From: Mycobacterium sp.
GTDB lineage: Bacteria; Actinomycetota; Actinomycetes; Mycobacteriales; Mycobacteriaceae
Direction: 5' to 3'
Assembly (NCBI GenBank): GCA_020438865.1
Contig: JAGQTU010000032.1
Span: 1-40,638 of the forward strand
Length of the DNA stretch: 40,638 nucleotides
Both the position numbers and the translations under genes were made by a program. A model generated the notes under the pieces. The model made no database searches. It saw only the letters and a program-made list of their open reading frames with translations, and was not told the DNA's origin. Position 1 is the stretch's first letter, and the number at the start of each line of letters is the position of its first letter. Below, one piece after another: positions 1 to 40,638 of this stretch.

Positions 1-797
1 ACCAATCCCGCTACGCCGTACGCGAACAGCGTCGCCATCGGGATGAGGGCGGTGCGCAGGCCGTGTTTGAACAAGGCCTGGCGGCGGGTGAGGCCCTTGG
101 CCCGGGCGGTGCGGATGAAGTCCTGACCCAGCACGTCGAGCATCGCATTGCGTTGGTAGCGGCTGTAACCCGCGATCGCCGAGAGCGCCAGCGTGAAGGT
201 GGGCAGGATCAGGTGCTGCAGCCGGTCGACGAACTGGTCCAGTGAGGTTTGGGGGACCAGCCCCCCGCTATCGGGCGACGTCTCGCCGGTGTACTCGAAG
301 ATCTGTATGCCCAGAACGGAATTCACCCGCAGCGCGGCCAGGATCAACAGGTTGGCGATCACGAACGTCGGGGTGCTGATCACCAGGAGCGACAGCAGGG
401 TGATGACGCGGTCGGACAGCCGGTACTGACGAACCGCACCCCACGCGCCGACGACCACACCGAGGACCGTGCCGAACACCGAGCCGATCACCAGCAGCCG
501 CAGGCTGACCCCGATGCGTCGCCACAACTCGTCGGATACGGGTTGACCGTTCACGGTGGTCCCGAAGTCGCCGCGCACCGCGCCGGACACCCAGTGCCCG
601 TAGCGCAGCGGGATCGGCTTGTCGAGGTCCAGCTCGGCGGCCTTGGCGTCGATCACTGCCTGCGGCGGCCGCGGATTGCGCTGCAGCAGGCTGTTGAGCG
701 GGGCGAACGTCAATGAGGTCAGCGTGAACGTCAGGAACGACGCCAGCGCCAGCAGCACCAGGTAATTGAGCAGGCGGCGCGCCAGGAACCGCGTCAC
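1..797 (-). CDS. oppB: Oligopeptide/dipeptide ABC transporter permease OppB, 3' end beyond window
   Basis: Inner-membrane permease of a peptide-import ABC transporter, pairing with an OppC-type permease and OppD-type ATPase. The reading frame runs open from GTG at 797 to base 1 (about 265 codons), so the C-terminus lies outside. The N-terminus (MTRFLARRLLNYLVLLALAS) is the usual first membrane helix of DppB/OppB permeases. Further hydrophobic segments follow near residues 100-120 and 135-155. The EAA-loop signature, with the run GQDFIRTARAKGLTRRQA, is visible near residues 220-240 and is where the ATPase docks. The start agrees with what I remember of M. tuberculosis Rv1283c. The GTG overlaps the stop of an eight-codon leaderless ORF by the four bases GTGA. 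Family assignment is sure; the transported peptide is unknown. Confidence 0.93.
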   Translation of the reverse strand, partial: MTRFLARRLLNYLVLLALASFLTFTLTSLTFAPLNSLLQRNPRPPQAVIDAKAAELDLDKPIPLRYGHWVSGAVRGDFGTTVNGQPVSDELWRRIGVSLRLLVIGSVFGTVLGVVVGAWGAVRQYRLSDRVITLLSLLVISTPTFVIANLLILAALRVNSVLGIQIFEYTGETSPDSGGLVPQTSLDQFVDRLQHLILPTFTLALSAIAGYSRYQRNAMLDVLGQDFIRTARAKGLTRRQALFKHGLRTALIPMATLFAYGVAGL

Positions 798-820
798 GCG
801 GTGCCGCCCACTGGGTCCAT
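794..820 (-). CDS. Possible leaderless eight-codon leader ORF upstream of oppB
   Basis: On the minus strand ATG at 820 opens a reading frame MDPVGGTA that ends with TGA at 796-794, overlapping the oppB GTG by four bases. A -10 box TACCCT lies at 833-828, so a transcript starting at 820 would begin exactly with this ATG. Leaderless initiation is common in mycobacteria, and a GTGA overlap is a usual translational-coupling junction. Coding is inferred from signals only; the peptide has no recognisable function. Confidence 0.35.
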   Translation of the reverse strand: MDPVGGTA

Positions 821-827
821 GGGGGAC

Positions 828-833
828 AGGGTA
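828..833 (-). promoter_or_regulatory. -10 box for oppB transcription
   Basis: TACCCT matches the mycobacterial SigA-type TANNNT box and sits 7 nt before ATG 820, the spacing seen for leaderless mRNAs. No convincing -35 box is visible. Confidence 0.45.
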
Positions 834-1007
834 GGAGATCGCCCTGGGCGGCGGCAGGAAGCGCGGTAGAAGCGACGGGTTTTGCCGGCTCGGGGCACGG
901 GTAGGCGGCCGGTTCGGGCTCCGCGGCGGCGTCGTCAAAGTCGACGAGTCCGAGTCCCACCGCCTGGCTCACCTTGCCACCGGCCACCACCTCACCCACC
1001 AGCCGCC

Positions 1008-1042
1008 GACCTGCCGATCAGCGGCTGACGCATCGGCAGGTC
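1008..1042. repeat. Perfect 11-bp inverted repeat between oppB and the small membrane protein gene
   Basis: GACCTGCCGAT at 1008-1018 is exactly mirrored by ATCGGCAGGTC at 1032-1042, with a 13-nt centre that can itself form CAGC-G-GCTG. There is no T-run on either side, and no gene ends here on either strand. It could be an operator in the 344-bp gap between the two divergent genes (798-1141) or an RNA hairpin. Apart from this dyad and the oppB leader signals I see nothing else in that gap. Confidence 0.5.
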
Positions 1043-1141
1043 AGGGCGTTTCGTCGGAGCGGATCGCGGTTATCCGACCGGGCACGAGAGGCGGCCGATT
1101 CGGGTCGCCAGAAATTCGAAGACCGATGGGAAGTGTCGGAG

Positions 1142-1417
1142 ATGAACCCGAATCCGCCGATGCCGGCGTCGCGAGTGAAGGTGCTGGCGGTGATGGCCAG
1201 CGCCGGCGCCCTGGTGGCGATGGGCGTCCTGACGGCCACCGCCCACGAGGGGGGCGGCGGGACGATCCTGTCCGAGCCGGGCACGTTCACAGCCCCGAGC
1301 ACCACCGAGATGACGACGGGTGAGACCACCAGGTCGAAGACGCCGGAGGCCTCGGAGACGGTGTCCCCGGAGGTGGCCAGCCCACCGGTCATCGCTTCGA
1401 TCCCGCCGCCGCCGTGA
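1142..1417 (+). CDS. Small secreted or membrane-anchored protein with Pro-rich tail, unknown function
   Basis: A 91-residue protein starting at ATG 1142 with GGAG directly upstream. Residues ~13-32 form a hydrophobic stretch preceded by Arg and Lys (SRVKVLAVMASAGALVAMGV), typical of a signal peptide or single membrane anchor. The rest is Thr/Ser/Glu/Pro-rich low complexity and ends in IPPPP, so it probably lies outside the membrane. No cysteine follows the hydrophobic segment, so it is not a lipoprotein. The frame is open further upstream (to 974), but that extension is Arg-rich and has no matching signals. The gene stands alone between divergent oppB and the carbonic anhydrase gene. I do not recognise a family. 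Confidence 0.65.
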   Translation: MNPNPPMPASRVKVLAVMASAGALVAMGVLTATAHEGGGGTILSEPGTFTAPSTTEMTTGETTRSKTPEASETVSPEVASPPVIASIPPPP

Positions 1418-1460
1418 TCGGCGGGTGTTGATCCTCCTGACGCCGAGGCGTTCCGATCAC
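1414..1460 (+). terminator. Possible hairpin terminator after the small membrane protein gene
   Basis: GTGATCGG at 1414-1421 pairs with CCGATCAC at 1453-1460, with an inner CGCC-GA-GGCG hairpin at 1441-1450. It overlaps the stop codon. There is no U-tail, so this is a structural suggestion only. Confidence 0.3.
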
Positions 1461-1497
1461 CTCGATCTTCGGTCGTGCTTTGCAGCGGCCCAGCGGC

Positions 1498-1503
1498 TAC
1501 GAT
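1498..1503 (+). promoter_or_regulatory. Possible -10 box for the carbonic anhydrase gene
   Basis: TACGAT lies 46 nt before the ATG, giving a predicted 5' UTR of about 40 nt that contains the GAGGAG ribosome binding site. No good -35 box is seen. Confidence 0.35.
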
Positions 1504-1549
1504 CCGACCCGGCCGTTTGTGCGCCGAAGTGAGACATGAGGAGAACGCC

Positions 1550-2041
1550 ATGACCGTCACCGAGCAGTACCTGGCCAACAACGTCGAGTACGCGAAGACC
1601 TTCAAGGGTCCGCTCCCGATGCCGCCTAGCAAGCATGTCGCGGTGGTGGCGTGCATGGACGCGCGGTTGGACGTCTACCGGATCCTGGGCCTGAAAGACG
1701 GTGAGGCCCATGTGATCCGGAACGCCGGCGGCGTCGTCACCGACGACGAGATCCGCTCGCTGGCCATCAGTCAGCGGTTGCTGGGCACCAGAGAGATCAT
1801 CCTGATCCACCACACCGACTGTGGCATGCTGACGTTCACCGACGATGCGTTCAAGCGGGACCTCCAGGACGAGACCGGCGTCAAGCCGGAGTGGGCGGCC
1901 GAGTCGTTCCCGGATGTGGAAGAGGACGTGCGTCAGTCGCTGCGGCGCATCGAGCTCAGCCCGTTCGTCACCAAGCACGAATCCCTGCGCGGATTCGTCT
2001 TCGACGTCGCGACCGGCAAGCTCAACGAGGTCCTCCGCTAA
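1550..2041 (+). CDS. canA: Beta-class carbonic anhydrase
   Basis: Reversible hydration of CO2 to bicarbonate by a cytosolic zinc enzyme. The 163-residue length is that of M. tuberculosis Rv1284. Zinc-site residues are all present at the positions known for that protein: Cys35 and Asp37 in CMDAR, His88 and Cys91 in HHTDCG. Arg39 pairs with Asp37 as in the open/closed switch of the family. I chose ATG 1550 because GAGGAG lies 9 bases upstream and the protein then starts MTVTEQYLANN; an in-frame start at 1475 would add a non-conserved tail. A hairpin follows the stop, so the gene is probably monocistronic although it precedes the sulfur genes as in M. tuberculosis. Confidence 0.95.
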   Translation: MTVTEQYLANNVEYAKTFKGPLPMPPSKHVAVVACMDARLDVYRILGLKDGEAHVIRNAGGVVTDDEIRSLAISQRLLGTREIILIHHTDCGMLTFTDDAFKRDLQDETGVKPEWAAESFPDVEEDVRQSLRRIELSPFVTKHESLRGFVFDVATGKLNEVLR

Positions 2042-2049
2042 AGCGGCCC

Positions 2050-2071
2050 GCCGGGCCGTTCTCGGCCCGGC
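2050..2071 (+). terminator. Hairpin terminator after the carbonic anhydrase gene
   Basis: GCCGGGCCG at 2050-2058 and CGGCCCGGC at 2063-2071 form a perfect 9-bp stem with loop TTCT, starting 9 nt after the stop codon. It lacks a U-tail, as many mycobacterial terminators do. Confidence 0.6.
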
Positions 2072-2189
2072 CACTTCGCGGTGGGGCAGTAGACCACCGA
2101 TCCTGCGCCCAGATCGCGAGTTCGGCCGATCGTGCGCGCTGCACGCAGACTCGCCGCGCTGTGCGCAGTCTCAAGCCCCGCAACCACCC

Positions 2190-2236
2190 TTGACTTCATC
2201 CATCTCGCCGGTTAGGTTTTCAGGTTACCTAAGTAA
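2190..2236 (+). promoter_or_regulatory. cysD promoter with an overlapping dyad
   Basis: TTGACT at 2190-2195 and TAGGTT at 2213-2218 are separated by 17 nt, a near-ideal SigA promoter that predicts a start near 2225 and a 46-nt leader. Dyad elements overlap the -10 and start: TTAGGT (2212-2217) with ACCTAA (2227-2232), and TTAC (2225-2228) with GTAA (2233-2236). Such placement suits a repressor. The Rrf2-type regulator encoded at 5947 is one candidate; this link is inference. Confidence 0.6.
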
Positions 2237-2270
2237 TTCTGGTCAGATCTACCAACTTTACGAGGAATCG

Positions 2271-3200
2271 ATGACCGAGGACCTGCTGGAACGCCCCAGA
2301 CCCGGGCAGTACGAGCTCAGTCACCTGCGCTCCCTGGAGGCCGAGGCCATCCACATCATCCGCGAGGTCGCCGCCGAGTTCGAGCGCCCGGTGCTGCTGT
2401 TCTCCGGGGGCAAGGACTCGATCGTCATGCTGCACCTGGCGATCAAGGCGTTCGCGCCCGGACGGCTGCCGTTCCCGGTGATGCACGTCGACACCGGCCA
2501 CAACTTCGACGAGGTGATCACCACCCGCGACGAGCTGGTCGCCCGCTACGGCCTGCGCCTGGTGGTCGCCAGCGTGCAGGACGACATCGACGCCGGCCGG
2601 GTGGTCGACAACGGACCCTCGCGTAACCCACTGCAGACCGTCACCCTGCTGCGCGCCATCCGGGAGAACAAGTTCGACGCCGCGTTCGGCGGCGCGCGGC
2701 GTGACGAGGAGAAGGCCCGGGCCAAGGAGCGGGTGTTCAGTTTCCGTGACGAGTTCGGCCAGTGGGACCCGAAGGCGCAGCGCCCCGAGTTGTGGAACCT
2801 CTACAACGGCAGGCACCGCAAGGGTGAGCACATCCGGGTGTTCCCGCTGTCGAACTGGACCGAGTACGACATCTGGGCTTACATCGGCGCCGAGGACATC
2901 CCGCTGCCCGCGATCTACTATGCGCACACCCGCCCGGTGTTCCAGCGCGACGGAATGCTCTTGGCGGTGCACGAATTCATGCAGCCGTCCGACGGTGAAG
3001 AGGTGTTCGAAACGTCGGTGCGGTTCCGCACCGTCGGCGACGTGACCTGCACCGGGTGCGTCGAATCCACCGCGGCCAGCGTCGAGCAGGTGATCGCCGA
3101 GACCGCGTTGTCGCGGCTCACCGAGCGCGGCGCCACCCGCGCCGACGACCGGATCTCCGAGGCCGGTATGGAAGACCGCAAGCGGGAGGGCTACTTCTGA
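2271..3200 (+). CDS. cysD: Sulfate adenylyltransferase small subunit CysD
   Basis: Forms ATP sulfurylase with the CysN part of the next gene, making adenosine 5'-phosphosulfate (APS) from sulfate and ATP in the cytoplasm. The 309-residue protein has the PP-loop SGGKDS near residues 45-50, the dinucleotide-binding FGGARRDEEKAR near residues 139-150, and the RVFPLSNWTEYDIW and TCTGCVES motifs of PAPS reductase/CysD enzymes. ATG 2271 is preceded by CGAGGAA; the frame is open back to 1845 but that part crosses the promoter and the carbonic anhydrase gene. The stop TGA (3198-3200) overlaps the ATG of the first repeat micro-ORF by one base. It is the first gene of the cysD-cysNC-cysQ operon. Confidence 0.96.
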   Translation: MTEDLLERPRPGQYELSHLRSLEAEAIHIIREVAAEFERPVLLFSGGKDSIVMLHLAIKAFAPGRLPFPVMHVDTGHNFDEVITTRDELVARYGLRLVVASVQDDIDAGRVVDNGPSRNPLQTVTLLRAIRENKFDAAFGGARRDEEKARAKERVFSFRDEFGQWDPKAQRPELWNLYNGRHRKGEHIRVFPLSNWTEYDIWAYIGAEDIPLPAIYYAHTRPVFQRDGMLLAVHEFMQPSDGEEVFETSVRFRTVGDVTCTGCVESTAASVEQVIAETALSRLTERGATRADDRISEAGMEDRKREGYF

Positions 3201-3327
3201 TGAGCGCTTGCGCGAAGAACAGAGGACGCTGATGAGCGCTTGCGCGAAGAACCGAGGACGCTGATGAGCGCTTGCGCGAAGAACAGAGGACGCTGATGAG
3301 CGCTTGCGCGAAGAACAGAGGACGCTG
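3198..3327 (+). repeat. Four tandem 32-bp repeats of TGATG-coupled micro-ORFs (MIRU-like)
   Basis: Units start at 3198, 3230, 3262 and 3294, each beginning TGATGAGCGCTTGCGCGAAG; the first bases of a fifth unit coincide with the cysNC start. Each unit holds ATG, nine further codons (peptide MSACAKNRGR) and a TGA that overlaps the next ATG by one base. Each also has GAGGA 5 nt before the next ATG, a good ribosome binding site. The only difference I see is A to C at 3252 in unit 2, which changes AGA to CGA, both Arg. Translation could pass from cysD through four micro-ORFs to cysNC by termination-reinitiation. The design resembles the mycobacterial interspersed repetitive units of M. tuberculosis. 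A related element lies at 37488. Confidence 0.9.
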
Positions 3328-5178
3328 ATGAGCACGCTGTTGAGGCTGGCCACCGCGGGCTCCGTCGACGACGGCAAGTCCACCCTGATCGGCCGGCTGC
3401 TGTTCGACTCCAAGGCCGTCATGGAGGACCAACTCGAGGCGGTCGAGCGCACCTCGAAGGAACGCGGCCACGACTACACCGACCTCGCGCTGGTCACCGA
3501 CGGGCTGCGGTCCGAACGCGAGCAGGGCATCACCATCGACGTGGCCTACCGGTACTTCGCCACGGCCAAGCGGAAATTCATCATCGCCGACACCCCGGGC
3601 CACATCCAGTACACCCGAAACATGGTGACCGGCACCTCGACCGCACAACTGGTGATCGTGCTCGTCGATGCCCGTCACGGCCTGCTGGAGCAGTCCCGCC
3701 GCCACGCGTTCCTGGCATCGTTGCTCGGTGTGCAGCACATCGTGCTCGCCGTCAACAAGATGGACCTGATCGACTGGGACCGTGAGCGTTTCGAGTGGAT
3801 CCGTGACGAGTTCCACGCATTCGCCGCGCGGCTGGACATCCAAGACGTCACCACCATCCCGATCTCGGCGCTCAACGGCGACAACGTGGTGACCAAGTCG
3901 GACAAGGCCCCCTGGTACGATGGGCCGCCGCTGCTGTCACACCTCGAAGACGTCTACATCGCCGGCGACCGCAACCTCGTCGACGTCCGCTTCCCGGTCC
4001 AGTACGTGATCCGGCCGCAGAGCCGCGACCACGCCGACCACCGCAGCTACGCGGGCACGGTGGCCAGCGGTGTGCTGCGCCCCGGTGATGAGGTGGTGGT
4101 GTTGCCGAGCGGAAAGAGCAGCCGTATCAACGTGATCGACGGGCCGACCGGTCCGGTCGACGAGGCCTTCCCGCCGATGGCGGTGTCGATCAGCTTGGCC
4201 GACGACATCGACATCTCCCGCGGCGACATGCTGGCGCGTCCGCAGAACCAGCCCGCCGCGACGAGCGAGTTCGACGCGACGGTGTGTTGGATGGCCGACG
4301 AGGCGGCGCTGGAACCCGGCCGCGACTACATCATCAAGCACACCACCCGCACCACCCGGGCCAGGGTCACCGGGTTGGACTACCGTCTCGACGTCAACAC
4401 GCTGCACCGCGACAAGAGCGCAACGGCGTTGAAGCTCAACGAACTCGGCCGCATCACGCTGCGCACGCAGGTGCCACTGCTGCTCGACGAGTACGTGCGC
4501 AACTCCTCGACCGGTTCGTTCATCCTGATCGACCCGGACACCAATGTGACCGTGGCCGCGGGCATGGTGCGCGACACCGCGCCGGCATCCGCGCGCAGCG
4601 CCTCACCCAATACGGTGCGGCACCAGTCGCTGGTGACGGCGGGTGACCGGCTGACCAAGGGTCGCACACTGTGGTTCACCGGGCTGTCGGGCTCCGGCAA
4701 GTCGTCGGTGGCGGTGTTGGTCGAGCAGAAGCTACTCGAACACGGTTGCCCCGCATACATTCTCGACGGTGACAACCTTCGGCACGGACTCAACGCGGAC
4801 CTCGGCTTCTCGATGGCCGACCGCGCCGAGAACCTGCGCCGACTGGCGCACATCGCCACCTTGATGGCCGACGCCGGCCTGACGGTGCTGGTGCCGGTGA
4901 TCAGCCCGCTGGAGGAACACCGGGAGCTGGCCCGCAAGGTGCACACCGACCAGGGGACGGAGTTCTTCGAGATCTTCGTCGACACTCCGTTGGCGGACTG
5001 CGAGCGCCGAGATCCCAAGGGCCTCTACGCCAAGGCCCGCGCCGGCGAGATCACGCACTTCACCGGGGTCGACAGCCCCTACCAGCGGCCGAAGAATCCG
5101 GACCTGCGGTTGACCCCCGATCGCGGCCCGGACGAACTGGCCGACCAGGTGGTCGAACTGCTCGAGGAGCGCCGGTGA
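3328..5178 (+). CDS. cysNC: Bifunctional sulfate adenylyltransferase large subunit / APS kinase CysNC
   Basis: A 616-residue fusion. The N-terminal EF-Tu-like GTPase (residues ~1-430) drives APS synthesis with CysD; the C-terminal APS kinase (~440-616) phosphorylates APS to PAPS. GTPase motifs: GSVDDGKST at 11-19, DTPGH at 88-92, NKMD at 143-146. APS kinase P-loop: GLSGSGKSS at 452-460, followed by DGDNLRHGLN and the FVDTPLADCERRDPKGLY segment. I chose ATG 3328, which overlaps the last repeat stop (TGATG) and has AGAGGA upstream; an in-frame TTG at 3304 lies inside the repeat. The stop overlaps the cysQ start. The fusion is usual in mycobacteria; what is odd is the repeat array that separates it from its partner cysD. 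Confidence 0.97.
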   Translation: MSTLLRLATAGSVDDGKSTLIGRLLFDSKAVMEDQLEAVERTSKERGHDYTDLALVTDGLRSEREQGITIDVAYRYFATAKRKFIIADTPGHIQYTRNMVTGTSTAQLVIVLVDARHGLLEQSRRHAFLASLLGVQHIVLAVNKMDLIDWDRERFEWIRDEFHAFAARLDIQDVTTIPISALNGDNVVTKSDKAPWYDGPPLLSHLEDVYIAGDRNLVDVRFPVQYVIRPQSRDHADHRSYAGTVASGVLRPGDEVVVLPSGKSSRINVIDGPTGPVDEAFPPMAVSISLADDIDISRGDMLARPQNQPAATSEFDATVCWMADEAALEPGRDYIIKHTTRTTRARVTGLDYRLDVNTLHRDKSATALKLNELGRITLRTQVPLLLDEYVRNSSTGSFILIDPDTNVTVAAGMVRDTAPASARSASPNTVRHQSLVTAGDRLTKGRTLWFTGLSGSGKSSVAVLVEQKLLEHGCPAYILDGDNLRHGLNADLGFSMADRAENLRRLAHIATLMADAGLTVLVPVISPLEEHRELARKVHTDQGTEFFEIFVDTPLADCERRDPKGLYAKARAGEITHFTGVDSPYQRPKNPDLRLTPDRGPDELADQVVELLEERR

Positions 5179-5903
5179 GCGACGATGATCTGGCGGCCAC
5201 GCTGGCCACCGAGGCCGGACGGCTGCTGCTCGACGTCCGCCGCGAGTTCGCCGACGCGTCGGTCGACGATCGCAAGGCGGCCGGCGACAAGCGCTCGCAC
5301 GACTTCCTGATGGCGGCGCTCGGCGCCGAGCGCCCCCACGATGCGGTGCTCTCCGAGGAGGGCGCCGACGACCCGATCCGGCTGCGCAGCAGGCGGGTTT
5401 GGATCGTCGATCCGCTGGACGGCACCCGCGAGTTCTCCGAACTCGGCCGCGACGACTGGGCCGTGCACGTGGCGCTGTGGCAGGACGGTGAGCTGATCGC
5501 CGGTGCGGTGGCCCTGCCCGCCCAGGGCGTCACCCTGGCCACCCCGACCGTGGCGGCACCGCCGGCCGCGCCGGAACACCCTCGGATCGTGGTGTCGCGA
5601 ACCCGGCCACCGGACATCGCGATGCAGGTGCGCGAGCGGCTGGACGGCACGCTGGTCGAAATGGGTTCGGCAGGAGCAAAAGTCGCGGCCGTGGTGCAGG
5701 GCTTCGCCGATGTCTACGTCCACGCCGGCGGGCAGTACGAATGGGACTCGGCGGCCCCGGTGGCCGTCGCGCGGGCCGCGGGCCTGCACACCTCCCGCAT
5801 CGACGGCTCCCCGTTGCGCTACAACCAGTCCAGCCCGAAGCTGCCCGATCTGGTGGTGTGCCGACCGGAGTACGCCGAGGCCGTGCTGGCCGTCACCCGG
5901 TAG
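5175..5903 (+). CDS. cysQ: CysQ-like 3'-phosphoadenosine 5'-phosphate phosphatase
   Basis: Inositol-monophosphatase superfamily enzyme, most likely converting PAP (left after PAPS use) to AMP or trimming PAPS. The 242-residue protein carries the metal-site motifs SEEG at 60-63, DPLDGT at 79-84 and WDSAAP at 190-195, which bind the two or three Mg ions. GTG 5175 overlaps the cysNC stop (GTGA), indicating coupling in one operon and supporting a sulfur role over inositol phosphate. In M. tuberculosis, as I recall, the characterised CysQ gene lies elsewhere, so the operon location here is informative. Inositol or fructose-1,6-bisphosphate side activity is possible for this family. Confidence 0.88.
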
Positions 5904-5933
5904 CGCCGCACCCGGCGATCACCGTCACAGTGG

Positions 5934-5939
5934 CAGAAT
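5934..5939 (+). promoter_or_regulatory. Possible -10 box giving a leaderless Rrf2 mRNA
   Basis: CAGAAT, one base off TANNNT, lies 7 nt before ATG 5947, and no ribosome binding site precedes the ATG. Confidence 0.35.
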
Positions 5940-5946
5940 CCCCGGC

Positions 5947-6414
5947 ATGCGGATGTCAGCGAAGGCCGAGTACGCGGTCCGCGCGATGACCCAGCTGGCC
6001 GCGGTGGACAGCGGCGCCCTGGTCACCACCGAGGACCTGGCGAAGTCGCAGGGTATCCCCGCCCAGTTCCTCGTCGACATCCTGTCGGTTCTGCGCACGG
6101 ACCGGCTGGTGCGCAGCCACCGCGGCCGCGAGGGGGGCTACGAGTTGGCCCGCCCCGCCACGCAGATCAGCGTCGCCGATGTGCTGCGCTGCATCGACGG
6201 CCCGCTGGCCAGCGTGCGCGACATCGACCTGGGTGACCTGCCCTACACCGGCCCCACCGAGGCGCTCACCGATGTGTGGCGCGCCCTGCGGGCCAGCATG
6301 CGCTCGGTGCTCGAGGAGACCACGCTGGCCGACGTGGCCGCCGGCTCGCTGCCGCCCCACGTCAGCAAGCTCGCGAGCGACTACCTGACGCAGGAAGACC
6401 GGCGCGGGCATTAG
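5947..6414 (+). CDS. Rrf2-family transcriptional regulator without Fe-S cysteines
   Basis: A 155-residue winged-helix DNA-binding protein. The N-terminus ([16 protein letters not shown]) and the recognition region with [18 protein letters not shown] are standard Rrf2 features (residues ~3-70). Only one cysteine is present (in LRCIDG), so it lacks the three-cysteine Fe-S site of IscR or NsrR. It is therefore more like the cluster-free cysteine-metabolism repressor CymR. Its place directly after the cys operon, as with Rv1287 in M. tuberculosis, suggests control of sulfur assimilation, but no target is proven. ATG 5947 may be leaderless; ATG 5953 is the alternative. GTG of the next gene follows after 9 bases. 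Confidence 0.88.
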
Positions 6415-6423
6415 GGGCGCACC

Positions 6424-6951
6424 GTGGCCGATGACGTGATCGCCGGGGAGCGGGTCGCCTTGCGCGTCCCGCGGCTCGACGACGCCGAGAACCTGTACGC
6501 GGTGGTGACGTCGCACCCGGAGGTCACCCGTTACCTGGCCTGGCCGCCGCACCGCGGTGTCGAGGAGACCCGCGCCGTCATCGCCGGATTGTTCAACGTC
6601 GGTGGCGACCACACCTGGCTGATCATGCTGCGTGACGGCGGCGAACTGGTCGGGCAGATCGGTTATTTCCACACCGCGCCGTTCGCGGTGCAGTTGGGTT
6701 ACGCGCTTGGCCGGCGGTACTGGGGCCGGGGTCTGGCCGGCGAGGCGCTGCAGCTCGTGATCGACCACCTGAGGTCAGACCCGGCGCTGTATCGGGCCGC
6801 CGCCTCGGTGCACCCGGACAATCCGCGCTCGGTGCGTGTCCTGGAGCGCGCCGGTTTCACCCTGGAGGCGTGGCAGGCGCGGGCGCAGCTGTTTCCCAAC
6901 CTCGCTCCCGAACCGCAGGACGCCCTGCTCTACGGAATGGCGCTGCGCTAG
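6424..6951 (+). CDS. GNAT-family N-acetyltransferase, RimJ/RimL type
   Basis: A 175-residue acetyltransferase. The N-terminal RVALRVPRLDDAENLYAVV is the usual opening of RimJ/RimL-like proteins. The acetyl-CoA motif appears as LGYALGRRYWGRGLAGEAL (residues ~97-115), and NPRSVRVLERAGF (~137-149) is the conserved end of the fold. GTG 6424 lies 9 bases after the Rrf2 stop, so the two may be cotranscribed. The substrate cannot be told from sequence: it could be a protein N-terminus or a small molecule such as an aminoglycoside-like compound. Confidence 0.88.
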   Translation: MADDVIAGERVALRVPRLDDAENLYAVVTSHPEVTRYLAWPPHRGVEETRAVIAGLFNVGGDHTWLIMLRDGGELVGQIGYFHTAPFAVQLGYALGRRYWGRGLAGEALQLVIDHLRSDPALYRAAASVHPDNPRSVRVLERAGFTLEAWQARAQLFPNLAPEPQDALLYGMALR

Positions 6952-6964
6952 CGCGACCCGGCCG

Positions 6965-6970
6965 TAGGGT
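6965..6970 (+). promoter_or_regulatory. Possible -10 box for the TDT transporter gene
   Basis: TAGGGT lies 10 nt before ATG 6981, predicting a very short leader or leaderless mRNA. No -35 match is seen. Confidence 0.4.
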
Positions 6971-6980
6971 CTTAGGTCTG

Positions 6981-8105
6981 ATGACAGCAGCACAGAACCG
7001 GATCGAGAAGCTGGGCCAGATCGGCCCGAACTGGTTCGCGTCGGTCATGGGCACCGGGATCGTCGCGACCGCCGGTGCCGCCCTGCCCATCCACCTCACC
7101 GGACTGCGGACCTTCACCCAGATCGTCTGGGTGCTGGCCGCCGTTCTGCTCGTCGTGCTGGCCCTGGTGGTCGGCGGACATTGGCTACGCCACCCGACCG
7201 TGGCCCGCAGCCACGCCCGCAACCCACAGATGGCGCACTTCTACGGGGCGGCGCCGATGGCGCTGCTCACCGTCGGCGCCGGTGCGGTGCTGGTGGGCCG
7301 AGATCTCATCGGTGAGCGCCTCGCCGTCGACCTGGACTGGGTGCTGTGGACGGCGGGCACCGCCGGCGGGCTGTTCACCGCGGTCAGCATCCCCTATCTG
7401 ATGTTCACCCAGCACACCGTCGAGCCGGACGCCGCGTTCGGTGGCTGGCTGATGCCGGTGGTCCCGCCGATGGTCTCGGCCGCCACCGGAGCGCTGCTGA
7501 TTCCGCACCTGGCGCCCGGTGCCGGCCGGGCCACCATGCTCTACGGCTGCTACGCCATGTTCGGGTTGTCGCTGGTGGCCGCCTTCATCATCATCTCGAT
7601 GATCTGGAACCGGCTGGTCATGTTCGGCACGTCGGGAACCGCCCGGGTGCCGACGCTGTGGATCGTGCTCGGTCCGCTCGGCCAGTCCATCACCGCCGCC
7701 GGGCTGCTGGGGCTCAACGCCGGGCTGGCCGTCGACCCGGCCGTCGCCCAGAGCATGAACGTCTTCGCGGTGCTGTTCGGGGTGCCGGTGTGGGGGTTCG
7801 CGGTGCTCTGGATCGCGCTCGCCACCCTGTTGACCGTGCGCACCCTGCGCAACGGGATGCCGTTCGCGCTGACCTGGTGGAGCCTGACCTTCCCGGTCGG
7901 CACCTTCGTCACCGGCACCACCCAGCTGGCGGTGCACACCGACCTGCCCGCGTTCAAGGTCGCCGCGGTGATCGCCTACGTCGGCCTGCTGAGCACCTGG
8001 CTGCTGGTGGGCGTCCGGACCGCGCGGGGAAGCCTGCGCGGAAACCTGCTGCAACCGCCGGCGAGCGCCGGGCCGGTGCGGGCGCGCAAGGACCCGGTGC
8101 CGTAG
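6981..8105 (+). CDS. TDT-family (TehA / C4-dicarboxylate / SLAC1-like) membrane transporter
   Basis: A 374-residue integral membrane protein with about ten hydrophobic segments spread over its length. It opens with IGPNWFASVMGTGIVATAGAA, the hallmark first helix of tellurite-resistance/dicarboxylate transporters, and later shows IPYLMFT, GGWLMPVVPPMVSAATGA and the LTWWSLTFPVGTF segment typical of the family. Members act as anion channels or organic-acid carriers. ATG 6981 fits the family start; the frame is open back to 6870 within the preceding gene, which is not used. The C-terminus ends in a short basic tail. Neighbouring lactate 2-monooxygenase makes an organic-acid substrate plausible, but this is inference. 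Confidence 0.9.
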   Translation: MTAAQNRIEKLGQIGPNWFASVMGTGIVATAGAALPIHLTGLRTFTQIVWVLAAVLLVVLALVVGGHWLRHPTVARSHARNPQMAHFYGAAPMALLTVGAGAVLVGRDLIGERLAVDLDWVLWTAGTAGGLFTAVSIPYLMFTQHTVEPDAAFGGWLMPVVPPMVSAATGALLIPHLAPGAGRATMLYGCYAMFGLSLVAAFIIISMIWNRLVMFGTSGTARVPTLWIVLGPLGQSITAAGLLGLNAGLAVDPAVAQSMNVFAVLFGVPVWGFAVLWIALATLLTVRTLRNGMPFALTWWSLTFPVGTFVTGTTQLAVHTDLPAFKVAAVIAYVGLLSTWLLVGVRTARGSLRGNLLQPPASAGPVRARKDPVP

Positions 8106-8143
8106 CGATCACCTCGGTTGCGGCGGCCCGGCACCGGCCGTGC

Positions 8144-8149
8144 CAGAAT
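8144..8149 (+). promoter_or_regulatory. Possible -10 box giving a leaderless mRNA for the LLM oxidoreductase operon
   Basis: CAGAAT lies 6 nt before GTG 8156, the same arrangement as upstream of the Rrf2 gene. No ribosome binding site is seen between them. Confidence 0.35.
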
Positions 8150-8155
8150 CGCGGC

Positions 8156-9049
8156 GTGCAGATTGGCATGACCTTGCCGGTGATGGAGCCGGACCTCGAC
8201 GCGAACATCTTGAAGCGCTGGGCCCAGCTGGTCGACGAGGGTCCCTTCTCGTCGCTGTGCTGGGGGGAGCGCATCGCGTTCAACAACCCGGATTCGCTGA
8301 CCCTGCTCGGTGCGCTCTCGGCCTGGACCGAGCGGGTGCCGCTGGTGACGACCGTGGTGGTTCCGCAGCTGCACGATCCGGTGATGTTGGCCAAGGCGCT
8401 GGCGACCGCCGACATGCTTTCCGGTGGCCGGCTGATCGTGGGGATCGGTTCGGGTGGCCGCGAGGAGGACTACCGCGCGGTCGGCGCCGACCCGAAGACG
8501 CAGACCATCCGGGATATGGCCGAGCGGGTCGCGGTGATGAAGCGGGTGTGGGCCGGGGAGAAGATCACCGAGTCGGTGCTGCCGGTCGGGCCCGCGCCGG
8601 TGCAGTCGGACGGCCCGCGGCTGCTGATCGGGGCCACCGGGCCGAGATCGACGCGGGTGGCCGCCGAGTGGGCCGACGGGCTGGCCGGTATCTCGTTGGA
8701 TCTGGACACCGGCAAGCAGAACGAGCTGTTCGACATCGCCCGCACCGCGTGGGCCGAGGCCGGAAAGCCGAAACCGCATCTGGCGACCTCGTTCTGGTTC
8801 GCGCTCGGGGAGGCCGACGCGGCCCGCGCGCAGGTGCACCGCCACCTGCGGCACTACATGAACTGGATCCCGCCGAAGTACGTCGACGCGATGGCGCCCA
8901 CCACCGGCTGGTCGGGCAGCGACGAAGAACTGGTCGCGACGCTGCGCAAGTTCGCCGCGATCGGCACCACCGAGGTGCACCTGATCCCGACCAGTTCGGA
9001 CCTCGACCAGGTGCGGCGGGTGGCCGACCTGGTCGGTGACATCGACTGA
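8156..9049 (+). CDS. LLM-class (luciferase-like) F420- or FMN-dependent oxidoreductase
   Basis: A 297-residue TIM-barrel protein of the bacterial-luciferase superfamily. The N-terminus ([15 protein letters not shown]) and [29 protein letters not shown] (residues ~82-110) are the signature strand and phosphate-binding turns, followed by [17 protein letters not shown]. Mycobacterial members commonly use cofactor F420, but nothing here distinguishes F420 from FMN. GTG 8156 is used because upstream codons overlap the transporter gene and its 3' spacer. The next gene starts 9 bases after its stop, so the two form an operon. The substrate is unknown. Confidence 0.9.
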
Positions 9050-9057
9050 GTGAGGCA

Positions 9058-10236
9058 ATGGCCATGACCCAGCCCTACGGCAACTACCAGCTCGAGATCT
9101 ATCTGCAAGGTCTCAACGGGGTGCTGCCCAATCTACCGATGTCATTCGCCGAGCTGGAAAGCCGGGCGGAACAAGCCCTTTCGCCGTCGCTGTGGTCCTA
9201 CATCGCCGGCGGCGCGGGCAACGAGCACACCCAGCGGACCAACATCACCGCCTTCGAGCAGTGGGGTGTGATCCCGCGCATGCTCGTCGGCGCCACCGAG
9301 CGTGACCTGTCCGTCGAGCTGTGGGGTCGGCGCTGGCCGGCACCGATCTTCATGGCCCCGGTCGGCGTGATCGGGCTGTGCACCACCGACCGGCACGGTG
9401 ACATCGCCGCCGCCCGGGCGGCCGCCCGCACCGGGGTGCCGTTGTGCGTGTCGACGCTGACAATGGATCCGCTCGAGGACGTCGCCGCCGAATTCGGCGA
9501 CACGCCAGGGCTTTTCCAGCTGTACACCCCGACCGACCGTGACCTGGCCGAGAGCCTGGTGAATCGCGCCGAGGCCGCCGGCTACGCCGGAATCGTCGTC
9601 ACCCTCGACACCTGGATCCCCGGCTGGCGCCCCCGTGATCTGGCGACGGCCAACTTCCCCCAACTGCGCGGCATGTGTCTGGCCAACTACATCAGCGACC
9701 CGAACTTCCGCAGCAAGGTCGACGCCGATATCGACGCCGACCCGCGCAACGCCGTGCTGCACTGGATCAGCATCTTCGGAAACTCGTTGACCTGGAACGA
9801 CTTGCCGTGGCTGCGTTCGCTGACGTCGCTGCCGCTGATCCTCAAGGGCATCTGTCATCCGGAGGACGCCCGGCGCGCGGTGGACGCGGGCGTGGACGGG
9901 ATCTACTGCTCCAATCACGGCGGTCGGCAGGCCAACGGCGGCGTACCGGCCATCGACTGCCTGCCCGACGTGGTGGCCGCGACCGCCGGTGACGTGCCGG
10001 TGCTGTTCGACTCCGGCATCCGTTCCGGCACCGACGTCGTCAAGGCCCTCGCCCTGGGGGCCACCGCCGTCGGGATCGGCCGGCCGTACGCGTACGGCGC
10101 CGCCCTCGGCGGCACCGACGGCATCGTGCACGTACTGCGCTCCCTGCTGGCCGAGGCCGACCTGCTGCTGGCCGTCGACGGCTACCCCAGCCTGGACGAT
10201 CTGACTCCCGCGGCGCTGCGCCGCGTGCGACAGTGA
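9058..10236 (+). CDS. Lactate 2-monooxygenase-like FMN-dependent alpha-hydroxy-acid oxidase
   Basis: A 392-residue FMN enzyme of the glycolate-oxidase/LldD family, expected to oxidise L-lactate (to acetate and CO2 if a true monooxygenase). It closely resembles the M. smegmatis lactate 2-monooxygenase as I remember it, from the N-terminal YxxEIYxQGL start onward. Family residues are visible: [16 protein letters not shown] near 46-60, [14 protein letters not shown] near 183-196, the lysine in ILKGI, and catalytic His287 in YCSNHGGRQ, followed by the phosphate-binding [10 protein letters not shown] and [12 protein letters not shown] 9058 has GAGG just upstream; ATG 9064 is possible. The stop overlaps the next start (TGATG). 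Confidence 0.9.
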
Positions 10237-10907
10237 TGGCCATGTCGCACCCATCGACCACCGTCAGCCGGCTGCCGGAGAAGCAGCGCACCTCGCGCAC
10301 CGAGCTCGACGAACTGCTCGACAGCACCCCGCTGGCCACCATCGCGCTGATCCGCGACGGTCATCCGGTGATCTTCCCGATCGGCTTCGCCCGCATCGGC
10401 GACGAACTTGTGATCCACGGCTCGACCGGATCGCCGTGGTTGCGCCAGCTCGCCGACGGCGCGGCGGCGGCGGTGTCGGTCACCACGCTGGACGGGGTGA
10501 TGGTGGCCCGCTGCGGGTTCGAGTCGTCGTTCCGCTTCCGCAGCGCTGTGCTGTTCGGGATGTTCGAGCGGCTCGGCGACGAGGACAAGGTCGGCTATCT
10601 CGACCAGTTGGTGGACACCTTCATCCCGGGCCGGGTCGCCGAGCTCCGGGCCGGCTCGCGCAAGGAACTGGCCGCGACCATGGCGCTGCGCATGCCGATC
10701 GGGAAAGACAACTGGTCGCTGAAGGTCGGCGGCGGCTGGCCCGAGGACTCCGACGAGGACATCGCCGCCGGGGTGTGGGCCGGGGTGGTCCCGTTGACGA
10801 CGGTCTACGGGGATCCGGAGCGGGCGCCGGACTGTGACGACGCCATCCCGGTGCCGCCGTCGGTGCGGGCCATGCGCGGGCCGCTCGTCAACCGGCGCCG
10901 CGGCTGA
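10236..10907 (+). CDS. Pyridoxamine 5'-phosphate oxidase-fold flavin/F420-binding protein
   Basis: A protein of about 223 residues with a split beta-barrel: TPLATIALIRDGHPVIFPIGFARIGDELVIHGSTGSPWLRQLADG (residues ~28-72) matches the flavin-binding PPOx domain, followed by TTLDGVMVARC and SFRFRSAVLFG strands. Mycobacterial relatives include FMN- and F420-dependent reductases, so the cofactor is not decided. Starts GTG 10233, ATG 10236 and ATG 10242 are all possible; I prefer ATG 10236 because it shares a base with the preceding stop (TGATG). It ends the operon with the LLM and lactate monooxygenase genes, and converges on the P450 gene with only 10 bp between them. Confidence 0.85.
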   Translation: MAMSHPSTTVSRLPEKQRTSRTELDELLDSTPLATIALIRDGHPVIFPIGFARIGDELVIHGSTGSPWLRQLADGAAAAVSVTTLDGVMVARCGFESSFRFRSAVLFGMFERLGDEDKVGYLDQLVDTFIPGRVAELRAGSRKELAATMALRMPIGKDNWSLKVGGGWPEDSDEDIAAGVWAGVVPLTTVYGDPERAPDCDDAIPVPPSVRAMRGPLVNRRRG

Positions 10908-10917
10908 GTTAGCCCGT

Positions 10918-12093
10918 TCACCAGGTGACGGGCAGCGGCACCAGCCCGTGCGACAGCGAATGGAATCCGGTGGCCAGGGTGGACACATCGGCGCACAGCT
11001 GCATATCGGGAAACCGCGGAATCAGCTGAGAGAAGACCGTTTTCAGCTCCATGCGCGCGAGTGCGGCGCCGACGCAGTAGCGCAGGCCGTAGCCGAACCC
11101 GACGTGGGCCGCGCCGGTGCGCGCCAGGTCGATCCGGTACGGGTCGGGGAAGGCCGCCGGGTCATGGTTGGCCGATCCGGGGTCGAGCAGGACGAGGTCG
11201 CCGGCCCTGATCGTGACCCCGTCGACGTCGATGTCCTCCCGGGCATAGCGCGGAACGCCGATCCCGCCCGGCATCCCGGCCCGCAGGAGTTCCTCGACGG
11301 CCTTCGGGATCTGGTCCGGCGAGGCCAACAGCGCCTGCCACTGCTCGCGATGGGTGAGCAGCAGCAGGGATTGCAGCCAGATCTGCATCACCGTCGTCTC
11401 GTGCCCGGCGAACAGCAGCTGCATACCCAGCGTCGCCACCTCGAGATCGGTGAGGTCGGGTTCGTCACACAGCCGCGAGATGACGTCATCGCCGGCCTCG
11501 GCACGTTTGACGGCGACGAGTTCCAGCCCGTACTCGAGCAGGGCGGCGAGACCGTCCATCGACGCGGTGTCGTCCGGGGAGAACGCGGCCGCCTCGACCC
11601 AGATCCGGAAGCGGTCCCGGTCGGAATACGGCACGCCGAGCAGATCGCAGATCACCAGCACTGGAAACGGTTGCGCCAGGCTCGCGTGCAGGTCGGCCGG
11701 TGGGCCCTGCTGCTCCATGTCGTCAAGCATTGCGGCGCAGAGCTTTTCGACCTTCGGCTGCAGCTCGCGCATGTGTCTGGGGGAGAAGTGCGGCTGTAGC
11801 AGCTGGCGCATCCGCGCGTGGTCGGCCAGCTCGGTGTCGAAGTCGCCGATCGGGCCGCCGAACAACGCCGAGGTTCTGCTGCGCGGTGCGTTGGCGGGCT
11901 CACGATGGGTGCGGCCCAGGTTCTCGTCGTCCATCAGTCGGCGGACCTGGGCGTATCCGGTGACCAGCCAGGCCTGGTCGCCGACCGGGGTGAGGACTTT
12001 GTGGATCGGGCCCTCGGCCTGCAGACTGCACAACTCCTGCGACGACCGCAGTGGGTGGTCCTGACGAAACGGGAGCTGGGCGGCAGCGGTCAT
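10918..12093 (-). CDS. Cytochrome P450
   Basis: A 391-residue soluble class I P450. The haem-binding loop GFGYGLRYCVGAALAR holds the thiolate Cys340; the I-helix shows AGHETT (oxygen-activation Thr) and the K-helix EELLR (ExxR). The length and composition are those of bacterial P450s such as the CYP105/CYP107 type; I cannot assign a CYP family or substrate. No ferredoxin or reductase gene lies nearby. ATG 12093 follows a TAGCCT box by 6 nt, so the mRNA is probably leaderless. The gene is convergent with the PPOx-fold gene. Confidence 0.94.
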   Translation of the reverse strand: MTAAAQLPFRQDHPLRSSQELCSLQAEGPIHKVLTPVGDQAWLVTGYAQVRRLMDDENLGRTHREPANAPRSRTSALFGGPIGDFDTELADHARMRQLLQPHFSPRHMRELQPKVEKLCAAMLDDMEQQGPPADLHASLAQPFPVLVICDLLGVPYSDRDRFRIWVEAAAFSPDDTASMDGLAALLEYGLELVAVKRAEAGDDVISRLCDEPDLTDLEVATLGMQLLFAGHETTVMQIWLQSLLLLTHREQWQALLASPDQIPKAVEELLRAGMPGGIGVPRYAREDIDVDGVTIRAGDLVLLDPGSANHDPAAFPDPYRIDLARTGAAHVGFGYGLRYCVGAALARMELKTVFSQLIPRFPDMQLCADVSTLATGFHSLSHGLVPLPVTW

Positions 12094-12099
12094 GCACTG

Positions 12100-12105
12100 A
12101 GGCTA
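12100..12105 (-). promoter_or_regulatory. -10 box giving a leaderless P450 mRNA
   Basis: TAGCCT on the minus strand lies 6 nt before ATG 12093. This is the canonical leaderless spacing in mycobacteria. Confidence 0.5.
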
Positions 12106-12355
12106 GGACGATCGAGCCGCCGGGGGAAGTATTTTTTGAACTACCCGTCTCGTTTTGTTGCCTGTTCGAACTCTCCACGGCCGCCGCGCGGCGATCAGCC
12201 GGTCGGGGTTGTCCGCTGGCCCGCGTGGATTCAAGCCGTTGTCCGCCCGGGAGCATCTCTTGCCCCGGGCCACCCAAGGAGTCGCTCCCAGCCGGGCGCG
12301 CAGTGGTACATCCAGAACACCGGTCCGCGTCTAGATCCGCAAACTCAGATCGATG

Positions 12356-12366
12356 GTTAGGCTAAC
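12356..12366. promoter_or_regulatory. IdeR-like dyad GTTAGGCTAAC
   Basis: GTTAG-G-CTAAC is an exact inverted repeat identical to the centre of the iron-regulator IdeR consensus, but the flanks fit poorly (13 of 19 positions by my alignment). It covers the -35 position of a possible promoter with -10 GATAAT at 12378-12383. The 499-bp gap 12094-12592 contains no convincing protein gene. A 16-codon ATG frame at 12372-12422 has no support. Confidence 0.35.
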
Positions 12367-12389
12367 AAGAAATGAAGGATAATCCCGCA

Positions 12390-12530
12390 ATGTTCTTGCC
12401 AATGCCTGCGTGTTTGCGCTAGCGTCGGATCATCGCAGCAAACGATCTAGTTCGGATCGGCAACGTTGCAGGCAGACCCCCTAAAAGATCGGCCCGCCCC
12501 TGGAAAGTTCGGGGCGGGCCGATGTTTTGT
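12390..12530 (+). ncRNA. Candidate small RNA ending at a strong terminator
   Basis: Two possible promoters point rightward: GATAAT at 12378-12383, and TTGCCA (12396-12401) with TAGCGT (12420-12425) 18 nt apart. Transcripts would begin near 12390 or 12433 and end in the 13-bp hairpin followed by GTTTTGT at 12524-12530. The body holds a self-complementary GCAACGTTGC (12460-12469) and an unpaired CCCCC (12477-12481) just before the hairpin, which could pair with purine-rich ribosome binding sites. No gene upstream needs a rightward terminator, because the P450 gene runs left. This is inference from signals only. Confidence 0.35.
12488..12523 (-). terminator. Strong bidirectional intrinsic terminator downstream of tRNA-Arg
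   Basis: A perfect 13-bp stem (12488-12500 with 12511-12523, GC-rich) and a 10-nt loop, flanked by AAAA on the left and TGTTTTGT on the right. It therefore has a U-tract in both directions. It ends transcripts of the tRNA gene on the minus strand, 70 nt downstream of it, and could equally end a plus-strand RNA. Confidence 0.85.
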
Positions 12531-12592
12531 CCTCTTGCGGTGTGGTGAAAACCGACCTCGTCGACGTGCGTGCCGATATGCAACAACCCTGG

Positions 12593-12665
12593 TGCCCCCG
12601 GCAGGATTCGAACCTGCGGCCTTCTGCTCCGGAGGCAGACGCTCTATCCCCTGAGCTACGGGGGC
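12593..12665 (-). tRNA. tRNA-Arg (anticodon CCG)
   Basis: A 73-nt cloverleaf on the minus strand: acceptor GCCCCCG/CGGGGGC, D-arm GCTC/GAGC, anticodon stem TCTGC/GCAGA around the loop CTCCGGA (anticodon CCG, reading CGG), and T-arm GCAGG-TTCGAAT-CCTGC, with discriminator A. CCA is not encoded. It is divergent from argS, the gene for the synthetase that charges it. A weak -10 box TAGGCT lies on the minus strand at 12703-12698. Confidence 0.97.
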
Positions 12666-12764
12666 GCATGGTGAAGACGCGCCATTTGGGCCCCGCCAGC
12701 CTAACGCATCGGCGTCGGTGCTCGCCGCCACGCTCCCCGGCGCTACCCACCCCAATCGATTCGG

Positions 12765-12798
12765 GGTCTGACCACGTCAGACCATAGGATGAACCCTC
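12765..12798 (+). promoter_or_regulatory. argS operon promoter with a perfect 19-bp dyad
   Basis: GGTCTGACCACGTCAGACC (12765-12783) is an 8-3-8 exact inverted repeat. It ends 1 nt before the -10 box TAGGAT (12785-12790), which lies 8 nt before the GTG start, so the mRNA is leaderless or nearly so. No -35 consensus exists; the dyad occupies that place, suggesting a bound regulator of the argS-lysA-hom-thrC-thrB operon. Confidence 0.55.
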
Positions 12799-14451
12799 GT
12801 GACACCCGCCGACCTTGCCGTGCTGCTCAGACGCGTTGCCACCGCCGTGCTGGTGGAGCACGGTCTGGACGCCGCCGCGTTGCCCGAGGCTGTCACCGTC
12901 GAACGGCCCCGTAACCCCGAGCACGGCGATTACGCCACCAACCTGGCCCTTCAGGTCGCCAAGAAGGTCGGCGCCAACCCCCGCGAACTCGCCGGGTGGC
13001 TCGCCGACGCGCTGGCGGCATCGGACGGCATCGCCTCGGCCGAGGTGGCCGGCCCTGGCTTCGTCAACCTGCGCCTGGAGGCGTCGGCGCAGGGCGTGAT
13101 CGTCAGCAACATCGTCACGGCCGGCGCCGACTACGGCCACTCACGGCTGCTCGACGGGCAGAAGATCAACCTCGAATTCGTCTCGGCGAACCCCACCGGA
13201 CCGATTCACATCGGCGGTACCCGCTGGGCCGCGGTCGGCGACGCCCTGGGCCGGCTGCTGTCCACCCAGGGCGCCGAGGTGGTCCGCGAGTACTACTTCA
13301 ACGACCACGGCGCCCAGATCGACCGCTTCGTGAACTCGTTGATCGCCGCCGCCAACGGACAGCCGGCCCCGGCGGACGGCTACGCCGGCGCCTACATCTC
13401 CGACATCGCCGCCCAGGTACTGGCCAACGCGCCCGACGCGCTCGCCCTGCCCGACGACGAGCAGCGCGAGACTTTTCGCTCCATCGGCGTCGACCTGATG
13501 TTCACCCACATCAAGGCCTCGCTGCACGAGTTCGGCACCGACTTCGACGTCTACACCCACGAAGACTCCATGCACACCAGCGGACGGGTCGACCAGGCGA
13601 TCGCCAAGCTGCGCGAGACCGGCAACATCTACGAGAAGGACGGCGCAACCTGGTTGCGCACCACCGAATTCGGTGACGACAAGGACCGCGTTGTCATCAA
13701 GAGTGACGGCCAACCCGCCTACATCGCCGGTGATCTGGCGTACTACCTCGACAAGCGGCAGCGGGGCTTCGATCTGTGCATCTACATGCTCGGCGCCGAC
13801 CACCACGGCTACATCGCCCGACTCAAGGCCGCCGCGGCCGCCCTCGGTGACGATCCCGAGACCGTCGAGGTGCTGATCGGCCAGATGGTCAACCTGGTGC
13901 GCGACGGGCAACCGGTGCGGATGAGCAAGCGGGCGGGCACCGTGATCACCCTCGACGACCTGGTCGAGGCCATCGGCGTGGACGCCGCGCGCTACGCGTT
14001 GACCCGTTCCTCGGTGGACACCCCGATCGACATCGACCTGCAGTTGTGGTCCTCGGCGTCCAGCGAGAACCCGGTCTACTACGTGCAATACGCCCATGCC
14101 CGGCTCTCGGCACTGGCCCGCAACGCCGCCGACCTCGGCCTGGCCGCCGACACCGCGCATCTCGACCTGCTCACCCACGACAAAGAGGGCATCCTGATCC
14201 GCAACCTCGGGGAGTTCTCCCGGGTGCTGCAGACCGCGGCGAACCTGCGCGAACCGCACCGGGTGTGCCGGTACCTCGAGGACCTCGCCGGCGACTACCA
14301 CCGGTTCTACGACTCCTGCCGGGTGCTGCCGATGGGCGATGAAACCCCGGGCAGCCTCCATCGGGCCCGCCTGGCCCTGTGCGACGCCACCCGCCAGGTC
14401 ATCGCCAACGGGCTGGGCATTCTGGGCGTTTCCGCGCCGGAGCGCATGTGA
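12799..14451 (+). CDS. argS: Arginyl-tRNA synthetase
   Basis: Class I aminoacyl-tRNA synthetase that attaches arginine to tRNA-Arg. It is 550 residues, the same length as I recall for the M. tuberculosis enzyme. The HIGH-type motif is HIGG at 137-140 within [16 protein letters not shown], and the KMSKS-like loop is MSKRAG starting at residue 375. The N-terminal ~110 residues form the ArgRS-specific tRNA-binding domain and the C-terminal part is the DALR anticodon domain. GTG 12799 follows the -10 box by 8 nt. The stop overlaps the lysA GTG (GTGA), an argS-lysA pairing also known in corynebacteria. Confidence 0.97.
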
Positions 14452-15866
14452 ACGCTCACCCGGCCGGCCCGCGGCACGCCGAGGAGATCCACCACGGCGG
14501 CACCCCGCCGCGACCGCAGACACCGGCAGGCGTGCTGGACTTGGCGCCGAACATCTGGCCGCACAACCTGGTTCGCCGCCCCGACGGTCAGGTGACGGTC
14601 GCCGGCGTTTCAGTCATCGAGCTCGCGGCCGAGTACGGCACTCCGCTGTTCGTCATCGACGAGGACGACTTCCGCGGCCGCTGCCGCGAGATCGCCACCG
14701 CATTCGGTGGCGGCCGCAATGTGCACTACGCGGCCAAGGCGTTCCTGTGCAGCGAGATCGCCCGCTGGGTCGAAGAAGAAGGTCTCTCCCTCGACGTGGC
14801 CAGCGGCGGGGAGTTGGCGGTGGCGCTGCACGCGGGCTTCCCGGCCGAGCGAATCGCGTTCCACGGCAACAACAAATCGATCGACGAGCTGACCGCCGCG
14901 GTCAAGGCCGGCGTCGGGCATGTCGTCCTCGACTCGATGACCGAGATCGAGCGGCTCGACACCATCGCCGGTGACGCGGGTGTGGTGCAGGACGTCCTGA
15001 TCCGCATCACCGTCGGCGTCGAAGCGCACACCCACGAGTTCATCGCCACCGCGCACGAGGACCAGAAGTTCGGTCTCTCGCTGGCGAGCGGCGCGGCCAT
15101 GGCGGCGGTGCGCCGTGTCTTCGCCACCGACCACCTGCGACTGGTCGGCCTGCACAGCCACATCGGTTCGCAGATCTTCGACGTCGATGGCTTCGAACTG
15201 GCCGCCCACCGGGTCATCGGCCTGCTGCGCGACGTGGTCGCCGAGTTCGGTGTGGACAAGACCGCCCAGATCGCCACCGTCGACCTCGGGGGCGGACTCG
15301 GTATCTCCTATGTGCCGCAAGATGATCCGCCACCCGTTCAGGATCTGGCGGCCAAGCTTGACTCGATCGTGCGCCACGAATCCGCCGCCGTCGGCCTGCC
15401 CGTACCGCGGCTGGTCGTCGAACCCGGCCGCGCGATCGCCGGACCCGGAACGGTGACCCTCTACGAGGTGGGCACCGTCAAGGACGTCGCCATCAGCGCC
15501 GGCGACTCGCGCCGGTACATCAGCGTCGACGGCGGGATGAGCGACAACATCCGCACCTCCCTCTACGGCGCCCAGTACGAGGTCCGCCTGGTGTCCCGGG
15601 GTAGTGACGCGCCGGCGACGCTGGCCCGCATCGTCGGGAAGCACTGCGAGAGCGGCGATATCGTCGTCCGGGACGCCTGGGTGCCCGACGACGTGTGCGC
15701 CGGGGATCTGCTGGCCGTGGCCGCCACCGGTGCCTACTGCTATTCGATGTCCAGCCGGTACAACCTGATCGGCCGCCCCGCCGTGGTGGCCGTGCGCGAC
15801 GGGCACGCCCGCCTGATCCTGCGCCGGGAGACCGTCGACGATCTGCTGAGTCTGGAAGTGAGGTAG
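14448..15866 (+). CDS. lysA: Diaminopimelate decarboxylase
   Basis: PLP enzyme that decarboxylates meso-diaminopimelate to L-lysine, the last step of lysine synthesis. It has 472 residues from GTG 14448. The PLP lysine is Lys97 in YAAKAF. Other family marks are [17 protein letters not shown] (residues ~233-243), the glycine-rich [18 protein letters not shown], the active-site Cys in KHCESGD and the tyrosine in [14 protein letters not shown]. The N-terminus carries about 25 extra residues, rich in Pro and His, before the conserved LDLAPNIWP; a start inside is possible, but the GTGA overlap with argS favours 14448. hom follows 3 bases after the stop. Confidence 0.96.
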
Positions 15867-15869
15867 CCA

Positions 15870-17221
15870 ATGAGTAAATCGGAGAAGGCGGCCGGAGCCG
15901 CCGAGCCGGCCACATCGCCGATCGGCGTGGCCGTGCTCGGTCTGGGCAACGTAGGCAGCGAGGTCGTGCGCATCATCGAGCAGACCGCGCCCGACCTGGC
16001 CGCGCGCATCGGCGCGCCGCTGGAGTTGCGCGGTGTGGCGGTGCGCAACGTGTCCGGTGATCGCGGCGTACCGCTCGAGATGCTCACCGAGAATGTCGAA
16101 GAACTGGTGTCCCGCGAGGACGTCGACATCGTCGTCGAGTTGATGGGCCCGGTAGAGCCGGCCCGCAAGGCGATCCTGACCGCACTCGAGCACGGCAAGT
16201 CGGTGGTCACCGCGAACAAGGCGCTGCTGGCCCAGTCCACCGGCGAGCTTGCGCAGGCCGCCGAACGTGCCCATGTCGACCTGTATTTCGAGGCGGCCGT
16301 CGCCGGAGCCATTCCGGTGATCCGTCCGCTGACCCAGTCGCTGGCCGGCGACACCGTGCTGCGGGTGGCCGGCATCGTCAACGGCACCACCAACTACATC
16401 CTGTCCGAGATGGACTCCACCGGAGCCGACTACTCCGCCGCCCTGGCCGACGCCAGCGCCCTCGGCTACGCCGAAGCCGACCCGACCGCGGACGTGGAGG
16501 GCTACGACGCCGCGGCCAAGGCCGCCATCCTGGCGTCCATCGCGTTCCACACCCGTGTCACCGCCGACGACGTCTACCGCGAGGGCATCACCAAGGTCAC
16601 CCCGGCCGACTTCGAGTCGGCCCGGGCGCTGGGCTGCACCATCAAGCTGTTGTCGATCTGCGAGCGGATCGTCACCGACGATGGCCAGGAACGGGTTTCG
16701 GCGCGGGTCTACCCGGCGCTGGTACCGCTGACCCACCCGCTGGCCACCGTCAGCGGCGCGTTCAACGCGGTGGTCGTGGAGGCCGAGGCCTCCGGGCGGC
16801 TGATGTTCTACGGCCAGGGCGCCGGCGGCAAGCCGACCGCCTCGGCGGTGATGGGCGATCTGGTGATGGCCGCCCGCAACCGGGTGCAGGGCGGCCGCGG
16901 TCCCCGCGAGTCGAAGTACGCGCAGCTGCCCATCGCCCCGATGGGTGTCATCCCGACCCGCTACTACGTCAGCATGACCGTCAAGGACCAGCCGGGCGTG
17001 TTGTCCTCGGTGGCAGCCGAATTCGGTAACCGTGAGGTCAGCATCGCCGAGGTGCGCCAGGAGGGCCTCGTCGACGAGGAGGGTCAGCCGTGTGGCGCCC
17101 GCATCGTGGTCGTCACGCACCGGGCCACCGACGCGGCGCTGTCGGACACCGTCGCTGCGCTGAGCGACCTCGACGCGGTGCAGCAGATCAACAGTGTGCT
17201 GCGGTTGGAGGGGACGAGCGA

Positions 17222-17225
<4 letters not shown>
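15870..17225 (+). CDS. hom: Homoserine dehydrogenase
   Basis: Reduces aspartate semialdehyde to homoserine, the branch leading to threonine, methionine and isoleucine. The 451-residue protein has the NAD(P)-binding GLGNVG at 24-29, the conserved TANKALLAQ lysine segment, [11 protein letters not shown], and the catalytic [20 protein letters not shown] region. Residues ~368-446 form a C-terminal ACT domain ([22 protein letters not shown]), the site for threonine feedback inhibition in this type of enzyme. It is often named thrA in mycobacteria but has no fused aspartokinase. ATG 15870 has a weak GAGGTAG upstream; the stop overlaps thrC (ATGA). Confidence 0.96.
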
Positions 17226-19256
<2,031 letters not shown>

Positions 19257-19282
19257 GGTATACACCCGCCGGCGCGGTTTTC

Positions 19283-19311
19283 TTGCTTCGTGCCACGAAG
19301 GCGGCTATCCT
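19283..19311 (+). promoter_or_regulatory. rho promoter
   Basis: TTGCTT (19283-19288) and TATCCT (19306-19311) are 17 nt apart, a good SigA-type promoter. It predicts a start near 19318 and a leader of about 210 nt before the rho GTG. That long leader is a natural place for Rho autoregulation. Confidence 0.6.
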
Positions 19312-19426
19312 CGGTGCCGTCCGGCAATCGCAGCGTCTGCACCTGCGCCTACCTTAGGACGACCACCAATTCTCATCGTGTTCCAATCGTGGACTGACGC
19401 TTCGCCAGGTAGCCGCGAATCCCGCC

Positions 19427-19537
19427 ATGACCGTTGGCGCCGATGACGGTGAGACTTCGCATTCAGTGAATCGGCTGAGTGCCAGAACCCCTCGCAAGAC
19501 GAGAGACGGCGGGGGAAGAAAGGAAATCCGTGTCTGA
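19427..19537 (+). CDS. Possible 36-codon upstream ORF overlapping the rho start
   Basis: ATG 19427 opens a frame starting MTVGADDGETSHSV and ending KEIRV, with stop TGA at 19535-19537. It therefore overlaps the first eight bases of rho in another frame. Ribosomes reading it would cross the rho ribosome binding site (AAAGGAAAT) and stop 3 nt past the rho GTG, a layout able to couple or mask rho translation. The C-terminal half is Arg/Lys-rich. No conservation can be checked here. Confidence 0.3.
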   Translation: MTVGADDGETSHSVNRLSARTPRKTRDGGGRKEIRV

Positions 19538-21416
19538 TACGGACCTGATCACGGCTGGAGACAGCGCCCCGCAGACGGAGTCGCCGTCCGCCGTACCTGC
19601 CGACGTCCCCCCGGCCCGCGAATCGAAGCCAGAAGCCGAATCGCAGGTGGCGAGTGGTGCGGACGCCGGCTCCGCCGGTGAGACCGGTCTTTCCGCCATG
19701 GTGCTGCCCGAACTGCGCGCACTGGCGAACCGGGTCGGCGTCAAGGGCACCTCGGGGATGCGCAAGAGCGAGCTGATCACCGCCATCCGGGACCGCCAGA
19801 ACGGTGGCAACGGCGCCGCTCACAACGGCGACGACCGGGGTGAGGGGCCCGGCGAACGGGCGAAGGCCGAGTCCGCCGCCGAGCGCACCGACGATGCGGC
19901 CCCGACGGCCGGCTCGGGCGATTCCGGCGCCGGCGCCGGTGAGCAGCGCCGCCGGGAGCGGCGCGGCGCCTCGCGCGAGGCCGGTGCGCCCGCCGACGGC
20001 GCCGACAAGGACGACAAGGAGCGGCCGGCGGACAACGGGTCCGGCCGCAACCAGCCCAGGAACGACAACCGGCAGGACAACCGCGACTCCGCCGAGCAGG
20101 GCGGCGACGGGTCCGGCGGCCAGCAGAACCGCGGTGGCGGTGGCGGCGACGAGGACGAAGGCCGGCAGGGCCGCCGCGGCCGCCGGTTCCGGGACCGCAG
20201 GCGCCGCGGCGAGCGCGGTGGCGGCGAGGGCGGCGGCAACGAGCCCGAACTGCGCGAGGACGATGTCGTCCAGCCGGTCGCCGGCATCCTCGACGTGCTC
20301 GACAACTACGCGTTCGTGCGCACCTCCGGCTACCTGGCCGGCCCGAACGATGTCTACGTCTCGATGAACATGGTCCGCAAGAACGGCCTGCGCCGTGGTG
20401 ACGCCGTCACCGGTGCGGTGCGGGTGGCCAAGGAGGGCGACGGCGGCGGCCAGAATTCGCGGCAGAAGTTCAACCCGCTGGTTCGCCTGGACAGCGTCAA
20501 CGGCGGCCCGGTGGAGGATGCCCGCAAGCGTCCCGAGTTCGGCAAGCTGACCCCGCTGTACCCGAACCAGCGGCTGCGTCTGGAGACCACTCCGGAGAAG
20601 CTGACCACCCGCGTGATCGACCTGATCATGCCGATCGGCAAGGGCCAGCGCGCGCTGATCGTCTCGCCGCCCAAGGCGGGCAAGACCACGATCATGCAGG
20701 ACATCGCGAACGCGATCACCCGCAACAATCCCGAATGCCACCTGATGGTCGTGCTCGTCGACGAGCGGCCCGAAGAGGTCACCGACATGCAGCGTTCGGT
20801 CAAGGGCGAGGTCATCGCCTCGACCTTCGACCGGCCGCCGTCCGACCACACCCAGGCCGCCGAGCTCGCCATCGAGCGGGCCAAGCGCCTGGTGGAGCAG
20901 GGCAAGGACGTCGTCGTCTTGCTCGACTCGATCACCCGGCTCGGCCGCGCCTACAACAACGCCTCCCCGGCGTCCGGGCGCATCCTGTCCGGTGGTGTGG
21001 ACTCCACCGCGCTGTATCCGCCCAAGCGGTTCCTCGGCGCGGCGCGCAACATCGAGTTCGGTGGGTCGCTGACGATCATCGCCACCGCCATGGTGGAAAC
21101 CGGGTCGACCGGTGACACGGTGATCTTCGAGGAGTTCAAGGGCACCGGCAACGCCGAACTCAAGCTCGACCGCAAGATCGCCGAGCGCCGGGTGTTCCCC
21201 GCGGTCGACGTCAACCCGTCCGGCACCCGCAAGGACGAGCTGCTGCTGTCGGCCGACGAGTTCGCCATCGTGCACAAGCTGCGCCGGGTGTTGTCCGGCC
21301 TGGACTCCCATCAGGCGATCGACCTGCTGATGAGCCAGCTGCGCAAGACCAAGACCAACTACGAGTTCCTGGTGCAGGTCTCCAAGACGGCCCCGGGGGC
21401 ACCGGACGTCGACTGA
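19530..21416 (+). CDS. rho: Transcription termination factor Rho
   Basis: Hexameric RNA-dependent ATPase that ends transcription. It has 628 residues, much longer than E. coli Rho. Residues ~53-90 form the Rho_N (SAP-like) domain. Residues ~92-240 are a hydrophilic insertion rich in Gly, Asp, Arg and Glu, typical of Actinobacteria. The cold-shock RNA-binding domain begins near 241 (LREDDVVQPVAGILDVLDNYAFVRTSGY). Walker A is SPPKAGKTT at 379-387, and DERPEEVTDM and LLDSITRLGRAYN are present. GTG 19530 is preceded by AAAGGAAAT; the open frame to 19479 is upstream leader. The 3' end faces the lipoprotein gene with a gap of 6 bp. Confidence 0.97.
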   Translation: MSDTDLITAGDSAPQTESPSAVPADVPPARESKPEAESQVASGADAGSAGETGLSAMVLPELRALANRVGVKGTSGMRKSELITAIRDRQNGGNGAAHNGDDRGEGPGERAKAESAAERTDDAAPTAGSGDSGAGAGEQRRRERRGASREAGAPADGADKDDKERPADNGSGRNQPRNDNRQDNRDSAEQGGDGSGGQQNRGGGGGDEDEGRQGRRGRRFRDRRRRGERGGGEGGGNEPELREDDVVQPVAGILDVLDNYAFVRTSGYLAGPNDVYVSMNMVRKNGLRRGDAVTGAVRVAKEGDGGGQNSRQKFNPLVRLDSVNGGPVEDARKRPEFGKLTPLYPNQRLRLETTPEKLTTRVIDLIMPIGKGQRALIVSPPKAGKTTIMQDIANAITRNNPECHLMVVLVDERPEEVTDMQRSVKGEVIASTFDRPPSDHTQAAELAIERAKRLVEQGKDVVVLLDSITRLGRAYNNASPASGRILSGGVDSTALYPPKRFLGAARNIEFGGSLTIIATAMVETGSTGDTVIFEEFKGTGNAELKLDRKIAERRVFPAVDVNPSGTRKDELLLSADEFAIVHKLRRVLSGLDSHQAIDLLMSQLRKTKTNYEFLVQVSKTAPGAPDVD

Positions 21417-21422
21417 CCGGCG

Positions 21423-22238
21423 TCAGGGCTGCCGCAACGCGGCCATGCCGGGTGCCAGCAGGTCGTCCAGCGCCGACCACGGCACGGTCAGCACGGGCAG
21501 TCCGTGTGCGAACTGGTAGTCCGCGAAGTGGATCTCCAGACCGCTCGGAGTCGGGATCCAGTTGGCGAAGTTGGCCTCGATCGGCGCGTTGCCCGGGGCG
21601 TCGGGCATCGGGCTCTCGCCGACGCCCATGACCGCAGGCAACAGCTGCTTGGTCTGCTGGGAGAGCCGGTTCAGTCCGGCCTGTTCGTCGCTGAACAGAT
21701 CCTTCAGGGTGATCGGCGTCGCCGACCGCGAGTCGATCACCACGGTGCTGACGTAGTTCACCGGATGCGCCGACGGCACGTGGTTGTAGAGGCCGCTGAT
21801 CAGTTCCGACACCGCGGCGCTGCCGAAGAAGATCTCCGGTTTGGTGTCGAAACTCCACGTGCCGTCGTTGCCTGCGTCGCGTTTGACCGGATCGAGCTGA
21901 CCCTGGGCCGACGCCCGCACCGCCCGGTTGAAGGTGTCGGCCACCTTCGCATCGCCCCCGGAAATCGTGTCGACCACCAGCGTCCACCGGCCGGTCCCGT
22001 CGGGTGTGGCGTCACCTGTGGTCGATCGGGTGACGGTGTAGGTCTGGCCGTTGCTGACGCCGGTGTTCGCGGCCGCGGCCGAGCTGGTCGACGCGGCCGC
22101 GCTTGTCGACGTGGTGGTGGCCTCGGAGCTGGCAGAGGTGCTGGGCCCGGCCGCCGATCCGCCGCACGCGACCAGGGCGCCGGAGAGCGCAGCGGCCAAA
22201 CCAACCATGAGGGTGCGGGCGGCGTTCACGAGCCGCAT
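21423..22238 (-). CDS. DUF3298/RsiV-like secreted lipoprotein
   Basis: A 271-residue predicted lipoprotein. The signal peptide ends in the lipobox LVAC with lipidation at Cys25, followed by about 40 residues of Ser/Thr/Ala-rich linker. The folded part includes GRWTLVVDTISGGDAKVADTFNRAVRA, then HPVNYVSTVVIDSRSATPITLKDLFSD and the closing LPVLTVPWSALDDLLAPG, all features of the DUF3298 domain found in RsiV-type and mycobacterial exported proteins. The frame is open upstream to 22970 across another gene, but the signal peptide fixes the start at ATG 22238. It is divergent from the DinB-type gene. The specific role is unknown. Confidence 0.87.
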   Translation of the reverse strand: MRLVNAARTLMVGLAAALSGALVACGGSAAGPSTSASSEATTTSTSAAASTSSAAAANTGVSNGQTYTVTRSTTGDATPDGTGRWTLVVDTISGGDAKVADTFNRAVRASAQGQLDPVKRDAGNDGTWSFDTKPEIFFGSAAVSELISGLYNHVPSAHPVNYVSTVVIDSRSATPITLKDLFSDEQAGLNRLSQQTKQLLPAVMGVGESPMPDAPGNAPIEANFANWIPTPSGLEIHFADYQFAHGLPVLTVPWSALDDLLAPGMAALRQP

Positions 22239-22277
22239 TGTGTCAGCCCCACGGCCGTCCCGCGCCCGGATCACTGA

Positions 22278-22319
22278 ATTGCCGGGCCCGGCAATCTGCG
22301 ACTCGGGACGTGATAGCTT
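22278..22319. promoter_or_regulatory. 18-bp perfect palindrome and -10 box in a divergent promoter region
   Basis: ATTGCCGGGCCCGGCAAT at 22278-22295 is a perfect palindrome. It overlaps the -35 position of a plus-strand -10 box TAGCTT (22314-22319) and sits 40 bp upstream of the lipoprotein start on the other strand. It is a good operator candidate for either or both genes. Confidence 0.45.
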
Positions 22320-22373
22320 CTGGCGCTCAGATGGTTTCGCCGCAATGCACCGATATTGACCGAAGGATCCACG

Positions 22374-22982
22374 ATGAACACCGACGAGATCTGGCGCAAC
22401 ATCGACGATCAACGCGCCGGCCTGGCCGATCTGCTCGAGAGCCTCACCCCCGAGCAGTGGGTCGCCCCGTCGCTGTGTGAGGGATGGCGGGTGCGCGATG
22501 TCGCGGCGCATCTCACGCATTCGCAGATGGGCCCCGCCCGGGTGGTCGTCGAAGCGCTGAAGTCGGGATTCCGCTTCGACCCGATGATCAACCGACTTGC
22601 CCTGGAAGACAACAGATCGCAAGCCGAGATCGTGGCGGCGATGCGCGGCATGGTTGGATCCCGTAAACACATCGTCGGCACCAAACCCCTCGATCCCTTG
22701 ACCGACGTCCTGGTGCACGGGCAGGACATCGCGGTCCCGTTGGGTATCGACCGCCCGATGCCCCCGGCGGCCGCCGCCGCAGCAGCGGAACGCTTGTGGC
22801 ACATGACCTTTCCGACGCAGCCCGCCAAGCGCCTCAAGGGTATCCGGCTGGTCGCCACCGACGCCGACTTCACCGAGGGCCACGGCCACCTGCTGACCGC
22901 GCCGATCCGCGACATCCTGATGGTGCTCGGCGGGCGTCCAAGCCCCATCAGCGACGAGGTGGAGGCGCACCGCGTCGCCTGA
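22374..22982 (+). CDS. DinB/mycothiol-dependent maleylpyruvate isomerase-like protein
   Basis: A 202-residue four-helix-bundle protein of the MDMPI/DinB superfamily. The N-terminal region (NIDDQRAGLADLLESLTPEQWVAPSLCEGWRVRDVAAHLTHS) is the classic domain opening, including the metal-binding His in AHL. A second potential ligand pair lies in VLVHGQDI, where the spacing HxxD is typical. Members use metal and often mycothiol for isomerisation or thiol transfer. ATG 22374 is chosen; an in-frame TTG at 22356 would add six residues. The substrate is unknown. It converges on the tetR gene, ending 3 bp before the end of that gene. Confidence 0.88.
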   Translation: MNTDEIWRNIDDQRAGLADLLESLTPEQWVAPSLCEGWRVRDVAAHLTHSQMGPARVVVEALKSGFRFDPMINRLALEDNRSQAEIVAAMRGMVGSRKHIVGTKPLDPLTDVLVHGQDIAVPLGIDRPMPPAAAAAAAERLWHMTFPTQPAKRLKGIRLVATDADFTEGHGHLLTAPIRDILMVLGGRPSPISDEVEAHRVA

Positions 22983-22985
22983 GGC

Positions 22986-23609
22986 TCATTGGGCGGGCGT
23001 GACCCTCAGCGCAGGCAACACGTAACGCCGCATGTGGCGCCGCACCGCGTCGTGATCGTCGGGATCGAGGGTGTCGCCGGGAACCGTGCCGAGGCTGATC
23101 TGCACCCGGGCCACCCATTCGGCGGCCTCGTCCAGTTCGGTCTCCGGATGGATTTCGCCGCGGTCCCGCGCCGCCTCCAGATAGGGCCGCCAGAACCTGC
23201 CCAGGTCGGGTACCAGGCCCTGCACGCCGGCGCCGGCGCACGCCGCGAACTCCTCGGGTTCGTCCCGCCGCAACTGCATGACCAGCGCGCCCGGCGTCTC
23301 GTAGGCGCTGCGGCCCAGTCGCACGCCGACCGCCAGTTGCTCCTCGAATCCGCTGATCGCCGACAGGGTCCGGTTCGACTCGCCCCAGAAGGCCTCGTTG
23401 AGCCGCACGATGGCCGCCCCCAGCAGGGACGCCTTGTCGGGGTAGTGCCGGTAGAGCCAGCCGCGTGAGACGCCCGCCGCCTCGGCCACCTCGGACACCG
23501 TCGTCGCGCGGATGCCCTTGGCGCGCAGACAACCCTCCGCCGCGTCGATCAGCCGCTCCCGCACGCTCTTCGTCTCGGTCGTGCTGGCCGCATCGGTGCT
23601 GGCGATCAC
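22986..23609 (-). CDS. TetR-family transcriptional regulator
   Basis: A 207-residue repressor-type protein. The helix-turn-helix is clear near residues 15-60: RERLIDAAEGCLRAKGIRATTVSEVAEAAGVSRGWLYRHYPDKASLLGAA. The C-terminal ligand-binding domain does not identify the effector. GTG 23609 is the likely start; upstream in-frame codons extend to 23783 through the divergent promoter region. It is divergent from a FadD-type ligase with 173 bp between them, where a TetR-like dyad lies (23691-23716), so it probably controls that ligase and itself. Confidence 0.92.
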   Translation of the reverse strand: MIASTDAASTTETKSVRERLIDAAEGCLRAKGIRATTVSEVAEAAGVSRGWLYRHYPDKASLLGAAIVRLNEAFWGESNRTLSAISGFEEQLAVGVRLGRSAYETPGALVMQLRRDEPEEFAACAGAGVQGLVPDLGRFWRPYLEAARDRGEIHPETELDEAAEWVARVQISLGTVPGDTLDPDDHDAVRRHMRRYVLPALRVTPAQ

Positions 23610-23690
23610 CCCGGCGCCTCCTTCGCGTCCCGTCCGTTCCCCGCGGTTCAACCCTCGACATCGTCGCAAACCGGCGCCGCGTTCGGGGCA

Positions 23691-23719
23691 GTAGACAGAT
23701 TTGTCATCCTGTTTACCCT
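23691..23719. promoter_or_regulatory. Probable TetR operator and promoter between tetR and the acyl-CoA ligase gene
   Basis: GTAGACAG (23691-23698) and CTGTTTAC (23709-23716) form an inverted repeat with one mismatch over 8 bp and a 10-bp centre, giving a 26-bp site. The -10 box TACCCT (23714-23719) for the ligase gene overlaps its right arm. A smaller dyad GACA-GATT-TGTC lies within. Confidence 0.5.
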
Positions 23720-23782
23720 GCGCTTCTATTGTGACGGGTATCGCCGCCGCGGCGGCGGACGAATCAGCGAGACGGGAGATCA

Positions 23783-25366
23783 ATGGCCGAGACCGTCCAG
23801 CAGTTGCTGCGCGAGCACCTCGACAATCCCGCCCCGGCGGTGAAGTTCGGCGACCGGGTCTGGACCTGGCGCGAACACCTCGACGAGGCGTCTCGGCAGG
23901 CGTCCGCCCTGATCGCGCTCGCCGACCCCGAGCGGCCGTTGCACGTGGGAACGTTGCTGGGCAACACCCCCGAGATGCTCACCGCCATGGCGGCCGCCGG
24001 GCTGGGCGGCTATGTGCTGTGCGGCGTGAACGACACCCGCCGCGGCGAGGCGCTGGCCCGTGACATCCGCAAGGCAGACTGCCAGATCCTGCTCACCGAC
24101 GACGCGCACCGGGGCCTGCTCGACGGCCTGTCGCTTCCCGGGGTCCGGGTGCTCGACCTGTCCTCGAAGGAGTGGTCACAGCGGCTCGCGGGCGCGGGTG
24201 AGCTGACCCCGCATCGCGAGGTCACCGCCACCGACACGTTCATGCTGATCTTCACCTCCGGCACCAGCGGCGAGCCGAAGGCCGTCCGGGTCGCGCACAT
24301 GATGGTGCCGTTCGCCGGGGCGGCCCTGGTGCAGCGCTTCGAGATCACCGCCGACGACGTCTGCTACCTGTCGATGCCGCTGTTCCACTCCAACGCGCTG
24401 ATGGCGGGCTGGTCGGTGGCGCTGACCGCGGGCGCGGCGATGGCGCCGGCCACGTTCTCGGCGTCCGGGCTGCTCGACGATCTGCGGCACTACGGCGTCA
24501 CCTATCTGAACTACGTCGGCAAGCCGCTGGCCTACGTGCTGGCCACCCCCGAGCGGCCCGACGACCACGACAACCCGCTGCGGGTGGCCTTCGGCAACGA
24601 GGCCACCGATCGCGACATCGACGAGTTCAGCCGCCGGTTCGGCTGTACGGTCTGGGACGGCTTCGGGTCCACCGAGGGTGCGGTCATCATCACCCGGGAG
24701 GACGACTGTCCGTCCGGGTCCGTCGGCCGCGGGTTCCCGGGCGTGGCGATCTACAACTCCGAGACGCGGCAGGAGTGCGCGACGGCGCGCTTCGACGCCA
24801 CCGGCGCCCTGGCCAACCCGGACGAGGCGATCGGGGAGATCGTCAACACCACCGGCGGCGGCATGTTCGGCGGCTACTACAACGACCCGAACGCCACCGA
24901 CGAGCGGCTGCGGCACGGGATGTACTGGTCGGGAGACCTGGGCTACCGCGACGCGGACGGGTGGATCTACCTGGCCGGCCGGACCGCGGACTGGATGCGC
25001 GTCGACGGCGAGAACATGGCGGCGGCCCCCATCGAACGCATCATCCTGCGGCTGCCCGAGGTCAGCCAGGTCGCGGTCTATCCGGTTCCCGACGAGCATG
25101 TGGGCGATCAGGTGATGGCGGCGGTCGTGCTGGCCGACGGAACCGAACTGACCCCCGAAACCTTCGGGGACTTCCTGGCCATCCAGTCCGACCTGTCCCC
25201 GAAGGCCTGGCCCCGGCACGTCTGGATCGCCGATCGGCTTCCCGCCACCGCCACCAACAAGGTCCTCAAGCGCGAACTCGTCGCCCGCGGCGTCAACCCA
25301 TCCGGCGGCCGGTTGTGGACGCGGGAGCCGCGCGGCCGGGTGTACACCGCCCGAACGGCGGAATAG
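23783..25366 (+). CDS. FadD-type acyl-CoA synthetase / AMP-binding ligase
   Basis: A 527-residue adenylate-forming enzyme that activates a carboxylic (fatty) acid to acyl-AMP and acyl-CoA. The phosphate loop is [10 protein letters not shown] at 157-166. The A5-type motif is [11 protein letters not shown], followed by [32 protein letters not shown] (the A7-A8 hinge), and the catalytic A10 lysine is Lys493 in [10 protein letters not shown]. It looks like mycobacterial FadD1/FadD17 relatives, but I cannot assign the number or the chain length. GGGAGA precedes ATG 23783. The divergent TetR gene suggests substrate-inducible expression. It is a single-gene unit, followed by the rpmE promoter. Confidence 0.92.
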
Positions 25367-25384
25367 CCCCCGCCACCGACGCGT

Positions 25385-25414
25385 TTGGGCAGGTGACGGT
25401 CCACCTGGCATACT
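25385..25414 (+). promoter_or_regulatory. Likely rpmE promoter
   Basis: TTGGGC (25385-25390) and CATACT (25409-25414) are 18 nt apart, giving a start near 25422 and a leader of about 85 nt. GAAGAGG precedes the rpmE ATG. Confidence 0.45.
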
Positions 25415-25505
25415 GAACCGTCGACCACCTCAGGTACCGGTTCACGCCCGCCAGCCAGGGAGAATCCCGAGGGCGACCCGGCGACCTACGAATGAAGAGG
25501 ACACC

Positions 25506-25742
25506 ATGAAATCAGGCATTCATCCTGCCTACGGCGAGACCACCGTGGTCTGCGGCTGTGGCAACAGCTTCACCACCCGAAGCACCAAGCCGGGCGGCCA
25601 CATCGTGGTCGAGGTCTGCTCACAGTGCCACCCGTTCTACACCGGTAAGCAGAAAATCCTCGACAGCGGCGGCCGGGTGGCGCGCTTCGAGAAGCGCTAC
25701 GGCAAGCGGACTCAGAAGACCAACGAGTCGGCCGACAACTAG
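25506..25742 (+). CDS. rpmE: Ribosomal protein bL31, zinc-binding (C+) form
   Basis: A 78-residue large-subunit ribosomal protein. Four cysteines, Cys16, Cys18, Cys38 and Cys41 (VVCGCGN and EVCSQCH), form the zinc ribbon of the C+ type; zinc-free paralogues lack these. The core MKSGIHPAY and [26 protein letters not shown] are strongly conserved. No Zur-like dyad is visible upstream, consistent with this being the zinc-replete form. The next gene, prfA, begins 96 bp later; the spacer holds nothing recognisable beyond a purine-rich stretch before prfA. Confidence 0.98.
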
Positions 25743-25838
25743 CTGCCTTACCGGCGCCCGATCTGTCGCGGAGTTTGAGCGAGAGGCCGGGCGTCGGTTT
25801 GCGTTTCGGCCCCGCAACACACGAGGAGGGGAAGGTAG

Positions 25839-26908
<1,070 letters not shown>

Positions 26909-26912
<4 letters not shown>

Positions 26913-27766
26913 TTCCCCGGCTCCGGCAGGCCATCGACGTGGCCACCGCCGCGCTCGCCGAGGCCGGGATCGACTCGGCGCGCACCGATGCCGAACTGCT
27001 GGCCGCCCACGCGGCCGGAACCGAGCGTGGCCGGCTGGCCGTCATGGCCACGCCCGGCGCCGAGTTCTACGGCCGCTACGACGAGTTGATCACCGCGCGC
27101 ACCCGCCGAATCCCGTTGCAGCACATCACCGGTATCGCGGCGTTCGGCCCGCTGACGCTGCACGTCGGTCCCGGCGTGTTCATCCCGCGGCCGGAGACCG
27201 AGGCATTGCTGGAATGGGCGCTGGCCCAGGCGCTTCCGGCCGACGCGCTGATCGTGGACCTGTGCACCGGCTCCGGTGCGCTGGCGATGGCGCTGGCCCA
27301 CCACCGGCCGCGGGCGCGGGTGATCGCGGTGGACGACGACGCCAGCGCGCTGGCCTACGCCCGGCGCAACACCGAATCCTCGGCGGTGGAACTCGTCGAG
27401 GCCGACGTCACCGCCGCGGGACTCCTTCCGGAGCTGGCCGGTACCGTCGACCTGGTGGTGGCCAACCCGCCTTACATCCCCGCCGGGGCCGAGCTGGAAC
27501 CCGAAGTGGCCCAGCACGACCCGGCCCATGCCCTGTTCGGCGGCGCCGACGGCATGGCCGTCATCGCACCGATCGCCGACCACGCGGGCGGGTGGCTCAA
27601 GAGCGGTGGCCTGCTGGCCGTCGAGCACGACGACACCACGTCGGCTCGGACGGTCGAATCGATCGGTCGCACCGGGATGTTCGACGCGGTGACTGCGCAC
27701 CGCGACCTCACCGGGCGGCCGAGGTTCGTCACCGCTCGCAGAGCCGAACGGGAGGAGTCAGCGTGA
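26909..27766 (+). CDS. prmC: Release factor glutamine methyltransferase PrmC/HemK
   Basis: SAM-dependent enzyme that methylates the Gln of the release factor GGQ motif. It has 285 residues. The N-terminal helical domain (~1-75) is followed by the Rossmann methyltransferase with [31 protein letters not shown] (SAM binding, motif I) and the catalytic NPPY at 186-189. ATG 26909 overlaps prfA by four bases, and its own stop overlaps the next GTG. This context fixes the specificity well within a large methyltransferase family. Confidence 0.95.
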
Positions 27767-28416
27767 CCCAGGTGTTCGACTGCAGCGACCCGCACCAGCG
27801 CGACACCGCGATCGCCGCCGCGGCCGCCGCGGTGAAGAGCGGCCGCCTGGTCGTCATGCCCACCGACACCGTCTACGGGCTCGGCGCCGACGCCTTCGAC
27901 AGCGGCGCCGTCACCGGCCTGCTCGCGGCCAAGGGCCGCGGCCGGGACATGCCGGTCGGTGTTCTGGTCGGCTCCTGGCACACCATCGAGGGCCTCGTCT
28001 ACACCGTGCCGCACAGCGCCCGCGAACTGATCCGCGCCTTCTGGCCCGGTGCCCTGAGCCTGGTGGTCCAGCAGGCACCCTCCCTGCAGTGGGACCTCGG
28101 CGACGCACGGGGCACCGTGATGCTGCGGATGCCGCTGCACCCGGTGGCGATCGAACTGCTGCGTGAGGTCGGGCCGATGGCCGTCTCGAGTGCCAACATC
28201 TCCGGCCGCCCCGCGGCCACCACCGCCGAGGAGGCGCAACACCAACTCGGCGACCTCGTCGACGTCTACCTCGACGCCGGGCCGTCCGGGGCGCAGACCG
28301 CCTCGACGATCGTCGACCTCACCGGTCCGGAGCCGCGAATCCTGCGGGATGGCCCGATCAGCGCGCAGGCCGTCGCCGATGTGCTGGGCACCGACGTGGC
28401 CTCGCTGAGCGCCTGA
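27763..28416 (+). CDS. L-threonylcarbamoyladenylate synthase (Sua5/YrdC/TsaC family)
   Basis: Makes threonylcarbamoyl-AMP from threonine, bicarbonate and ATP for the t6A37 modification of ANN-decoding tRNAs. It has 217 residues, the YrdC domain plus a short tail, without the extra Sua5 C-terminal domain. Marks are KSGRLVVMPTDTVYGLGADAF (residues ~27-47), RAFWPGALSLVV, and SSANISGRPAATTAEEA, where Lys, Arg and Ser residues line the nucleotide pocket. GTG 27763 overlaps the prmC stop by four bases. Equivalent to Rv1301 in gene order. Confidence 0.94.
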   Translation: MTQVFDCSDPHQRDTAIAAAAAAVKSGRLVVMPTDTVYGLGADAFDSGAVTGLLAAKGRGRDMPVGVLVGSWHTIEGLVYTVPHSARELIRAFWPGALSLVVQQAPSLQWDLGDARGTVMLRMPLHPVAIELLREVGPMAVSSANISGRPAATTAEEAQHQLGDLVDVYLDAGPSGAQTASTIVDLTGPEPRILRDGPISAQAVADVLGTDVASLSA

Positions 28417-28443
28417 CGGGGCCGCCGTCTCAGGTCGGTGCAG

Positions 28444-28449
28444 TACCGT
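28444..28449 (+). promoter_or_regulatory. -10 box giving a leaderless wecA mRNA
   Basis: TACCGT lies 8 nt before ATG 28458, with no ribosome binding site between. It gives wecA its own start in addition to read-through from the prfA operon. Confidence 0.45.
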
Positions 28450-28457
28450 TTTCTGCG

Positions 28458-29696
28458 ATGGTGAGCCAAACCGACGTTCTCGCCTTGTCGGCTTCCCGTG
28501 CCGCCGTGACGCTGCCGACCGAACGCGTGCTGGCGCTGGCCGACCGCGGCGCCGGTGTGCCGCTGCGCGAGCTCGTCCTGGTCGGTCTGACCGCGGCGAT
28601 CGTCACCTACTTCGCCACCGGCTGGGTGCGGGTGCTCGCCACCCGGCTGGGCGCGGTGGCGTATCCGCGCGAACGCGACGTGCATCTGCACCCGACCCCG
28701 CGGATGGGCGGGCTGGCGATGTACGTCGGCGTCATCGCCGCGGTGTTCCTGGCCTCCCAGCTGCCGGCGCTCACCCGCGGATTCATCTACTCCTCGGGCA
28801 TGCCCGCGGTGGTCGTGGCCGGTGGGCTGATCATGGGTATCGGACTCATCGACGACCGGTGGGGGCTGGACGCGCTGACCAAGTTCGCCGGCCAGATCAC
28901 CGCGGCCAGCGTGCTGGTCACCATGGGTGTGGCGTGGAGTGTGCTCTACATCCCGATCGGCGGGGTCGGCACCATCGTGCTCGACCAGGTGTCCTCGATC
29001 CTGCTGACCCTGGCCCTGACGGTCTCGATCGTCAACGCCATGAACTTCGTCGACGGGCTCGACGGGCTGGCCGCCGGCCTCGGTCTGATCACCGCGCTGG
29101 CGATCTGCATCTTCTCGGTCGGACTGCTTCGCGACCACGGCGGCGATGTGCTGTTCTACCCACCTGCGGTGATCTCCGTGGTCCTTGCGGGGGCATGCCT
29201 GGGCTTCCTGCCGCACAACTTCTACCGCGCGCGGATCTTCATGGGCGACTCCGGTTCGATGCTGATCGGACTGATGCTCGCCGCGGCGTCGACCACCGCG
29301 GCCGGACCCATCTCACAGAGCGCCTACGGTGCCCGCGACGTGTTCGCCCTGTTGTCGCCGTTCCTGCTCGTCGTCGCGGTCATGTTCGTGCCCGCGCTGG
29401 ACATGCTGCTGGCCATCGTCCGGCGCACCCGCGCCGGGCTCAGCCCGTTCAGTCCCGACAAGATGCACCTGCACCATCGCCTGCTGCAGATCGGCCATTC
29501 CCATCGCCGGGTGGTGCTGGTGATCTACCTCTGGGTGGGCATCGTCGCGCTCGGGGCGGCGAGCACGATCTTCTTCGATCCGCGCTACACCGGTGCGGTG
29601 ATGTTGGCCGCGATCGTGGTCGCCGTCGTCGTCACCCTGATCCCGCTGCTGCGCCGCCGCGAGGACGATTACGACGGAGCTTACGACAGTAAGTAG
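28458..29696 (+). CDS. wecA: Decaprenyl-phosphate GlcNAc-1-phosphate transferase WecA (Rfe)
   Basis: Integral membrane enzyme that transfers GlcNAc-1-phosphate from UDP-GlcNAc to decaprenyl phosphate, the first step of the linker joining arabinogalactan to peptidoglycan. It has 412 residues and about eleven hydrophobic helices. Signature sites are the DDRWGLDALTKF segment (DDxxD-like, residues ~133-144), NAMNFVDGLDGLAAG (~194-208), FMGDSGSM (~261-268) and the cytoplasmic HLHHRLLQIGHSHRR loop, all standard for the MraY/WecA family. The gene is followed by the atp operon leader. A mycobacterial homologue, Rv1302, is essential to the wall. Confidence 0.96.
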   Translation: MVSQTDVLALSASRAAVTLPTERVLALADRGAGVPLRELVLVGLTAAIVTYFATGWVRVLATRLGAVAYPRERDVHLHPTPRMGGLAMYVGVIAAVFLASQLPALTRGFIYSSGMPAVVVAGGLIMGIGLIDDRWGLDALTKFAGQITAASVLVTMGVAWSVLYIPIGGVGTIVLDQVSSILLTLALTVSIVNAMNFVDGLDGLAAGLGLITALAICIFSVGLLRDHGGDVLFYPPAVISVVLAGACLGFLPHNFYRARIFMGDSGSMLIGLMLAAASTTAAGPISQSAYGARDVFALLSPFLLVVAVMFVPALDMLLAIVRRTRAGLSPFSPDKMHLHHRLLQIGHSHRRVVLVIYLWVGIVALGAASTIFFDPRYTGAVMLAAIVVAVVVTLIPLLRRREDDYDGAYDSK

Positions 29697-29732
29697 TAGA
29701 CGTGTTTAGGCCCGTCTACCATGTGGTACGGT
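29696..29732 (+). promoter_or_regulatory. Possible atp operon promoter with an inverted repeat
   Basis: GTAGACG (29696-29702) and CGTCTAC (29713-29719) form an exact 7-bp dyad around 10 nt. A -10 box TACGGT lies at 29727-29732; the dyad covers the -35 place, where only a weak TTTAGG is present. The dyad also directly follows the wecA stop and could act as a weak terminator. From here to 29943 runs a ~205-nt leader; two short overlapping frames in it show no coding evidence. Confidence 0.4.
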
Positions 29733-29943
29733 GCTGGCAGAACCCAGCCGAGACATCAACGACACCTCGCGGGTTGCCGGCCCCCGGCCCCTCGGATTCG
29801 CGTCCGATCGGCGCCGAAAACGACCGACAAAGGGAGCTGCCCCTTGGGTGATTCCACCGCGCCTCGGCCTGTTCGATACGCTCGGCGGGCCATCCGGCAA
29901 TCACCCCGGCCAGTTCGCGACAACGCATGATTGAGGTGGACCT

Positions 29944-30411
29944 GTGACGACGCCAGCGCAAGATGCGCCGTTGGTGTTTCCGTCCGTTGCCTTCCGGCCC
30001 GTTCGGCTGCTGGTCCTCTCCTGCGTCCTGACCGTGGTGGCGGTGGGTCTCGCCGCGCTCGCGGGGCACGTCATGTTCGGCGTCTTCTTCGGGGTGGGCC
30101 TGGCGCTGGGCCTGCTCAACGCGGTACTGGTGCAGCGGTCGGTCGAGTCGATCACCGCACAGGACCATCCGCTCAAGCGCAAGATGGCGCTGAACTCCGC
30201 CACCCGCCTGCTGGTCATCTCCGTCATCGGTCTCGCCGTGGCCTTCGCCTTCCGGCCGACCGGCCTGGGGGTGCTGTTCGGCCTGGCGCTGTTCCAAGTT
30301 TTGCTGGTTTTGAGTACTGCGCTGCCGGTGTGGAAGAAGATGCGCACGGGTGATGGCAGTGAAGTTGTGGCCGCGGGGTCGGGCACCCCGGACGAAGCAC
30401 CGAAGGATTGA
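29944..30411 (+). CDS. atpI: ATP synthase protein I-like membrane protein
   Basis: A 155-residue membrane protein with four hydrophobic helices (residues ~18-38, 40-62, 85-103, 107-125) and a polar C-terminal tail. The position directly before atpB, the size and the [14 protein letters not shown] segment between helices two and three match AtpI/Rv1303-type proteins. In other bacteria AtpI helps assemble the c-ring or import Mg; its role in mycobacteria is not settled. GTG 29944 has GAGGTGGACC upstream. The atpB ATG begins 6 bases after the stop. Confidence 0.88.
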
Positions 30412-30416
30412 GCACC

Positions 30417-31172
30417 ATGAGTGAACGAATCCTCGCCGAGGGCGCGATCGAGGTCGGTCATCACGAGACCGCCCAATGGCTCGGGATGACGGTCAACGTC
30501 GATACCGTGCTGGCCACCGCGATCGCCGCGGTCATCGTCATCGCGTTGGCCTTCGTGCTGCGCGCAAAGGTCACCTCGACGGGTGTGCCCAGCGGTGTGC
30601 AGCTGTTGTGGGAGTCGCTCACCATCCAGATGCGCGGCCAGATCGAGTCCGCGATCGGCATGAAGATCGCCCCGTTCGTGCTGCCCCTGGCCGTGGCCCT
30701 GTTCATCTTCATCCTGGTCGCGAACTGGATCTCGGTGCTGCCGGTGCAGTACGGCACCGCCGACGGCAAGACCCACGAACTGCTCAAGCCGCCCGCCGCC
30801 GACATCAACTTCGTGCTCGCGCTCGCCCTGTTCGTGTTCTTCTGCTACCACGCCGCCGGCATCTGGCGCCGCGGCCTGCTGGGCCACCCGGTCAAGCTGC
30901 TGAAGGGCCACGTCGCGTTCCTGGCGCCGATCAACCTCGTCGAGGAGATCGCGAAACCCATCTCGCTCTCGCTCCGACTTTTCGGCAACATCTTCGCCGG
31001 CGGAATCATGGTTGCGCTCATCGCGCTCTTCCCGCCGTACATCATGTGGGCGCCGAATGCGATCTGGAAGACCTTCGACCTGTTCGTCGGTTTGATCCAG
31101 GCGTTCATCTTCGCGTTGCTGACCATCCTGTACTTCAGCCAGTCCATGGAACTGGAAGATGAGCACCACTGA
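30417..31172 (+). CDS. atpB: ATP synthase Fo subunit a
   Basis: Membrane stator subunit that forms the two proton half-channels against the c-ring. It has 251 residues. The essential arginine lies in [15 protein letters not shown], preceded by NLVEEIAKP; the helix ending in [23 protein letters not shown] is the conserved last helix, and the protein ends in acidic EDEHH. The start [19 protein letters not shown] at ATG 30417 parallels the M. tuberculosis N-terminus; a TTG at 30408 overlapping the atpI stop is less likely. Part of the site for bedaquiline is formed with subunit c. Confidence 0.97.
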
Positions 31173-31214
31173 CCGCAACTAACCGAGCAGTTCGACCCAC
31201 GAACCACCCACAGC

Positions 31215-31233
31215 CTGGTAGGTGTCCTACCAG
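31215..31233 (+). promoter_or_regulatory. Perfect 8-bp hairpin just before the atpE ribosome binding site
   Basis: CTGGTAGG (31215-31222) and CCTACCAG (31226-31233) pair fully around loop TGT. The strong ribosome binding site AAGGAGGA starts at 31240 and atpE at 31253. The hairpin could stabilise the downstream mRNA or act as a processing point so that subunit c is made in excess. Confidence 0.6.
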
Positions 31234-31249
31234 CAATCAAGGAGGATAA

Positions 31250-31507
<258 letters not shown>

Positions 31508-31512
31508 TCGGC

Positions 31513-32034
31513 ATGGGGGAGCACAGCGTCACCCTGTTGGCGGCTGAGGAAGGCGGCACGCAGAACTTCCTCATCCCCAACGGCACCTTCTTCTTCGTGC
31601 TGGCCATCTTCTTGATCGTGCTCGGCGTGATCGGCAAGTTCGTCGTGCCGCCGGTCCAGAAGGTGCTCGGTGAGCGCGAAGCGATGGTCGCCAAGACCGT
31701 CGAGGACAGCCGCAAGGCCGTCGCGCAGGAGGCGGCCGCCGAGTCCGACTACCAGAAGGAGATGGCCGCGGCCCGCACGGAGGCCTCCGGCATCCGTGAC
31801 GAGGCCCGTGCCGCGGGCCGTGCCATCCTCGACGACATGCGGGGCCGGGCCAACGAAGAGGCCGCCGCGACGCTGCAGCAGGCGAGCGACGAGCTCAAGA
31901 AGCAGAGCGACGCGATCGCTTCGGACCTCAGGACGTCGGTGGACACCCTGTCGGCGAACTTGGCCAGCCGGGTCCTCGGTGTCCCTGTGTCGAACACCGC
32001 GTCCACTACGTCGGCGTCAGCGCCGGGACGGTAG
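31513..32034 (+). CDS. atpF: ATP synthase Fo subunit b
   Basis: Peripheral stalk subunit. It has 173 residues, an N-terminal membrane helix ([20 protein letters not shown], residues ~26-46) and then a long charged helix (~55-150) rich in Ala, Glu, Arg and Lys that forms the stalk. In mycobacteria it pairs with the b'-like domain of AtpH rather than with a second copy of itself. It starts 5 bases after the atpE stop. The C-terminal Ser/Thr/Ala tail is not conserved in an obvious way. Confidence 0.95.
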
Positions 32035-32038
32035 GAGC

Positions 32039-33370
32039 ATGTCAACCTTCATCGGACAGCTCATCGGCTTCCTGGTCATCCTCTGGATCATCTGGCGGTA
32101 CGTGGTGCCCCCGGTGCGCCGGATGATGGCCAACCAGCAGGAGGCGGTGCGCAACCAGCTCGATGAGAGCGCGAAGGCCGCCCAGCGGCTGGCGGAGGCC
32201 GACAAGTTCCACGCCGAGCGGGTGGCGGAAGCCAAGGCGGAGACCAAGCACATCACCGAAGAGGCCCGCGTCGATGCCGAGCGCATCGCCGAGCAGCTGC
32301 GGGCGCAGGCCGATGTCGAGGTGGAGCGGATCAAGGTTCAAGGCGGACAGCAGGTTCAGCTGCTGCGCGCTCAGCTGATCCGCCAGCTGCGCGGCGAGCT
32401 GGGCAGCGAGTCGGTGCGTCGGGCGGGCGAACTCGTCCGGGCCCACGTCGCCGACCCGGCGGCACAGTCGGCGACGATCGACCGGTTCCTCGACGAACTG
32501 GACTCGATGGCGCCGGCGGCCTTCACCCCGGAGGTGTCCTCCGAGCTGCGTTCGTCCAGCCGCGAGGCGCAGGCCGCGCTGGTCGAGCAGTTCGACTCGG
32601 TGGCCGCCGACCTGTCCGCGGACGCCCTGTCGCGGCTGGCCGACGAGCTGGCGTCGGTCGCCAAACTCCTTGTCGGCGAGCCCATTCTGGCCCGCCATCT
32701 GGCCGAGGCCACCGGCGAGGTGGCGGCCAAGAAGCGGTTGCTGCAGCGCCTGCTCGGCGACAAGATCGGCGATCCGGCGATGGCCGTGCTCAACACCGCC
32801 GCCGCCGTCCGGTGGTCGCAGACCTCCGATCTCGTCGACGGGGTCGAGCACGTCGCCCGGCTCAGCCTGCTGGTCCGCGCCGAGCGCGACAACCAGGCCG
32901 ACGAGGTCGAGGAGCAGTTGTTCCGATTCAGTCGCATCCTCGACGAACGCCCGCAGCTGACCACGCTGCTCAGCGACTTCGTCAAGCCGGCCCAGGGCCG
33001 GGTCGAGTTGGTGCGCACCGTGATGAGCCAGGGCAACGGCGCCAACCCGACGGCCACCGCGCTGCTCGCGCAAACCGTCGATCTGCTCCGCGGCGAACGT
33101 GCCGACGAGGCCGTGCAGGCGCTGGCCCAGCTGGCCGTGGCCCGCCGCGGCGAGATCGTTGCGCAGGTGAGCGCGGCGACGGAGCTCGGCGATGCCCAGC
33201 GTAACCGGCTCACCCAGGTGCTGGGCCGCATCTACAACCACCCCGTTTCGGTCCAGCTGAACATCGATCCCGCGGTGCTGGGCGGCCTTGCGGTCGCCGT
33301 CGGCGACGAGGTGATCGACGGAACGCTGTCCTCGCGGCTGGCGGCAGCCGAGACCCGGCTGCCTGATTAG
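32039..33370 (+). CDS. atpH: ATP synthase fused b-delta subunit
   Basis: A 443-residue fusion typical of mycobacteria. The N-terminal part (residues ~1-165) has a membrane helix ([20 protein letters not shown]) and b-type stalk helix; the C-terminal part (~265-443) is the delta subunit that caps F1, ending in the conserved [30 protein letters not shown]. About 100 residues lie between them. It links the stator in the membrane to the top of F1. ATG 32039 follows GGAG; the open frame upstream overlaps atpF and is not used. Length fits M. tuberculosis AtpH. Confidence 0.97.
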
Positions 33371-33439
33371 CCGACCGACTAGCCGCCCGAACAGCACAGA
33401 ACCACACAAGACCCAACAAAGGCAGGAAGACGAAAAGCC

Positions 33440-35086
33440 ATGGCAGAGTTGACAATCTCCGCTGACGACATCCAGGGCGCCATCCAGGACTACGTCTCGA
33501 GCTTCGAGGCGGACACCGGGCGCGAGGAGATCGGCACCGTCATCGACGCCGGTGACGGCATCGCCCACGTCGAGGGCCTACCCTCGGTGATGACCCAGGA
33601 GCTGCTCGAGTTCGCCGGCGGCGTGCTCGGTGTGGCGCTGAACCTCGACGAGCACAGCGTCGGTGCCGTCATCCTCGGCGAGTTCGACAAGATCGAGGAG
33701 GGCCAGCAGGTCAAGCGCACCGGCGAGGTGCTCTCCGTGCCGGTGGGCGACGAGTTCCTGGGCCGCGTGGTCAACCCGCTCGGCCAGCCCATCGATGGCC
33801 GCGGCGACATCAACGCCGGCACCCGTCGCGCCCTCGAACTGCAGGCCCCCTCGGTGGTTCAGCGCCAGAGCGTCAGCGAGCCGCTGCAGACCGGCATCAA
33901 GGCCATCGACGCGATGACCCCGATCGGCCGTGGCCAGCGCCAGCTGATCATCGGCGACCGCAAGACCGGCAAGACCGCGGTCTGCGTGGACACCATCCTC
34001 AACCAGCGCAAGAACTGGGAGACCGGCGATCCGACCCAGCAGGTACGTTGCGTCTACGTCGCCGTCGGTCAGAAGGGCACCACGATCGCCAGCGTGCGCC
34101 GCGCGCTGGAGGAGGGTGGCGCGATGGACTACACCACCATCGTCGCGGCCCCCGCCTCGGACTCCGCGGGCTTCAAATGGCTTGCGCCCTACACCGGTTC
34201 GGCCATCGCCCAGCACTGGATGTACGACGGCAAGCACGTGCTGATCGTGTTCGACGACCTCACCAAGCAGGCCGAGGCCTACCGCGCGATCTCGCTGCTG
34301 CTGCGCCGCCCGCCGGGCCGCGAGGCGTACCCCGGTGACGTGTTCTACCTGCATTCCCGGTTGTTGGAGCGCTGCGCCAAGCTCTCCGACGAACTCGGCG
34401 GCGGCTCGCTGACCGGTCTGCCGATCATCGAGACCAAGGCCAACGACATCTCGGCCTACATCCCCACCAACGTCATCTCGATCACCGACGGCCAGTGCTT
34501 CCTGGAGACCGACCTGTTCAACCAGGGTGTGCGCCCGGCCATCAACGTCGGTGTGTCGGTGTCCCGCGTCGGTGGCGCCGCCCAGATCAAGGCGATGAAG
34601 GAGGTGGCCGGCTCGCTGCGCCTGGATCTGTCGCAGTACCGCGAGTTGGAGGCCTTCGCGGCGTTCGCATCCGACCTCGACGAGACCTCGAAGGCCCAGC
34701 TGGAACGCGGTGCCCGCCTCGTGGAGCTGCTCAAGCAGCCGCAGTACAGCCCGCTGGCCGTCGAGGATCAGGTCGTCGCGATCTTCCTCGGCACCAAGGG
34801 TCACCTGGACTCGGTGCCGGTCGAGGACGTCCAGCGCTTCGAGGCGGAGTTCCTCGAGCACGTCAAGGCCACCAACGGTGATCTGCTCGAGGAGATCCGG
34901 AGCTCCAAGAAGCTTTCCGAGGAGGCCGAGGACAAGCTGGCCTCGATCGTCGACGACTTCAAGAAGGGCTTCGCCACCACCGACGGCAGCTCGGTGGTTC
35001 CCGACGCCCACGTCGAAGCGATGGACGAGGCCGATGTCGAGAAGGAATCCGTCCAGGTCCGCAAGCCCGCCCCGAAGAAGAAGTAG
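33440..35086 (+). CDS. atpA: ATP synthase F1 subunit alpha
   Basis: Non-catalytic nucleotide-binding subunit. It has 548 residues. Walker A is GDRKTGKT at 172-179; the arginine finger lies in the conserved late [15 protein letters not shown] region. The C-terminus is extended by about 35 residues (from near [22 protein letters not shown] to KPAPKKK), a mycobacterial feature known to suppress ATP hydrolysis and affect proton pumping. The ribosome binding site GGCAGGAAG precedes ATG 33440. The spacer from atpH is 69 nt. Confidence 0.98.
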
Positions 35087-35107
35087 ACCGGAGGGTCTGA
35101 GTAACGC

Positions 35108-37487
<2,380 letters not shown>

Positions 37488-37490
<3 letters not shown>

Positions 37491-37553
37491 TGAGCGCTTG
37501 CGCGAAGAACCAAGAGCTTGAGCGCGGTGCCTGGACGCGAAAGGTGATGTGAG
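37488..37553 (+). repeat. Single MIRU-like element between atpD and atpC, related to the cys repeat array
   Basis: The first 24 bases (37488-37511), starting TGATGAGCGCTTGCGCGAAG, are identical to the head of repeat unit 2 of the array at 3198-3327. After that the sequence differs. It again forms a coupled micro-ORF: ATG 37490 shares a base with the atpD stop, reads MSACAKNQELERG and a further seven residues, and ends TGA at 37550-37552, 1 nt before the atpC ATG. Two copies in unrelated operons, both exactly at a stop codon, indicate a dispersed element. Confidence 0.85.
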
Positions 37554-37919
37554 ATGGCCGAACTGGACGTCGACATCGTCGCTGTCGAACGCAAGATCTG
37601 GTCCGGTAAGGCGACATTCGTCTTCACCCGCACCACCTCCGGCGAGATCGGCATCCTGCCGCGCCACATTCCCTTGGTGGCGCAACTGGTCGACGACGCC
37701 ATGGTGCGCGTCGAACGTGAGGGTGAGGACGATCTGCGCATCGCCGTCGACGGCGGGTATCTGTCGGTGACGGAAGCCGGGGTGACCATCCTCGCCGAGT
37801 CGGCGGCGTTCGAGTCGGAGATCGACGCCGACGCCGCCAAAACCGATGCCGGCTCGGACGACCCGCAGACGGCGGCCCGCGGACGGGCCCGGCTACGGGC
37901 CATCGGTCAAATCGACTAG
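37554..37919 (+). CDS. atpC: ATP synthase F1 subunit epsilon
   Basis: Rotor subunit that links gamma to the c-ring and can restrain hydrolysis. It has 121 residues: an N-terminal beta-sandwich ([43 protein letters not shown]) and a short C-terminal helix. The C-terminal domain is reduced compared with E. coli, as usual in mycobacteria. The start ATG 37554 follows the repeat micro-ORF stop closely (TGAG-ATG), with AAAGGTGA as a weak ribosome binding site, so its translation may depend on reinitiation from the element. Confidence 0.96.
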
Positions 37920-37933
37920 CCGGTCCGCGACCG

Positions 37934-38377
37934 ATGAGCGCGCCGATGTTCGTCATGGCCGCGCTCGTGTGTGTTCTGCTGCTCGCCGTCGTCGCGTTGA
38001 GCTACCGGTTGTGGAAGCTGCGCCAGGGCGGGACGGCCGCGATCCTGCGCGACGCCCCCGCCGTCGGCGGCCACGGCTGGCGGCACGGGGTGATCCGGTA
38101 CCGCGGTGACGAGGCGCGTTTCTACCGCCTCTCGAGCCTGCGGTGGTGGCCCGACCGGCGGTTGAGCCGCCGAGGTCTGGAGATCACCGGCAGGCGGGCG
38201 CCGCGCGGCGACGAGTTCGACATCATGACCGAGCAGATCGTCGTCCTGGAGTTGCGCGACACCACCGCCGACCGGCGCAGCGGCTACGAGATGGCCCTCG
38301 ACCGAGGTGCGCTGACCGCTTTCCTGTCCTGGGTCGAGTCTCGTCCGTCGCCCCGGGCGCGGCGCGGCGCCATGTAG
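37934..38377 (+). CDS. DUF2550 membrane-anchored protein
   Basis: A 147-residue protein with one N-terminal hydrophobic helix (FVMAALVCVLLLAVVALSYRLW, residues ~6-27) and a basic, probably cytoplasmic, domain containing WRHGVIRYRGDEARFYRLSSLRWWPDRRLSRRGLEI. This matches DUF2550, found after atpC in mycobacteria (Rv1312). It starts 14 bases after the atpC stop and is likely cotranscribed with the ATP synthase genes. The function is unknown; conserved position suggests a link to the enzyme or to the membrane. It converges on the adenosyltransferase gene with a gap of 14 bp. Confidence 0.9.
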   Translation: MSAPMFVMAALVCVLLLAVVALSYRLWKLRQGGTAAILRDAPAVGGHGWRHGVIRYRGDEARFYRLSSLRWWPDRRLSRRGLEITGRRAPRGDEFDIMTEQIVVLELRDTTADRRSGYEMALDRGALTAFLSWVESRPSPRARRGAM

Positions 38378-38391
38378 CCCAGCCGCCGTCG

Positions 38392-38985
38392 TTACTTCTT
38401 CTGCGGCCCTTCGGCGTTCGCGCCGCCGGGCTGCCACAGCACGTCCCCGTCCGGGTTGGCCACCCGCGACAGGATGAACAATAGATCCGAGAGCCGGTTG
38501 AGGTATCGGGCCGGCAACACGCTGACCGTCTCGGGGTAGGCCTTCACCGCGATCCAGGCCGAACGTTCGGCGCGGCGTACCACCGTGCGGGCCACGTGCA
38601 GCAGCGCCGACAGGGCGGTGCCGCCCGGAAGGATGAACGAGTTCAGGGCCGGCAGCGTCTCGTTGTAGTGATCGCACCAGGACTCCAGCCGTGTGATGTA
38701 CGGCTCGGTGATCCGTAGTGGCGCATACTCCGGGTTCTCCACGACCGGCGTCGAGAGGTCCGCCCCCGCGTCGAACAGGTCGTTCTGAATCTGCAGGATG
38801 ACCTTCCGCAACTCGTTGCCGGGCTGGCCCAGCGCGACGGCGACCCCCAGGGCGGCGTTGGCCTCGTCGCAGTCGGCGTAGGCGATCAGGCGGGGATCGC
38901 TTTTCGCGACGCGTGAGAAATCACTCAGCCCAGACGTTCCGTCGTCGCCGGTCCGCGTATAAATGCGGGTCAAGTGCACTCCCAT
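38392..38985 (-). CDS. PduO-type ATP:cob(I)alamin adenosyltransferase
   Basis: Adds the adenosyl group from ATP to cob(I)alamin, making adenosylcobalamin (coenzyme B12), used for example by methylmalonyl-CoA mutase. It has 197 residues. The N-terminal ATP-binding TRTGDDGTSGL (residues ~7-17), the RRAERSAW segment and NRLSDLLFILSR near the C-terminus are family signatures. ATG 38985 (MGVHLTRIYTRTG) fits Rv1314c; the longer open frame to 39033 lacks support and overlaps the murA promoter region. The mRNA is probably leaderless. The insertion sequence found beside this gene in M. tuberculosis (IS1557) is absent here. Confidence 0.94.
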   Translation of the reverse strand: MGVHLTRIYTRTGDDGTSGLSDFSRVAKSDPRLIAYADCDEANAALGVAVALGQPGNELRKVILQIQNDLFDAGADLSTPVVENPEYAPLRITEPYITRLESWCDHYNETLPALNSFILPGGTALSALLHVARTVVRRAERSAWIAVKAYPETVSVLPARYLNRLSDLLFILSRVANPDGDVLWQPGGANAEGPQKK

Positions 38986-38991
38986 GCCCAA

Positions 38992-38997
38992 ACCGTA
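38992..38997 (-). promoter_or_regulatory. -10 box giving a leaderless adenosyltransferase mRNA
   Basis: TACGGT on the minus strand lies 6 nt before ATG 38985. No ribosome binding site is present. Confidence 0.5.
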
Positions 38998-39033
38998 CCG
39001 GCCGAGTGGCATGGGACATGGGTCCGGCTCCAC

Positions 39034-39039
39034 TAAACT
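39034..39039 (+). promoter_or_regulatory. -10 box giving a leaderless murA mRNA
   Basis: TAAACT lies 6 nt before GTG 39046. The divergent 60-bp space therefore contains both start signals back to back. Confidence 0.55.
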
Positions 39040-39045
39040 GACCCC

Positions 39046-40299
39046 GTGAGCGAGCGATTCCTGGTGACCGGTGGCAACCGGTTGTCCGGCGAGGTGGCCG
39101 TCGGGGGTGCGAAGAACAGCGTCCTCAAGCTGATGGCGGCCAGCCTGCTCGCCGAGGGCACCACCACGATCACCAACTGCCCCGACATTCTGGACGTCCC
39201 CCTGATGGCCGAGGTGCTGCGGGGTTTGGGTGCCAATGTCGAGCTGGACGGCTCGGTGGTACGGATCACCTCACCCGACGAACCGAAGTACGAGGCCGAC
39301 TTCGCCGCCGTCCGCCAGTTCCGGGCGTCGGTGTGCGTGCTCGGCCCGCTGGTCGGCCGCTGCAAGCGCGCCCGCGTCGCCCTGCCGGGCGGTGACGCCA
39401 TCGGGTCGCGTCCGCTGGACATGCACCAGTCCGGGCTGCGACAGCTCGGCGCCGACTGCAACATCGAGCACGGCTGCGTGGTCGCCTCCGCGGACAAGCT
39501 GCACGGCGCCGAGATCCAGCTGGAATTCCCGTCGGTGGGCGCGACCGAGAACATCCTGATGGCCGCGGTGGTCGCCGACGGCGTGACCACGATCCACAAC
39601 GCCGCGCGCGAACCCGACGTCGTCGACTTGTGCACGATGCTCAACCAGATGGGCGCACAGATCGAGGGCGCCGGCACCCCGACCTTGACGATCACCGGTG
39701 TGCCGAAATTGCATCCGACCGAGCATCGGGTGATCGGGGACCGCATCGTGGCGGCGACCTGGGGTATCGCCGCGGCGATGACCCGGGGTGACGTCTCGGT
39801 CACCGGTGTCGATCCGGGCCACCTGCAGTTGGTGTTGCACAAGCTGCACGACGCGGGCGCAACCGTGACCCAGCACGACGACGGCTTCCGGGTGGTGCAG
39901 TACGAGCGGCCCAAGGCGGCCAACGTCGCCACCCTGCCGTTCCCGGGTTTCCCGACCGACCTGCAGCCGATGGCCATCGCGCTGGCGTCGGTCGCCGACG
40001 GCACGTCGATGATCACCGAGAACGTCTTCGAAGCGCGGTTCCGCTTCGTGGAGGAGATGATCCGGCTCGGTGCGGACGCCCGCACCGACGGCCATCACGC
40101 GGTGGTGCGCGGCATTCCGCAGCTGTCCAGCGCGCCGGTGTGGTCCTCCGACATCCGGGCCGGTGCCGGCCTGGTACTGGCCGGGCTGGTCGCCGACGGG
40201 GAGACCGAGGTGCACGACGTGTTCCACATCGACCGCGGCTATCCGCTGTTCGTCGAGAACCTGGTCAGTCTCGGCGCCGAGATCGAGCGGGTACAGTAG
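39046..40299 (+). CDS. murA: UDP-N-acetylglucosamine 1-carboxyvinyltransferase MurA, Asp117 form
   Basis: First committed step of peptidoglycan synthesis: transfers enolpyruvate from PEP to UDP-GlcNAc in the cytoplasm. It has 417 residues. [14 protein letters not shown] near residues 20-33 and the [10 protein letters not shown] segment are family marks. The residue that is Cys in fosfomycin-sensitive enzymes is Asp117 here ([10 protein letters not shown]), the known natural resistance form of mycobacteria. The end, [38 protein letters not shown], is complete. The start is GTG 39046, probably leaderless. The rRNA operon lies directly downstream, the conserved murA-rrn order of mycobacterial rrnA. 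Confidence 0.98.
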
Positions 40300-40352
40300 T
40301 AGACCGAGCGGGATCCGCGCCGGACCTTTGCAAAATTGGCTGGCAGCGGGGA

Positions 40353-40381
40353 TTGACCTCGCCCCCTAGTTGAAGTAAGCT
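40353..40381 (+). promoter_or_regulatory. rRNA operon promoter (P3/PCL1 type)
   Basis: TTGACC (40353-40358) and TAAGCT (40376-40381) are 17 nt apart and are followed by GGCAGGGTTGCC, the conserved sequence after the rrn promoter that I recall from M. tuberculosis. A start near 40388 is expected. I see no second strong promoter between murA and here. Confidence 0.8.
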
Positions 40382-40387
40382 GGCAGG

Positions 40388-40594
40388 GTTGCCTGCTCGC
40401 GGGTTTCGCGGGTGTGTTGTTTGAGAACTCAATAGTGTGTTTGGTGGTTTTTGTTTGTTGTTTTTGCCATGCCTGTGGGGGGACTCCCCGTCTTCCCTGT
40501 GTGGGTGTGGTTTTTTTGATGCCAGTTTGTTTGGTGTCTTTTTGTCTGGTCAGATTTTTCTGATTCGAATTCTGCCTGGGTTTTCACCTGGGGG
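40388..40594 (+). promoter_or_regulatory. rRNA leader with boxB-like hairpin and boxA antitermination region
   Basis: A boxB-like hairpin forms from CTCGCG (40396-40401) and CGCGGG (40407-40412). The boxA region TGTTTGAGAACTCAATAG (40417-40434) matches the conserved actinobacterial element for Nus-factor antitermination. The rest, to 40594, is very T-rich on the plus strand and holds small hairpins such as TCAGA-TTTT-TCTGA at 40549-40562. It probably pairs with sequence beyond the window for RNase III processing of pre-16S RNA. Confidence 0.75.
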
Positions 40595-40638
40595 TTTTTG
40601 TTTGGAGAGTTTGATCCTGGCTCAGGACGAACGCTGGC
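40595..40638 (+). rRNA. rrs: 16S ribosomal RNA, 5' end only
   Basis: The last 44 bases hold GAGAGTTTGATCCTGGCTCA and GGACGAACGCTGGC, the universal 5' end of bacterial 16S rRNA, preceded by TTTTTGTTTG as in other mycobacteria. The gene continues beyond the window. The exact mature 5' end may differ by a few bases. Confidence 0.97.

Follow-up and report, generated by a model that had tools for sequence, protein, structure and literature searches.

A four-unit array of a dispersed, probably MIRU-like short repeat at the stop/start overlap of cysD and cysNC in Mycobacterium sp.

The window (the whole stretch of DNA analysed, 40,638 nucleotides of contig JAGQTU010000032.1 from Mycobacterium sp.) carries the sulfate-assimilation genes cysD and cysNC on the forward strand. 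Between them, at positions 3199-3326, lies an array of four units of 32 bp, each with a 10-codon open reading frame (ORF) and a TGATG junction (Table 1). The unit sequence is GATGAGCGCTTGCGCGAAGAAC(A/C)GAGGACGCT, and only one base varies among the four units, an AGA to CGA change in unit 2, just as the initial annotation of this DNA had stated. TRF reported a period of 32 with 4.3 copies and a 98% match (3197-3333), and a pattern search of the window returned the four units without mismatch vs none in 100 shuffles. Direct reading, TRF, the pattern search and the NCBIfam matches of the flanking genes all agree with the initial claim that four such units are inserted at the cysD-cysNC junction. 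The stop codon of cysD (TGA, 3198-3200) overlaps the ATG of the first micro-ORF by one base, and every micro-ORF TGA likewise overlaps the following ATG by its A, the final ATG being that of cysNC. The stop-start chain from cysD through the micro-ORFs to cysNC, which had also been proposed, is thus unbroken as read from the sequence. In addition, a purine-rich AGAGGA ends 5 nt upstream of each following ATG.

Table 1 Array between cysD and cysNC and related repeats in the same genome and in relatives
Feature	Position	Strand	Remarks
cysD	2277..3200	+	Start approximate; NCBIfam CysD (480.8 bits) and sequence
Repeat unit 1	3199..3230	+	Micro-ORF 3200-3232, MSACAKNRGR and stop
Repeat unit 2	3231..3262	+	AGA to CGA; micro-ORF 3232-3264, same peptide
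Repeat unit 3	3263..3294	+	Micro-ORF 3264-3296, same peptide
Repeat unit 4	3295..3326	+	Micro-ORF 3296-3328, same peptide; TGA overlaps cysNC ATG
cysNC (sulfate adenylyltransferase subunit 1 / APS kinase)	3328..5178	+	NCBIfam bifunctional CysN/adenylylsulfate kinase (976.5 bits)
Single GATGAGCGCTYGCGCGAAGA-core copy at atpD-atpC	37489..37553	+	Genes by NCBIfam
Locus on C18			Four units of 32; before a PyrB-type carbamoyltransferase gene (same cluster as L103, Pfam of L103)
Locus on C315			Two units of the GATGAGCGCTYGCGCGAAGA family
Locus on C318			Period 32; beside a run of N
Locus on C337			Period 32; GCTGGC variants
Locus on C365			Two units of 32; before an acyl-CoA dehydrogenase-like gene
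Locus on C44			One unit; before a B12-binding protein gene (cluster and Pfam of L152)
Locus on C74			Units of 35-36 bp; one or two extra bases in core
GGGGCGAGCGAAGCGACGGGG repeat at cysD-cysN of relatives			L202, L214, L217, L218, L223, L224, L226, L237, L253, L255, L267, L270, L272, L276, L286

To see the array in its genomic context, it is important to consider the core GATGAGCGCTYGCGCGAAGA (19-20 nt), which is dispersed over nine loci of the same genome (counting the shifted variant on contig C74) and has 18 exact copies there. An array specific to the cysD-cysNC locus was ruled out by this search. At the atpD-atpC junction of the window, the single copy forms a 20-codon ORF (37490-37552) that opens within the stop codon of atpD (TGATG) and leaves a single base between its own end and the atpC ATG (37554). 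The spacer 3' of the core (approximately 10-15 nt) differs from locus to locus and is nearly constant inside one array. The C318 array (5260-5339, L031) is followed by a run of N, which may represent an assembly gap or a withheld stretch. It should be noted that neighbour names given outside database matches, pyrR included, are our own reading of the sequence. A plasmid or phage origin was considered and rejected, as blastn of two collections gave no match, with a low-complexity filter that may hide short repeats. Elsewhere in the window, an L31-Actinobacteria ribosomal leader (25431-25486, + strand), a tRNA (12593-12665, - strand) and other weak tandem repeats of 18-27 bp (8574-8619, 14105-14169, 22074-22111 and 24395-24446) were observed.

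The GATGAGCGCTYGCGCGAAGA core is widespread in mycobacteria. With at most one mismatch it was detected in 52 out of 100 genomes of the order and in 42 out of the 60 that belong to the genus (counting the own genome). One relative carried as many as 73 copies, and the reversed-pattern control gave no match in any of the 100 genomes. Among 394 genomes of the class, 20 had the exact core: 18 of the 26 within the genus and 2 of the 368 outside it. A scan of named genomes returned at least 118 stretches; the matches listed belonged mostly to Mycobacterium, Mycolicibacterium and Mycobacteroides, and also included a few Pseudonocardiales, Frankiales and Hamadaea as well as some metagenome-assembled records of other names. 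Mycolicibacterium vaccae and M. aurum are among the species whose records contain the core. Searched as a string in both orientations, the core had no match in the open-access literature.

We then characterized position, orientation and frame in a main set of 147 distinct arrays, drawn from 139 loci (two genome searches and 80 named-genome stretches) and the nine loci of the own genome, using gene frames called by a codon model trained on these loci. The upstream gene was co-oriented in 130 of 139 decided cases, and 107 of these 130 genes run into the core in phase, with a left junction of ATGA (70) or TGATGA (37). The downstream gene was co-oriented in 124 of 134 decided cases (10 were on the opposite strand), and 96 of the 124 showed the coupling phase (ATGA/TGATG). 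The stop of the last-unit micro-ORF lay at -4 relative to the downstream start in 70 of 109 arrays and at -1 in 10. Unit lengths ranged from 24 to 35 bp, with 32 or 33 in 41 of 55 (35-36 bp at C74), and internal periods in the phase that would break the passage were rare (4/55, P=5e-6). When the chain was followed from the first unit, it reached the gene start in 83 of 110 arrays (56 of 73 clusters), and 27 of the 110 failed to reach the chosen start. These array counts overstate the number of independent events, since insertions in related species may share descent.

Downstream proteins were clustered: 122 were long enough to compare and fell into 82 clusters, 10 of which offered no start candidate. 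With one array taken per cluster, 56 of 72 micro-ORF stops lay no more than 5 nt from the gene start, vs 6 of 72 in a control frame. A later set of 41 further arrays, from the remaining 38 named-genome stretches, agreed with the main set in phase: 24 of 34 co-oriented upstream genes were in phase, and 31 of 35 decided downstream genes were co-oriented, 21 of these 31 in the coupling phase. The stop result was weaker (12/27 within 5 nt of the chosen start vs 5/27 in the control frame), partly because the start rule picks whichever in-frame ATG or GTG lies furthest upstream, a codon that can fall inside the spacer; at two loci (L161 and L189) a spacer GTG precedes the likely ATG. Three single matches in this set (L175, L179 and L182) look like chance.

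The 82 clusters are varied, and thus the GATGAGCGCTYGCGCGAAGA family appears to be general and not tied to sulfate assimilation. Among 20 downstream proteins submitted to Pfam, 18 were matched, including ribosomal protein L22, NuoE-type ferredoxin, biotin carboxylase, MlaE, amino-acid permease, aspartate/ornithine carbamoyltransferase, histidine kinase, an IMP dehydrogenase domain, cyclopropane synthase and an NrfD-type protein. The initial annotation had suggested a cys-specific role, in which copy number could set the ratio of CysD to CysNC. Such control would fit an array lying between subunits of one complex, and in the part of PMC2734929 that deals with the rnc-fpg1 repeat of M. tuberculosis, repeat length is reported to correlate with the fpg1 mRNA level, which makes that repeat the nearest precedent we have for a copy-number effect. 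However, the same family precedes genes as different as rplV, PyrB-type, NuoE-type, atpC, mlaE and acyl-CoA dehydrogenase-like genes, and at cysD-cysN it is missing from 102 of 110 genomes (see below). The cys-specific role is not supported, and we regard it as very improbable. A cys-specific function is unnecessary to explain the array, and its cys setting is probably incidental.

The orthologous junctions provide a more direct view. For cysD-cysN, 110 junctions could be read from 148 genomes searched. Most often the two genes simply overlap at TGATG; recognised inserts, picked by eye for the two cores GATGAGCGCTYGCGCGAAGA and GGGGCGAGCGAAGCGACGGGG (the latter described below), were found in 20 of the 110 genomes. 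Five contained the GATGAGCGCTYGCGCGAAGA family alone (the window, L220, L232, L242 and L244, with an altered core start in L242), twelve the GGGGCGAGCGAAGCGACGGGG family alone in one to three copies, and three both families together. The GATGAGCGCTYGCGCGAAGA family is present at 8 of 110 junctions, the window included. The ORF chain to the downstream start was kept in all 20 inserts: in 17 of them the ORF that opens at the cysD stop leads directly to a point at -4 to +2 nt of the cysN start, and in the other three (the window, L224 and L267), by our reading of the sequence, each successive unit makes this step anew. Outside this count are 20 junctions that exceed 50 nt and in which neither core was recognised, among them L201 and L206, whose CysN carries an N-terminal extension with an apparent reverse complement of part of the GGGGCGAGCGAAGCGACGGGG repeat, possibly an inverted copy captured into the coding sequence. 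A further GATGAGCGCTYGCGCGAAGA-family insert at cysD-cysN occurs in Mycobacterium sp. ST-F2 (L119), beyond the 110.

For pyrR-pyrB, 70 of 145 junctions were read and 20 inserts scored, comprising the GATGAGCGCTYGCGCGAAGA family or decayed relatives in one to five units; one more (L459), visible by eye, was missed by the scoring pattern and stands outside the 20. The chain reached the pyrB start in 20 of 20 inserts (at -4 in 19 and at -1 in one), vs 5 of 20 when it was begun in another frame as a control. In two single-frame arrays (L446 and L452) there is one long ORF and the last unit restores the overlap, and six decayed copies (L461, L476, L487, L490, L499 and L501) have kept the frame with a changed peptide. 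Because the pyrB starts are fixed by homology and the decayed copies keep the frame, this junction offers the best evidence, on sequence grounds, that it would be the coupling and not the peptide that is kept. Some of these inserts are likely shared by descent. Empty sites in relatives, at both cysD-cysN and pyrR-pyrB, are plain TGATG or ATGA overlaps, and the pattern of presence and absence fits insertion. The random frameshifts or stops that the initial annotation had named as evidence against a chain were not seen in relatives, the chain being kept at all scored inserts of both junctions.

It is necessary to consider whether a plain selfish or neutral repeat, whose insertion duplicates GATGA and so makes the overlaps automatically, with nothing translated or selected, would give the same picture. 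The left junction is indeed automatic when a unit is inserted between two GATGA copies; a distance of 32 from core ATG to gene start is far the commonest (39 of 72 clusters; 43 of 90 cluster-by-distance cases); third codon positions of the core are conserved as well, which is what recent copying would leave; and the frame rule is weaker in the later 41 arrays. On the other hand, phase exceeds chance at other distances as well: with distance 32 left out, 18 of 33 clusters (P=0.0097) and 25 of 47 cluster-distance pairs (P=0.0039) are still in phase. Furthermore, arrays with in-frame units have a last unit that restores the overlap, and phase is kept both in the decayed pyrR-pyrB copies and in the GGGGCGAGCGAAGCGACGGGG inserts, which are of other length. 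On these points, we consider a plain selfish or neutral repeat unlikely, and the frame would be kept by selection on coupling, beyond what the insertion process alone would produce.

Whether the encoded peptide itself matters was analyzed in 190 different units, in which the core barely varies at any codon position, third positions included, within a unit search that tolerated at most three mismatches and so limited the divergence seen. The sole variable core base turns Cys into Arg (T in 139 units, C in 48 and G in 3). Changes within arrays comprised 13 synonymous, 19 non-synonymous and 1 stop, vs 8.4 synonymous and 24.3 non-synonymous expected, a tally in which a recurrent change counts each time. 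These counts do not support a reading as selection on the peptide, given that the synonymous excess is not decisive and the commonest core variant is Cys to Arg; the suggestion that the synonymous AGA to CGA change hints at a coding role is not supported, on the same grounds. A peptide that acts itself, for example as a cysteine-sensing attenuator via the TGC codon, would be in line with a Cys codon in every unit beside sulfate-assimilation genes, and cysteine-sensing attenuators of this kind occur in other mycobacterial leaders. However, Cys is replaced by Arg in 48 of the 190 units, downstream genes are unrelated to cysteine, synonymous change shows no clear excess and decayed copies carry different peptides, which makes this explanation extremely improbable.

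At the level of RNA, Shine-Dalgarno-like matches barely exceeded those in shuffled spacers (55/72 vs 48.2). Folding of the unit and of the junction was no better than that of shuffles (z of 0.51 and 0.34, respectively), whereas the whole array was somewhat more stable (z of -1.95, with 7 of 200 shuffles as stable). Rfam gave no match at the cysD-cysNC array, and a structured RNA was rejected on the basis of this and the ordinary unit fold, the whole-array value notwithstanding. Palindromic repeats of the REP/BIME type form a stable hairpin from an inverted repeat, which neither the cysD-cysNC unit nor its junction matches.

The closest known system is the mycobacterial interspersed repetitive unit (MIRU). 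According to the part of PMC12548453 concerned with them, MIRUs are apparently mobile, and by inserting at a start codon they bring in an ORF that is coupled at -4 nt. Like the GATGAGCGCTYGCGCGAAGA family at its nine loci in the own genome, MIRUs are short tandem repeats dispersed at intercistronic junctions. They likewise occur at stop/start overlaps and are co-oriented with the downstream gene (compare 107/130 upstream and 124/134 downstream in the GATGAGCGCTYGCGCGAAGA family), and carry an ORF ending at about -4 nt from the next gene, similar to the predicted -4 in 70 of 109 arrays, which is weaker in the later set. We fetched senX3-regX3 junctions from 70 genomes and scanned 40 loci for MIRU starts; 17 MIRU-type junctions were found and the chain was kept in 16 of them. 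The MIRU unit in L443 measures 53 bp, compared with approximately 32 bp in the GATGAGCGCTYGCGCGAAGA family, whose units of 24-35 bp also fall below the 40-100 bp stated for MIRUs in the relevant part of PMC2734929. MIRU micro-peptides are richer in acidic residues, whereas those of the GATGAGCGCTYGCGCGAAGA family are basic, and the GATGAGCGCTYGCGCGAAGA family, unlike MIRU, is conserved only in its core, its spacers being locus-specific. The alignment of the GATGAGCGCTYGCGCGAAGA core with the L443 MIRU unit scored 6, which was reached by 293 of 1000 shuffles, and the likeness of its reverse complement was not beyond shuffles either. With shared architecture and a sequence likeness only at shuffle level, the two would be repeats of the same kind with different sequence and, for the GATGAGCGCTYGCGCGAAGA family, a shorter unit; the initial statement that the repeat is distinct from MIRUs is borne out for sequence and fails for architecture, which is common to both. 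Two side observations were made at senX3-regX3. G/C-rich, partly palindromic pieces, for example CCCGCTTGCGGGG, lie inside the MIRU units of L411, L426, L427, L435, L436 and L442, which suggests nested small inserts, and a repeat-like stretch, ATGACGGAAGGCACG, precedes regX3 in L392 and L401 and by eye is unlike MIRU or the GATGAGCGCTYGCGCGAAGA family.

A second dispersed repeat, with the core GGGGCGAGCGAAGCGACGGGG, occupies the same insertion point at cysD-cysN of relatives (Table 1), with the chain kept. Of 61 genomes sampled, 15 contained its exact 18-nt core, which the own genome of the window lacks. In contrast with the GATGAGCGCTYGCGCGAAGA core, it is similar to the MIRU unit, its score being reached by 0 of 1000 shuffles. 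At other loci (8 viewed) its setting looks more varied. In the open-access literature, the sole match to this core as a string is a paper on an unrelated subject. A composite full-length element uniting the GGGGCGAGCGAAGCGACGGGG and GATGAGCGCTYGCGCGAAGA families was considered and rejected: it was found in 3 of 148 genomes, at one place each, and because all of these places are cysD-cysN junctions already seen, the joint inserts are probably nested insertions.

Bicistronic design leaders are a synthetic-biology device in which a short leader ORF is placed before a gene. They likewise deliver ribosomes to the next start by a short leader ORF (PMC12548453 touches on them), although they are engineered and the GATGAGCGCTYGCGCGAAGA family is a dispersed natural repeat. 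The rnc-fpg1 repeat mentioned above (ETR-F / VNTR3239) is likewise an intergenic tandem repeat ending at a start codon, with higher mRNA reported for longer arrays; it is set apart by its description, having units of 55 and 79 bp and no micro-ORF chain in the part of PMC2734929 devoted to it.

On the basis of these results, the array is best explained, and we think with good probability, as a four-copy tandem of a new MIRU-like family of short interspersed repeats, which is tolerated because translational coupling is preserved. In the lineage of the window, the repeat would have inserted precisely where the stop of cysD and the start of cysNC overlap by one base. Every unit provides an ATG within the stop of the preceding ORF, then an open frame, and finally a TGA that overlaps the following ATG. 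With a stop/start overlap at every unit, a ribosome ending cysD could pass through the four 10-codon ORFs to cysNC without loss of coupling, presumably by re-initiation within the array. The relay proposed in the initial annotation would thus fit the wider data on the GATGAGCGCTYGCGCGAAGA family. The family may have spread by copying or recombination of its core, and copy number may change by slippage or unequal recombination.

These findings indicate that MIRU-like repeats are not peculiar to one sequence, as a different, widespread and partly abundant family shows the same kind of junction and the same frame rule. A broader idea, which we put forward only tentatively and hold to be doubtful, is that several unrelated repeat families of mycobacteria (the GATGAGCGCTYGCGCGAAGA family, the GGCGAGCGAAGCGACGGG element and MIRUs) have a way of life in common: each would copy itself, as a prefabricated coupling cassette, into the stop/start overlaps of genes that are translated together, and evolution could then tune the ratio of the neighbouring operon products through the number of units. 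If this were true, the operons concerned would include those for ATP synthase, ribosomal proteins and sulfate assimilation. Through the frame rule, selection on coupling can be put to the test, and orthologous junctions with 0 to 5 units across species are natural experiments on coupling through repeated stop/start relays. In addition, arrays of this kind can confuse the annotation of start codons, and those of the GATGAGCGCTYGCGCGAAGA family provide a large set of candidate typing loci.
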